NCBI GenBank assembly: GCA_018434685.1
Contig: JAHDOV010000033.1
Span: forward strand, 1-46,869
DNA length: 46,869 nt
Source: Deltaproteobacteria bacterium
GTDB lineage: Bacteria > Desulfobacterota > Desulfomonilia > UBA1062
Direction: 5' to 3'
The position numbers and the translations under genes were made by a program. Position 1 is the first letter of the stretch. Each line of letters begins with the position of its first letter. Of this stretch, positions 1 to 46,869 are shown in pieces. The notes beneath the pieces were generated by a model. The model was not told the DNA's origin. It worked only from the letters and a program-made list of their open reading frames with translations, and made no database searches.

Positions 1-745
1 AGATCCTGATATTCTTGAGCTTTTCCCATGTGGAATCTGAATACCAGATTTCGACAAACTCTGTTATGGAATCCTGTTCGCGCTGCTTGAAGTCCTGCGC
101 AACAGCACTGCGCAGCAGGGATTTGATGCCTGCAAAGGCATGCGGGTCCTTATCGCCCAGCTCGGCGGCTGTTTTCAGGGCTGTGTTTATTAAATCCGCA
201 TCTTCCACCACCGTATCCACCAGGCCCATCTCCTTGGCTTCTCCTGCCGAGTACAGTGCCCCGGAGTAGAGCACCTTTGCCGCATTGTGGCTGCCCACAT
301 GAAAGCGCAGCATTTCCGTGCTGCCTGCAAATACCGACGACCCGAATCCGATTTCATTGAGGGAAATCCTCGCCCTGCCTGAAACCATGACCCGGTGATC
401 GCATGCCAGTGCCAGCATGCATCCCCCTGCAACCGTATGGCCGTTGAGTGCTGCAACAACCGGTTTGGGATATGTGAACAGGTATTCATACAAGCTGGTA
501 AAGTTGGTCAGGTAGTCTGTAAACTGCTGCTTTGTGTATGACAGGAACTCGGGGATATCGAAACCGAAAGAAAAGAACCTGCCTTTGCCCGTGAGTATCA
601 CTGACTGAATGTCCGGATTATGTTCGATTGAGGTCAGGGCATTCCTCACCTGATCGACCACCATGCCGTTGAGTGCATTCACCTTCTCTCTGTTGAGCAT
701 CACCGTGGCTGTCTTTGCTGTTTTTGATATCTGTACGAAACTCAT
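1..745 (-). CDS. Enoyl-CoA hydratase/isomerase family protein (C-terminus cut by window edge)
   Basis: Crotonase-fold protein acting on acyl-CoA thioesters (hydration or double-bond isomerisation). I translated it from the ATG at 743-745, preceded by a strong GGAGG ribosome site; the frame stays open to base 1, giving about 248 residues of a family usually 255-270 long. The oxyanion-hole block is visible as GHTVAGGCMLALACDHR, followed by the typical NEIGFGSS segment. The place of the catalytic Glu in true hydratases is not clearly filled, so hydratase versus isomerase cannot be decided. It lies 59 bp downstream of the AMP nucleosidase gene on the same strand, so they may be co-transcribed. 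Confidence 0.88.
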   Translation of the reverse strand, partial: MSFVQISKTAKTATVMLNREKVNALNGMVVDQVRNALTSIEHNPDIQSVILTGKGRFFSFGFDIPEFLSYTKQQFTDYLTNFTSLYEYLFTYPKPVVAALNGHTVAGGCMLALACDHRVMVSGRARISLNEIGFGSSVFAGSTEMLRFHVGSHNAAKVLYSGALYSAGEAKEMGLVDTVVEDADLINTALKTAAELGDKDPHAFAGIKSLLRSAVAQDFKQREQDSITEFVEIWYSDSTWEKLKNIRI

Positions 746-804
746 GACATCCTCCAAAAGTATCCGGTTGTGTTTTGTTCTGCAGGGTAGCTGACCGGCT
801 CCCC

Positions 805-1578
805 TCAGTAGGTGAAATGCTTGATCGGCTCACCCTTTGCGCCGATCTCGGTCATCGCCTCGATTCCCAGTTCCAGGTGATTTTCGGTCCACTGCCCGGT
901 GACCTTGTCGTCGGATTCCTTGGTCTTGATTCCCTCGGGCGTAAGCGGGAGATCGGATACGAGCAGGAGCGCACCGCGGGAGATTCCGTTGTGGTGGCCG
1001 ACAATGAAGATGGTTGCAGTTTCCATGTCAATGGCTATGCAGGTCATGCGCTTGAGCCGGTCGAGGAACTCCTGGTCGTGCTCCCAGACCCTACGGTTGG
1101 TCGTGTACACCACGCCGGTGCGGTATTCATACCCATGCTCGACGATCTTCTGAGAAACGAACTTGTGCAGTTTGAAGGAGGGCAGGGCAGGCACCTCGGG
1201 CGGGAAGTAGTCGTTGCTGGTGCCTTCGCCCCGGATGGCAGCGATGGGCAGGATAAAGTTGCCGATTTCGGCCCGGTGCTTCAGCCCGCCGCATTTCCCC
1301 AGGAACAGAACACCCTGCGGCATGCGTGCGCTGAGCAGGTCCATGATCGTTGCCGCATTTGCCGAGCCCATGCCGCAGTTGATTATGGTCAGCCCGGCGG
1401 TATTGGTAGCCGCCTGCATGGGGCGGTTGTCCCCGTAGACATCGACTCCGAACCTGTCGGCGAATTCAGTTACGTAATAGAGAAAATTGGTGAGCAGGAT
1501 GTGGTCGCCAAACTTGTCAAGAGGCATCCCTGTGTAGCGGGGCAGCCAGTTCCTTGCAATACCGATACGGTCAATCAT
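805..1578 (-). CDS. AMP nucleosidase, short (Bacteroides-type) form
   Basis: A 257-residue member of the PNP/UDP phosphorylase superfamily, predicted to cleave AMP to adenine and ribose 5-phosphate in the cytoplasm. The nucleoside-phosphorylase core is visible: the INCGMGSANAAT glycine-rich segment near residue 67, the FLGKCGGL phosphate-site segment near 92, and the purine/ribose site IAIDMETATIF near 186. The length matches the compact bacterial AMP nucleosidases rather than the roughly 480-residue enterobacterial Amn. The ATG at 1578 is preceded by AGGAGC. It is divergent from the MarR gene and may form a unit with the downstream enoyl-CoA hydratase gene. Confidence 0.87.
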   Translation of the reverse strand: MIDRIGIARNWLPRYTGMPLDKFGDHILLTNFLYYVTEFADRFGVDVYGDNRPMQAATNTAGLTIINCGMGSANAATIMDLLSARMPQGVLFLGKCGGLKHRAEIGNFILPIAAIRGEGTSNDYFPPEVPALPSFKLHKFVSQKIVEHGYEYRTGVVYTTNRRVWEHDQEFLDRLKRMTCIAIDMETATIFIVGHHNGISRGALLLVSDLPLTPEGIKTKESDDKVTGQWTENHLELGIEAMTEIGAKGEPIKHFTY

Positions 1579-1782
1579 GCCTCTATGCTCCTGAAAATAT
1601 GACCCGGGTATGTTGTCCTGTCGTGGTTATCCTCCTGACATATAACGCAAAAAAACATACTGATCTATAGATAAGATAAGCCTGAGACAGAAGGGGAGAA
1701 GGGCCGTTCAATTTCTTTTCGATGGCGTGTCTCACCTTCTGAACTATCAAGAGGCTAATAGCTTGTCAGCAGCTTAAATATA

Positions 1783-1811
1783 TTGACATAAAACGTTTAA
1801 TAGTTTTAAAC
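1783..1811 (+). promoter_or_regulatory. Promoter and overlapping inverted repeat before the MarR gene
   Basis: TTGACA at 1783-1788 is followed after 17 bp by TTAAAC at 1806-1811, a consensus -35 with a weak -10. The inverted repeat GTTTAA (1795-1800)/TTAAAC (1806-1811) overlaps the -10, as expected for an autoregulatory MarR operator. The gene starts at 1821 with no Shine-Dalgarno sequence in between, so the transcript may be nearly leaderless. Confidence 0.5.
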
Positions 1812-1820
1812 AAAACTAAA

Positions 1821-2249
1821 ATGGAAATCAATGAATCCAACTTCCTGTACACCATCACGAACATCCGGCAGCGGCTGTTCAAGTTCCTGCAGCACGAACT
1901 CGCAAAGGAAGACATCACGGGCATAGCGCCATCGTTCGGAGATATCCTCTTCGTCCTGGACCGGAAAGGAACCCTCACCATGCGGGAGGTGGCAAGCCAT
2001 ACCATAAAGGACAAGTCGACCATTTCCTCGGTGATCAACAAGCTTGCAGCACGCGGCTATATCACGAAGGAAAGGGACACGTCAGATGCGCGCTGCACAA
2101 ACCTGCGACTGACCCCCAAGGCAAAGAAACTCAGACCGGTCCTGTTTGGAATCTCGAAAAAGATGAATACGAGGCTGTTCGAGGGGTTCAGCGAAGAGGA
2201 AAAGGCAACGTTATTCAGGCTGATCGGCAAGATCTATGAAAATTTGTAG
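1821..2249 (+). CDS. MarR family transcriptional regulator
   Basis: A 142-residue winged-helix regulator of the usual MarR length. The recognition-helix and wing region is clear: LTMREVASHTIKDKSTISSV (about residues 51-70) leads into INKLAARGYITKERDTSDAR (71-90) with the D-x-R wing signature. N- and C-terminal helices form the dimer interface. The next gene, a metallo-beta-lactamase-fold hydrolase, begins 27 bp downstream and is likely co-transcribed and perhaps controlled by it. An inverted repeat overlaps its promoter. No Shine-Dalgarno sequence precedes the ATG. The ligand is unknown. Confidence 0.9.
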   Translation: MEINESNFLYTITNIRQRLFKFLQHELAKEDITGIAPSFGDILFVLDRKGTLTMREVASHTIKDKSTISSVINKLAARGYITKERDTSDARCTNLRLTPKAKKLRPVLFGISKKMNTRLFEGFSEEEKATLFRLIGKIYENL

Positions 2250-2276
2250 CGCAGGAGCTTTTTCAAGAGGTGACGG

Positions 2277-3083
2277 GTGTTAGAGACAGCACAGTTTGAA
2301 GGGGTGAGCCAGATACGGATGAGCAGGGAGCTCGACGGCAGGGCGGTCTACTGGGTGGCGGCCTACCTGGTGGACGGGCTCCTCATCGACACCGGGTGCA
2401 GCCATACCTCGACGGAACTGGCCGCTTTCCTGGAAGGCAAAGGCCTCAGCCGGGCGGTCAACACCCACTACCATGAAGACCACATGGGCGGGAACCATGA
2501 CCTCATGACCCGGTTCGGCGTGGATATCTATGCGCACCCAGAGTCCATCCCCCTGATAGCGAACAGGTTCGACCTCTATCCCTACCAGGAGATCGCCTGG
2601 GGCTACCCGGTGCCCACAGCGGTAAAGCCGCTTCCTGAAGAGCTGAAGACTAATCGTTACTCATTTCGGATTGTGGATACCCCGGGCCACTGTGCAGGCC
2701 ACATCTGCCTGTTCGAACCCGAAAAGGGGTGGTGTTTCACGGGCGACCTCTTCGCCAGGGAGACCCCGAAGTTCATCCGGCCCGAGGAGAATATCGGCGA
2801 AATCATCGAGTCCATGGAAAAGGTCATCGCACTGCCCGCCGAGCGGCTCGTGCTCTTCACCGCAGTGGGAAAGATCGTGGAGGACGGAAGAAGGGCCCTG
2901 GGGCAGTGCATCGATTATTTCACGGATCTTGCCGCAAAGGTTCGAGGGCTTCATCAGGCAGGCCTGACCATTGAAGAGATCCTGAAGCGGGAGTTCGGCG
3001 GCGAACATACATTCGCCCAGTTCACGAACAACCAGTTCTCCACGTACAACCTGGTGCGATCACTGCTTGAGACGGTGTCATAA
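2277..3083 (+). CDS. Metallo-beta-lactamase-fold hydrolase
   Basis: A 268-residue MBL-fold protein starting at GTG 2277 behind GAGGTG. The metal motif HxHxDH appears as NTHYHEDHMGGNHDL (about residues 60-75), the third ligand as DTPGHCAGH (about 135-143), and the GDLF segment near residue 160 supplies the bridging Asp. These predict a dinuclear metal hydrolase in the cytoplasm; the substrate (thioester, lactone or similar) cannot be told from sequence. It is the second gene behind a MarR regulator, which suggests inducible detoxification or turnover of a small molecule. Confidence 0.88.
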   Translation: MLETAQFEGVSQIRMSRELDGRAVYWVAAYLVDGLLIDTGCSHTSTELAAFLEGKGLSRAVNTHYHEDHMGGNHDLMTRFGVDIYAHPESIPLIANRFDLYPYQEIAWGYPVPTAVKPLPEELKTNRYSFRIVDTPGHCAGHICLFEPEKGWCFTGDLFARETPKFIRPEENIGEIIESMEKVIALPAERLVLFTAVGKIVEDGRRALGQCIDYFTDLAAKVRGLHQAGLTIEEILKREFGGEHTFAQFTNNQFSTYNLVRSLLETVS

Positions 3084-3200
3084 CGAAACCACGCAGCGGA
3101 CAGCAGCTAAAAGACAACACGAGTGCTGTCAGAGTTGCCCTTCTTGAAGACTGACCGGTAAGATCGCCGGATATTTTTCCTGGTGGGTATTATTTCCTGT

Positions 3201-3229
3201 TTTTCACCCGTAGTGCTTTATGCTATAGT
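3201..3229 (+). promoter_or_regulatory. Candidate promoter in the 326-bp gap before the Na+/alanine symporter
   Basis: An extended -10 (TGCTATAGT, with TATAGT at 3224-3229) lies 17 bp after TTTTCA at 3201-3206. It would drive the symporter gene starting at 3410 and leave a long leader of about 170 bases. I see no riboswitch fold in that leader. The rest of 3084-3409 holds nothing recognisable. Confidence 0.4.
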
Positions 3230-3409
3230 CCCGCTCAATCTGCACAGAACAGGGTCACCGGTATCTGCGCAAGGAATCAGCCCTTGCAGCGCCAGAGAAT
3301 ACCGCGAACAGCCATTCGACAAATAGCCACGTATCCCGGCTATGTTCGCCTCAAGGCATGCCCGGATATCAAAACGGCCCGGCAACAGGAGAAATGGAAG
3401 GAGCAACAG

Positions 3410-4762
3410 ATGCAGGAACTACTCGGAAGTATCGGCAACTTTGTGTGGGGTCCCGTGACCATAGCCCTGCTCGTCGGCACCGGCATCCTGATTACGGTCA
3501 TGGTGCGTTTTATTCAGGTACGGCGTTTCGGCTATGCATGGACCCTGATTACGGGCAAATACAGCTCGCCCGAAGATAAAGGCGAGATCACCCCCTTTCA
3601 GGCCCTCACCGCGGCCCTTTCGGCCACCATCGGCACCGGCAACATCGCCGGGGTGGGCACGGCCGTGGCCCTGGGCGGGGCAGGTGCGGTGTTCTGGATG
3701 TGGGTGACGGCGGTCTTCGGCATGGGTCTCAAATATGCCGAGTGCCTGCTGGCACATCATTACCGCACCATCCATGCTGACGGCAGCGTGGGGGCAGGGC
3801 CCATGTACTACCTCGAAAAAGGTCTGGGGCAGAAATGGCTGGCCGTGCTGTTCGCCCTGTTTGCCATCGTTGCCTCGTTCGGTATCGGCAACATGGTGCA
3901 GGCAAACTCTGTGGCCCAACCCATGCAGACCTATTTCGGCGTGCCCAAGCTCATCACCGGACTGGTCATCGCGGCCTTCGTCTTCCTCGTCATCGTGGGG
4001 GGGATCAAACGCATCGGCCAGGTGGCCAGCAAACTGGTGCCCTTTATGGCGGTCTTCTACATTGTGTGTTCGCTGGTGGTCATCTTCCGCTTCGCGCCGG
4101 GCATTCCGGCCGCCTTCGCCCTTATCTTCCACGATGCATTTTCCGGCTCGGCCGCTGCCGGCGGCTTTGCCGGCGCGGCGGTAGCACAGGCCATCCGTTT
4201 CGGGGTGGCTCGCGGCGTCTTCTCCAACGAGGCCGGCCTGGGCAGTGCCCCCATCGCTCACGGGGCGGCGCAGACCTCCGAACCGGTTCGCCAGGGAGTA
4301 GTCGCCATGCTGGGCCCCTTCATCGACACGATCGTCATCTGTACCATGACCGCCCTGGTAATCATCCTTTCGGGCGCCTATACCGAGGGACTCACCGGTG
4401 CCGACCTGACTGCCCGCGGCTTCACGCTCGGCGTGGGCGGCATCGGCGGTTATCTCGTGGCCATAAGCATTGTCTTCTTCGCCTTTTCGACCATTATCAC
4501 CTGGTCTTACTATGGCGACCGCTGCGTGGACTATCTCTTCGGACAGAAGCTGGTGATGCCCTACCGGGTTCTGTTCTGTGTCCTCATACCCATCGGTGCG
4601 GCAGTGCAGCTCGAACTGGTGTGGACCATCTCGGACATTGGCAACGCCCTGATGGCCTGGCCCAACCTGATCGGCCTCATTTTCCTGAGCCCGGTAGTGG
4701 TGCGCCTGACCCGCGAGTACTTTGCCGACAAACACCGCGTCAAACCTCTGAAGCTCTCATGA
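3410..4762 (+). CDS. Sodium:alanine (AGCS family) symporter
   Basis: A 450-residue inner-membrane carrier of the alanine/glycine:cation symporter family, importing alanine or glycine with Na+. Family signatures seen: the ALTAALSATIGTGNIAGVGTA segment of the N-terminal third, the GPMYYLEKGLG motif, and FSNEAGLGSAPIAHGAA in the second half. About ten hydrophobic segments span the protein. I place the start at ATG 3410 because GGAAGGAG precedes it by 7 bases and the family begins near this point; an upstream in-frame ATG at 3284 would add an unlikely polar leader. Likely monocistronic, followed by a perfect hairpin at 4841-4875. Confidence 0.92.
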   Translation: MQELLGSIGNFVWGPVTIALLVGTGILITVMVRFIQVRRFGYAWTLITGKYSSPEDKGEITPFQALTAALSATIGTGNIAGVGTAVALGGAGAVFWMWVTAVFGMGLKYAECLLAHHYRTIHADGSVGAGPMYYLEKGLGQKWLAVLFALFAIVASFGIGNMVQANSVAQPMQTYFGVPKLITGLVIAAFVFLVIVGGIKRIGQVASKLVPFMAVFYIVCSLVVIFRFAPGIPAAFALIFHDAFSGSAAAGGFAGAAVAQAIRFGVARGVFSNEAGLGSAPIAHGAAQTSEPVRQGVVAMLGPFIDTIVICTMTALVIILSGAYTEGLTGADLTARGFTLGVGGIGGYLVAISIVFFAFSTIITWSYYGDRCVDYLFGQKLVMPYRVLFCVLIPIGAAVQLELVWTISDIGNALMAWPNLIGLIFLSPVVVRLTREYFADKHRVKPLKLS

Positions 4763-4840
4763 AGAGAGGATCGTCAAACAGGGAGGGGACGTCTCAATCT
4801 CTGACACGATGAATCAATACAATTGTCGATGGTACATCAG

Positions 4841-4875
4841 CAGATAATCCGCACCACGCGGGTGCGGATTATCTG
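4841..4875 (+). terminator. Perfect 15-bp stem hairpin between symporter and MFS genes
   Basis: Two perfectly complementary 15-bp arms (4841-4855 and 4861-4875) flank a 5-base ACGCG loop. No T-run follows, so it is not a classical intrinsic terminator. It may end the symporter transcript, act in both directions, or protect the mRNA 3' end. Confidence 0.45.
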
Positions 4876-4977
4876 CTTAAACCAAAGGGTGAGCCGTCAT
4901 GTCCGCACAGAGAAACAACCCTGCTCGCTAAAACACTTTGACACCGCTATCCCTTTTCCCTATGATCCGCATCCCAT

Positions 4978-6216
4978 ATGTACAGGAGCCGAAATGACAA
5001 ACCCTCGAGCGCTCAGGACGGCGGGATCGCACCACAGAGCCTTGCAGTTCAGGTCACTGCGGCAACACTGTGCCGTTTTCTTCTGAACACCTCGCGGCGT
5101 TTTGTCTACCCCTTTGCCCCTGCCCTGAGTCGCGGCCTGGGCGTCTCACTGCCTGCTGTGACATCGATCATTGCGGCAAACCAGGTGACCGGTATTCTGG
5201 CCCCTTTTTTCGGCCCTTTTGGAGATCACTGGGGATACCGCATGATGCTCCTGACCGGGATGGCCCTGCTTGCAGCAGGCATGCTCACCGGTGCATTCCT
5301 GCCGTTTTACGCGATGATCATGCTCGGAGTGTTTCTGGCCGGACTCGGTAAAAATATCTTTGATCCTGCAATCCAGGCCTATGTCGGTTCACGGGTTGCC
5401 TACCAGCGCCGGGGACTCGTCATAGGGATTATGGAAACATCCTGGGCTGCAAGTTCACTGATCGGTGTCCCCCTGGCCGGTCTGCTCATTCAGCACCTGG
5501 GGTGGCGGTCCCCCTTCCTGGTGCTTGGTATACTCGGTCTCCTCGGAGGGGTTTCACTGGCCATCCTGATCCCGAAAAACAGTGCAGTGGACACCGGCAG
5601 CCCCAGGAAGCCGGTTAATATCCTATCTTCCTGGCTGCATCTGGCTCACAACCGCTCTGCCCTTGGTCTGCTGTGTTTTTCATTCTTCGCCAGCGCTGCT
5701 AATGACAACTGCTTTGTCGTCTACGGTGCCTGGCTTGAAGCTTCTTTTCACCTCAGCATTGTGAGCCTCGGAATCACCACGATCGTCATCGGGATTGCCG
5801 AACTGCTCGGCGAGATGCTGACAGCAAGCCTGGCCGACCGCCTGGGACTGCGCCGTTCGATACTGATCGGTCTGGTGTTGTCAGGACTGAGCTACGCACT
5901 GCTGCCTTTCCTGCAGGCCACCCTTGGGATGGCCATGACAGGTATGTTCCTCATATTCTTGAGCTACGAGTTCACGTTCGTGACCGCTTTATCGCTCGGC
6001 ACGGAAACCGTCCCGGGTGCCAGGGCAACCATGATGTCCTCTTTCCTGGCTGCCGCCGGGCTGGGTCGAATGGCCGGAGCCCTGCTCGGGGGTCCGCTGT
6101 GGCTGGCAGGAGGCATGCGGTTTATCGGTATTACCTCCGCACTCCTGAGCGTTTGTGCCCTGGTTTTCCTGCTCTTCGGTTTCCACAGAAGAGATGTTCA
6201 AGGAAACAGGCGTTAG
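4978..6216 (+). CDS. MFS family transporter
   Basis: About 400 residues with twelve hydrophobic segments, typical of the major facilitator superfamily. The loop 2-3 motif region reads FFGPFGDHWGYRMMLLTGMA (about residues 79-98) and the equivalent in the second half ASLADRLGLRRSILIGL, showing the usual two-fold repeat. The substrate is unknown; proton-driven efflux is the default expectation. The start is uncertain: the in-frame ATG at 4978 lacks a good ribosome site, while ATG 4994, behind AGGAG, is one base out of frame and stops after 30 codons. A one-base indel near 5000 (real or assembly) is possible. Confidence 0.85.
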   Translation: MYRSRNDKPSSAQDGGIAPQSLAVQVTAATLCRFLLNTSRRFVYPFAPALSRGLGVSLPAVTSIIAANQVTGILAPFFGPFGDHWGYRMMLLTGMALLAAGMLTGAFLPFYAMIMLGVFLAGLGKNIFDPAIQAYVGSRVAYQRRGLVIGIMETSWAASSLIGVPLAGLLIQHLGWRSPFLVLGILGLLGGVSLAILIPKNSAVDTGSPRKPVNILSSWLHLAHNRSALGLLCFSFFASAANDNCFVVYGAWLEASFHLSIVSLGITTIVIGIAELLGEMLTASLADRLGLRRSILIGLVLSGLSYALLPFLQATLGMAMTGMFLIFLSYEFTFVTALSLGTETVPGARATMMSSFLAAAGLGRMAGALLGGPLWLAGGMRFIGITSALLSVCALVFLLFGFHRRDVQGNRR

Positions 6217-6554
6217 GCAGCCCTCCTTCGGCGGACACGAAGGGGCCATAGGGAGAACATTTCGAAGTGCGAATTGCCAATTCCGAAATTAAAAAACCAG
6301 GCAAGAGCTCATCGGGCCCCGGCGGTGCGTTTTATCCAGGCCCCCAGTGCCGTTCTTCTTTCCCCTTTGTGCCTCTATGTCAGCCGTAACGTTTTATTCC
6401 TTCCCGCCCCCAGCTCAATTTAAGGGTTGACGGAGCCGGGCGATAACTCTAGATAGCAGGTCATGGGAGGCTGACCGAGCCTGAGAAGCCCTCTCCCACG
6501 ATGTTCAGCGTCATGCCTAAAGGGCTCACCATGAATAACGAAAGGAGCAGTGCA
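6217..6554. other. 338-bp intergenic interval, nothing recognised
   Basis: Between the MFS gene and the decarboxylase gene. No gene-like frame, strong hairpin or convincing promoter was seen. The only clear element is the AAAGGAG ribosome site at its right end (6541-6547). Confidence 0.5.
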
Positions 6555-7988
6555 ATGGCTTTTCTTTCTGATGCGCAGATTGTTATCAATGCCCTCGATG
6601 AATACTACCAGGAGTCGATCTCGGCACAAAAACCGGCCATAACCCAGCAGCCGCTGGAAAAGATCATCTCCGACCTTCAGCTTGCATCCTACAGCCATGA
6701 GGGAGGGTTGACCGGAGAGCGCCTTGCTGAATTTATGAGGGACTACCTGCCCACAACGACCAGGCTTCATCATCCGGGCTATATGTCCCATCAGGTTGCC
6801 GTACCGCACTATGCAGGGTCCCTGGCAGCGCTGATCGACACCTTTACCAACAATGTCATGGCCATCTATGAGATGGGGCCAGGGGCTGCGAGTATCGAGT
6901 ACCATGTCATCAACGTGCTGCTGGAAAAAATCGGCTGGCAGCCGGCCCCGCTGAACCTGCACGAAGTCCCCTATTCACAGGCATACGCCGGCGGCGTGCT
7001 GACCCACGGCGGTTCACTCACCAACCTCACGGCGCTGGTTGCCGCCCGCACGAAGCTGGTGCCGGATGTCTGGGACAGCGGCATACCCCAGGATCTCGCC
7101 ATCCTTGCCCCTGCCGGATCTCACTATTCCATTGCACGTGCCGCCGGCATCCTTGGCATCGGCCGCAGGGGCATCTACGAACTGGAGGTGGATGAAACAG
7201 GGGCAATAATCCCCGAGCGGCTGCCCAAGGCCTATGCGCGTCTGCGTGCCGATGGCAGGAGGGCAATTGCCCTGGTTGCCAATGCGTGCAGCACGGCAGT
7301 GGGAATCTACGACCCGCTCAATGAGATCGGAGATTTCTGCTCCGAGCACGGGATCTGGTTCCATGTTGACGGGGCCCACGGCGCAAGCGCCCTGTTTTCA
7401 AAAAAACACAGGACACTCTTAAAGGGCATTGAAAAGGCAGATTCCCTGACCTGGGACGCGCACAAGCTTATGCGCACGCCCACGGTGTGCGCCGCACTCC
7501 TGCTCAAGGATCACCGGGACCTGGATGCAGCCTTCAAACAGGAGGCAAGCTACCTGTTTCACGACAAGGAGCAGCCCGGCTTTGATTTCATTCACCGCAC
7601 CGTGGAATGCACCAAGGCAGGCCTGGGGCTGAAATTCTTCTTTGTGCTCGCCGCACTGGGAGAAAAGGGGATCGCAGACTATATCGACAGGCAGTATGAT
7701 CTGGCAGGGAAGGCCTATGACTATCTCGAGCATCTCGACGGGTTCACCTGCCCCGTGCGCCCCCAGAGCAATATCCTGTGCTTCCGCGTTCAGGGGGATG
7801 ACGAGCTGCAGATCAGGATACGCGACAGGCTCAATGAGCAGGGCCAGTTCTATCTCTCAACCACCTCGTTCATGGGCACCAGGTATCTGCGGGTATCGCT
7901 CATGAACCCGAGTACCGGCATGCAGGATATTCAGGATCTGGCGGAAAGAATCCTGCGGTTGAGAAAAGACCTGTCAAGAAACCAGTGA
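6555..7988 (+). CDS. Group II PLP-dependent decarboxylase (amino acid decarboxylase)
   Basis: A 477-residue fold-type I enzyme of the glutamate/aromatic/diaminobutyrate decarboxylase family. Visible PLP residues: GGSLTNLTAL phosphate loop (about 152-161), stacking His190 in APAGSHYS, the cofactor Asp272 in FHVDGAHGAS, and the Schiff-base Lys304 in WDAHKLM. The substrate is undetermined; it would release CO2 and an amine in the cytoplasm. The start at ATG 6555 is chosen because AAAGGAG lies 7 bases upstream and the homologous region begins directly after; upstream in-frame ATGs at 6501, 6513 and 6531 lack this. It appears monocistronic. Confidence 0.88.
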   Translation: MAFLSDAQIVINALDEYYQESISAQKPAITQQPLEKIISDLQLASYSHEGGLTGERLAEFMRDYLPTTTRLHHPGYMSHQVAVPHYAGSLAALIDTFTNNVMAIYEMGPGAASIEYHVINVLLEKIGWQPAPLNLHEVPYSQAYAGGVLTHGGSLTNLTALVAARTKLVPDVWDSGIPQDLAILAPAGSHYSIARAAGILGIGRRGIYELEVDETGAIIPERLPKAYARLRADGRRAIALVANACSTAVGIYDPLNEIGDFCSEHGIWFHVDGAHGASALFSKKHRTLLKGIEKADSLTWDAHKLMRTPTVCAALLLKDHRDLDAAFKQEASYLFHDKEQPGFDFIHRTVECTKAGLGLKFFFVLAALGEKGIADYIDRQYDLAGKAYDYLEHLDGFTCPVRPQSNILCFRVQGDDELQIRIRDRLNEQGQFYLSTTSFMGTRYLRVSLMNPSTGMQDIQDLAERILRLRKDLSRNQ

Positions 7989-8282
7989 GCTCGTGATCCG
8001 GGGGGATTGTCGAGACCTGTTCCCTTTTTCTTGTTACCCCGGTCTTCATGCAAGTTGTTGGTCTGGGCTATCGTGCCGGTTTGTGTGAGGATGCCCACGG
8101 AAAAGTTTATCCAGCCATCGGAATTCTTCAGGTACCGTCTAGCCCCCTGAAATGAAGGATCAGGTGTGATATTCTCATGTTCAAGCCGGACGATCTGTAT
8201 AGCCGGCTTGATCAAGCGGGTCTGTGTGAATGCTTTTGTCGCCTGCCCCCGTCCTGCTGTTCGTAAAAAGAAAGCTGAACCG

Positions 8283-8309
8283 CCTGAAAAAGCAGTGAGC
8301 TTTTTCAGG
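8283..8309. terminator. 11-bp stem hairpin in the 388-bp gap after the decarboxylase
   Basis: Perfect arms CCTGAAAAAGC (8283-8293) and GCTTTTTCAGG (8299-8309) with a 5-base loop. The arms are A/T-rich near the loop, so the transcript ends would carry short U- or A-runs in either direction. It lies between convergent genes, which fits a bidirectional terminator. The rest of 7989-8376 shows no gene. Confidence 0.45.
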
Positions 8310-8376
8310 TCGGTCTTGAGCTGCTTGTTGGGTGAAATATTATATGATCACAGGTAGATATGTTGAATGTCGATGA

Positions 8377-8709
8377 TTAGAATCTACGGCCACCCTTAGG
8401 GCCTCCCTTGCCGCCACCTTGTCCACCTCTGCCGCCGCCGAAACCTCCTCTGCTGCTGCCACCTTCGGGGCGAGGGCGAGCCTCATTCACGTTAAGCGCT
8501 CTTCCCTTGAGTTCTTTGCCGTTCATACCCTCGATTGCAGCCTGACCTTCAGCTTTAGAGGCCATCTCCACGAATCCAAATCCTTTTGACTGGCCACTAT
8601 ACTTGTCTTTTATAATGGCGGCGGATTCAATCTGCCCAAATTGTTCGAAAGCCTGCCGTAAGTCATCTTCGGAAACATCGTACGATAAATTCCCTACATA
8701 GATCTTCAT
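8377..8709 (-). CDS. RNA recognition motif (RRM) RNA-binding protein
   Basis: A 110-residue single-RRM protein of the bacterial glycine-rich RNA-binding type. RNP2 is KIYVGNLS (residues 2-9) and RNP1 is KGFGFVEM (about 42-49), with the aromatic residues that stack on bases. After the domain (about residue 80) comes a Gly/Arg-rich tail made of GGxGGG repeats. It would bind single-stranded RNA in the cytoplasm; relatives in cyanobacteria and proteobacteria are often cold-induced. The start at 8709 sits behind AAAAGGAGATCAGG. Monocistronic, with a 404-bp upstream gap. Confidence 0.92.
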   Translation of the reverse strand: MKIYVGNLSYDVSEDDLRQAFEQFGQIESAAIIKDKYSGQSKGFGFVEMASKAEGQAAIEGMNGKELKGRALNVNEARPRPEGGSSRGGFGGGRGGQGGGKGGPKGGRRF

Positions 8710-9113
8710 CCTGATCTCCTTTTGTAATAAATAATAGCTTTTCTCTTCGCCTAACTCAAAATAAGCGGCGGCCGTAAGAAATCCGCTGCATTGCCTTGTT
8801 CAAGTCAGTCGCTTTTGCGGCAGGGAAAGATCCCATTCTTGAACATACTTGATATAATACATCTTCCTATTGAATAGACAAGATATTTCGGTGAGGAATC
8901 TTCAAAATAATAGGACATGAAGTGGGTATTTAGGGCCGCCCATGTACATCTTCCATTTATATCATATATATAAAAGGGTTACAGGGTAGGTTCGTTTCAT
9001 CGTGAGCAAAGCACATATACTCCTCTTGGATGAAATCAGGGGGTGTCTGCATAGACATGAGAAAACAGGCCCGGTCAGCTGGTTTCGGGCAATCAGAAAG
9101 GTTGACGATAATG
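8710..9113. other. 404-bp intergenic interval, AT-rich, no gene seen
   Basis: Upstream of the RRM gene and downstream of the YaiI/YqxD gene (both minus). It contains AT-rich tracts such as the TATATATA-like run near 8961-8973 that could hold the RRM promoter, but no -35/-10 pair is convincing. Confidence 0.4.
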
Positions 9114-9581
9114 TCAGGCGGAATTGAAGGGCTGTTTGCGACGGATCGATTGAATCAATTCGTCGAGTTGTTGAAGAAAACGTGATCGGTCACGCTTCGT
9201 CAGGGGCGGCGGCCCGCCTGTTAGCTCCCCTGCGCCACGAAGTTCCGTCAACAGGTCGCGTATCGCGACGGCCTCGCCGATGTTGTCTTGAGTGAACAGC
9301 TTTCCTGTTGGACCGAGTACAAGTGCGCCTCCCTTCAGACAGCGGCTTGCAAGGGGAATGTCAGCAGTCACCACGATGTCGTGAGGCTGCACATGTTCGA
9401 CAATCCAATCATCGGCCGCATCAAGTCCATCCTCGACAACTTCGAGTGCAATCCACCGTTCCTTCGGGACTCGCATCCAGGAGTTGGCCACCAGGGTGAC
9501 AGTGAGGCGATATCGGCTTGCAACGCGGTACACCTCGGGTTTGACCGGACACGCATCGGCATCGACAAAGATGTGCAGCAA
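9114..9581 (-). CDS. YaiI/YqxD family (DUF188, UPF0178) protein
   Basis: A 155-residue protein of the conserved DUF188 family. It begins with the family signature IFVDADACPVKPEV (residues 4-17), a PIN/NYN-like acidic strand, and keeps the central VVTADIPLASRCL (about 71-83) and the closing R-x-x-FLQQLD segment near 135. A nuclease-like fold is proposed for the family, but no function is established to my knowledge. The length is normal. The start is fixed by the conserved N-terminus; a GGAGG lies rather far upstream (about 17 bases). Confidence 0.9.
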   Translation of the reverse strand: MLHIFVDADACPVKPEVYRVASRYRLTVTLVANSWMRVPKERWIALEVVEDGLDAADDWIVEHVQPHDIVVTADIPLASRCLKGGALVLGPTGKLFTQDNIGEAVAIRDLLTELRGAGELTGGPPPLTKRDRSRFLQQLDELIQSIRRKQPFNSA

Positions 9582-9695
9582 ACTAAAGTCCTCCCATCAC
9601 CCCGGATCTTGTCCGGGTGTTGCCTGGCGAGAAGCTCATCCGCAGTGGTTCGGCCAAGAGGTGGCGCTGTGGGGTGCAGCTTCGGGTTGAGCCCA

Positions 9696-10037
9696 TTATT
9701 CATTCTCTCTTTCTTTTGGCAGATAATCCTCTCTCACAGGCGAAAACACTTCAATGGCAACTGAGTCTTCCAGGATTTCGGCCCCGTGTTCGACACCACC
9801 CGGGATACACCAGCTGTCACCTGCGTGTGCATCGCACTCCTCAGTACCGATGGAAAGGCGAATGTGGCCCTTCACAAGGAATCCTGACTGCTCGTGAGGA
9901 TGAGCGTGCCGGGGCAGGGTACTGCCTTTTCTCAGCAGGAATTCCGTCATCAGGGTCTTTTCGCCATACACCAGCGTCTTCTGTTCGATTCCATTTATAG
10001 CCGGACGGTAGCCACCTTTGCTGTGTTTTTCGAACAT
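9696..10037 (-). CDS. Cupin domain protein
   Basis: A 113-residue single-domain cupin, a small beta-barrel that usually binds a metal. Cupin motif 1 is visible as RHAHPHEQSGFLVKG (about 44-58) with two His and the Glu ligand, and motif 2 as GDSWCIPGGVEHG (about 71-83) with the third His. It is similar in size and motifs to the cupin at 35785-36102. The start at 10037 is preceded by AAAGGA; the longer frame to 10088 would overlap the DUF1003 remnant. The substrate is unknown. Confidence 0.85.
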   Translation of the reverse strand: MFEKHSKGGYRPAINGIEQKTLVYGEKTLMTEFLLRKGSTLPRHAHPHEQSGFLVKGHIRLSIGTEECDAHAGDSWCIPGGVEHGAEILEDSVAIEVFSPVREDYLPKERENE

Positions 10038-10047
10038 ACACAATCCT

Positions 10048-10248
10048 TTACCACGTCTGTAATTCCCTTTGTATGGCAAGTGCATCAAGCCTGTCCTTCT
10101 GTGTCTGGCGGTTTTGAATCATCATGATTATCGGCGCCTGGATTCCAGCCATCATGGACAATACCAGATTCAGCAGTATGTATGGATAGGGATCGAACGC
10201 ATGTCTATTCACTTCTCGGGGCACGGCCCGGCGCCTCCCCTCAATCAT
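10048..10248 (-). pseudogene. DUF1003 membrane protein remnant
   Basis: The frame encodes the most conserved part of DUF1003 proteins, FDPYPYILLNLVLSMMAGIQ and then APIIMMIQNRQTQKDRLDAL, one transmembrane helix followed by the amphipathic helix. Intact members are usually 150-200 residues with an upstream first helix. Here the N-terminal part before the FDPYP motif is replaced by an unrelated Arg-rich stretch, and the protein stops soon after DRLDAL. I call it a fragment cut at both ends, lying 10 bp upstream of the cupin gene. Confidence 0.65.
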
Positions 10249-10680
10249 GTGAACGCTCTCATATGTACCACCTGAGAGTCAAGGTGTACCTTGGAGGGCA
10301 TCCCGACGATTGCCATAAGCGCTATTAGAAGGTCGCAATATTAAGTCGTACAGCCATTATGAAAGGCGCAATTATGCGACGTCTAAGAGATCGCATTATT
10401 TAACAGTACAATAGAAAAAAACCAGATAACAGTATGTTACAACCATATTATCAAATGGCATGTTGTATGCATAATGTGTGTAAAAGTACATATAAGACAG
10501 TGTAGATTTAACTGCTTGAGATATATGGCAACAAGAACAAAGCAGAATATTCCCAAATGATGGCTTGCCTTGATTGTGACAACGGCTACCGCTCATGTCT
10601 TTTATCTGGCAATACCAATTGGAAATATAAGTACTCAAATCAATCAACGAAGAGAAGTATACAACATCGAGGAGAGCCAC
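10249..10680. other. 432-bp AT-rich leader region with three copies of a TCGCAWTATT-like motif
   Basis: No gene is supported. Three related short motifs occur: TCGCAATATT at 10333-10342, the inverse of TCGCATAATT at 10370-10379, and TCGCATTATT at 10391-10400. Their spacing resembles the end of an insertion sequence or a recombination/operator site. The region must also hold the promoter of the downstream redox/radical SAM cluster; a GAGGAG ribosome site ends it at about 10669-10674. Confidence 0.35.
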
Positions 10681-11820
10681 ATGAGTACGAGAGAAGCGGC
10701 CGTAACCGAACGCGTCGGGTATTCCTGCCTTGTCGAAGAAGTCGCGTTGAAATGTATCGAGTGTTCTTTATGTGTCCAGCAGTGTGAGTTCCTGAGCCTG
10801 TTTTGTGAATCCCCACGGCAACTGGCAGTCAGTTTCATGCAGGGGGATCTTGAGAAAGACTCCTATATTCCCTACCTCTGTACCCTGTGCGGCCTTTGTG
10901 AAGAGGTCTGCCCGCTGGATCTGAATATTGGTGACATGTGTTTTGAGGTGCGGCAAAAACTTGTGCGTAACGGAATCGGCCCGTTGCCTGCGCATGCCGC
11001 TGTGGAGAAGGAACAGAAAAGGGTAATGTCGGATCATTTCAGTCTGTCGTTTCCGGACCCGGCCACCGGAGGCTGCAGCAGGGTATTCATCCCGGGATGT
11101 CATTTGAGCGGATACTCGCCCGCCTTGGTCATGGCATCCTATGACTGGTTGCGAGAGCGACTGCCCGATACCGGCTTCATGCTGCGCTGCTGTGGTGCCC
11201 CAAGCCGCGATCTTGGTCAGCAAGACGTTTTTGAAGTGATGATGGCCGATATGCAGGCAGAGATCGCCGGAATGGGTGCCACCGAGATCATTGTGGCCTG
11301 CCCTAAATGCGGCAGCACCATCAAGACATGCTCTTTACCGTTCACCGTGAAGACCATCTACGAGATAATGGCCGAGGCAGGCCCAATAAAAACCGCTTTC
11401 AGAGGCGAACACACCTTTGCCCTGCACGATCCGTGTTCCGGACGTCGGGACGGGTACACCCAGGAATGTGTGCGCTCGATCTTGCGGTCATCGGGCTGCG
11501 AGGTGGAAGAGTTCAGGAATCATGGTACCGGAACCACCTGCTGCGGCATGGGTGGCATGGTGGCATATGTGTCGCCTGACATGAGCGATGCCGTCAGGGA
11601 CAGACGTCTGGAAGAGACTCCGACCGAGATAGTGACCTATTGCGCCGGTTGCCGGGATGCCTTTGCCGGCCGGCGCCCGGCCCTCCACATCCTTGACCTG
11701 CTCTTCAATCCCGATTGGGAAGACGACCTCGTCAGGCCACCTCACAACCGGGCTATGCAGCAGGATAACCAGTGGATTCTCAAGACACTGCTTAGTAAAA
11801 AGTATGGGTTACAGGACTGA
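10681..11820 (+). CDS. HdrD/GlpC-like (Fe-S)-binding oxidoreductase with two CCG domains
   Basis: A 379-residue cytoplasmic electron-transfer protein. The N-terminus carries two 4Fe-4S motifs, C25-C28-C31-C35 and C67-C70-C73-C77 (the last followed by Pro). Two cysteine-rich CCG modules follow: CPKC 207-210 with CCG 170-172, and CCG 287-289 with CxxC 321-324. This layout matches heterodisulfide reductase subunit D, GlpC and related dicluster proteins, where CCG domains hold a non-cubane cluster for disulfide chemistry. No flavin partner is adjacent. GAGGAG precedes the ATG at 10681. It is first in the seven-gene cluster and presumably delivers electrons to it. Confidence 0.88.
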   Translation: MSTREAAVTERVGYSCLVEEVALKCIECSLCVQQCEFLSLFCESPRQLAVSFMQGDLEKDSYIPYLCTLCGLCEEVCPLDLNIGDMCFEVRQKLVRNGIGPLPAHAAVEKEQKRVMSDHFSLSFPDPATGGCSRVFIPGCHLSGYSPALVMASYDWLRERLPDTGFMLRCCGAPSRDLGQQDVFEVMMADMQAEIAGMGATEIIVACPKCGSTIKTCSLPFTVKTIYEIMAEAGPIKTAFRGEHTFALHDPCSGRRDGYTQECVRSILRSSGCEVEEFRNHGTGTTCCGMGGMVAYVSPDMSDAVRDRRLEETPTEIVTYCAGCRDAFAGRRPALHILDLLFNPDWEDDLVRPPHNRAMQQDNQWILKTLLSKKYGLQD

Positions 11821-11868
11821 CGAGGGATACTTATCTCGCAGGATAACAAAAGTGAAAGGAAGACACCG

Positions 11869-12168
11869 ATGAGTATTTGGGGTGATGGTTCAACGCAGCA
11901 CAAGTCGATCAAAATTATTATGAGTGAGAGTACGCGTATGGCTACCCGGCAGAGGAATTTATTCGAGAAGGAATTTCCTCAATTCATCATTTATAACGCC
12001 GAAGAAAGCAATGAAAAGATGTATTCTAAAGAAGATGGTCGGTTTCTTGCCAACGGTGTCATCGGCGAAATGCTGGTGCATGTGGAATATTCGATAACTG
12101 AAGAGGCAGGCGAGAAGGTCTACAACGTGATTGCGGTCTATGCCTGCCGGACACAGATCAAGGGGTAA
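11869..12168 (+). CDS. Unrecognised 99-residue protein in the redox/radical SAM cluster
   Basis: I do not recognise this family. It starts at ATG 11869 behind GAAAGGAAG and ends 3 bp before the next gene, so it is translationally linked to the mini redox protein. The sequence is soluble, mixed alpha/beta, with a Lys/Arg-rich first half, a central acidic stretch (AEESNEKMYSKEDG, about residues 44-57) and a beta-rich C-terminus with a single Cys in YACRTQIKG. No signal peptide or membrane segment is present. Its tight position suggests a small accessory or scaffold subunit. Confidence 0.75.
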   Translation: MSIWGDGSTQHKSIKIIMSESTRMATRQRNLFEKEFPQFIIYNAEESNEKMYSKEDGRFLANGVIGEMLVHVEYSITEEAGEKVYNVIAVYACRTQIKG

Positions 12169-12171
12169 GAC

Positions 12172-12369
12172 ATGGATGAGACACAATGGTATTGCGCAAA
12201 GTGTAATGAAAAGATGACCAAGAAGAAGATTCCAACCATATTCATGGGAAAAATAGGATTTGAAGAGGGATATTTCTGCCCCAGGTGCAAGACGAGATTC
12301 TTTAGCGAAGATGTTGTCCAAAGGAGTATTGCAGCCAAAGAGGTTGACGCAGAAGGCAAGCTGCAGTGA
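12172..12369 (+). CDS. Two-CxxC mini redox protein (zinc-ribbon/rubredoxin-like, DVU_1557-type)
   Basis: A 65-residue protein with CAKC (residues 8-11) and CPRC (about 37-40), spaced like a rubredoxin or zinc ribbon, separated by a beta-hairpin segment. It would bind one Fe or Zn. From memory it resembles the small redox proteins that sit beside a methyltransferase and a radical SAM (seleno)protein in Desulfovibrio (DVU_1556/1557 region); this needs a profile search. AAGGGG lies just upstream of the ATG, overlapping the end of the preceding gene. It may pass electrons from the HdrD-like protein to the radical SAM enzyme. Confidence 0.75.
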   Translation: MDETQWYCAKCNEKMTKKKIPTIFMGKIGFEEGYFCPRCKTRFFSEDVVQRSIAAKEVDAEGKLQ

Positions 12370-12406
12370 ACCGGGTTGTCCGGAAGGGCAGGAATGGTGT
12401 GCTGTG

Positions 12407-13195
12407 ATGAAAGAGACGGTCGTTCAGGCCTATGAGTCGGATACATTCAATCGAGCCCTGGATGAAAGCCTGCACCCCGGGGGGCTCGATCTTACCGAAT
12501 ACATGGCCTGTACCGCCGGGATCACAGAAGATTCGGTCGTTTTAGACATAGCGACCGGGCGGGGGACCTCGGCGTGTTTCCTGGCTGGGTTTTGTAATTG
12601 CTGTATCGAAGGCATCGATCTTTCGCGTGCGTCACTGTCGCAGGCTCGGGCCAAGGCCGCCTGTCAGGGTGTGTCACACAAGGTGCGGTTCCACCTGGCG
12701 GATATCGAGGAACTCCCGTTCAAGGATGCAGCATTCGACTACGTCGTCAGCGAATGCTCCTTTTCCCTGCTGCCCGACAAGTCCGCCGGGGCCACAGAAA
12801 TCGCGCGTGTGCTCAAACCGGGCGGGAAATTCGCCTTTACGGACATGTTTCTTGAGCACCGGTTCAGCGATGAACTCAAGAGCCTGGTGCCTTTTGATTG
12901 CTGTTTTACAGGAGCGCAGACCCGCGATGATTATGAAGCCCTGTTTGGGCTGGTTGGTCTCAAGTCGCAGCTTTTCGAAGACCACTCCTTTTCCCTGCGC
13001 GAAATCACTGACAAACTTCGCGGGGAATACGGATCGCTTCAGGTCTTCTGGAACCAGTTCGGCAAGGGCACGGCATCACTATGCACCGGTACACCTGATG
13101 CGGGCGGAAGTTGCGAAGGCTATGGCAGCCTCTGGAAAAGGGTCTTTGCCGAGGGTAAGCCGGGATACTGCCTGATGGTGATGGAAAAGGTCTGA
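12407..13195 (+). CDS. Class I SAM-dependent methyltransferase (DVU_1556/TrsM-like)
   Basis: A 262-residue Rossmann-fold methyltransferase. Motif I is VVLDIATGRGTSACFLA (about 46-62), the acidic motif II is GIDLSRASL (about 68-76), and motif post-I/III is FHLADIEELPFKDAAFDYVV (about 97-116), the ubiquinone/menaquinone-biosynthesis-like subgroup. The opening YESDTFNRAL...HPGGLDLTEY is typical, as I recall, of methyltransferases in Desulfovibrio radical SAM clusters. The start at ATG 12407 (or GTG 12404) is chosen because longer frames overlap the redox gene; the ribosome site (AGGAA) is weak, so translation may be coupled to the preceding gene. The substrate is unknown. Confidence 0.85.
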   Translation: MKETVVQAYESDTFNRALDESLHPGGLDLTEYMACTAGITEDSVVLDIATGRGTSACFLAGFCNCCIEGIDLSRASLSQARAKAACQGVSHKVRFHLADIEELPFKDAAFDYVVSECSFSLLPDKSAGATEIARVLKPGGKFAFTDMFLEHRFSDELKSLVPFDCCFTGAQTRDDYEALFGLVGLKSQLFEDHSFSLREITDKLRGEYGSLQVFWNQFGKGTASLCTGTPDAGGSCEGYGSLWKRVFAEGKPGYCLMVMEKV

Positions 13196-13221
13196 GGTGA
13201 TCGCTTCGTAAAGAAACAACA

Positions 13222-13240
13222 GTGCGACCGTAAGTCGCAC
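13222..13240 (+). promoter_or_regulatory. Small hairpin between methyltransferase and radical SAM genes
   Basis: Perfect 7-bp arms GTGCGAC (13222-13228) and GTCGCAC (13234-13240) around the loop CGTAA, in the 125-bp gap inside the cluster. No T-run follows. It could tune read-through or mRNA stability. Confidence 0.35.
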
Positions 13241-13320
13241 CGCGCGGTGCCGGATGTCGCCACACAGCCTGCGAGCGGATTCTGCAGGTATGCCTGATTC
13301 GAAAACGACAAGAGGATACC

Positions 13321-14691
13321 ATGATAGAAGACAAGATAATCACGCGAAGCCTGTGTCCACAATGCCTGCGGGAGATCCCCGCCTTCAAGGTGACAGATGG
13401 CAAAGACGTGTTCATCGAGAAGATCTGTCCGCAGCATGGATATTTCAAGACGGTCATCTGGAGGGGGCATCCCTCTTACGAGGAGTGGGGCAGGGGGGAG
13501 AATGCGCCCGGACCGCAGCATGACCTGACCCGGAGCGAACACGGCTGTCCACATGACTGCGGGCTGTGCACGCAGCACAAGGCGCGGACCTGCACGGTCC
13601 TCATGGAGGTGACAAACCGTTGCAACCTGAACTGCCCGGTCTGTTTTGCCAGCGCCGAAAAGACCGGCATTTTCGAACCCGATCTGGACGGGATTCGTGC
13701 CATGCTCGAGGCCGTAGTCACCTCCGGCGGTCCGTATCCGCTGCAGATCAGCGGCGGCGAGCCCACGGTGCGCGATGACCTGGCCGCCATCATTTCCATG
13801 GCCAAGAAGATGGGATTTCCGCATGTGCAGGTCAACACCAATGCCCTGCGGCTGGCCAGGGAGCCGGACTATCTCCTGGAGCTCAGGGATGCCGGACTGG
13901 ACATGGTCTACATGCAGTTCGACGGCGTCAGCGATGATGTATACCGGCGCACGCGCGGCGCCGATCTCGTGGCCGTGAAGGAAGAGGCCCTGAAAAACTG
14001 CACTGCGGCCAAGATTGCGGTTCAACTGGTCCCCACACTTATTCCAGGGGTTAATACGCACCAGACAGGTGCAATCATTCAATATGCCAAGAAATGGATT
14101 CCGGTGGTCAAAGGCGTTCATTTTCAACCGGTTTCCTATTTCGGCCGTTACCCGACGGCACCAGGCGATGCGCAAAGGGTAACCCTGCCCGAGGTGCTCC
14201 GGGACCTGGAAATTCAGACCGCAGGCGAGATAAAGGCCGTAAACTTTCTCCCGCGTCGGCGCAGCGATTCCCACTGCGGCTTTTCAGGCTTCTTTATTCT
14301 GGATGAGAACAACACCCTGCAGCCAACCACCTTCTTCCGGCTGCAGGAGCCTTCGTGTTCGCGCTGCAGCGATATACAGGGACGTCCGGATCCATCGGAA
14401 CACTTCCGTCGGTTTATTCAGGAACGCTCGGTTTATGTGGAGCCGTCGATGGAGGACCAAAGGTCGCAGAACGAACTTGAGCGGTTTTACCAACGGGCCC
14501 GCTCGCACTACCTGTCGATCTCGGGCATGCCTTTCCAGGATGCCTGGACTATCGATCTCGACCGGTTGCAGGGGTGTTGCATCCATGTCATCTCGCCTGT
14601 CACCCGTCGGTTGATCCCATTTTGTGCCTATTACCTGACCGGCTCCAACGGTCAGAGACTGCCGGGCAAGGGTTTTTTGCCCGGTCTCTGA
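13321..14691 (+). CDS. Radical SAM protein, tetraether-synthase-like (TrsS/MJ0619-type) architecture
   Basis: A 456-residue enzyme. The radical SAM cluster ligands are C101, C105 and C108 (CNLNCPVCFA), followed by the SAM-binding ISGGEPT (143-149). Upstream is an unusual cysteine-rich N-terminal domain: CPQC 12-15, CPQHG 36-40, and CPHDCGLC 76-83. Further Cys occur in HCGFSG, CSRCSD, QGCC and PFCAYY near the C-terminus. This N-terminal layout is that of archaeal tetraether lipid synthase homologues and of a radical SAM (seleno)protein group in Desulfovibrio. No in-frame TGA is seen, so this is a Cys form. AGAGG precedes the ATG. The reaction is unknown: radical C-C or C-S chemistry on an acyl or thiol substrate is plausible. 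Confidence 0.85.
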   Translation: MIEDKIITRSLCPQCLREIPAFKVTDGKDVFIEKICPQHGYFKTVIWRGHPSYEEWGRGENAPGPQHDLTRSEHGCPHDCGLCTQHKARTCTVLMEVTNRCNLNCPVCFASAEKTGIFEPDLDGIRAMLEAVVTSGGPYPLQISGGEPTVRDDLAAIISMAKKMGFPHVQVNTNALRLAREPDYLLELRDAGLDMVYMQFDGVSDDVYRRTRGADLVAVKEEALKNCTAAKIAVQLVPTLIPGVNTHQTGAIIQYAKKWIPVVKGVHFQPVSYFGRYPTAPGDAQRVTLPEVLRDLEIQTAGEIKAVNFLPRRRSDSHCGFSGFFILDENNTLQPTTFFRLQEPSCSRCSDIQGRPDPSEHFRRFIQERSVYVEPSMEDQRSQNELERFYQRARSHYLSISGMPFQDAWTIDLDRLQGCCIHVISPVTRRLIPFCAYYLTGSNGQRLPGKGFLPGL

Positions 14692-14701
14692 GGATTGAGA
14701 T

Positions 14702-15889
14702 ATGTCACTTGCAAGCAGGAAATTTAAGGCAACAGCGCCCAAGGCCATCGACGACGGGGTCATTACCGAAAAGGCCCTTAAAGATTTCGAATGCCGGGTC
14801 GGGTCGCAGCTGCGGATAAGAAATATCTTCAACGAGATTGCATCCAAGGATGCGATCCGCAAGTTTGCCGATGGTATCGGTGACGGCAACCCCCTGTGGC
14901 GCGAGGCGGCCTATGCATCGCAGAGCGAATATGGTTCTATCGTTGCCCCGCCGTCGTGGCTCAACAGCGTATTTCCGACCTGGGTGCTGCAGGGACTGCC
15001 CGGGGTGCATGCCATTCATATCAGCACCGGGTGGGAGTTTTACCGGCCCGTCTACCTGGGAGATACAATCACCCCGCAGTGTTTCTTTACCGGGTTCGAG
15101 ATCAAATCCAACACCCTGGCCGGTCGATCGGTCATCGAACGCCAGGAGGCACGGTATTTCAACCAGGCCGGCGAACTGGTGGCAATGGCTCAACCGGTGG
15201 GTTTCCGTTCGGAACGCACCTCGATTCGCCAGAACAGGAAATACATGGACCTCGAGCTCCCGCATCCCTGGACCGAGGAGGAACTCCTGGAGATAGAAGA
15301 TCAGGTCCTGGGCGAGGAAATCCGCGGTGCAAACCCGCGTTACTGGGAGGATGTCGAATTGGGCGAAGCCCTCACGCCGGTTGTGAAGGGACCTCTGGGT
15401 ATGACCGATGCCCTGGCATTCTGCATCGGTGCGGCTCCGGTGCAGATCAAGGCCCACGGCCTGGCGCTCAAAGAGTATCGCAAACATCCGGCCTGGTGCT
15501 TTCGGGATCCGGTAACCTGCGCCCTGGAACCGGTCTACGGGGTGCATTACAACAAGGCTGCTGCCAACGCCTGCGGCCTGCCTTACCCCTACGATGCCGC
15601 GGTGCAGCGAAACTGCTGGCAGATTCATCTGCTGACAAACTGGATGGGCGATCAGGGCTGGTTGCAGCGTTGTTATGCGGAGTATCGCAAATTCGTGTAT
15701 TTTTCGGATGTTGTCTGGCTTACTGGCCGGGTCGTGAAGAAATATATTGATGAAAAAGGGGAGAGTTGCGTGGACATCGAAACCCGGGCCGAAAACCAGC
15801 GCGGCGAGGATGTCATGCCGGGTAGGGCAACCGTGCTGCTGCCATCGAGGCAAACCGGCTATTGTCCTCTCGAGCGCAGGCTGCGGTGA
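14702..15889 (+). CDS. MaoC-type double-hotdog acyl-CoA dehydratase-like protein
   Basis: A 395-residue protein with two hotdog domains. The N-terminal half resembles the FAS1-type dehydratase domain (FADGIGDGNPLWREAAYA near residues 57-74, then VAPPSWLNSVFPTWV and GWEFYRPVYLGDTI), which keeps the D-x-N-P-x-x segment of R-hydratases. The C-terminal half keeps VELGEALTPVVKGPLGMTD and the late YRKFVYFSDVVWLTGRV. It should act on a beta-hydroxyacyl or enoyl-CoA/ACP thioester in the cytoplasm. It begins 10 bp after the radical SAM gene with GAGGATTGAG upstream, so the two are co-transcribed. Confidence 0.83.
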   Translation: MSLASRKFKATAPKAIDDGVITEKALKDFECRVGSQLRIRNIFNEIASKDAIRKFADGIGDGNPLWREAAYASQSEYGSIVAPPSWLNSVFPTWVLQGLPGVHAIHISTGWEFYRPVYLGDTITPQCFFTGFEIKSNTLAGRSVIERQEARYFNQAGELVAMAQPVGFRSERTSIRQNRKYMDLELPHPWTEEELLEIEDQVLGEEIRGANPRYWEDVELGEALTPVVKGPLGMTDALAFCIGAAPVQIKAHGLALKEYRKHPAWCFRDPVTCALEPVYGVHYNKAAANACGLPYPYDAAVQRNCWQIHLLTNWMGDQGWLQRCYAEYRKFVYFSDVVWLTGRVVKKYIDEKGESCVDIETRAENQRGEDVMPGRATVLLPSRQTGYCPLERRLR

Positions 15890-16277
15890 TGGAAGCGGAC
15901 CCGGCAAGATCACATATCAGAAGCAAGAATGTACACAAGGGAGTCAACTGCAAAACTTATAAGGTGCATAACTTCTTGCGAAGCCTGCCCTCGCAAGGCA
16001 TGGAGAGGGGGCGAGGTTGTTGAAAAACTGGATTGCAGCGTCCGCGGGAATGACAAATACGGACCTTCGCACGTACCTCAAGTGATAAGAACTCAGGTAG
16101 GTAGCCTGAAGGCTGTCAGGAAAAGCGGACACAGGACATACTTTGAGGACATATTTTATGAGAAGATGTGCCGTTTCTTCGCCAAAATGCGTCAATCGTG
16201 CTTTTCGGGTTCCTTCAGCCTTCAGACTAAATTGCTTCAGCCTGACTACGTGAGTAGTTACAAAAAAGGAAGAGATT
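15890..16277. other. 388-bp gap inside the cluster, no gene supported
   Basis: Between the hotdog and ligase genes. A 119-codon open frame runs through it on the plus strand, but it lacks a ribosome site and any recognisable motif, and reads across the ligase start. AGGAAGAG at its right end (about 16268-16275) serves the ligase. No strong hairpin was found. Confidence 0.4.
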
Positions 16278-17663
16278 ATGAATTTTGAAATAAAGATTCA
16301 CGAGAAGATCATACAGGATTTCAACACTGACGCTCATTACCGGGCCTTTACGGGCAAGGACTCGATGGAGGGCGTGACAAGGGATGATATCGAGACATAC
16401 CAGCTCTTTTGCTTTCGGGAGATGATGCGGTATGCCTGTGAGAAGAGTTCTTTTTATAAAAACCTCTATGCCGGCTTGGACGAGATCACATCGATGGACG
16501 ACGTCGCCGGTATCCCGTTGACAGGAGCCGACGATCTTGCCGAACACCCTTACGAGATGGCCTGCATCCCCCTGACAGAGATCGCACGGGTCTTCTGCCA
16601 CACCACAACCGGTACCACCTCCGGTGAACCCAAGAAGATCTTTTTCACCCACAGTGATGCCGATATCATCGTCGACAGTATGGAGGGGGTCCTGCGAACC
16701 GTAATGGACGGAACCGGTGTGGACGAATGTGGCAGCCGGGTCCATATTCTGCTGCCCAACCATGGGGCACCCCTGAGTATCGCCGGCCTGATCGCACAGG
16801 GCGTCGAGCGCATGCAAGGCGAGCCAGAGATCGGCGACTGCTATACGAGTACGGAAGAACAGATTCGTGCGATCGAAGCGAGTCGGCCGCACATGATCAT
16901 GGGCTCGGCCTTCCGGATCTGGCGGATCACCCAGGAAGCGAGACACTTTCACGATCTGGCCAAAATGGGGCTCAAGCGCATATTTATCACCTCGGAATAC
17001 CTCTCGACCCCCATGCGCAGGTACATGGAGCAGTGGTGGCAGGCCGAGGTTTACCACCACTACGGCATGACCGAACCGGGTTTTGTGATCGGGATCGAGT
17101 GCGATCAGCACGACGGGTTCCACTTCAATGAAGCCGATCTCCTCTTCGAGGTGGTCGATCCGATAACCGGCGAGGTTGTCCCGGACGGACACGAAGGCGA
17201 ACTGGTCTTAACGACCCTGAACCGCACGGCCATGCCCTTGATTCGCTACCGCACAGGAGATGTCGCCCGGCTGATACGAACCCCCTGCGCCTGCGGTGCA
17301 GCAACCCTGATCAGGATTGGCAAACTGCCGTTGAGACATGCCCTGATCGTGAAAATAGGGGAGAACGAAAGCATCTATTCCTCCCTGTTTGACGAGGCAC
17401 TGTACCAGATCCCTGAACTGATCGACTACCGCATCTTTATTTCGAAAGAAAACGGACAGGATGTGCTCGAATGCGTAGCCGAGATCTTTGGCGAACCGAC
17501 CGGCAAAGAAGGTCTCCTGATCGAACAACTCCTGAGCATAGCGCCTGTCAGAAAAAGCATTGACCAGGAACTGCTGGCACCACCCCGCATCCGCTTCACC
17601 AAACGGGGTGAACTCAGACGAGGCGGCAGGACCCAGAAACGACGCATCAAGGATACCCGCTGA
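16278..17663 (+). CDS. AMP-dependent CoA ligase, phenylacetate-CoA-ligase-like (DVU_1553-type)
   Basis: A 461-residue adenylate-forming enzyme. The ATP-binding P-loop is TTTGTTSGEPKKI (109-121), the A5 segment is YHHYGMTEPGF (about 258-268), and the A7 segment is RYRTGDVARL (about 320-329); a C-terminal subdomain with KRGELRRGG ends the protein. These match phenylacetate-CoA ligases and the CoA ligases that I recall next to radical SAM (seleno)protein clusters in Desulfovibrio. It would activate an organic acid with ATP and CoA. It is last in the cluster, 388 bp after the hotdog gene, in the same direction; the start at 16278 follows AGGAAGAG. Confidence 0.85.
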   Translation: MNFEIKIHEKIIQDFNTDAHYRAFTGKDSMEGVTRDDIETYQLFCFREMMRYACEKSSFYKNLYAGLDEITSMDDVAGIPLTGADDLAEHPYEMACIPLTEIARVFCHTTTGTTSGEPKKIFFTHSDADIIVDSMEGVLRTVMDGTGVDECGSRVHILLPNHGAPLSIAGLIAQGVERMQGEPEIGDCYTSTEEQIRAIEASRPHMIMGSAFRIWRITQEARHFHDLAKMGLKRIFITSEYLSTPMRRYMEQWWQAEVYHHYGMTEPGFVIGIECDQHDGFHFNEADLLFEVVDPITGEVVPDGHEGELVLTTLNRTAMPLIRYRTGDVARLIRTPCACGAATLIRIGKLPLRHALIVKIGENESIYSSLFDEALYQIPELIDYRIFISKENGQDVLECVAEIFGEPTGKEGLLIEQLLSIAPVRKSIDQELLAPPRIRFTKRGELRRGGRTQKRRIKDTR

Positions 17664-17809
17664 AAGTAAGTTCATCCCCGGTGCAAATGAGGTCTTGTTT
17701 CTTGTCTCAAGACATCAGTAAGGGCAAGACGCAAGGCCCCCATCAGTTCGTGTTTTCATCATTACTATCCGGAGACATCCTCATAAGCTCTGCTGATTAC
17801 TCGAGGGCA

Positions 17810-18340
17810 TCATGTAGTTTTTTTCATCTTGTTCCTGATAGAATGAATCCATTCATTGAGCTCGTTTTCCACTGCAGCAGCATCGACCTCATCATTCCTG
17901 AAATGCCTGGATATTATTTCATCCTTCTTTTTCTGAACTGTTAACCAAAGCCTTGTGTAATCATTATCAACCAGAATTCTCCGCAGGTTGGGGACGGGTT
18001 TATGTTCATAGGTGCGGGTGCTGTCCGGAAGGAAAAGAATATGTCTTTCGTTGTCCGGCCTGGGGGTGATATCAACCAATCTGTTTTCCGGCGTTAACCA
18101 GCAGGCATGAAACTCCGCTTCGATAAACAACTGTGGGCGTTCCCGAATAATCCATCCAAATTGAGTTCTTCCGCCATTCTTCTGTACAAACAACGGCACA
18201 TCAATCAGAGAGTGATTATGCCGCACGTCTTTGAAAGGCTCTACCGGGATGAAGACTGGATTGGCAGTTGAATCGATCTCGACACAGAACTCTACAATCT
18301 CGAATGATAAGGTGGCCGGTGTTGTCGGGTTATCGTTCAT
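17810..18340 (-). CDS. SEC-C-associated-type hypothetical protein
   Basis: A 176-residue cytoplasmic protein of unknown function. The segment FGWIIRERPQLFIEAEFHACW followed by LVDITPRPDNERHILFLPDSTRTYE (about residues 62-113) resembles the N-terminal domain found in some proteins annotated as SEC-C/zinc-chelation proteins, but the C-terminal SEC-C metal motif is absent here. The C-terminus is charged and helical, ending in KNKMKKTT-like basic residues. No ribosome site precedes 18340. It is convergent with the CoA ligase gene and not obviously linked to the ABC operon. Confidence 0.7.
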   Translation of the reverse strand: MNDNPTTPATLSFEIVEFCVEIDSTANPVFIPVEPFKDVRHNHSLIDVPLFVQKNGGRTQFGWIIRERPQLFIEAEFHACWLTPENRLVDITPRPDNERHILFLPDSTRTYEHKPVPNLRRILVDNDYTRLWLTVQKKKDEIISRHFRNDEVDAAAVENELNEWIHSIRNKMKKTT

Positions 18341-18439
18341 ATAGTATATTCATTATCGGACCATGAAATTTTTATCAATACTTTCAGAAAGATCCATCAA
18401 TGCTGCATAGGGAGGATCACTAAAGGCACAAACGCCCCT

Positions 18440-20140
18440 CTAATGTGGTTCATCACCGCCTACGGTCTGTATCTTCGTAAATTTTGCCCCTGTCAGAGAC
18501 GCAATGATAACGAGTGTAGTGGAAATCAGGATCATGATAATTCCGAGGGCAGAGAGCCTGCCCCAGAGGCCATCTTCGGCGAACCGAAGCACCTGTACTG
18601 CCAGGACTTCGGTTCCCGGCCTGGAGAGCACAACCGAGAGCGTGAGTTCCCGCACGAACATGGTTGCCATCAGTATCCAGGCGGAAACGATTCCCGGAAT
18701 CAACAGAGGTATGATAATCCGGCGAAGCGTGTACAGGGTCCCGGCACCGCAGACCTTGGAAGATTCCTCGAGATGAGCGTGAATCTGAACAAAGGCGCTC
18801 GTCAGCGGTCGTATTCCATAGGGAAGATAGGTGGCAATGTACCCTATGAGCAGTGCCCAGATGGTGGCATAAAGGGGGGTTCTGACAAACAGCCACATGA
18901 AGCCCACCCCTATGACGATGCCCGGGAACGAAAAGGAGAGAAAACTCAGAGACTCCAGAATGCCCGAGGCCGCTGTCCGCACCTTGACGATGGCATAGCA
19001 CACGAAGATCGAGAGGATAACGCCGAGCGTGGCGCCGACTATACCCAGGAACATGCTGTTCTTCACAGAGAGGATCGATATGGGGTCGCCCAGCACCTCG
19101 GTCCAGTTGCGCAGACTCATCATGGAGAATGCCCGTGCACTGGGGACCATGGAGTAGGGGACCATGGAGGTGTAGAGGAGAACCAGCACGGGCAGGACAA
19201 TGAGGATGAAGGAGAGCACGGCCACAATGACAAAGAAGGGATACTTGGCCTTTTTCAGGTCGATGACGGCGGGACGGTATCCCCGACTGGAAATGGTCAC
19301 GTATTTGTCTCCCTCTGCTGTCAGATACCGGTACAGGTAGATGAGGATGGTGGAGGAGGCCAGGGCGCTCATGCCCACTGCCGCCGCCATCCCGTAATCG
19401 GTGGCAAAACCGGTGGCAATAATGCGGTATATGTGGGTGGCCAGTACATAGATGCGGCCGGGCATGCCGATGACGGAAGGCACGGCAAAGGAGGCGAGGC
19501 TGCGCACGATAACCAGGGTGATGGAGGCCAGTATTGCCGGGCGGAGGATGGGCAGCGTCACCATGAAAAGCGTCCGCAGGTTGGATGCGCCGCACACCTT
19601 GGATGATTCCTCCATGGACACATCAAAAGAGGCCAGTGCCGGGGCGAGGATCAGGTAGGCGATGGGAAGGTCGAGCAGACCCTCGACGAGGATCATCCCC
19701 GGCAGGGTGTAAATATTGAAGGGCGAAGAGGAGAGGTTGAACACATCCTTGAGGAAAAGATTGATGAGACCGTTGGAGGGGTTCAGGAGCAGAAGCCAGC
19801 TCACGGCAAACAGGATGTGGGGAATCATCATGGGAATGATGGATATGATACGAAAGAGGAACTTGAAGGGGATGTTGGTGCGCGTATTGAGATATGCCAG
19901 AAACAGGGCAAGCAGCGTAGCAACAACGGCAGATCCCAGGGTAAAGATGATGGTGTTGACTATGATCTCGGCAAAGGCAGGGTCTGTGTACGACTGAATA
20001 TATTTATCCAGGGTGAAGGTGCCGAACGAACCCAGCCCCTGCGAAAAACTCCCGAGAATGAGCATGACCACGGGACACACGGTGAGGAGTCCCACGATCA
20101 CGATAAGGCCAAACGTCAGGGGGGTTGATTTCCTCTGCAT
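18440..20140 (-). CDS. ABC transporter permease, fused two-domain (Fbp/Afu-like)
   Basis: A 566-residue inner-membrane protein with two fused permease halves, about twelve transmembrane helices in all. Each half carries the EAA loop that docks on the ATPase: EESSKVCGASNLRTLFMVTL (about residues 177-196) and EESSKVCGAGTLYTLRRIII (about 462-481). Fused permeases of this type belong to Fe(III), thiamine and related importers. It is the last gene of a three-gene minus-strand operon, 15 bp after the ATPase gene. The substrate is probably Fe(III) or a small anionic compound such as a phosphonate; sequence alone does not decide. Confidence 0.9.
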   Translation of the reverse strand: MQRKSTPLTFGLIVIVGLLTVCPVVMLILGSFSQGLGSFGTFTLDKYIQSYTDPAFAEIIVNTIIFTLGSAVVATLLALFLAYLNTRTNIPFKFLFRIISIIPMMIPHILFAVSWLLLLNPSNGLINLFLKDVFNLSSSPFNIYTLPGMILVEGLLDLPIAYLILAPALASFDVSMEESSKVCGASNLRTLFMVTLPILRPAILASITLVIVRSLASFAVPSVIGMPGRIYVLATHIYRIIATGFATDYGMAAAVGMSALASSTILIYLYRYLTAEGDKYVTISSRGYRPAVIDLKKAKYPFFVIVAVLSFILIVLPVLVLLYTSMVPYSMVPSARAFSMMSLRNWTEVLGDPISILSVKNSMFLGIVGATLGVILSIFVCYAIVKVRTAASGILESLSFLSFSFPGIVIGVGFMWLFVRTPLYATIWALLIGYIATYLPYGIRPLTSAFVQIHAHLEESSKVCGAGTLYTLRRIIIPLLIPGIVSAWILMATMFVRELTLSVVLSRPGTEVLAVQVLRFAEDGLWGRLSALGIIMILISTTLVIIASLTGAKFTKIQTVGGDEPH

Positions 20141-20155
20141 TGTTTTCCCGCCTGT

Positions 20156-21244
20156 CTACTTCAACAGTATGGAGCAGTGGTTCGGATCGAAACTCAGTGC
20201 TACCGTATCGCCTTGTTTTACATCGAGCGTCGGCTCCACCCGTACGATCAGCTCTGTGTCCCCCACCCGGATCTCGCCTTCGTACGCATCGCCGACAAAG
20301 ATCAATGAATCGATGCGCCCGCTGAATAGGTTTGGTCCTTCGCCGCCGGCCTTTTCCTTCACATGGATGAACTCGGGCCGTATGCACACCACAACGGCAT
20401 CACCGGGCGAGACGTCTTTCTTCTTTCTGCAGACAATGGGGCCCAGCGAGGTATCTACAATCGTGTGGTTGATACCGACCCGTGATATGCTGCCTTCGAC
20501 AAGATTCGCCCGGCCTATGAAATCGGCGACGAAACTGCGGTCAGAGTCAAAATAGATCTTCTTTGGCGTGCCTATCTCCACGATCCGTCCGTCTTTCATA
20601 ACCGCCACGGTGTCTGACAGGGACAGGGCCTCAATCCTGTCATGCGTCACATACACCGCGGTAATCCTCAATTTTGTGAGAAATTCGCGGAGTTCCTTCC
20701 TGGTTTCTTCCCTCAGTTTGGCGTCCAGGTTGCTCAGAGGTTCGTCAAAGAGGATCACCTTTGGTTCAGCCACAAGGGCCCGCGCAAGGGCTACGCGCTG
20801 CTGCTGACCCCCGCTCAGTTTCGTTGCCGGCCTGTTCTCAAAACCCCCGAGCTGTACGAAATGAAGGGTCTTCTTTACCCTGTCCCTGATTTCTTCTTTG
20901 GGCTTTTTCTGGGTCTGGAGAGGGTAGGCGACGTTGTCGAATACATTCATGTGAGGCCAGATGGCATAGGATTGAAAAACCATACTCAGCCCGCGTTTCT
21001 CAGGAGGCACGAGGATTCCCTTGTCTTTCGAAAAGACGATCTCATCCCCGATCCGTATCTCACCCTCATCGGGTATCTCGAGCCCGACAATCGATCTGAG
21101 CAGGGTGGTCTTTCCACACCCGCTCGGACCCAGAAGCGTGAATATCTCGTTGGCAGGAATGGCCAGATTCACATCGAAGAGGGCTTCGATGCGCCTGCCT
21201 TCCGAAAAATAGCTCTTGCTGAGCTTTGAGATGTGAATATCCAC
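20156..21244 (-). CDS. ABC transporter ATP-binding protein (Fbp/Pot-like, with TOBE domain)
   Basis: A 362-residue importer ATPase. Walker A GPSGCGKT 39-46, Q-loop VFQSYAIWP (about 89-97), signature LSGGQQQR 143-150, Walker B VILFDEP 163-169, switch His in YVTHD. The region after residue 240 is the regulatory TOBE domain (IGRANLVEGSI, then VCIRPEFIHV). It pairs with the downstream fused permease and the upstream solute-binding protein. ATP hydrolysis on the cytoplasmic face powers import. Confidence 0.92.
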   Translation of the reverse strand: MDIHISKLSKSYFSEGRRIEALFDVNLAIPANEIFTLLGPSGCGKTTLLRSIVGLEIPDEGEIRIGDEIVFSKDKGILVPPEKRGLSMVFQSYAIWPHMNVFDNVAYPLQTQKKPKEEIRDRVKKTLHFVQLGGFENRPATKLSGGQQQRVALARALVAEPKVILFDEPLSNLDAKLREETRKELREFLTKLRITAVYVTHDRIEALSLSDTVAVMKDGRIVEIGTPKKIYFDSDRSFVADFIGRANLVEGSISRVGINHTIVDTSLGPIVCRKKKDVSPGDAVVVCIRPEFIHVKEKAGGEGPNLFSGRIDSLIFVGDAYEGEIRVGDTELIVRVEPTLDVKQGDTVALSFDPNHCSILLK

Positions 21245-21330
21245 GGTACACCCCCACCCAGGTCATGAAGCTTCTCCTGTCGTGCCTCACGGCCCGAACA
21301 TGGCCGGAACATAATCCATAGACAAGCCTT

Positions 21331-22338
21331 TTACTTCACGTCAAAGATGGCCTTGAATTCCATGGCCCATTCCTGGATCTCTTTATCCGAGAGGGTCCGA
21401 ATGGGCAGCACCTTGGCCTTGTCGATCCCGGCAACCGGCGGATAGACGCCCGGATAGAGAACATACTCGCCCACCTTTTCAGCCAGCATCGTCATGGCAT
21501 CCTTTGACAGCCAGTAGTCCATAAATATCTTTCCCGCATTGGGATGGGGCGCTGAGGCGGTTATCGCGATTCCGCGGGGGGTGCCGAGAAGGGGCTGGCT
21601 TATCTGCGCCCAGTCAAGGGGGGCCGGGGCCTTGGTGATGATGTATTTCGGCATGGATATGGCAATGAGTTTCTCCCCGCTTTCCACCGGCGCCGGCGTG
21701 GGACCGAACGAGGCCACGAACATGGGCCTGTTGGCTGCAAGGCCTTTGAGGAAATTCCGCCAGTCCTCCTCTGAGGCGAATACCTGTTCCTTTAATCCGA
21801 CGAGCCAGGAAATGGTGGTGGCATGTGCCGAGGGGTTGGCCATGACGATCTTGTCGCGCCATTTCGGGTCTGTGAGGTCTTCATACCGCTTGGGCACATC
21901 TTGGGGCTTGACAAGTTCCTTGTTGTATATGAGGGCGACGTATTCTATGCCGAAGACCTGTATCTGGTCGTCTTTCCTCGTCCACTCGGGATAATCCTGG
22001 CCGACGCTCGAACTGTAGGACGCCAGGACGCCCTTTTCCTTGAGCATCTCCATGATAGGCATGGGAGCCTGAAGGACATCTGCCATGAGCTTGCCGGCCT
22101 CGAACTCGGTGGTGACGGTTGCGAAGAACTTGTTTGTGGACATCCTCGTGTACACTCCCTGGACGCCATACTCGGCTGTGAACGCCTCCACAATGGGTTC
22201 GATTGCCGTTATATTGGCATAGAATGCTGCCTTTCCCTCCTTTTTTGCCTGTGCAAGCACATCCTTGTCCATCTGTTGGGCCGCATACGTGCTGGAGGCC
22301 AGGAGCAGAGTCATCAACAGGACAATAAATTTTTTCAT
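21331..22338 (-). CDS. Extracellular solute-binding protein of the ABC importer (Fe(III)-type family)
   Basis: A 335-residue periplasmic binding protein with a clear signal peptide (MKKFIVLLMTLLLASSTYAA, residues 1-20). The mature part follows the family-1 / AfuA-like pattern: an ITAIEPIVEAFTAEYG segment near 43, the middle VMANPSAHATTISWLVG, and the late PHPNAGKIFMDYWLS. It captures the ligand and delivers it to the permease. First gene of the operon, behind AAAAGGAGGAAAAAC. Whether it binds Fe(III) or another ligand is not resolved. Confidence 0.9.
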   Translation of the reverse strand: MKKFIVLLMTLLLASSTYAAQQMDKDVLAQAKKEGKAAFYANITAIEPIVEAFTAEYGVQGVYTRMSTNKFFATVTTEFEAGKLMADVLQAPMPIMEMLKEKGVLASYSSSVGQDYPEWTRKDDQIQVFGIEYVALIYNKELVKPQDVPKRYEDLTDPKWRDKIVMANPSAHATTISWLVGLKEQVFASEEDWRNFLKGLAANRPMFVASFGPTPAPVESGEKLIAISMPKYIITKAPAPLDWAQISQPLLGTPRGIAITASAPHPNAGKIFMDYWLSKDAMTMLAEKVGEYVLYPGVYPPVAGIDKAKVLPIRTLSDKEIQEWAMEFKAIFDVK

Positions 22339-22812
22339 TGTTTTTCCTCCTTTTACTGAATTGTCGGCTGCCTCTTGATGGGAGTATTTGAAATGAACCT
22401 ATCAACAATTGAGGTAAAAGCGTTACGACATCTCGCTCAGAAGCCGCCTCTGGCCGACGGGCGCGCTGGTATCTTCATGCCTCGTTTGCCCAGCCCACAT
22501 GCCGGCTCTCATAATGCTATACTATTACCTATGCGTTTGAAGGATATACAAGTCAAGACATCACGGTTCAAAATTACCCGGGCTTCGAGCTTACAATTGC
22601 AAGATTTCTGAACAGGTCTGACAATTTATTCTGCGCCCATTGACAATTGGCCAACGGCAACTAATTTCTTCTGAATTACATCGTGCACGTAATCTGGACA
22701 ACCGGAAAGGCAACCGACTTTTGAAGAGTTGAGAGCTTGGTATTCGTGGGCAGGCTTACAGGTTCAGGAGTATGGCAAAAGGTTGATGACTAAAAGAACC
22801 AGGAGGAAAAAA
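22339..22812. other. 474-bp divergent intergenic region
   Basis: Separates the ABC operon from the secreted protein gene at 22813 and must contain both promoters. No strong -35/-10 pair or hairpin was picked out. The only firm elements are the ribosome sites at its two ends (GGAGG of the binding protein; AGGAGG before 22813). Confidence 0.4.
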
Positions 22813-23409
22813 ATGAAAAGAAAGAAAGAGTTGATGATTATTGGGCTCGGTTTTATACTGGCGGCCATTGTCACGGTGCTTGCACTAGATGAGGCCAATG
22901 CAGAAGAAGCGTGGAAGCATAATACCATAATGGGCGAGGTGGTTGAGATCAATCCGGACGCTCGCGAGATCACGCTGACGGATTCACTCAAAAACACGAT
23001 TACCTTTGCTGTGGATACGAAGATCACGAATTTCGAAGAGTTCGCCGTGGGCGACAAGGTCGAAGCTGATTACTACATATCCCTGGCAAAAGAGATTCGA
23101 AAGCCCACCGAGGATGAGAAGAAAACTCCCTTTATGGAACTGGAGGAAACAGAGGCTGCACCGCCGATGGCTTCCCCAAAAGCAGGTACGCTGAAGATGT
23201 ACAGGGCCGTCGCGACTGTCAGCAGTACCGACCGTGCCCAGCAGATCATCCAATTGGAAGGACCCAAGGGTGGTATGCTCAAGGTGCAGGCATCAAATCC
23301 CAAATGGCTGGGATCTCCTAAGGATGTCGAAGAACCTCTTGTCAAGAAAGGAGACACCGTCATCTTCACCTACACCGAGCCATTGATCACTTCACTCAAG
23401 AAGCGCTGA
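22813..23409 (+). CDS. Exported protein with two beta-rich repeats, function unknown
   Basis: 198 residues. The start at 22813 follows AGGAGGAAAAAA and gives an N-terminus with a membrane segment (residues 7-26, ending in EANAEE), either a signal peptide or an anchor. The rest has two similar halves: MGEVVEINPDAREITL then VGDKVEADY (about 38-87), and RAVATVSSTDRAQQIIQL then KKGDTVIFTYTEP (about 131-191). This is an OB/DUF5666-like pattern of short-range beta structure. A Pro/Glu-rich linker joins them. No catalytic motif is seen. A hairpin follows at 23435-23474. Confidence 0.8.
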   Translation: MKRKKELMIIGLGFILAAIVTVLALDEANAEEAWKHNTIMGEVVEINPDAREITLTDSLKNTITFAVDTKITNFEEFAVGDKVEADYYISLAKEIRKPTEDEKKTPFMELEETEAAPPMASPKAGTLKMYRAVATVSSTDRAQQIIQLEGPKGGMLKVQASNPKWLGSPKDVEEPLVKKGDTVIFTYTEPLITSLKKR

Positions 23410-23434
23410 GTTTCAATCATGTGAGGTATGGCGT

Positions 23435-23474
23435 CTGATGGCGTCTACCGTTTGTTGGCGGCAGACGCCATCAG
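23435..23474 (+). terminator. Hairpin after the beta-repeat exported protein
   Basis: Perfect 12-bp arms CTGATGGCGTCT (23435-23446) and AGACGCCATCAG (23463-23474) with a 16-base loop, 25 bp after the stop. No long T-run follows. A second partial copy of TGGCGTCT precedes the left arm. Confidence 0.5.
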
Positions 23475-23646
23475 CTGGAACATGATCCGGTTACCATTGT
23501 ATTCATTTCATCTGAAGCCTTTGGAAATCGAATGAAATTGATCTGAACTGCTCTTTGTTGATCCTGTCCGACTTTACATCCTGCTGCGGGGTGTGATCCC
23601 GCAGCTGTGAACCGGTGCGTCTCGATCCTGACCGCTGCCTGCCGGC

Positions 23647-24138
23647 TCACCGTCCAAGTCTGCGGACACCGATACTCACCACTGCCAGCAGGGTTCCCGT
23701 TGCGAGCCCGAGCAGGTAATCATCCACATACAACCATGTGTAAAGAAAAGGTACGACGAAAGAAATCGGGTGAAACTTCCAGAACATCTCAATGAAGACC
23801 GGCACGCTGCCGGCAGCTCCCCACAGCGCGCTCGCAATCACGATCATGCCTTGTTCCCAGCGCATCAGCGGTCTTGCCCAGGGAATCCGACCGCTGAACA
23901 TGAGATGCGCAAGGAGACCCAGAACGATGCTCGGCGCTGCAAGCCAGAACGTTGACCAGACCTCAACGACAAGAATTCCCGGATTGAGGAAATAGAGCCA
24001 GTCCCAGGTAGGCTCTCCTTTGAGATCGAGATAGACCTTGACGCCGATACCGACAACCCAGGGCAAGAGGGCACCGATCGACACGACCAGCCAGACAAAC
24101 ATCGGTTTAAAATCCCGTTTGATCATAGTCCCCATCAT
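23647..24138 (-). CDS. Small integral membrane protein, unknown function
   Basis: A 163-residue protein with four or five hydrophobic segments: FVWLVVSIGALLPWVVGIGV near 14, VEVWSTFWLAAPSIVLGLLA near 58, GMIVIASALWGAAGSVPVFI near 96, and two near the C-terminus (ISFVVPFLYTWLYV; LLGLATGTLLAVVSIGV). No family was recognised. The start at 24138 or at the nearby ATG 24126 cannot be separated. It is not linked to its neighbours. Confidence 0.7.
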   Translation of the reverse strand: MMGTMIKRDFKPMFVWLVVSIGALLPWVVGIGVKVYLDLKGEPTWDWLYFLNPGILVVEVWSTFWLAAPSIVLGLLAHLMFSGRIPWARPLMRWEQGMIVIASALWGAAGSVPVFIEMFWKFHPISFVVPFLYTWLYVDDYLLGLATGTLLAVVSIGVRRLGR

Positions 24139-24180
24139 CTCTCGGTGCTTACGTTGTCTGGAATCTTTTGCTTCCTGGCT

Positions 24181-24262
24181 CGGACCGAGTTAACTTGGTG
24201 ATACATTACTATTCATGTCCGGGGAACAGGTATTTTCAGGGCTTGGAACATGCATTTTATCT
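24181..24262 (+). repeat. Dispersed ~80-bp non-coding repeat, copy 1
   Basis: This stretch aligns with 46720-46801 in the same orientation: CGGACC-AGT-AACTT, then ACTATT-ATGT-C, then AGGT-TTTTCAGGGCTT-GAACAT, with a few mismatches and small gaps. It lies in the 442-bp gene-free region 24139-24580. No frame is conserved, so it is likely a remnant of a mobile element or a small non-coding element. The rest of that gap shows nothing recognised. Confidence 0.6.
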
Positions 24263-24580
24263 GTTCAGGAGGGCATCCTGAGGGATTGCGGGATTGGTGA
24301 CTGGCTCGGGCAGGAGCTCTCAGGTTCATCTTTGAATAGGCTCGGGCCACTTTCCCCGCCTGACAGGGCGGTTATGAGGCCGAGATAAGCTCATTTGTAA
24401 AATATTCAATTGGTATGAACCCTTTGTGCAAGCCCTGGCACCTGTTCCTTGAGCAGGCTTCGGGGAATGAACCTAAGCTTCTTGTCCGGCGACCTGTCCT
24501 GTGTAGTTGAATAACGAAGCAGGTAGCGAACGCGAAGGCGGATTCGCATCAGTCTACAGGTACGCCCATCGTAAAGGGTG

Positions 24581-24781
24581 CTACTCCCTGTCCTTCAACA
24601 CGGTACGGATACCACTGTAATAGGTGAAACCCATGAAAAACCACATTACACATAAACCAATCAGGCTTTCCATCCGTTCTTTGGGAAAATTATCCCAGAC
24701 ATGTACCGGCCACATGAAATACGTGATGACTAGTGTCGGGATAATGAACAAGAAAAATGGGATCAGGTATTTGATTTTCAT
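24581..24781 (-). CDS. Small two-helix membrane protein
   Basis: 66 residues with two transmembrane segments (about residues 5-24 and 39-58) separated by a short polar stretch, HVWDNFPKERM. AAGGAG lies 10 bases before the ATG, which supports translation. No family was recognised. The length and topology resemble small inner-membrane proteins that accompany transporters, but no transporter is adjacent. Confidence 0.65.
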   Translation of the reverse strand: MKIKYLIPFFLFIIPTLVITYFMWPVHVWDNFPKERMESLIGLCVMWFFMGFTYYSGIRTVLKDRE

Positions 24782-24985
24782 CCGGAAGATCTCCTTATTG
24801 CCAGATTATTTCAAGGTATAGTCATTCTTTTCCCGAAGGCATTATTGTAGCCCGATTTTTTTTAAGGCAGTGGCCCGCTCTTTCGGAAACTCGCTCGGAC
24901 CCTCTGTAAGGATCCCAAGGCTAAAAATAAACACCTTATCTGCGGCTACCCCTCAGAGCCTCTGTTGCGATATCGCCGTTGCCTG

Positions 24986-25318
24986 CTACGATCCCGAGTC
25001 CGAGTAGTAGAGGTGGGTCTTGCCGTCTGTGCGCAGGTAAGACCGGATTTTGTCTATATCTGCCTGGCTGATCCCTCCAACCTTGAGAAGATCGTCAACG
25101 GATACAAAGGCACCGCTGATTGCCCTGAACTGCAGGATATTGTCCGCCTGTTCAGCAGTCAGACCGAGCTTCAATAAATCATCCACCCCTGCGTTGTTGA
25201 CGTTCACCACTCCGTTGAGCTGAGTCTCCAGGCCGGGATAGTATTCGGCGCATACCGGGGAAACAATGACCAGCAACAATGCGATAGAAACTAATGCAGT
25301 AAGGATACTCCGTTTCAT
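24986..25318 (-). CDS. Exported helix-hairpin-helix (ComEA-like) protein
   Basis: 110 residues. The signal peptide is MKRSILTALVSIALLLVIVS then PVCA. The mature part holds one helix-hairpin-helix pair: NVNNAGVDDLLKLGLTAEQA (about 39-58) and VSVDDLLKVGGISQADIDKI (about 73-92), as in the DNA-binding domain of ComEA and related periplasmic proteins. It may bind DNA outside the cytoplasm or just use the fold for protein contacts. The start at 25318 is chosen for the AAAGGAGGG upstream and the signal peptide; the frame extends to 25405 without support. Confidence 0.82.
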   Translation of the reverse strand: MKRSILTALVSIALLLVIVSPVCAEYYPGLETQLNGVVNVNNAGVDDLLKLGLTAEQADNILQFRAISGAFVSVDDLLKVGGISQADIDKIRSYLRTDGKTHLYYSDSGS

Positions 25319-25586
25319 AAAGCCCTCCTTTGATGTTTTTCTGCACTCAACAGCATGGTTCGTTTGAGCGCGGTTTCTTTCACACACATAGCAATGCGTA
25401 TCCATTATAATCCCATCAAATACCGATCATATAAAGAATAAGAGCAATTCACTCCCAGTCAACCTGCGATCGTAGAAGAGGAAAACTCCCTGAGATCAGG
25501 GCAGATGGTTGTCGGGTCATCGTGATACCGCCAGAAGATAATCGCACGGGCTGCCCTTCCCGGCGATGAAAACCCCCTGTGGTTCC

Positions 25587-25783
25587 TCACTGGTCCTTCT
25601 TCGGTTCAGCAAAGGCACCCCTCTTGCCGGCTTCCAGATACTTCACCGGGTCCAGGATGCCGAAGAGCTCGATCAGTTTGGCCACCACTCCGGTCCCGCC
25701 TGTCTGGTGGCTGGCCCCCGAGGCCTGCCCCAATCCAAGCCGGTTTTTTCTGCGAAGGCTTCCGCTGGGAACGTGTTTTTATG
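25587..25783 (-). pseudogene. Possible gene remnant downstream of the HdeD remnant
   Basis: Reading the minus strand gives a plausible coding C-terminus, VVAKLIELFGILDPVKYLEA then GKRGAFAEPKKDQ and a stop at 25587-25589. It has no good start codon: a stop lies about 65 codons upstream and only weak TTG candidates exist. I do not recognise the family. It lies in the 482-bp stretch 25319-25800 without an intact gene, next to another broken gene. Confidence 0.35.
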
Positions 25784-25800
25784 TGCAGTCGGGACAGGTT

Positions 25801-26078
25801 CTACACTCTTGCCGGCGTTCGTACTGCTGAGGTGGCCATGACCATGATCAGACCGATGAAGATCATCTTGATGCCGAGCAGGATACCCATGGCCCATACC
25901 CCTGATAGGGGGAACTGCACCCAGATCATGAAACCGAGCAGCACCGATACGATCCCCCAGCCATCAGCCATTCCCAGCCTTCCTCCGGACGAAGTCTCAG
26001 GACCGCAGTAATCCCGAAGATGCCGTCGGGGATGATGTATGCGGCCAGCACTGTGTGGCCCGCTCGCCTCTTGTCCAA
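25801..26078 (-). pseudogene. HdeD/DUF308 membrane protein remnant with frameshift
   Basis: Two frames together spell the C-terminal two thirds of an HdeD-like protein: first AAYIIPDGIFGITAVLRLRP, then after the frameshift IVSVLLGFMIWVQF and GILLGIKMIFIGLIMVMAT. The frames meet at a run of five C (25954-25958 on the plus strand); one more base would restore GGG-GGG and a continuous protein. About 35 N-terminal residues, including the start, are missing as well, so it is probably a genuine pseudogene. Stop at 25801. Confidence 0.65.
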
Positions 26079-26088
26079 TCACACGGCC

Positions 26089-27648
26089 TTAAAGCATCCA
26101 TTCGATAGGCAGCCAGCGCACAATCCAGACCGTTATGCGGCGCATGAATCCCGCCTCGGGCTCGCTGGTGCTTCGTACCTCGCCGTGCGGAGACTGTTCA
26201 ACCCATTCCAGGCTCCCCCTGTGGGTCAACCGGACCTCGTATGCCTTCGACGGGATCGTATCGCTGAATGTATGGGCAATGCGCGCCGCAAGGGCAGGGC
26301 TGTCAATCACGAGGCCCATCTCGGTGTTGAGCCCGGCAGAGCGAGGATCGAAGTTGAATGAGCCGACGAACACGCGCTTTCTATCAACGGCAAAGGTCTT
26401 GGCGTGGAGGCTCGCGCTCGAGCTCCCGCCGAACCCGGTGCTTTGTGTTCGTTCGCTTGTATCCGATGTCAGCTTGAGCTCGAACAGACGCACGCCGCCC
26501 TTCAGCAGGGCTTTACGGCGTTTGGCATAACCTGCGTGCACCACGCTCACGTCCGTGGCTGCAAGCGAATTGGTCAGCACGGTGACCTGCACGCCGCGCC
26601 GGGCCATGGCGACAAGGCTCTCAGTGCCGTGGGAGGTGGGAACAAAGTAGGGCGAGACCAGCAGAAATTCTTTTCTGGGACTGCCCAAGACGCGCTCCAT
26701 CTGCCCGAGCAACAGGTCTTCTGCACCCATGTCGGTGGCAAGCAGCTTTGCCGGATTGTCACTGACCAGTTTCGTCCTGGCCCACTCGAACGGCAGCGAT
26801 CCCTGGAGCAGATCTCGCACCACCTGCGTACGTTGCAGCGCCTCGAGGTACGCAGCCGCCTGCGGGTTTGCGCGGACAGCATCTGCAGCCGCGCTGACCT
26901 GATCCGGTGCCGCTCCGGGATATGTGACCAGCAGTTCAAGCGGATAGGCAGCCGCGCAGTTCCAGTACTGATCGAAGGCGTCGGCAACATCGGTCACTGC
27001 AGGGCCTATTGCAAGCACGTCCAGATCGGTGAACGAAAAGTCCTGACCCGCGGCGAAATATTCGTTGCCTATGTTGCGTCCGCCCACAATGGTGGCTTGA
27101 GAGTCAGCGGTGAAGGCCTTGTTGTGCATGCGGCGATTGAGCCTGTTGAAATCGGTGAGAAATCCCAGCCATCGTGCGCTGCGGTTGGGAAACGGGTTGA
27201 CGATGCGCACTTGAATGCCCGGGTGCGCATTCAATGCCGCCAGCGAGGAATCCAGACCGACCACCCCGTTGTCGTCCAGGAGCAGCCGCACCCGCACGCC
27301 GCGCTCGGCAGCCCTTTTCAGTGCATCCATCAACAGGATTCCCGCTCCGTCCCCGTGCCAGATATAGTACTGAACGTCCAGACTGCGCTCTGCCGTGTCG
27401 GCGAGGATAATACGCGCGGCCAGCGCACCCTTGCCCTCGGACAGCGGATAGATGCCGGACATGCCGGGGTGGGCTGCCACAAGCACGGCAATGCTTTTGC
27501 CAAGACGGGTGTCAGCGGTTTCCTCCAGGGCACGAGAGATGATCACGTTTTCCCGCGAGGGCAGTGTTGCGCAGGCCGATAACAGGATCAGCAGCGCACA
27601 TACCATATGTGCTCTGCGGACATGGTACGCCACAGGCCGAACCATCAT
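26089..27648 (-). CDS. Phospholipase D family lipoprotein (ClsC/YmdC-like cardiolipin synthase)
   Basis: About 519 residues with two HKD catalytic motifs. Numbered from the longest frame (start 27699): H192-x-K194-x4-D199 in MHNKAFTADS, and H432-x-K434-x4-D439 in LHAKTFAVDR, each followed by the GG/GSFN segment. This is the phosphatidyl-transferase pattern of bacterial ClsC-type enzymes. The N-terminus has a basic region and a lipobox LLSAC, predicting a lipoprotein. I prefer the start at 27648 (a twin ATG giving a normal n-region); no start has a clear ribosome site. Role: cardiolipin formation or phosphodiester cleavage at the envelope. Confidence 0.87.
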   Translation of the reverse strand: MMVRPVAYHVRRAHMVCALLILLSACATLPSRENVIISRALEETADTRLGKSIAVLVAAHPGMSGIYPLSEGKGALAARIILADTAERSLDVQYYIWHGDGAGILLMDALKRAAERGVRVRLLLDDNGVVGLDSSLAALNAHPGIQVRIVNPFPNRSARWLGFLTDFNRLNRRMHNKAFTADSQATIVGGRNIGNEYFAAGQDFSFTDLDVLAIGPAVTDVADAFDQYWNCAAAYPLELLVTYPGAAPDQVSAAADAVRANPQAAAYLEALQRTQVVRDLLQGSLPFEWARTKLVSDNPAKLLATDMGAEDLLLGQMERVLGSPRKEFLLVSPYFVPTSHGTESLVAMARRGVQVTVLTNSLAATDVSVVHAGYAKRRKALLKGGVRLFELKLTSDTSERTQSTGFGGSSSASLHAKTFAVDRKRVFVGSFNFDPRSAGLNTEMGLVIDSPALAARIAHTFSDTIPSKAYEVRLTHRGSLEWVEQSPHGEVRSTSEPEAGFMRRITVWIVRWLPIEWML

Positions 27649-27957
27649 ACGGTGGATATGGGGGGCTCGAGGCATGGGATTTCTTGTGTCATGAAACATA
27701 ATTGCACTATATTAATACTGTCCAGCCTGAAGTACAGGCCGGGGAATCACCTGAAAAGGTGGAACTATGGGCAAACAGATGGATAATTCGGGGAATCCAG
27801 GACAGGAAGTATCGTCCGTGCTCCCAAGGGCTGCACAGTTCATACTGAGCCCGAAGAGATTCTGCTGTCGCGTCAGATAACCGAAACCAGTGCTGGGGGA
27901 TGCCTTGTAGATCGCTGTGCCAAGAACTTAAACCGGCCCTGCACGGTCCTTGACAGG

Positions 27958-28539
27958 CTAAAAGGTCCAGGCCGCGCCGACTGAATAATAACCGACATCG
28001 ACGATATCGATGTCAAAGAGTTCATATTCCGCTCGAAGGGCCAATGAGCCTATCTGAAAACGCAGGCCGATACCGTAGGCCATGTCGCCGCCGGAGTCAT
28101 CCAACACTCGCTGAACAGCATCGGACTCGCTGTCCCAGAAAATCCACCCCACTTTTGCGAACAGGCCAAATGGGCCCAGTTTAAGGCCCGCCACTCCAAA
28201 TACATCCCAACCCGTAACGCCGACATCTTCGTCAAGAATCTCAATCGACGAGGCTTCGCCAAAATCGACATAGGAGCCTTCAACGGCGAGATCGATCAGG
28301 GGAATAACGCCAAAATTGTAGCCGGCAAATATCTTGAACGCCGTGTCGTCGTCATCGAAGTCGATATCGTCCTTCGAAAAATCAAGCGATGCCTGACCGA
28401 TAGAAGCACCGATATACGGACCGCTCTCTGCTCCAGCTGTCGCCAGTGAGGGGATCGCCAGCAGGATGAGGCCGCAAACCAATGCTGCAAAAGGCTTCAT
28501 GGCTTTTCTCCAAGTGTTTTTTCCAAGCATGGTTTTCAT
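27958..28539 (-). CDS. Outer-membrane beta-barrel protein
   Basis: A 193-residue exported protein. The signal sequence is MKPFAALVCGLILLAIPSLA ending TAGA, then alternating strands of an OmpA/OmpW-like eight-strand barrel: GPYIGASIGQASLDF, FKIFAGYNFG, DLAVEGSYVDFG, GLKLGPFGLFAKVGWIF, and a terminal VGYYSVGAAWTF ending in Phe as outer-membrane proteins do. Two starts each have a ribosome site because of a short duplication: 28539 (GGAGG) and 28500 (GGAG); the shorter one gives the more ordinary signal peptide. The function is unknown. Confidence 0.82.
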   Translation of the reverse strand: MKTMLGKNTWRKAMKPFAALVCGLILLAIPSLATAGAESGPYIGASIGQASLDFSKDDIDFDDDDTAFKIFAGYNFGVIPLIDLAVEGSYVDFGEASSIEILDEDVGVTGWDVFGVAGLKLGPFGLFAKVGWIFWDSESDAVQRVLDDSGGDMAYGIGLRFQIGSLALRAEYELFDIDIVDVGYYSVGAAWTF

Positions 28540-29081
28540 GTTTTCCTCCAAGTGTTTTTTATAAGTGTGGTTCCAGTGAAGAGGCCCAAACGGGCCAGCA
28601 CCGTAGCCGCTACTCTGATCAGTGTGTCCAGCTTCTTCATTTACATCCTTTTCTAAGCGGATTATTCACTCCGTCCTTCATGATCAGCCTTATGCTCTGC
28701 TCCGGGTTGCCCGACAGCTGGATGTCCTGCAACGGTTCGCCATCATCGGGCTACTTTTTAGGACAGCTGGCCGACGAGCGCATGAAGCAGCATGACATAC
28801 AGGCAGTGGCATTTCTCGAAGCTCGCGATGCACATGAACTCGTTGTCATCTCATGCCTACCAATAACTCCTTAAGGTTACGATTTAAATCCTGCCCGTAA
28901 ATTTAACAGGCAGGAATGTAATACAAGGCTGAATACAATTGGATATGATCAAGGCCCTATGTACCTTGTAAAGATGTCACGAGAACAGTCAAAGTCAAGC
29001 CCCCCGATGCTCCAAATTCGAATTACTGACAGGGGCACACGGGTGCCGAAGGTCCCTTCTCGTGCCTGAGTGATGAATAAG
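28540..29081. other. Gene-free interval upstream of the beta-barrel gene
   Basis: A 15-bp direct repeat (CTCCAAGTGTTTTTT at 28508-28522 and 28546-28560) surrounds the duplicated ribosome sites of the barrel gene. A small GGCCC-AAAC-GGGCC hairpin sits at 28583-28596. A 130-codon plus-strand frame crosses the region but has no motif or ribosome site. Nothing else was recognised. Confidence 0.4.
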
Positions 29082-29122
29082 GAAAAGGGGACGTTTCGAC
29101 GAACATGAAACGTCCCCTTTTC
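29082..29122. terminator. Perfect 16-bp stem hairpin downstream of the SDR gene
   Basis: Arms 29082-29097 and 29107-29122 are perfectly complementary (GAAAAGGGGACGTTTC on the left), with a 9-base loop. It lies about 120 bp beyond the stop of the SDR gene (minus strand), where one A/T-rich arm end gives U-rich RNA. GGGGACGTT also occurs near 35091. It may be a terminator or a remnant of a repeat family. Confidence 0.45.
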
Positions 29123-29243
29123 GGAGTAGTTCGGACTCAAGGAGCGATCAGGCAGTGCGTTCCAGCAGGGGTAGGACTGCCGGATACCTGCCTGTCATTG
29201 CCGGAGCCGGCTATTTATCAGATAGACAGCGCTGTCGTAATGG

Positions 29244-30083
29244 TCACCTCTGCCTGTAATCCATTGTCCTCTTGGCTGCCGGCCGCAGGAATCTCGATAT
29301 GATGAGCCGGTCCACCAGGCCAGGGGCAATCAGCTTCAGCCAGAGGGCCAGAGGACCGGGCTGCATAACAACCTGTCGCTTGCGCCGCCGTGCCGCTCGG
29401 AGAACGATCTGAGCACACCGGTCGGCGGTCATGGTGTGTCTGGTGTAGATGGCCCGGCCGGAAGGCCCTTGGGGCTGTCCATTCTTGTCCAGGTAGCGCT
29501 CGTGGAATTCCGTGACAACGAGGGAAGGGCAGATCACCGTTAAACTGACCCCGGCGTGAGCAACCTCCATACGAAGTGAATCAGAGAATCCCATCAGTGC
29601 AAACTTGCTGGCAACGTAGGAGGTATTGTACGGGATGGCCAGCATCCCGCCCAGGCTGGAGATGTTCACAATCCGTCCGCGGGTCTCCTTGAGAGAGGGG
29701 AGGGCATGGTACGTGCACTGCACCGTGCCATGAAAATTCACGTCCATCACCTGCTTGAACAGGCGCAGATCGGGCAGGTCTTCCAGGGTGCTGACAACGT
29801 CTATGCCGGCATTGTTCACGAGCATGTCGATACGGCCATATACTTCACGGGTGCGTTGGATCAGTGGCCTGCACTGGGATTCATCCGCCACGTCAGTGGG
29901 TATCGCCAGGGCTCTGCTCCCTCGCTCCTGACACTCTCCGGCCACTGATTCGAGGCGCCCGGCATTACGGGCAGCAAGGGCCAGCCAAGCCCCTTCATCC
30001 GCCAGTCGAAGGGCCAGTGCCCTACCGATTCCGCTCGAGGCACCCGTTACGATGACAGCTGTTTCTCTGAAGGTATTCTGCAT
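29244..30083 (-). CDS. SDR family NAD(P)-dependent oxidoreductase
   Basis: A 279-residue classical short-chain dehydrogenase. Cofactor motif TGASSGIG 13-20, NNAG 90-93, catalytic Ser near 142-143 in NISSLGG, and Tyr156-x3-Lys160 in SYVASK. The C-terminus carries an extra helical stretch with hydrophobic ALWLKLIAPGLVDRLII, as in SDRs that touch the membrane and act on lipids or steroids. The substrate is unknown. The start at 30083 precedes the conserved fold by nine residues. Single gene. Confidence 0.9.
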   Translation of the reverse strand: MQNTFRETAVIVTGASSGIGRALALRLADEGAWLALAARNAGRLESVAGECQERGSRALAIPTDVADESQCRPLIQRTREVYGRIDMLVNNAGIDVVSTLEDLPDLRLFKQVMDVNFHGTVQCTYHALPSLKETRGRIVNISSLGGMLAIPYNTSYVASKFALMGFSDSLRMEVAHAGVSLTVICPSLVVTEFHERYLDKNGQPQGPSGRAIYTRHTMTADRCAQIVLRAARRRKRQVVMQPGPLALWLKLIAPGLVDRLIISRFLRPAAKRTMDYRQR

Positions 30084-30270
30084 AGAGAATAAACTCCTCT
30101 CCTACTTTTGGTGCAGAGGAAGGGGCAAGTCTTGCCTTGTGTGAGAGATATGGGAAAACCTTGCAGAGAGGTCTTTCTCACGCATCTTGCCGTGGATCAG
30201 AAGATCCCTTCATCGACACGGAATAAGGCAATCGATGCTATTTTCTCTATTGTGATGTCCTGGAAATTCT

Positions 30271-30364
30271 AGGGACGTCCGCGAAATTGTGACACTTGAT
30301 ATGAGCACCATGTCTGTTCTGAAATGGATAGTGTTTAAATGTCGATAGCTCACGGACGGTCCCT
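30271..30364. repeat. Widely spaced inverted repeat upstream of the SDR gene
   Basis: AGGGACGTCCG (30271-30281) is repeated inverted with one extra base as CGGACGGTCCCT (30353-30364), enclosing about 71 bp without a gene. It looks like a MITE-sized remnant. The rest of the 306-bp gap 30084-30389 shows nothing. Confidence 0.35.
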
Positions 30365-30389
30365 GTTTATTCTTCCGGATATCAACCCC

Positions 30390-30818
30390 TTATTTCTTTC
30401 CTTTGCCTTTTTTCCCGGCTTTGCCGTTATTCTCGTCTTTGTAAAGGTCGTCTTTGTTTTTCAGGGCAAGGAACTCTTTTGATCCGGGCTTTATACCCAG
30501 GCTCTTCGCAACTGATCCCCAGCCGCTGCCCTTGCCTGATTTGTATTTTTCGATAACCTGGTCTGCCGGCTGTCCTGACATTTGGCCAAGGCGGAGCACC
30601 ATGTAGGCATCTGAAGGATTCCCAACATTGCCGAGCACGGTATTGATCTCCATGTCGCCTATGTCGAAACGGGCAGCAAGTCTTGCCCTGAACCCCTCCG
30701 GGTCTGCTTCGGCCTTGATGTTGAAATCCTTTATCCAGTCAAAATCACCAGCAACTGCTGCCGATGAAGCTAGTAAAAGCACCATCGAGACCACGAACAA
30801 CATTTTCTTAAATCTCAT
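30390..30818 (-). CDS. Exported small protein, unknown function
   Basis: 142 residues with a signal peptide (MRFKKMLFVVSMVLLLASSA then AVAG). The mature part has a central helical domain with AARFDIGDMEINTVLGNVGN and GKGSGWGSVAKSLGIKPGSK, ending in a Lys/Gly-rich tail (GKAGKKGKGKK). I have seen similar hypothetical proteins in Desulfobacterota but know no function. GGGGAGGATTG precedes the ATG at 30818. The basic tail may bind nucleic acid or the envelope. Confidence 0.75.
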   Translation of the reverse strand: MRFKKMLFVVSMVLLLASSAAVAGDFDWIKDFNIKAEADPEGFRARLAARFDIGDMEINTVLGNVGNPSDAYMVLRLGQMSGQPADQVIEKYKSGKGSGWGSVAKSLGIKPGSKEFLALKNKDDLYKDENNGKAGKKGKGKK

Positions 30819-31049
30819 TCAATCCTCCCCTTCTGGTTGTTGTTTCTGAGTCGAACGATGCCGATCACCTGCTGCAAAAGGCGTAGTCCCTTTGCTGTTT
30901 GGGTGATACCGTTGGATATGGCCTGATATGTACCATTAAATCCCATGCGTGTAACTAATATATGCAACATAGGCTGCTCGCCAGAAGTTCTCGTGATAGG
31001 GGGAGAACCTGGTGGAAGGCCATGTTGTGTCACAGGTTATTTTTATGGT

Positions 31050-31106
31050 GCCCAACGTACGAATCAGCCGCGAGTGGAAGGAGTTGGCCTGATTGGATTG
31101 GTGGGC
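31050..31106 (-). repeat. attC-like site at the end of the DUF6064 gene
   Basis: On the minus strand the 57-bp stretch begins GCCCACC and ends GTTGGGC (31056-31050), a good GTTRRRY box. Internal arms AATCAG-GCC and GGCTGATT pair. The DUF6064 stop codon lies inside it, as in many integron cassettes. The left box is imperfect. Confidence 0.5.
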
Positions 31107-31747
31107 TGTCTTCCTATGCGATTCTGAATTATTATCAGGGCTGTCCCGAGAACGCCGGCAAGCACGAGGCCGTAGTCTTGTGGAACCTTCAAACTGATGG
31201 CGGCGCCCATTCCCACGAAGGACCAGAGCAACGGAATGATGAGCAGATAAACAGGAACCGTGGTAGTCGCCCAGAGCAATATGCCGAAGGTGAAGATTGT
31301 CGTGGGACATGGGGCAACCCCGAATACGGGAGCTGAAGGGTAGCTGTGACCAAAGGCAGTGCCAAGGATAGAGTAAACTGCCAGAGCATATACAATGAGG
31401 CACGCCCCGAAAACTGGAATGGGCTTGCAGGTGAAACGAAAGGAAAGCCTTCCATGGATTGTGCCGACGAGAAGGAAGAGCAACCCCTCAAGAATATAGA
31501 AAACGCCGAAAATACGGGCGACCGGATTGATAGGGCTGAAATACACCATGTGGTAAAACATACCCATCCAGACCCAGAACACGGCCAGGATTCCTGAAAT
31601 GACCTGACCGGACCATCTGTGCTGGCGAATGGCCAGGGCGAGCGCAATGACACCCAGCACATATGCCGCTATCTGAACAGGCCATATGGCTTCGTTGTAT
31701 GCTTTGAACACATCGAAAAATTGCTCGACAGTAAATGGTATGTTCAT
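31064..31747 (-). CDS. DUF6064 family membrane protein
   Basis: A 227-residue inner-membrane protein with six or seven hydrophobic helices, matching what I know of the DUF6064 family: the opening FTVEQFFDVFKAYNEAIWPV, then FWVWMGMFYHMVYFSPINPV and GVAPCPTTIFTFGILLWA with a conserved CPTT motif. The function is unknown. It ends inside an attC-like site and has a degenerate attC-like palindrome just upstream, so it may be a cassette gene separated from the main array. GGAGAAACAGAGG precedes the ATG. Confidence 0.85.
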   Translation of the reverse strand: MNIPFTVEQFFDVFKAYNEAIWPVQIAAYVLGVIALALAIRQHRWSGQVISGILAVFWVWMGMFYHMVYFSPINPVARIFGVFYILEGLLFLLVGTIHGRLSFRFTCKPIPVFGACLIVYALAVYSILGTAFGHSYPSAPVFGVAPCPTTIFTFGILLWATTTVPVYLLIIPLLWSFVGMGAAISLKVPQDYGLVLAGVLGTALIIIQNRIGRQPTNPIRPTPSTRG

Positions 31748-31782
31748 TTTTTAACCTCTGTTTCTCCTTTAAATCATCTTGC

Positions 31783-31840
31783 GCCCTATGACAAGGAGCA
31801 GCGGTGGCTGAACGCGCTACGCCGGAGGCCATTGTTGGAC
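31783..31840 (-). repeat. Degenerate attC-like palindrome upstream of DUF6064
   Basis: On the minus strand the stretch starts with GTCCAAC (31840-31834, a perfect RYYYAAC) and ends with GTCATAGGGC, a weak GTTRRRY. Its 58-bp span equals that of the clear sites at 35223, 41251 and 42596. The internal arms pair only partly. The remaining 31841-32224 has no gene. Confidence 0.3.
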
Positions 31841-32288
31841 GTATTCGGCTTGACTTGATCAAAGCCACAGTTATATTCAAGCATATGGCGTTGATCCCGT
31901 TTCATGCCGTGATGATCATATAAACAAAATCAAGAGTCATATACTGGGCACCATGGTTGGTTCTACCGGGAAGGTTTTTTTCATGTGATCCTGATCCATT
32001 GAACACAACGTCGAACAGGGAATCCGAAGATTATCCTGAATGCCATGACTGAACCAAGAGGGGACATCCCGAATGGGGGAGAGAATCCGGGGAATCTTCT
32101 GTGCAGATCTTCGCGGAAACAGGCAGAGAACCCTCGTGTCATTCGATGGGTTCGTAGGTGCCGGAATCGCGCAAACAAGGCAGGAACGTGTGGGTCGAAA
32201 ACCGGGAGGACTCTAAATGAAGGGATAATCCACTGGCATGCCAGTGGTATGAACAATGGCTAAGCCAGTGATTAGTGACGAGGACAAA

Positions 32289-32335
32289 GAAATCTCCTAC
32301 ATTGAGAGTGCCAACTGCTCAAATAAGGAGATTTC
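32289..32335 (+). promoter_or_regulatory. Hairpin masking the tnpA ribosome binding site
   Basis: GAAATCTCCT (32289-32298) is perfectly complementary to AGGAGATTTC (32326-32335), which contains the Shine-Dalgarno sequence 9 bases before the tnpA ATG. A nested TTGAG/CTCAA pair extends the stem. IS200 in Salmonella is known to limit transposase synthesis by the same kind of leader structure. Confidence 0.7.
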
Positions 32336-32338
32336 GAG

Positions 32339-32764
32339 ATGGAACGTTTCAACAGATTAGCACACTCGATTTGGGATTGTAAGTACCATATAGTATGGAT
32401 ACCGAAGTATAGACGCAAAGCACTATACGGAGAGAAACGAAAGGTTGTAGTAGAGACAATCAAGCAATGGGCTCGAATCAAAGGAATAGAGATCATAGAG
32501 GGTCATGCGATGCCAGATCACATACATCTTTGCGTATCGATACCGCCGAAATATTCAGTGGCGCACGTTATTGGGCTTTTGAAAGGTAAGAGTGCATCTG
32601 AAGTGATGAGTTTTGGAAGCAAGAGCAGTCGAATGGTTCGAGGACGCACATTCTGGGCACGTGGATATTGTGTCAGCACCGTAGGATTAGATGAAGAAAA
32701 GATTCGAGAATATATCAGAAATCAGGAGCAATTAGATATTCAGCATGAGGATACAGATCTTTAG
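32339..32764 (+). CDS. tnpA: IS200/IS605 family transposase TnpA
   Basis: A 141-residue Y1 HUH transposase that cuts and rejoins single-stranded DNA at the element ends. The HUH motif is DHIHLCVSI (about residues 60-68), and the catalytic Tyr lies in the ARGYCVSTVG segment or the EKIREYIRNQE helix (about 111-131). The N-terminal WDCKYHIVWIPKYRRKAL is typical of the family. The length is normal for IS200. Translation is probably throttled by the upstream hairpin. The gene appears intact. Confidence 0.93.
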   Translation: MERFNRLAHSIWDCKYHIVWIPKYRRKALYGEKRKVVVETIKQWARIKGIEIIEGHAMPDHIHLCVSIPPKYSVAHVIGLLKGKSASEVMSFGSKSSRMVRGRTFWARGYCVSTVGLDEEKIREYIRNQEQLDIQHEDTDL

Positions 32765-32969
32765 ATAAACAACAAGAAGGGCAGTTGGTGCCTGAGACCC
32801 CCCTTTAGGGGGGCATCAGGATACCACCAGTTTACTGGTGGTATTCATTCGAGGTTCAGAACACGGTTTTTCCTGTGAAACCCGAAATAATTATCAGCCC
32901 GACTTGACAGGCAGGAAAACACATATCCTTGGAGATTGTTGGGTTCCAACACAGTTAAAGGAGGGTAAC

Positions 32970-33290
32970 ATGTTTCGAAAGATATTCAGCAGGTATGTTT
33001 GAAGGACAGTGGTTGTTCTGGCAGTTGTTGTGTCGTTTTCTTTCATTGGATACGCAGAGATCCTCGCCCAGGGCGGACCTCCCGAGGGCAAAGGCAGTGC
33101 ACATGACACATCAGGTTCAGGCAGTTGCGGGGGCGATGGCGGTAGTGGCGACGAAGGCGGCTGCAGTGGTGATAGCGGCAGCGGAGGCATGGGAGGCAAA
33201 GGCTATGGCGGAGGTGGCGGCTCAGGAGGCAAAGGCTATGGCGGAGGCGGCACTGGTGGCCATGGCGGTGGCGGCAGCTGCGAAAGCTGA
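32970..33290 (+). pseudogene. Glycine-rich exported protein with an in-frame TGA in the leader
   Basis: ATG 32970 sits behind a perfect AAAGGAGGG site, but codon 11 is TGA (33000-33002). Beyond it the same frame continues as TVVVLAVVVSFSFIGYAEIL (signal peptide core), then a Gly/Ser tract with repeats of GGKGYGGGG and three Cys. If TGA were TGG the product would be a normal 106-residue secreted Gly-rich protein. Restart at GTG 33009 behind GAAGGA could still give a 93-residue product. I favour a nonsense mutation; a selenocysteine in a leader is unlikely. Confidence 0.6.
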
Positions 33291-33317
33291 TGGAATCGTC
33301 TGAAGACAGGCGTGTCT

Positions 33318-33347
33318 GGCAGCAGTCCGGCAGGGCGGACCGCTGCC
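33318..33347 (+). terminator. Hairpin after the Gly-rich gene
   Basis: Arms GGCAGCAGTCCG (33318-33329) and CGGACCGCTGCC (33336-33347) pair with one G-T mismatch and a 6-base loop, 28 bp after the stop codon at 33290. No long T-run follows. Confidence 0.45.
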
Positions 33348-33397
33348 GTTGTCCTCACCACAGGGACTGAGAGGGTATCAACATTCAACAGTGACCA

Positions 33398-33955
33398 TCA
33401 CGATCTGACTTCCGGATTGGGAGCGCCTGCAAGAGAGAACTCGTTCGAGGCGCTCAAGGCGATTGCGTTGACGCCATCGCAGATCTTGGACACCAAGATC
33501 AACCCGATGAAGTAGTTGACGATGACAAGCACGAGACCCAGGACCGGCAACCAGCCGGTGAGGCACAGTATTGTGTATGTCAGGAACAATCCTTCCGGAA
33601 GCTGCTGCGTGTTGATGCCATGGCGCTCGATATACCTGTTGAAATCCTTCGCGTACCCCCAGACCGCCTGGAACATCCAGTAGATATTGAAGAAAGGAAT
33701 GAACAGGAACCCTATTGCCTTACCGGGCGTGGTTCGCGCATTCCCGTCCTGGATAGCTGCCCACATTTTGTACCAGAGCACCGCCATGACAATGCCGCCA
33801 AAGAGCATGGGGAGCCACGAAAGACCGATCAACCCCATGCCGGCTTCCGGGTCGCCGCCCCGTACCTTGATGCTCCCCAATACTATCAGGATGTCAGAAA
33901 TTCCCAATGCGACCGCCACAGACCCCAGAAAAAACCCTTTAGAAATCCTGTGCAC
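33398..33955 (-). CDS. Multi-helix membrane protein, unknown function
   Basis: 185 residues with four hydrophobic segments (near residues 8-27, 45-65, 85-105 and 140-175). The middle loop YKMWAAIQDGNARTTPGKAI then GFLFIPFFNIYWMFQAVWGY matches a widespread family of uncharacterised membrane proteins in which PGKA-x-GF-x-FIPFFN-x-YW is conserved. I choose GTG 33955, preceded by GAGGAGAGGAG; the longer frame starts at GTG 33997 without a ribosome site. The C-terminus faces the cytoplasm by the positive-inside rule. Function unknown. Confidence 0.75.
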   Translation of the reverse strand: MHRISKGFFLGSVAVALGISDILIVLGSIKVRGGDPEAGMGLIGLSWLPMLFGGIVMAVLWYKMWAAIQDGNARTTPGKAIGFLFIPFFNIYWMFQAVWGYAKDFNRYIERHGINTQQLPEGLFLTYTILCLTGWLPVLGLVLVIVNYFIGLILVSKICDGVNAIALSASNEFSLAGAPNPEVRS

Positions 33956-34068
33956 ATCACTTCTCCTCTCCTCTTGATTTTTACATAACAGTGGCACTGT
34001 GCGTTTGGCGGCTTACCGACAAACAGCGACGCGAGGTGTTCCCTGGTGTGTCCCTGGTGAAATGGATG

Positions 34069-34767
34069 TCAGCCGCCCAGGACCACTGCGTCCGGAATTT
34101 CGTAGCGTTCGTTGCCGATGCGGATGAAGTTGAGATCGCCCTCGCGCGTGGTGCTGAACTTTCCTGGATCTGCCTCGCTGGTGTCGGCGCCGACAGGCTT
34201 GCCCATACGGAAGTAGATCGCACGGGTGCGGCCATCGGGCTTCTTGATGACGACCGTGGCGTAGCCGCCTCCGGCACGGGCGACGCCGAATTCGCATTGC
34301 ATCATCGGCTGGCCGACGGATTGCGCACAGCGGATATATCCGGTTGCATCAAACCTGCCCTGGCCTGCGCGCAGAGCCGAATCGTCGGGGCCCGTTGCCA
34401 CACTCCCGTCGGGCGATATCGCGGGCTTCACAAACTCAGCGGCCACATAGCCGCGCGGGCCGCCGCCCAACTGCTGGACATCGCACCAGACCCGGCCCTC
34501 GGCTTTTAGGCATCCCAGGTTGTCGAGAATAGTGCCGGGCGCATAGCTGGCGACGATTCTTGCCGTGGTGGACGGCTGTTCCCGGAGATTCAGCGAGTGG
34601 GAGACTCCGGTGACTTCCCAGTTGCGCGGCCCGCCATCCTCTGGGGCGGCGAGCACGCCTGCAGCGAAGGACTCATGACCGGGCTTTTCGGCACCGGTCT
34701 GGGCCGCCGCCGCCACGGCGCACAGCAGCACGAGAGCTGTCGTCAGAGACAATCTGATAGTGTTCAT
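34069..34767 (-). CDS. Exported SH3-like domain protein
   Basis: 232 residues. Signal peptide MNTIRLSLTTALVLLCAVAA ending AAQT. A bacterial SH3 domain follows: SHSLNLREQPSTTARIVASY, GTILDNLGC and VWCDVQQLGGGPRGYVAAEF (about residues 56-113). The C-terminal domain (CEFGVARAGGGYATVVIKKP, YFRMGKPVGAD) looks like a module seen in alphaproteobacterial exported proteins. Its base composition seems more GC-rich than its neighbours, which suggests transfer. It may bind peptidoglycan or a cell-wall partner. Single gene. Confidence 0.82.
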   Translation of the reverse strand: MNTIRLSLTTALVLLCAVAAAAQTGAEKPGHESFAAGVLAAPEDGGPRNWEVTGVSHSLNLREQPSTTARIVASYAPGTILDNLGCLKAEGRVWCDVQQLGGGPRGYVAAEFVKPAISPDGSVATGPDDSALRAGQGRFDATGYIRCAQSVGQPMMQCEFGVARAGGGYATVVIKKPDGRTRAIYFRMGKPVGADTSEADPGKFSTTREGDLNFIRIGNERYEIPDAVVLGG

Positions 34768-34848
34768 TCATACTCCTTTTCTTTTACAACCGGACCGTGC
34801 TAGAAAAGATATGGTTCAATGCATGCGTGAAACGAGTGGGAATGTACG

Positions 34849-35091
34849 ATGAATCCCTGTGAAGAATGTTCTCTTGAAGACAAGACGTATGAGTGCTGTG
34901 GAAGATTTCCGGATACCGGTGAGGTTGCATTTCTGAAGATCGATGATACAAGGGGAGTGTATGCCTGCCCGTACCTCGACATAAACGGCCTCTGCACCAT
35001 CTATGAAAAACGCCCTCTGGGATGCAGGGATCATGAATGCTCTCGATTCATCCCGTATAAGAAGATCGGCCGTCTGGGCGAAGAGGAATGA
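34849..35091 (+). CDS. YkgJ-type cysteine-cluster protein
   Basis: 80 residues with the metal-chelating Cys pattern of the YkgJ/Fe-Zn chelating family: CEEC 4-7, ECC 15-17, CPYL 40-43, CTIYEKRPLGCRDHEC (about 49-64). The family consensus is C-x2-C-...-CC-...-CP-x-L-...-C-x-I-Y-x-x-R-P-x-x-C-R, and this fits it well with a short length. Cytoplasmic; the role is unclear (a metal-binding or modified-Cys partner has been proposed for the family). It is the only plus-strand gene next to the minus-strand cassette array. Confidence 0.87.
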   Translation: MNPCEECSLEDKTYECCGRFPDTGEVAFLKIDDTRGVYACPYLDINGLCTIYEKRPLGCRDHECSRFIPYKKIGRLGEEE

Positions 35092-35101
35092 GGGGACGTT
35101 A

Positions 35102-35121
35102 CTATTCTCTCCGGAGAATAG
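35102..35121 (+). terminator. Hairpin just after the YkgJ-type gene
   Basis: CTATTCTC (35102-35109) and GAGAATAG (35114-35121) form an 8-bp stem with a TCCG tetraloop, 10 bp after the stop. It is preceded by GGGGACGTT, also seen at the 29082 hairpin. No T-run. Confidence 0.4.
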
Positions 35122-35222
35122 GGGTCGAATGAATCAAGAGAGAAGTTGATTGCTTTGACCTGTTCTTTCGTAATGATAGAAGGCAAGAGTCAACGGCAGA
35201 CCACACTTTCCCTTGTTGTTGA

Positions 35223-35280
35223 TCCCAACAACAGGTATCACCTGCGCGTTAGAGCGTCCGTGTGAATGCCTTTGTTGGGT
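35223..35280 (-). repeat. attC site after the DUF4019 gene
   Basis: 58 bp. Minus strand begins ACCCAAC (35280-35274, perfect RYYYAAC) and ends GTTGGGA (35229-35223). Inner arms AGGCATTCAC and GTGATACCT pair with one mismatch, as attC L boxes do. It starts 2 bp after the DUF4019 stop. Confidence 0.7.
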
Positions 35281-35282
35281 CT

Positions 35283-35705
35283 TCATCTGATGTAGTAGCC
35301 AGCCACTCTCCAAATCCCATCTTTGTCCATCTTTGGAGTAACTGTCTCAATCCCTGATCTTTTATACTCAAACGAGGAGTTAAATTGAATCACTACATAC
35401 TCCCCATCTGGGGCTCCTGGTAGAGATGTTGTGTATGAGGCACTCTTCACTTTTCTTGAAACCAATTTGCCAAGAGGCTTCCGTGCTGACTGAACCGCTT
35501 GTTCCCACTGGTCCTGTTTGATAGCTTGCTTGAGATATTCAGACGATTCCTTCCAGCTTTCAATATAGTTTCCTTCATCAACAATGTTGAGCCATCTTTG
35601 AGCTGAGGCAATCGCAGCATTTTCCCTGTCAGGGTCATCAGCCATGACAGCAGTTGTACCAAGGATAAGCCCAATGGCTGCAAAAGACACTATTAGTCTG
35701 AACAT
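35283..35705 (-). CDS. DUF4019 domain protein, exported
   Basis: 140 residues. A signal peptide (MFRLIVSFAAIGLILGTTAV ending MADD) precedes the DUF4019 domain, recognised by AQRWLNIVDEGNYIESWKES (about 35-54), QWEQAVQSARKPLGKL (about 67-82) and QFNSSFEYKRSGIETVTPKM, closing with GIWRVAGYYIR. The domain is NTF2-like and of unknown function. Its stop lies next to an attC site, so I read it as a cassette gene; the family is common in such arrays. The upstream attC (35727-35783) also borders it. Confidence 0.85.
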   Translation of the reverse strand: MFRLIVSFAAIGLILGTTAVMADDPDRENAAIASAQRWLNIVDEGNYIESWKESSEYLKQAIKQDQWEQAVQSARKPLGKLVSRKVKSASYTTSLPGAPDGEYVVIQFNSSFEYKRSGIETVTPKMDKDGIWRVAGYYIR

Positions 35706-35726
35706 TTTCTTAGCTCCTTCCTTCTG

Positions 35727-35783
35727 ACCGAACGTGCAGATCAGCCGCAGCTGAAAACCGTCTGCTGGATTAGCATGTTATAC
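35727..35783 (-). repeat. attC site between cupin and DUF4019 genes
   Basis: 57 bp. Minus strand begins GTATAAC (35783-35777), one base after the cupin stop codon, and ends GTTCGGT. It aligns well with the site at 42594-42655, sharing TAATCCAGC, GGTTTTCA and CTGATCTGCAC-like blocks. Confidence 0.65.
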
Positions 35784-35784
35784 A

Positions 35785-36102
35785 CTAGAGATAGTCCTTT
35801 CTTGGTGGACTGAAAAAGTCCAATACCTCACCGGGCTCTATGATTTCAATGCTATGCTCAACGTCGCGAGGAATAGAGTATGAATCACCCGGACCAATTT
35901 CGCGCCCGACATTATCGATGACAATCCTATACTTCCCGGAGATCACATAGCCGCTCTGCTCATTCGGATGCTTATGGAGTGGTGGATTGTCCTCTTTCTT
36001 GTAAAGCATTTTAGTTACCATTGATTCAGGGCCATGCGAGAGCAAAACAAAATCAACACCCAGGAAACTTCTCCTCTGTGCCTCCTCCGATTTAACTATC
36101 AT
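35785..36102 (-). CDS. Cupin domain protein (cassette gene)
   Basis: A 105-residue single-domain cupin. Motif 1 is HKHPNEQSGYVISGKY (about 41-56) with two His and a Glu, and motif 2 is GPGDSYSIPRDVEHS (about 69-83) with the third His. It closely resembles the cupin at 9696-10037 (both end FSPP/V-RxDYL), so they are paralogues or one family acquired twice. It would bind a metal and possibly a small ligand. The DUF2007 gene lies 30 bp upstream without an attC in between, so the two may share one cassette. Confidence 0.87.
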   Translation of the reverse strand: MIVKSEEAQRRSFLGVDFVLLSHGPESMVTKMLYKKEDNPPLHKHPNEQSGYVISGKYRIVIDNVGREIGPGDSYSIPRDVEHSIEIIEPGEVLDFFSPPRKDYL

Positions 36103-36132
36103 GTCGACTCCTCGTTTATTGTGTTTTATCAG

Positions 36133-36453
36133 CTAGTTAACCAAATGATCCGTGCCGCACTTCCAGCAGGTGGTGAATTGAGGTTCGTGCATTTCGCCAC
36201 ACTTCGGGCATTTCCACGAACAGCCACCACTATCAGGAGGATGTACCCCGTTGGCATAGCGCGATGTAATTAATGCAGCCTGCTCAAACTGGGTATCATC
36301 AAGAATCCAGATTGCAGGATGACCATCTGGAGTAGCTTGTCCTTTTAAAAGAAATTCATTGCGAACTTCACACGAGATACCTTCAGCCTCGAGAAGAGTC
36401 TTCACAAGATATGCATCGCCAAGATTATAGGAAGTAAATACCTGCTTCATCAT
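36133..36453 (-). CDS. DUF2007 signal-transducing-type protein with zinc ribbon
   Basis: 106 residues. The N-terminal DUF2007 domain (QVFTSYNLGDAYLVKTLLEA, then GISCEVRNEF, residues 4-34) has the ferredoxin-like fold found in PII-like and signal-transduction contexts; the rest of it reads IWILDDTQFEQAALI. The C-terminus adds a zinc ribbon, CPKCGEMHEPQFTTCWKCG (about residues 81-99). Cytoplasmic; function unknown. Upstream lies attC 36466-36527, downstream the cupin gene. Confidence 0.85.
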   Translation of the reverse strand: MMKQVFTSYNLGDAYLVKTLLEAEGISCEVRNEFLLKGQATPDGHPAIWILDDTQFEQAALITSRYANGVHPPDSGGCSWKCPKCGEMHEPQFTTCWKCGTDHLVN

Positions 36454-36465
36454 TCAGTACCAGCC

Positions 36466-36527
36466 ACCCAACGTTTGTGCATCAGCAGGGGGGCTCCGTC
36501 GCGTTCGCCTGGAGCCGTTTGTTCTGT
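36466..36527 (-). repeat. attC site after rsgA
   Basis: 62 bp. The minus strand ends GTTGGGT (36472-36466), a perfect GTTRRRY, and begins with a weak ACAGAAC. Inner arms GGCTCC and GGAGCC pair, and TGATGCACAAACGTT is shared with the site at 43227. The rsgA stop is 5 bp away. Confidence 0.65.
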
Positions 36528-36532
36528 TCCGG

Positions 36533-37591
36533 TCATTTTTTCATAGTCTTCTTTGCTGTCTTAATGAAGCGTCCGAAGGCCTTGTCCTTTTTCCGTTTGT
36601 CCAGGTACGACATCTCATAGTGCTCTGACTCCTTCTTGAGTTTGATATAGCTGGAATAACGATCTTCGGACAATTCACCATTTTCAACCGCGGCACGTAC
36701 AGCACAGCCGGGCTCATGTTCATGGCTGCAATTCGGATATCGACAAGTTCCGGAAAGCACGGCAAATTCTTCGAAACTCATGGTAACCCCGTCGCCGGCA
36801 CCTATGATACCCAGTTCTCTCATGCCAGGCGTGTCAATCAACATCTCGCCCTGGCCGAGAACGATGAGCTGCCGGCGTGACGTTGTATGAGTGCCTTCTC
36901 CAGTGCCACTGACGGCCTTTGTATCAAAGGCTTCCTGACCTATGAGACGGTTGATGAGCGTGGTCTTCCCGACACCCGATGAACCAAGCAGACAGTACGT
37001 CCTTCCCGGGGAAAGCGTCTGTCTGAACTCGTTGAAACCGATACCGGTGATATTGCTGAGGGCGAGAACTTTTGCTTTGGTGACAGAGGTGATGATCGTA
37101 AGCTTCTGATCCAGTTCATCCTGGGTGATCAAGTCCGTCTTTGTGAGGATGACAATCGGTTCAACATGTCCGTCCGCTGCCATTACCAGGTAGCGATCCA
37201 ACCGGTGTGGGTTAAAGTCAAAATGGCATGATTGAACAATAAAAGCGGTATCTATGTTGGCTGCAATCATCTGGTAATCGACGTTTTCACCCGCGGTTTT
37301 GCGCCGCAAGAACGTCTTCCGCGGAAACACCCGGTGGATGATGGCTTCGGAGTCATTGTTGTAATACTGTGCCGTAACCCAATCTCCGACACACGGCAGG
37401 TCGATGGAATTTTCAATCTGATAAGAAAGCTTCCCTGACAGCTCGGCCGGGACTTCTCTCGATTCATTCTTCAGGAGGTATGAACCGCGGTCAACTGCGG
37501 ATATGCGAGCAAAGCCGCAGCCCTCTTGATGGTAGTCACCGGCATGCGCTTCAAACCATTGATCGAAACCCAGATCACTCAATTTCATCAT
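36533..37591 (-). CDS. rsgA: Ribosome small subunit-dependent GTPase A
   Basis: A 352-residue circularly permuted GTPase that tests late 30S subunit maturation. An N-terminal OB-fold (about 35-100) precedes the G domain, in permuted order G4 TKTDL 150-154, G1 GSSGVGKT 203-210, G3 DTPG 253-256. The C-terminal zinc finger holds C283, C288, H290 and C296. Length is normal. The gene sits between two attC sites (36466 and 37600) with its start 8 bp from the upstream one, so it appears to be a cassette gene; the host presumably has another chromosomal rsgA. This would make it an extra or variant copy. Confidence 0.93.
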   Translation of the reverse strand: MMKLSDLGFDQWFEAHAGDYHQEGCGFARISAVDRGSYLLKNESREVPAELSGKLSYQIENSIDLPCVGDWVTAQYYNNDSEAIIHRVFPRKTFLRRKTAGENVDYQMIAANIDTAFIVQSCHFDFNPHRLDRYLVMAADGHVEPIVILTKTDLITQDELDQKLTIITSVTKAKVLALSNITGIGFNEFRQTLSPGRTYCLLGSSGVGKTTLINRLIGQEAFDTKAVSGTGEGTHTTSRRQLIVLGQGEMLIDTPGMRELGIIGAGDGVTMSFEEFAVLSGTCRYPNCSHEHEPGCAVRAAVENGELSEDRYSSYIKLKKESEHYEMSYLDKRKKDKAFGRFIKTAKKTMKK

Positions 37592-37599
37592 ATCTTGTC

Positions 37600-37672
37600 A
37601 CCTAACAGCTGGCATCACCTGCCACCATGAAGCGCAGCACAATGGCGGTCAGAGTGAATGCTCATGTTCGCC
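37600..37672 (-). repeat. attC site between toxin gene and rsgA
   Basis: 73 bp. The minus strand ends GTTAGGT (37606-37600, perfect GTTRRRY) and begins GGCGAAC (37672-37666). Inner arms GCATTCAC and GGTGATGCC pair. The toxin stop is 5 bp away. Confidence 0.62.
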
Positions 37673-37677
37673 GGAGG

Positions 37678-37968
37678 CTATTTCACTGGTTCATCAGGTA
37701 GCTGCGCACCATGCCAAACAGCTACAATCCAAACCACATCATCCTTTACTCGATAGAAAAAACGATATGGCGGCACAATTACTTCACGAAAGGGAAGATC
37801 GGGGAACTCGGGAAGAAATCTTCCTGAATCGGGAAAATCCTTTAAGCGTGATAAGCTCATTTCCGCCTTCTGTCGAAAATCAACTGCTGCTGATTGATTG
37901 TCTCGATGAATATACACTAATGCTTCGAGAAATTGAAGGCGCGCTGTTGGCGTAAAAAGGATTCTCAA
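37678..37968 (-). CDS. RelE/ParE family toxin
   Basis: A 96-residue toxin of a type II system. The fold features are visible: TPTARLQFLEALVYI helix near residues 7-21, SRLKDFPDSGRFLPEFPD loop, and the C-terminal strands REVIVPPYRFFYRVKDDVVW then IVAVWHGAQ. The Arg/Tyr and His positions match ribosome-dependent RelE or gyrase-targeting ParE relatives; which target is not clear. It overlaps the antitoxin gene by 4 bp. Toxin-antitoxin pairs commonly stabilise integron arrays. Confidence 0.88.
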   Translation of the reverse strand: MRILFTPTARLQFLEALVYIHRDNQSAAVDFRQKAEMSLSRLKDFPDSGRFLPEFPDLPFREVIVPPYRFFYRVKDDVVWIVAVWHGAQLPDEPVK

Positions 37969-38246
37969 GACTTGGAACCATCCAAAATCTTGTCAGCTTC
38001 CTTCATGACGTCATCAAGATCATAGCCGCTTCCTGCTCCTATTTCCATTTCACCTCGTGCTAATAACCGTAATATTTCAATTTCATGCTGGGCGTGTTCA
38101 TAATCTTTCATACTAACCATTACCGCAGATGCTCTTCCTCTCTGTGTTATGAATACTGGTTCATGTGATGATGCTACCTTTTTTATAATCTCACTTGCAT
38201 TCTGTCTAAGATCTGAGATCGGTATGATCGTTGGCGCTTTAGCCAT
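37965..38246 (-). CDS. Phd/YefM family antitoxin
   Basis: 93 residues. The N-terminal DNA-binding part reads IIPISDLRQNASEIIKKVAS (about 7-26) and EPVFITQRGRASAVMVSMKD (about 29-48), the family signature; the acidic C-terminal tail (DLDDVMKEADKILDG) should cover the toxin active site. It would repress its own operon. AGGAGG lies just before the ATG at 38246. Translational overlap (4 bp) with the toxin gene couples the two. Confidence 0.9.
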   Translation of the reverse strand: MAKAPTIIPISDLRQNASEIIKKVASSHEPVFITQRGRASAVMVSMKDYEHAQHEIEILRLLARGEMEIGAGSGYDLDDVMKEADKILDGSKS

Positions 38247-38343
38247 TGATAGTACCTCCTATAGTACAATTAATAATACTACCAATATGCTTTTTGACAA
38301 GATTAAATAGAGACGAGCCACAGCGTCCGGCTTTTATTTCAGA

Positions 38344-38790
38344 TTACTCTTCGCCGAGAGATTCAAGGTCTGCTAGATCTTTTTTACGACCAATGGCCCG
38401 TTTATTGTCAATATATTGTTTCCGACCCAGAAAATACACAGGGAGATCTGCATACATACCTTTTTCTTTCCCATTATCTGCTTCTTCCCATGAGACTCCG
38501 GTTATTGAGGTAATGATGTCAATTCGAATGGGCGGAACTCCAAGCTGTACAACAGAGTCAGGATTTTGAAAGTCATCAATTGTCAGATTTAGTGAGCCGA
38601 AACCGAAATCTGTTAAGGCTGACAAGATTTTCTGTGCGTTTTCGGGTGTAGAATGAACAAAGATATCAATATCACCGGTAAATCTTGGGACTCCGTGATA
38701 TGCAAGGGCATAGGACCCTACAATCATGTATTCGACTTTATGCTCGTTGAATAACTCGAGCAACTCTTTGAAGTCGTTCTGTACTTCCAT
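38344..38790 (-). CDS. Nucleotidyltransferase-fold protein (MNT-like)
   Basis: 148 residues. The catalytic motif GSYALAYHGVPRFTGDIDIF (about 25-44) shows GS...D-x-D of the pol-beta superfamily, and RIDIITSITG near residue 92 supplies the third carboxylate. This is the DUF6036/nucleotidyltransferase group frequently annotated in toxin-antitoxin-like pairs. It overlaps the upstream small gene (38738-38920) by about 53 bp. The start at 38790 is chosen at the MEVQND residue; the longer frame to 38832 would overlap more. It might modify a tRNA or protein partner. Confidence 0.83.
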   Translation of the reverse strand: MEVQNDFKELLELFNEHKVEYMIVGSYALAYHGVPRFTGDIDIFVHSTPENAQKILSALTDFGFGSLNLTIDDFQNPDSVVQLGVPPIRIDIITSITGVSWEEADNGKEKGMYADLPVYFLGRKQYIDNKRAIGRKKDLADLESLGEE

Positions 38791-38920
38791 AGTATTGCTT
38801 TCGCAGATAATCGACGGTTGCAACGCGTTCATCCGCAGGACGGCTCAACCAGTACGCTAGATCATTTTTCGCAGATTGAAGGTCATGAAGAATGCCTTTG
38901 CGAATAACTTTTTTCATCAT
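38738..38920 (-). CDS. Small partner protein of the nucleotidyltransferase
   Basis: 60 residues, all helical and basic. The stretch LHDLQSAKNDLAYWLSRPAD then VDYLRKQYYGSTERLQRVAR is a recurrent small protein encoded directly upstream of such nucleotidyltransferases; the pairing itself is the evidence. It may be an antitoxin or substrate-binding partner. Overlap with the next gene suggests translational coupling. An attC site lies 45 bp upstream of its start. Confidence 0.78.
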   Translation of the reverse strand: MMKKVIRKGILHDLQSAKNDLAYWLSRPADERVATVDYLRKQYYGSTERLQRVARVIQRA

Positions 38921-38965
38921 TTATAATAATTATCATAAATTCATGTATATTGATATAGTTCTTTC

Positions 38966-39036
38966 GCCGAACGCTACGGCTCACTGGCGGGAAGGGCTTC
39001 AGTTCCTTGCAGGCCATGTGGAGCCGCTGGCTAGCC
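38966..39036 (-). repeat. attC site after the VOC gene
   Basis: 71 bp. Minus strand begins GGCTAGC and ends GTTCGGC (38972-38966). Inner arms GTGGAGCCG (39019-39027 region) and CGGCTCAC pair well. The VOC stop is 5 bp away. Boxes are slightly off consensus. Confidence 0.5.
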
Positions 39037-39041
39037 GGATC

Positions 39042-39440
39042 TTATTTCCAGAAATCCGATGCGATTTCAATTAAATTCCCATCCGGATCGGCAATCATAG
39101 CAGATCTCATTTTCCACGGTTCATTTCGTGGACCGTATACCGGGTTACCCCCATTTTGAATGATCCGATCGTATTCTTTGTCAACATTTTGAGGAGCACC
39201 GACATTTATTGCCAATTCGAATGTCCCATTTAATTTTTTTGTGAATTCTGGTGTCTGACCTAAAATTTGTGGCAACATTCTACTTTCATACATTGCGAAT
39301 CGTATTCCCTCATGGCTGAATTCGGCATAAGGGCCTTCACCATTCCATTCAATTTGAATCCCGATTACATCTTTATAAAAATTAACCATCATAGACAAAT
39401 CGGAAACGAATAAACCGATCATATCGAAACGTCTTTTCAT
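39042..39440 (-). CDS. VOC family (glyoxalase/bleomycin-resistance-like) protein
   Basis: 132 residues with two beta-alpha-beta-beta-beta modules. Visible: RFDMIGLFVSDLSMMVNFYK then DVIGIQIEW at the start, and the second module GPRNEPWKMRSAMIADPDGN followed by LIEIASDF, the metal-site pattern of VOC proteins. Enzyme versus drug-binding protein cannot be decided. It is bounded by an attC site on its downstream side and a degenerate one upstream (39480-39527). Confidence 0.88.
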   Translation of the reverse strand: MKRRFDMIGLFVSDLSMMVNFYKDVIGIQIEWNGEGPYAEFSHEGIRFAMYESRMLPQILGQTPEFTKKLNGTFELAINVGAPQNVDKEYDRIIQNGGNPVYGPRNEPWKMRSAMIADPDGNLIEIASDFWK

Positions 39441-39479
39441 AAAGCTTCTCCCCCCTATTTCCTCCTTCTTTCCCCTTTT

Positions 39480-39527
39480 CGACTCTGCGGCGGCGGGCAG
39501 CCCGTACGTAGCAGACGCTGGCTGGCC
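39480..39527 (-). repeat. Degenerate attC-like palindrome after the ZIP transporter
   Basis: Plus-strand CTGCGGCGG...GTAGCAGACGCTGGC forms a small imperfect stem (TCTGC/GCAGA) with GCTGGCC at 39521-39527, similar to the right box of the site at 38966. The other box is not recognisable. Confidence 0.3.
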
Positions 39528-39538
39528 AAGATTTGCTT

Positions 39539-40435
39539 CTACTTCATCAGCAACAAGCTGAGGGCCATCACCAGCATGCCTGCAACAAGTCCAAGGAGAC
39601 TGTCGTGCCCTTTGCCGTAGGCGCGGCTCGTGGGCAGTAACTCATCGAGACTGATATACACCATGATGCCTGCTACTCCACCGAAAAGGAGTCCCATGAC
39701 TTCCGGAGGAATCATACCGCCGTTGCTGCCGAAAAAGAACCGGATTGCGGCATAGCCGATGATGGCTCCGACGGGTTCGGACAGGCCGCTGAGAACGGAG
39801 TAGAAAAACGCCTTTTTCCGGCTGCCGGTGGCGTAGAAGATGGGGACGGAAACGCTGATTCCTTCAGGTATGTTGTGCAGGGCGATGGCGATGGCGATGG
39901 CCACCCCGAGGCTCGGATCCTGGAGCGCGGCGAGAAAGGTAGCCAATCCTTCCGGGAAGTTGTGAATTCCTACGGCTAATGCGGTGAACAGCCCCATGCG
40001 CATAAGTTTGTGACTCGCGCGGTGATCGTGTGTGTCTGCAGATTCGGCCCCCGGCGTTGATAAGGCCTGGGAGTCCGGCACCTGAGCCGAAGGATCGTGC
40101 AAGGGCCGCTTTTCTGCTTCCGAGTGGATCTCGTGTGGATTCTCCGCTGCCGGTATCAGGTTGTCAATAAGCCCGATCAGCAGCATTCCGCCAAAGAAGG
40201 AAGCCGAGTTGATCCAGTGTGCTCCGGTTTCTCCGAAGCGCTCCACCAGCGAATCGAAACCCTTGGGAAAGATTTCCACGAAAGACACATAGAGCATAAC
40301 CCCGGCCGAGAATCCTGTTGCAACCGATAGGAAGCGATAGTCCGTTCTCTTCGCCGTGAACGCGATGACGCTTCCAATCGCAGTCGCCATTCCGGCGAAC
40401 AGCGTCAATCCAAAGGCAATCCATACGTCCCTCAT
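39539..40435 (-). CDS. zupT: ZIP family zinc/divalent metal transporter (ZupT-like)
   Basis: A 298-residue inner-membrane protein with eight helices. The metal-site motifs of helices IV and V are [10 protein letters not shown] (about 159-168) and [10 protein letters not shown] (about 188-197), matching bacterial ZupT. Between helices III and IV is a long loop rich in His/Asp ([13 protein letters not shown], about 132-144). It imports Zn(II) and related divalent ions. It seems to be a cassette gene, as attC 40453-40535 immediately precedes it; a transporter this size is unusual cargo. Confidence 0.9.
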
Positions 40436-40452
40436 GCAGGGTCTCTCCTATG

Positions 40453-40535
40453 AGCCAACGCTTCGGTGACAGCGGCTGAAGATCAGGGCTGCATAGCAGC
40501 GATGCGAGCCAGTCCGCTGCACACCGTGGTTAGGC
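40453..40535 (-). repeat. attC site with the racemase stop codon inside
   Basis: 83 bp. Minus strand begins GCCTAAC (40535-40529, perfect RYYYAAC), which contains the TAA stop of the racemase, and ends GTTGGCT (40459-40453). Inner arms AGCGG/CCGCT pair. It is the longest site of the set. Confidence 0.72.
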
Positions 40536-41228
40536 CGTACGTCGGGTAAGCCACTGCTTAACGACATCTTCGGCCAAACACTGAGCGGCATCCACCACCT
40601 TAAATTCAGTGGGTACATGGGAGATAACAGCGCTTAGATCCAGACAAGCTACCAGAAGGGTGTGGACACCTGCCGCTCGGGCTTTTTCCATGAGTTCACT
40701 CCACAGTCTGGCAAATAACGAAGGATCCGTCGAGGTCCTGACAGCACCCAGGAGATTATCGACTTGAGGCTGCCAGTCCATTTCCACCAGTGACAATTCA
40801 CGCCTGTGCAGCCCGGCTTGATAGATTCCTGCTTCGACTGTCGGCCGCGAAGCAAGCAGCGCCAGCGTGCGTGTTGATGCAGGAATAGCGTCAACAGCCA
40901 AATCAATCATGTTAAGGACGGGCACACTTACGCACCCGGCCAGTTGTGGATAATAGATATGGGCCGTGTTACATGCGATCGCTATAAAATCAACACCAGC
41001 GCGATCAAGATGTCGAAGTCCATCCCGAATGGCTGCTTCCAATGCCATGTGATCGATTGGCCGATCTTCATAGAACGGGGTGGGTTGAGAGCAAATCATC
41101 ATTCTTGGAAAGTCAGCATCATCTTTGGCGCCATACTGTCGCTGACATTCCGTCACCACGAGGTCAATGAAAGGAGCTGTGGATCGTGGCCCCATTCCAG
41201 CAAGTATTCCGATCACCGGTTGTTCCAT
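40530..41228 (-). CDS. Aspartate/glutamate racemase family protein
   Basis: A 232-residue member of the Asp/Glu racemase (hydantoin racemase) superfamily. The first catalytic Cys lies in AIACNTAHIYYP (about 83-94); the second in LLVACLDLSAV (about 190-200), where the usual C-T-E is C-L-D. The N-terminus has IGILAGMGPRSTAPFIDLVV. This change may alter substrate choice or activity; a ring-opening or decarboxylating relative is possible. Cytoplasmic. The TAA stop lies inside the downstream attC box, a mark of a cassette gene. Confidence 0.87.
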   Translation of the reverse strand: MEQPVIGILAGMGPRSTAPFIDLVVTECQRQYGAKDDADFPRMMICSQPTPFYEDRPIDHMALEAAIRDGLRHLDRAGVDFIAIACNTAHIYYPQLAGCVSVPVLNMIDLAVDAIPASTRTLALLASRPTVEAGIYQAGLHRRELSLVEMDWQPQVDNLLGAVRTSTDPSLFARLWSELMEKARAAGVHTLLVACLDLSAVISHVPTEFKVVDAAQCLAEDVVKQWLTRRTA

Positions 41229-41250
41229 TGTGTTATTGGTCCCTATGGCC

Positions 41251-41308
41251 GGCTAACGGTCGGTATCAGCGGCACTTTCTGCGCGTCCGCTGGGTACCGT
41301 TGTTAGAA
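41251..41308 (-). repeat. attC site between methyltransferase and racemase genes
   Basis: 58 bp. Minus strand begins TTCTAAC (41308-41302) and ends GTTAGCC (41257-41251). Inner arms GGTACC-CAGCGG and CCGCTGATACC pair almost perfectly, the two-arm structure with extrahelical bases typical of attC. Confidence 0.72.
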
Positions 41309-41341
41309 GGCTTATAAAACATAAAACTTCAACATAATGAC

Positions 41342-42115
41342 TTAAATCTTTTTGCCAATATAAAAAACATAGCCGTAAAAATCTTTATATTTATAATACA
41401 ATTCAGCTTCATGCCTTTGGTTTGCTATGAGTTCTTCGGCAGTTTTATTGCCTGCATATTTTTTCAAGAAGTTTTCCTGTGCAGAAACTTGTGGAGAATA
41501 AAAATGTTCGGTCCAACAATTTTCAGGAAGAACAAAAGAAGCAATTGGAATATATCCGGCTTTTTGCATTTGTGCGACCTTGTTTGAAATAGTATCTATT
41601 TCCGGATAAGCATCCTTCCAAAACTCGTCAATTTCGACAGGTCTCTCTTCGGTAAACCATGAGGCCTCGGAAACTGCAATATGGCCTCCGGTTTTCAAAA
41701 ACTTACGCCATTCATTCAGGCCTCGTTCAAACCCGATATTATAGATTGCCCCTTCCGACCAGATTAGGTCTAATTCTTCATGCTGAAAAGGAAGGTTGTC
41801 CATCGAACCAACAATACCATTTATTCTATCCTGAAGATTCAGCTTATTAGCATTCATGTTAAACAGATCTATAAAAGTGGGAAACAAATCGATACCAGTA
41901 ATATGTCCTTGAATATGATAAGCCATTACCATTGTCTGACCGCCGGTTCCACAACCAATATCAGCAATGCGCGATTCGTATGTCAGATTATCAATAAAGC
42001 TCAAGGCCTTAATAGTTACTTCAGGGCTGCCAGGCCCTTGTCGTTCTAAACTTGAATAATATTCGCAGATTAATTTGAAGTCAAATTTGTGAATTGATTT
42101 ACTTTTATCACTCAT
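41342..42115 (-). CDS. Class I SAM-dependent methyltransferase (cassette gene)
   Basis: A 257-residue methyltransferase. SAM motif I is [16 protein letters not shown] (about 48-63), motif [15 protein letters not shown] (about 73-85), post-motif [19 protein letters not shown] (about 104-122). The group methylates small molecules. The start at 42115 is preferred because GGGG lies 9 bases upstream and the N-terminal extension to 42151 has no counterpart. Codons are more A/T-rich than in the first 30 kb, in line with foreign origin. Confidence 0.86.
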
Positions 42116-42176
42116 GATATTTACCCCATTTTCTCGGAAAAAGTTCGTCAACTATCCAACGCCGGGAAAGTCCTTC

Positions 42177-42578
42177 TCACTCTGTTTTCTTCATGAAATA
42201 GTAACCGACAGTCAAGGCCAATATTATAGATGCTATCCCAACGAGAGATAGGCTGCTTGTCTCTTTGATGTCGAGGATGATCACTTTCCGGGCAATGGCA
42301 ATAATTGCCACTGACAAGACAACCTCGTAATGTGGTATGCCTTGAGTCAGGTAGGTTTTCATGATTGTTTCCAGCAGTTCAATTCCAATGATCACGAGCA
42401 TAAAAAGACCGAAAAGTTCCAACAGTTGGTCAACGGACAGGATCAAGTAGAGTGGTTGTGATATGTCCTTAATGATCGTCCAGCCCAGATCTACCGTTGC
42501 CAGCAACAAAACAAGGGCCATCATAATCATGAGTACCTGAATTAGAAACCGTTCAAACCGTTTTAGAAAAACCAGCAT
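42177..42578 (-). CDS. PsiE-like membrane protein
   Basis: 133 residues with four transmembrane helices (near residues 13-35, 45-66, 80-98, 110-128). The LFGLFMLVIIGIELLETIMK and VVLSVAIIAIARKVIILD segments match the phosphate-starvation-inducible PsiE family, whose function is unknown. The start at 42578 is preceded by AGGAGGGAAT; the longer frame to 42599 begins in the attC site. The gene ends close to a truncated attC-like stretch (GTTGGAT near 42162). Confidence 0.85.
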   Translation of the reverse strand: MLVFLKRFERFLIQVLMIMMALVLLLATVDLGWTIIKDISQPLYLILSVDQLLELFGLFMLVIIGIELLETIMKTYLTQGIPHYEVVLSVAIIAIARKVIILDIKETSSLSLVGIASIILALTVGYYFMKKTE

Positions 42579-42593
42579 GACTGATTCCCTCCT

Positions 42594-42655
42594 GCGCATA
42601 ACGGTGCAGCTCAGCGGCGGATGAAAACCCTCCGCTGGATTATGTGGTTATGCGC
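42594..42655 (-). repeat. attC site with the GNAT stop codon inside
   Basis: About 62 bp with perfectly complementary outer ends GCGCATAAC (minus 42655-42647) and GTTATGCGC (42602-42594). The GNAT TAA stop lies in the first box. Inner arms CCAGCGG and CCGCTGAG pair. This is the clearest site of the array. Confidence 0.75.
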
Positions 42656-43202
42656 TGATGTTACGAATAATTTCATAAAGCCTATTGCCGGATTCCTCAT
42701 TCCTGCGTACATAATTAAACCCACATTTTTCAAGTACCTTGCACGATGCCAAATTCATGGGTGTTGTATGAGCAATAACTTTCTGTACTCGGATATCGGT
42801 GAAAGCATTTCTGATAAGCATCTCAGCTAGTTCTGTGGCGTAACCATAACTTTGCCATGTGGGCATTATCGAAAAACCTATTTCAACCACGCCATCTTCC
42901 CCCGGAGGACCAAAATATCCACCTGCTCCTATCAGCACTGAGGGATGAGAACGGCTTCCACGCCGAACTGCATACCACCCATACCATCCAACGACTGACA
43001 GGCCGCCTTCTTTCAGTTGATCTCGGAAAAACTCCTGGGCATTCCGGTCATATTCACCAGGTGGCCACCCTGGTTCCACCTGTGCATTCAATAGAGCTGC
43101 CAAACTTTCAGGAGCTTCCAGTTCGGCACAAACGTGGTTCAGTGTTGCCGCTATCAATTCCAGGCGATTTGTGGTCAACCTTACAGATACTGTTTCGTTC
43201 AT
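42648..43202 (-). CDS. GNAT family N-acetyltransferase (RimJ/RimL type)
   Basis: A 184-residue acetyl-CoA-dependent acetyltransferase. The acetyl-CoA loop is FSIMPTWQSYGYATELAEML (about 109-128), with the Q/R-x-x-G-x-G/A pattern as QSYGYA, and beta-bulge strand VVEIGFSI before it. The C-terminal VLEKCGFNYV is the typical closing motif. The target may be a ribosomal protein N-terminus, an antibiotic or a small amine. The upstream end adjoins the truncated attC at 43227. Confidence 0.88.
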   Translation of the reverse strand: MNETVSVRLTTNRLELIAATLNHVCAELEAPESLAALLNAQVEPGWPPGEYDRNAQEFFRDQLKEGGLSVVGWYGWYAVRRGSRSHPSVLIGAGGYFGPPGEDGVVEIGFSIMPTWQSYGYATELAEMLIRNAFTDIRVQKVIAHTTPMNLASCKVLEKCGFNYVRRNEESGNRLYEIIRNISA

Positions 43203-43226
43203 CTTGCCTCGTTTTTTAATTTAATC

Positions 43227-43270
43227 GCATAACGTTTGTGCATCAGCGGCGGCCGTGAGCGTCCGCCTGG
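43227..43270 (-). repeat. Truncated attC at the right end of the array
   Basis: The minus strand ends GTTATGC (43233-43227), preceded by GATGCACAAAC and CCGCCGCTG as in the site at 36466. The opposite half (expected GGAGCC...RYYYAAC) is missing after about 43270, where unrelated repeat sequence begins. It marks the broken edge of the array. Confidence 0.65.
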
Positions 43271-43281
43271 GGGAAGGTGGG

Positions 43282-43336
43282 GTCTTGCAATACCACATTA
43301 ACAAGTAGGGATGATGAAAATGATATATTGCAAGAC
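43282..43336. repeat. Short element bounded by 11-bp inverted repeats
   Basis: GTCTTGCAATA (43282-43292) and TATTGCAAGAC (43326-43336) are perfect inverted repeats enclosing 33 bp. It lies right next to the truncated attC and 22 bp before the inverted copy of the GGGTCGGACCAAG motif (43359-43371). It is likely an insertion remnant that broke the array. Confidence 0.5.
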
Positions 43337-43405
43337 TTGATAACCATGCTTTCCTTGTCTTGGTCCGACCCCATTTGATGACCTTCCAGAATGAATGCAT
43401 GGTTT

Positions 43406-44125
43406 TCATTCGAACGCCCGCCCCTCTCCGGTTTCCTCCTGGGTTTTGCCGTCGCGGATGTGGTAGATGCGCTTGAAGGTCGGGATGATCTTTTCGTCGT
43501 GAGTAACGACAATGATGGCAGTCTCGTATTGTAGAGCCATTTGGTTGAGGATGCGAATCACGGCCAGCGCCCGCTCGCTGTCCAGCGGTGCCGTGGGCTC
43601 ATCGGCGAGGATCACCGGCGGCCGGTTGACCAGCGCCCGGGCGATAGAGACGCGCTGTTGTTCGCCACCGGAGAGCTGCGCAGGCAAGGCTTTGGCGCGA
43701 TGTACAACGTCCAGCGCTTCAAGCAGTTCCATCGCGCGCTTCCGGGACTCTCCATTGGAGCGGCCGGTCAGCATGGACAGCAACGCCACGTTGTCGGTGA
43801 CGTCGAGGAACGGGATCAGGTATGGCGCCTGGAACACGAAACCGATCTTGTCGCGGCGCAGGGCGCGTAGATCTGGCATCTTCCAGCCGTCATCGTAGAT
43901 CACCTCTTCCCCCAACGTCATACGGCCGGCGGTGGGCTCGATCACAGCGCCAAGGCATTTGAGCAGGGTGCTCTTGCCGGAGCCCGACGGACCGATCAGC
44001 CCGACCACCTCGCCGGGGGCGACCTGCATATCCACCCCCTTGAGGGCATCGACAGCGGTATCGCCCTTTCCGTAGCGCTTGCGCAATGCCTCGATGCGGA
44101 TCCCTTTTTTCTGTCTGTCAGCCAC
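43406..44125 (-). CDS. ABC exporter ATP-binding protein (DevA/MacB-type)
   Basis: 239 residues. Walker A GPSGSGKS 45-52, signature [15 protein letters not shown] (about 151-165), Walker B VILADEP (about 171-177), His switch VTHDEK. This is the LolD/MacB subgroup that partners FtsX-type permeases. It overlaps the upstream permease gene by 8 bp and is last in the three-gene operon. It uses ATP to drive the adaptor/permease in exporting a lipid, peptide or drug. Confidence 0.92.
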
Positions 44126-45323
44126 CGATTGCCTCCGCCGGATCGACTTTGAGGGCGGCGCGGATGGCGATAATGCTCGACAATATGCAAATCACCACCA
44201 CGGCGACGAACCCGATCACCGAGTCAAGGGGCTCCAACAGAACATATTTTGGAAAGATCGGCGCCATCAGCAAGGTGGCGGCTATCTTTCCCACCACGAA
44301 ACCGATCATGCCCAAGGCGATGGCCTGTTGCAGGATCATGGCCGCAATAGTCCGATTCCGGGTGCCGATCAGCTTGAGTACCGCGATCTCACGTATCTTG
44401 CCCAGCGTCAGGGTGTAGATGATAAAGGCGACGATGGCCGCGCTGACAACCGAAAGAATCACCAGGAACATGAAGATCTGTTTGGCCGAGGTGGCAATCA
44501 ACTTGCCCACCAGAATTTCCTCCATCTGGCTGCGTGTGTAGACGGTCAGGCGCTTCCAGCGGCGGATTGATTCTGCCACATCCTCCGCGCTATGACCCGC
44601 CTCAATCTGCACCAGAACGGCATTGACATAAGGGTTGGTGCTTTGTGAAGCGATGACTGCATTAAGCAAACCCGGGTTTCCAGGATAATTGAAAGCCGGG
44701 TTTGCGGTGGTGCGTCGTCGCTGCTGCCGGATGGCGTCGTTGTCCTTGAGAAACTGAGCTTCCTGGGCATCTTTGATCGGGACGAACACCATCGGATCGC
44801 CGCCGGAAGATACCATCCGCCGGGTCAGGCCGACCACGGTGTAATGATTGCGACGGATCTGGAGACGGTCGCCAAGCGCAAAGCCGGTGGCGACATCGGC
44901 TACGGCCTCATAGTGGCTGCGGGTGATCTGGCGGCCTGCGACGAGATACGGGGGCCAGCCGGGGGTGCCGGGTTCACCGGTCGTAACGCCGGTGACCATG
45001 GTCCGAACATCGCTCTCACCCTGGCGCACCTGCATGGTGAGATAGGTGATGTTTGCGGCTCGTGCGACCCCAGGCATGCCACGGATAGCGCGCCACGTAT
45101 CATCGTAGATGCTGGACGGTTCGGCGTAGGGGCCGAGGGTGTCCTTTTGCACCACCCAGAGATCGGCGCCACTATTGTCGAGCAAAGCTTTGGCGTCATC
45201 CACCATGCCGCGGTAGATGCCTGCCATCGACAGGGTTATCCCGATGAGCAGCCCAAGGCCCACACCGGTAAAGACGAATTTGCCCCAGGCGTGCATGATG
45301 TCGCGACCTGCCAGACTGATCAT
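44118..45323 (-). CDS. ABC exporter permease, FtsX/MacB-like (DevC-type)
   Basis: 401 residues. One N-terminal helix (VFTGVGLGLLIGITLSMAGI, about 15-34), a large periplasmic domain (about 40-265), and three C-terminal helices (IFMFLVILSVVSAAIVAFII, a second near 320-340, and the last near 365-390), with the FtsX motif KIREIAVLKLIGTRNRTIAA between helices 2 and 3. This is the DevC arrangement. It couples ATP use to substrate movement through the periplasm. Overlap of 4-8 bp with both neighbours shows a tight operon. Confidence 0.92.
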   Translation of the reverse strand: MISLAGRDIMHAWGKFVFTGVGLGLLIGITLSMAGIYRGMVDDAKALLDNSGADLWVVQKDTLGPYAEPSSIYDDTWRAIRGMPGVARAANITYLTMQVRQGESDVRTMVTGVTTGEPGTPGWPPYLVAGRQITRSHYEAVADVATGFALGDRLQIRRNHYTVVGLTRRMVSSGGDPMVFVPIKDAQEAQFLKDNDAIRQQRRRTTANPAFNYPGNPGLLNAVIASQSTNPYVNAVLVQIEAGHSAEDVAESIRRWKRLTVYTRSQMEEILVGKLIATSAKQIFMFLVILSVVSAAIVAFIIYTLTLGKIREIAVLKLIGTRNRTIAAMILQQAIALGMIGFVVGKIAATLLMAPIFPKYVLLEPLDSVIGFVAVVVICILSSIIAIRAALKVDPAEAIGG

Positions 45324-46513
45324 TTCGTAACCCCGGGAATCTGATCAACAACGTCGATACGGCTGCGTGAACCAAGCGCGCGCTGGCTGTAAACGACCAC
45401 GCGCTCGCCTGTTTTTAGCCCGTCAAGGATCTGCACACGCCCGTCGAGGTCGGTTGCGCCCACCTTGACCGGCGCGAAACGCAGTTTGCTCTCTTCGATC
45501 AGCCAGACGCCAAGACGGCCATCTATCCGCTGCACACTGGCATTGGGCACCACCGGCGTCTCCGGCAACGCGGTCATCGCGACCGTAACCTCGGCCAATT
45601 CACCGATGGGAGGCAGCCTTTTCGGCAATGCATCGAACGTTACCTTGGCCAAGGTTTCTTCTGTGACGGCATCGGCCATGGGCTCCAGGCGCAGCACTCG
45701 CCCTGCAAATCGAATCCCCTCTTGCGAGCGCAGCACGATCTGAACCGGCAGCCCAGTGCGCAGACCCGATACGCGCAGTTGATCGAAGCGCACATTGATC
45801 CACAGACTCGAGGGATCGATCACCTCCACCACCGACTGGCCCGCGACCACGGTGGTGCCGGGGTCGGCGTTGCGCGCAGCAACCAGGCCGCGGACCGGCG
45901 CGATCAAGCGCAAGTTGGCGCGCTGTTGGATCAGGCCCTCGCGGTCGGCGTGGATCCGCGCCGATTCTTGGCGCGCGGCATCGAGATTCGCTCGGACGGC
46001 GGCGAAACTCGCCTCGGTCACCTGGCGCTCCTGACGCTTGCCCTCAAACGCCTCTTCGCTCACGGCTCGCACCTGCAGCAATTGTTCATAGCGGCTTGCC
46101 TGATTTTCAGCATAGTTCTTGCGCGCCAACGTTTCCCTCACCAGGGCTTCGGCGGCGATAACCACGGATTCGGAGCGCTTGAAGGCAGCATCCTGAGCGG
46201 CTATGCGGTCGTCGAGGTCCACAGGGTCCATTTCACCAAGCAACTGCCCCGCCTGAACCCTGTCACCCACCTGCACCTCCACCCGTTTGATCCGACCGGC
46301 AACCGTTGGTCCGATCCGATAGGTGAAGCGGGCCTCGACCGTGCCGATGCCGAACAGGGCCGGTGCGATGGAACGGCTTTCGACCGTGGTCACGGTCACA
46401 TAAATCGGCGCCAGCGGTCCGGAACGCAATGCCACATAAATAAACAGGGCCAGCAATGGTACGACGATCGCTAAGAGCGCCAACATCCGGCGGTTAATGG
46501 ATAAGAATTTCAT
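45320..46513 (-). CDS. Periplasmic adaptor protein (HlyD/DevB type)
   Basis: 397 residues. N-terminal membrane anchor (MLALLAIVVPLLALFIYVAL, about 10-29), first lipoyl half (GRIKRVEVQVGDRVQAGQLL, about 72-91), a long alpha-helical hairpin coiled coil (about 95-200), second lipoyl half (IAPVRGLVAARNADPGTTVV, about 204-223) and beta-barrel (AEVTVAMTALPETPVVPNAS). This is the membrane-fusion subunit of a tripartite exporter. The outer-membrane partner is not in the window. First gene of the operon; the palindrome at 46618-46633 lies about 105 bp upstream. Confidence 0.92.
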   Translation of the reverse strand: MKFLSINRRMLALLAIVVPLLALFIYVALRSGPLAPIYVTVTTVESRSIAPALFGIGTVEARFTYRIGPTVAGRIKRVEVQVGDRVQAGQLLGEMDPVDLDDRIAAQDAAFKRSESVVIAAEALVRETLARKNYAENQASRYEQLLQVRAVSEEAFEGKRQERQVTEASFAAVRANLDAARQESARIHADREGLIQQRANLRLIAPVRGLVAARNADPGTTVVAGQSVVEVIDPSSLWINVRFDQLRVSGLRTGLPVQIVLRSQEGIRFAGRVLRLEPMADAVTEETLAKVTFDALPKRLPPIGELAEVTVAMTALPETPVVPNASVQRIDGRLGVWLIEESKLRFAPVKVGATDLDGRVQILDGLKTGERVVVYSQRALGSRSRIDVVDQIPGVTK

Positions 46514-46617
46514 GGGCTCCTTGGCCTCCCCTAAGCAGAAATCGGTTTCCGATTTGTTATGACTGCGTCACAATTCGTTTCTCGAAATTTTGTATCTCAT
46601 CAACAAAGCGAAACATC

Positions 46618-46633
46618 CTTGACTTAAGTCAAG
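46618..46633. promoter_or_regulatory. Palindromic operator-like site upstream of the exporter operon
   Basis: CTTGACTTAAGTCAAG is a perfect 16-bp palindrome, followed by the 6-bp inverted repeat GTTGAT-GAA-ATCAAC at 46641-46655. Reading the minus strand, TTGACA at 46641-46636 is followed by a weak -10 region, so the palindrome would lie inside the promoter, a position suited to a TetR- or MarR-type repressor. No regulator gene is in view. Confidence 0.5.
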
Positions 46634-46685
46634 TTGTCAAGTTGATGAAATCAACGACCCCGGAACCGCGTGGTCGGATTTCGCC

Positions 46686-46719
46686 GTGGAGCTATTAGGG
46701 TCGTGGAGCTATTAGGGTC
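46686..46719 (+). repeat. 17-bp perfect tandem duplication
   Basis: GTGGAGCTATTAGGGTC occurs twice without spacer (46686-46702, 46703-46719), directly before the dispersed repeat copy. It looks like a recent slippage event. Confidence 0.75.
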
Positions 46720-46801
46720 GGACCAAGTCAACTTATTGGAATAACACTATTTATGTTCCAAAAATAGGTGTTTTCAGGGCTTAGAACATTGTTTTTGGGT
46801 T
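46720..46801 (+). repeat. Dispersed ~80-bp non-coding repeat, copy 2
   Basis: Aligned with 24181-24262 in the same orientation (see that entry). It is followed by gene-free sequence to the window edge. Immediately before it, GGGTCGGACCAAG (46715-46727) recurs inverted at 43359-43371, so the exporter operon is flanked by inverted copies of this 13-mer. Confidence 0.55.
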
Positions 46802-46869
46802 CAAAATGGGGACTGTAAGAAACAGAAGGCTCTCTAAGTCCAAGCACTCCGTTTCTTTCATGAACATCC

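Follow-up and report, generated by a model that had tools for sequence, protein, structure and literature searches.

A rare variant of the bacterial Trs locus with a double-hotdog protein beside the radical enzyme TrsS

Within the window, i.e. the whole stretch of 46,869 nucleotides analyzed here, seven genes at positions 10681–17663 form a rare variant of the bacterial Trs locus, which is built around the radical enzyme TrsS. The module that sets this variant apart from the canonical Trs locus is a double-hotdog protein encoded between TrsS and a PaaK-like ligase. We assign a probability of roughly 40 % to our reading as a whole, namely that Trs combines TrsS with constant partners, that a MaoC-type protein here replaces the usual aldehyde oxidoreductase (AOR), and that an acid activated by the ligase enters Tes-like radical chemistry, with the hotdog protein acting on the CoA ester.

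All seven reading frames lie intact on the plus strand with a plausible start for each, as the first-pass annotation had described, and its family assignments agree with our NCBIfam and Pfam profile searches. It had also noted short gaps, which holds true for the first five (48, 3, 34, 125 and 10 nt) and fails for the one preceding the ligase gene. This spacer (15890–16277) spans 388 nt, and its positions 202–360 are a degenerate genomic repeat, for which a genome search returned a 77 % copy at C26:3454–3611 and two short matches.

As judged from sequence comparison, the gene order is not a product of chance, since it is identical in the Chloroflexota metagenome-assembled genome L046 and most of the genes recur in other members of the TrsS clade. 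The co-occurrence expected in the first-pass annotation was thus found across phyla, with conserved adjacency rather than scattered genes. Identities between L046 and the window amount to 62 % for TrsS, 65 % for the MaoC-type protein and 57 % for the ligase. The previously proposed kinship to Desulfovibrio DVU_1553, DVU_1556, DVU_1557 and a radical SAM (seleno)protein is likewise supported, with the window genes forming one functional unit related to that set. The canonical Trs locus (NF045646, DVU_1551/1553/1555/1556/1557, NF045663 and the AOR NF045668) shares orthologous TrsS, ligase, methyltransferase, mini protein, dicluster protein and 99-residue domain with the window, as well as the order dicluster protein, 99-residue domain, mini protein, methyltransferase, TrsS and ligase. 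In contrast, the window locus is devoid of AOR, NTP transferase, C-GCAxxG-C-C protein and flavin/NAD domain, and features a separate gene for the 99-residue domain plus the extra double-hotdog gene, which had rightly been regarded as an addition to the Desulfovibrio set.

We tabulated 38 Trs loci from segments no longer than 20 kb, in which reading frames were called by a simple procedure that can overlook small or frameshifted genes. TrsS, the 99-residue domain and the DVU_1557 mini protein occurred in 38/38 loci and, together with the methyltransferase and the PaaK-like ligase, were the commonest components. Variable parts are the dicluster protein, the C-GCAxxG-C-C protein and the catalytic output enzyme. 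This comparison reduces the Trs system to a core and reveals that its output enzyme varies.

The first gene of the window locus (10681–11820) encodes an HdrD-like dicluster protein with Pfam CCG and Fer4_17/Fer4_8 domains above their cut-offs. In the NCBIfam profile search it covers positions 304–665 of NF045663 (diclust_near_Sec), whose flavin/pyridine-nucleotide part (1–303) is absent. The next gene (T99, 11869–12168) encodes a protein of 99 residues that had been considered an orphan, a view we had to abandon as it matches NF045663 positions 666–758 (E 2.7e-8) and has a homologue in every one of the 38 tabulated loci. Its sequence shows it to be the dicluster protein's C-terminal domain, encoded here by a gene of its own. 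With the N-terminal part missing, the 290.8 bits of the dicluster protein and the 32.4 bits of the 99-residue protein do not reach the full-length cut-off of 530; a likeness of the latter to Pfam DUF4258 is sub-threshold (20.6 vs 25 bits). The third gene (12172–12369) encodes a DVU_1557-like mini redox or zinc-ribbon protein with two CxxC motifs, which exceeds the cut-off for Pfam DUF7479 (38.3 vs 27 bits), stays under that for NF045645 (28.7 vs 60 bits) and has homologues in all 38 loci.

The double-hotdog protein (14702–15889; PF13452, 54.4 bits) resembles MaoC-type hydratases and dehydratases. Its predicted model (pLDDT 86.4) adopts the double-hotdog fold and is closest to the MSMEG_6754 dehydratase (Z 28.6) and the MaoC-like dehydratase 5i7n (Z 28.0), followed by hydratase-2 (Z 23.4) and mesaconyl-CoA hydratase (Z 23.2), with sequence identities to such MaoC-type enzymes of 12–17 %. 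A complete Asp-x-Asn-Pro-x-His motif was found in neither half, as the first half reads D61-G-N-P-L-W66, with the Asp lacking the following His, and the second half contains His282-x5-Ala288 without a preceding Asp. From its modeled fold, its position and the acyl-CoA gene settings of its homologues, we regard it as a predicted CoA-ester hydratase that would occupy the place of AOR in this locus.

It is rather unlikely that the hotdog gene is a passenger, i.e. that it stems from catabolism, came to lie between trsS and its ligase neighbor and is unrelated to Trs. The incomplete catalytic motifs would fit such an origin, as would the setting of homologues elsewhere, which reside among genes for CoA transferases, ligases and transporters in common loci of acyl-CoA catabolism. 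However, the gene sits between trsS and the ligase gene in two phyla, and the window copy shares 61–65 % identity with the other two copies. In a third genome, G075, the core (dicluster protein, 99-residue protein, mini protein, methyltransferase and TrsS) lies on one contig and a MaoC–ligase pair on another, its ligase belonging to the same subfamily as that of the window (54 % identity), which indicates that the MaoC-type protein and the ligase travel together. Close homologues (>60 % identity) occur in three of the 13 Trs genomes searched, and all three belong to the TrsS subclade of the window, which has four members.

The output enzyme in most Trs loci is a molybdenum AOR of the D. gigas type; the D. 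gigas enzyme itself (PDB 1sij, 1vlb) is the one that fills this role in the canonical locus, with 1457 bits. Among 395 genomes, 33 of the 34 that are AOR-positive also encode TrsS. This coupling had been overlooked in the first-pass annotation; the genome harboring the window has no AOR candidate in a search with NF045668. The TrsS clade of the window is supported with 100/99, and none of its members searched contains an AOR above the cut-off. One could imagine that the Trs core acts on the molybdenum center of D. gigas-type AOR, by modifying or loading it, and serves another enzyme in AOR-less loci. The near-strict co-occurrence of TrsS and AOR is in line with such a function, as are the MocA-like NTP transferase common in canonical loci and the unusual molybdenum center described for Desulfovibrio AOR, which bears an oxo instead of a sulfido ligand (PMC10223205). 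Against it stand the cytosine dinucleotide pterin cofactor reported for the solved AOR structures (PMC10223205) and the retention of the core throughout the AOR-less clade, window included. We consider this explanation improbable and a sole role of Trs in AOR maturation unlikely. Moreover, a ligase, a methyltransferase and a radical enzyme are not known to take part in maturing the AOR cofactor. In L046, L049 and L050, a double-cubane/HGD-D reductase is encoded near the core; we weighed it as an additional partner and discarded it, as the window genome contains only distant relatives (26 % and 23 %).

The ligase (16278–17663) belongs to the DVU_1553 family of PaaK-like AMP-forming enzymes, scoring 302.6 bits with NF045666 (cut-off 300). 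It aligns with phenylacetate-CoA ligase 4r1l over residues 28–460 (E 2.2e-40), falls into the DVU_1553 subfamily and carries a C-terminal domain as a tail of 110 residues. Several loci of the wider Trs family encode a ligase without the C-terminal domain, which makes a CoA-thioester step doubtful there.

TrsS (13321–14691) is a radical SAM enzyme related to the tetraether synthase Tes (GDGT-MAS, MJ0619; PDB 7tol, 7tom) and surpasses the whole-protein cut-off of NF045646 (568.8 vs 490 bits). It matches the Tes structure 7tol with E 7.6e-91, and its predicted model (pLDDT 86.9) superimposes on 7tom with Z 41.1 over 402 residues. Following the metal sites and residues reported for Tes (PMC9433317), both proteins share the rubredoxin-type CX2CX20CX2H site, the N-terminal C-x3-C-x2-C cluster plus His and the radical SAM motif CX3CX2C. 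In alignment A1, comprising the window TrsS and 31 relatives, the family-invariant metal-ligand positions are all present in the window protein; invariant are C12, C15, C36 and H39, C76, C80, C83 and H86, C101, C105 and C108, as well as C319, M403, C419 and C435. By alignment, TrsS of the window keeps those Tes metal ligands that could be checked, including the labile Met439, which corresponds to M403. In contrast to Tes, the region from the radical SAM core to the C-terminal domain is shorter, and TrsS is encoded in a bacterial operon with a ligase and a methyltransferase. Tyr459, the proposed catalytic residue of Tes, is replaced by Val423 and is Tyr in no aligned TrsS sequence, so that the radical step may end differently.

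These data bear on the earlier suggestion of tetraether-like lipid chemistry. In such a scheme, TrsS would cross-link fatty-acyl or alkyl chains in the way Tes joins archaeal lipids, with the ligase and the hotdog protein preparing the chains. Tes is by far the nearest solved structure (MoaA reaches Z 21.5), the metal sites are identical, and acyl chains are within reach of both accessory proteins. Nevertheless, we judge this option quite improbable and found no positive support for it: besides the lost tyrosine, sequence similarity to Tes does not extend beyond residue 311 except for short blocks in the C-terminal part, the Tes model NF045702 remaining below its cut-off (364.9 vs 450 bits, match over 8–311). 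Furthermore, the ligase belongs to an aryl-acid rather than a long-chain fatty acid ligase family, and the coupling to AOR is hard to fit into lipid synthesis.

The methyltransferase (12404–13195, with GTG 12404 or ATG 12407 as start candidates) is an ArsM-like, SAM-dependent enzyme of the DVU_1556 family. It falls just short of the NF045667 cut-off (143.8 vs 155 bits), which its L046 orthologue passes with 155.9 bits. Its resemblance to arsenite methyltransferases, with one Cys of the CxxGA motif aligned to 5evj, would suit a soft-element chemistry in which it and TrsS yield an organic product with arsenic, selenium or a thiol, as would the selenoprotein forms known for TrsS and C-GCAxxG-C-C proteins (PMC13188914) and a DUF5714/MbdU-like metal-binding protein between TrsS and the ligase in G402; we rank this option least probable of all, as ArsM models score far under their cut-offs (89 vs 263 bits for the curated one), no arsenic resistance or transport genes were recognized in the Trs loci read, and PaaK ligase, AOR and hotdog protein fit poorly. 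Selenium chemistry, also raised earlier as the purpose of the locus, is unsupported as well: the invariant positions are Cys in the window TrsS and its 31 aligned relatives, and no in-frame UGA/Sec occurs inside the TrsS match, be it in the window or in the phylum matches listed.

Our preferred reading, radical chemistry on a ligase-activated acid, could proceed as follows. The ligase would convert a carboxylic acid into an acyl-adenylate or acyl-CoA, and low-potential electrons may reach TrsS via the dicluster, 99-residue and mini proteins. The 5'-deoxyadenosyl radical of TrsS would then abstract hydrogen from an unactivated carbon, and the C-terminal auxiliary cluster might trap the carbon radical as in Tes, giving a C–C or C–S bond. 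The methyltransferase could methylate the substrate or a thiol intermediate, and the hotdog protein would hydrate or dehydrate the substrate or product in its CoA-ester form and so supply acyl-CoA metabolism. The first-pass annotation had likewise envisaged radical, methyl and acyl-CoA-type enzymes with electron transfer, a combination our data support with Fe–S proteins as carriers. Besides the replaced Tyr459, the incomplete hydratase motifs and the ligases without a C-terminal domain, two further points count against the mechanism: no flavin or NAD module that could supply the electrons lies beside the dicluster gene in the window, and the literature searched named neither a substrate nor a product or activity for any Trs core protein. 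In the papers on DVU_1551–1559, TrsS and radical SAM enzymes with PaaK, DVU_1559 appeared only in proteomic tables and TrsS only as an entry in the list of a selenoprotein review; no function of Trs was found, its names being supplied by NCBIfam models.

A broader version, which we hold to be unlikely though conceivable, takes Trs as a general anaerobic module in which a Tes-like radical enzyme couples sp3 carbons of acids activated by the ligase and the output enzyme can be exchanged. If so, Desulfovibrio would use the molybdenum AOR for output and the present locus a CoA-ester hydratase; D. gigas AOR would gain its pathway, and the adjacent flavin/dicluster protein would be its missing redox partner. 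The reviewed electron partner of D. gigas-type AOR, flavodoxin, is only putative. As AOR is tied to the Trs core, its role and the reaction of the bacterial Tes relative become testable together.

No Rfam family was found near the cluster. Promoter and terminator patterns occur 12 times each, against shuffle means of 6.6 and 7.6, respectively, and carry no weight in our reading. A contig scan with a single TrsS query returned three loci, of which one is only a weak match (33 % over 123 residues) to another radical SAM protein.

The cluster at positions 10681-17663, described in the first-pass annotation as seven co-directional genes, is present as stated: a dicluster protein (g1), a 99-aa protein (g2), a mini redox protein (g3), a methyltransferase (g4), the radical SAM enzyme TrsS (g5), a MaoC-type double-hotdog protein (g6) and a PaaK-like ligase (g7). 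It represents a variant of Trs that has another output enzyme; Trs is a named kind of locus for which the literature searched offers no characterisation. Gene names were taken from NCBIfam profile matches, whereby g5 passed the TrsS cut-off (568.8 vs 490), g7 narrowly passed that of the DVU_1553 ligase (302.6 vs 300) and g4 scored slightly below that of the DVU_1556 methyltransferase (143.8 vs 155), which its Chloroflexota orthologue exceeds (155.9). The mini protein g3 is far below the NCBIfam cut-off for DVU_1557 and passes Pfam DUF7479. As g1 matches positions 304-665 of the 759-position diclust_near_Sec model and g2 directly continues this match (666-758), the 99-aa protein is no orphan, as had been thought, but a split-off domain of the dicluster protein; the N-terminal flavin/pyridine-nucleotide part of the model is absent from both. 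The hotdog protein, already suspected to be an addition, indeed falls outside the NCBIfam Trs set. Intergenic distances from g1 to g7 are 48, 3, 34, 125, 10 and 388 nt, and since the last spacer (15890-16277) contains part of a repeated genomic element, 77% identical to a second copy outside the cluster, the ligase may form its own transcription unit. No known RNA family was found near the cluster.

A phylogeny of 32 TrsS proteins places the window in a 10-member clade (support 100/99), within which a four-member subclade (100/98) unites it with a Chloroflexota genome and genomes G075 and G212. TrsS occurs in only one of 23 searched relatives from the window's own family (G402, differently arranged), and the window protein is 62% identical to that of the Chloroflexota genome, which points to transfer between phyla. 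In these two genomes g6 lies between TrsS and the ligase (65% identity), and in G075 a 61% homologue directly adjoins a ligase 54% identical to g7, the remaining five genes lying without MaoC protein and ligase on a separate contig. Close homologues were confined to these three of the 13 Trs genomes searched; the G212 genome is 85% complete. Relatives elsewhere neighbour CoA transferases, acyl-CoA ligases, enoyl-CoA hydratases and transporters, functions mostly read from sequence with one ligase checked. We consider it unlikely that g6 is a passenger gene, even if this is the alternative that survives best. AlphaFold2 predicts a double-hotdog fold for g6 (pLDDT 86.4), nearest to mycobacterial dehydratases (Z 28.6), followed by hydratase-2 and mesaconyl-CoA hydratase. 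Unlike in hydratases, the first half carries D-x-N-P-L-W with Trp in place of the His, and in the second half, where His282-x5-Ala288 is invariant, the Asp is missing. Judged by these motifs the active site is non-standard; g6 remains a putative hydratase.

Profile searches placed TrsS above cut-off in 43 of the 395 genomes of the phylum, and two further genomes, G039 and G312, gave partial or split matches. We read 40 neighbourhoods, added further ones afterwards and scored 38 Trs loci including the window with iterated profiles. All 38 contain the 99-aa domain, mini protein and TrsS; almost all also have the methyltransferase, most have the ligase, and five lack the dicluster part. Fusion of the 99-aa domain and mini protein in a Hadesarchaea contig (L047) hints that the two may work together. 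The usual order is AOR, flavin/dicluster/99-aa protein, mini protein, methyltransferase, C-GCAxxG-C-C, TrsS and ligase, and in many cases a MocA-like NTP transferase comes next; here AOR is a molybdenum aldehyde oxidoreductase of the Desulfovibrio gigas enzyme family (1sij, 1457 bits). From its locus number, we take DVU_1559 of D. vulgaris to belong to the Trs locus. The product of this gene carries the annotation aldehyde oxidoreductase (PMC10920352).

The main gain is the reduced Trs core together with its link to AOR. AOR scored above cut-off in 34 of the 395 genomes, and all of these except G241 are also among the TrsS genomes; this overlap is counted from two genome lists and given without p-value, as the loci are non-independent. 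Twelve of 45 TrsS genomes have no AOR match, nine of them, the window included, with an AOR-less locus type; the others are G104, whose Trs locus contains an AOR fragment, G253, read from a 4.9-kb contig, and G358. Within the window's clade no AOR above cut-off was found in the members' genomes searched (all but G542), those of family f55 and the Hadesarchaea genome yielding weaker xanthine-oxidase-family relatives only. It is this AOR-free clade that most weakens the idea that the Trs core matures AOR, which we rate a shade below a passenger role of g6. The flavin domain is present in every tabulated AOR-holding locus and, among AOR-less loci, was scored in L053 and L119 only; because it tracks AOR, it probably serves this enzyme, and the dicluster/99-aa part would serve the Trs core. 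The flavin/pyridine-nucleotide and dicluster protein lies near AOR in all tabulated AOR loci (e.g. L058:12592-17932) and is a candidate for its missing flavin partner, a role for which flavodoxin has been proposed in D. gigas-type AOR (PMC10223205).

The TrsS model (pLDDT 86.9) matches Tes, the archaeal tetraether synthase, with Z 41.1 over 402 residues, the next family reaching 21.5. The rubredoxin, N-terminal-cluster and radical SAM ligands described for Tes (PMC9433317) are invariant across 32 TrsS sequences and, in an alignment with 7tol, M403 occupies the place of the labile Met439, whereas Tyr459, strictly conserved and possibly catalytic in Tes (PMC9433317), corresponds to Val423 in the window protein. 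With metal ligands and Met kept and Tyr459 replaced, TrsS is expected to share radical generation and the same sort of cluster-bound carbon intermediate with Tes, and to differ in substrate or outcome. Cross-linking of lipids by TrsS appears distinctly improbable, and soft-element chemistry by Trs is the least probable alternative.

From the families, folds, metal sites and linkage seen in the cluster, we infer, as our preferred reading, a mechanism, conditional in every step and in their order, in which g7 would activate an acid, g1-g3 deliver electrons, g5 carry out Tes-like radical chemistry, g4 transfer a methyl group and g6 hydrate or dehydrate a CoA ester. As several canonical ligases stop short of the C-terminal domain (L058, L065, L069, L070, L076, L077 and L121, with tails of 3-37 residues vs about 96-119 elsewhere), the activated acid may be an adenylate in such loci.

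Several minor observations concern individual loci. The Chloroflexota locus holds a NuoF-like gene directly upstream of the dicluster gene (L046:4737-7092), preceded by an apparent NuoE-like gene, a possible NADH entry in place of the flavin domain. Three of the four subclade members (L046:13939-17414, L049 and L050) carry double-cubane/2-hydroxyacyl-CoA-dehydratase-like reductases and a BadF-type activase close to the Trs core. In G402 a DUF5714/MbdU-like metal-binding protein (L119:4707-5609) separates TrsS from the ligase, and in family f55 (L053-L056) the Trs locus adjoins a TRAP transporter, an MtgC-like corrinoid protein and a RACo-like activator. The 99-aa domain at L047:2991-3449 weakly resembles Pfam DUF4258 over the whole profile, below threshold (20.6 vs 25 bits). 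In the window, an ABC transporter on the minus strand (18440-22338), oriented towards the cluster, comprises a binding protein, an ATPase with TOBE domain and a fused permease resembling those of 2-aminoethylphosphonate or spermidine/putrescine transporters.
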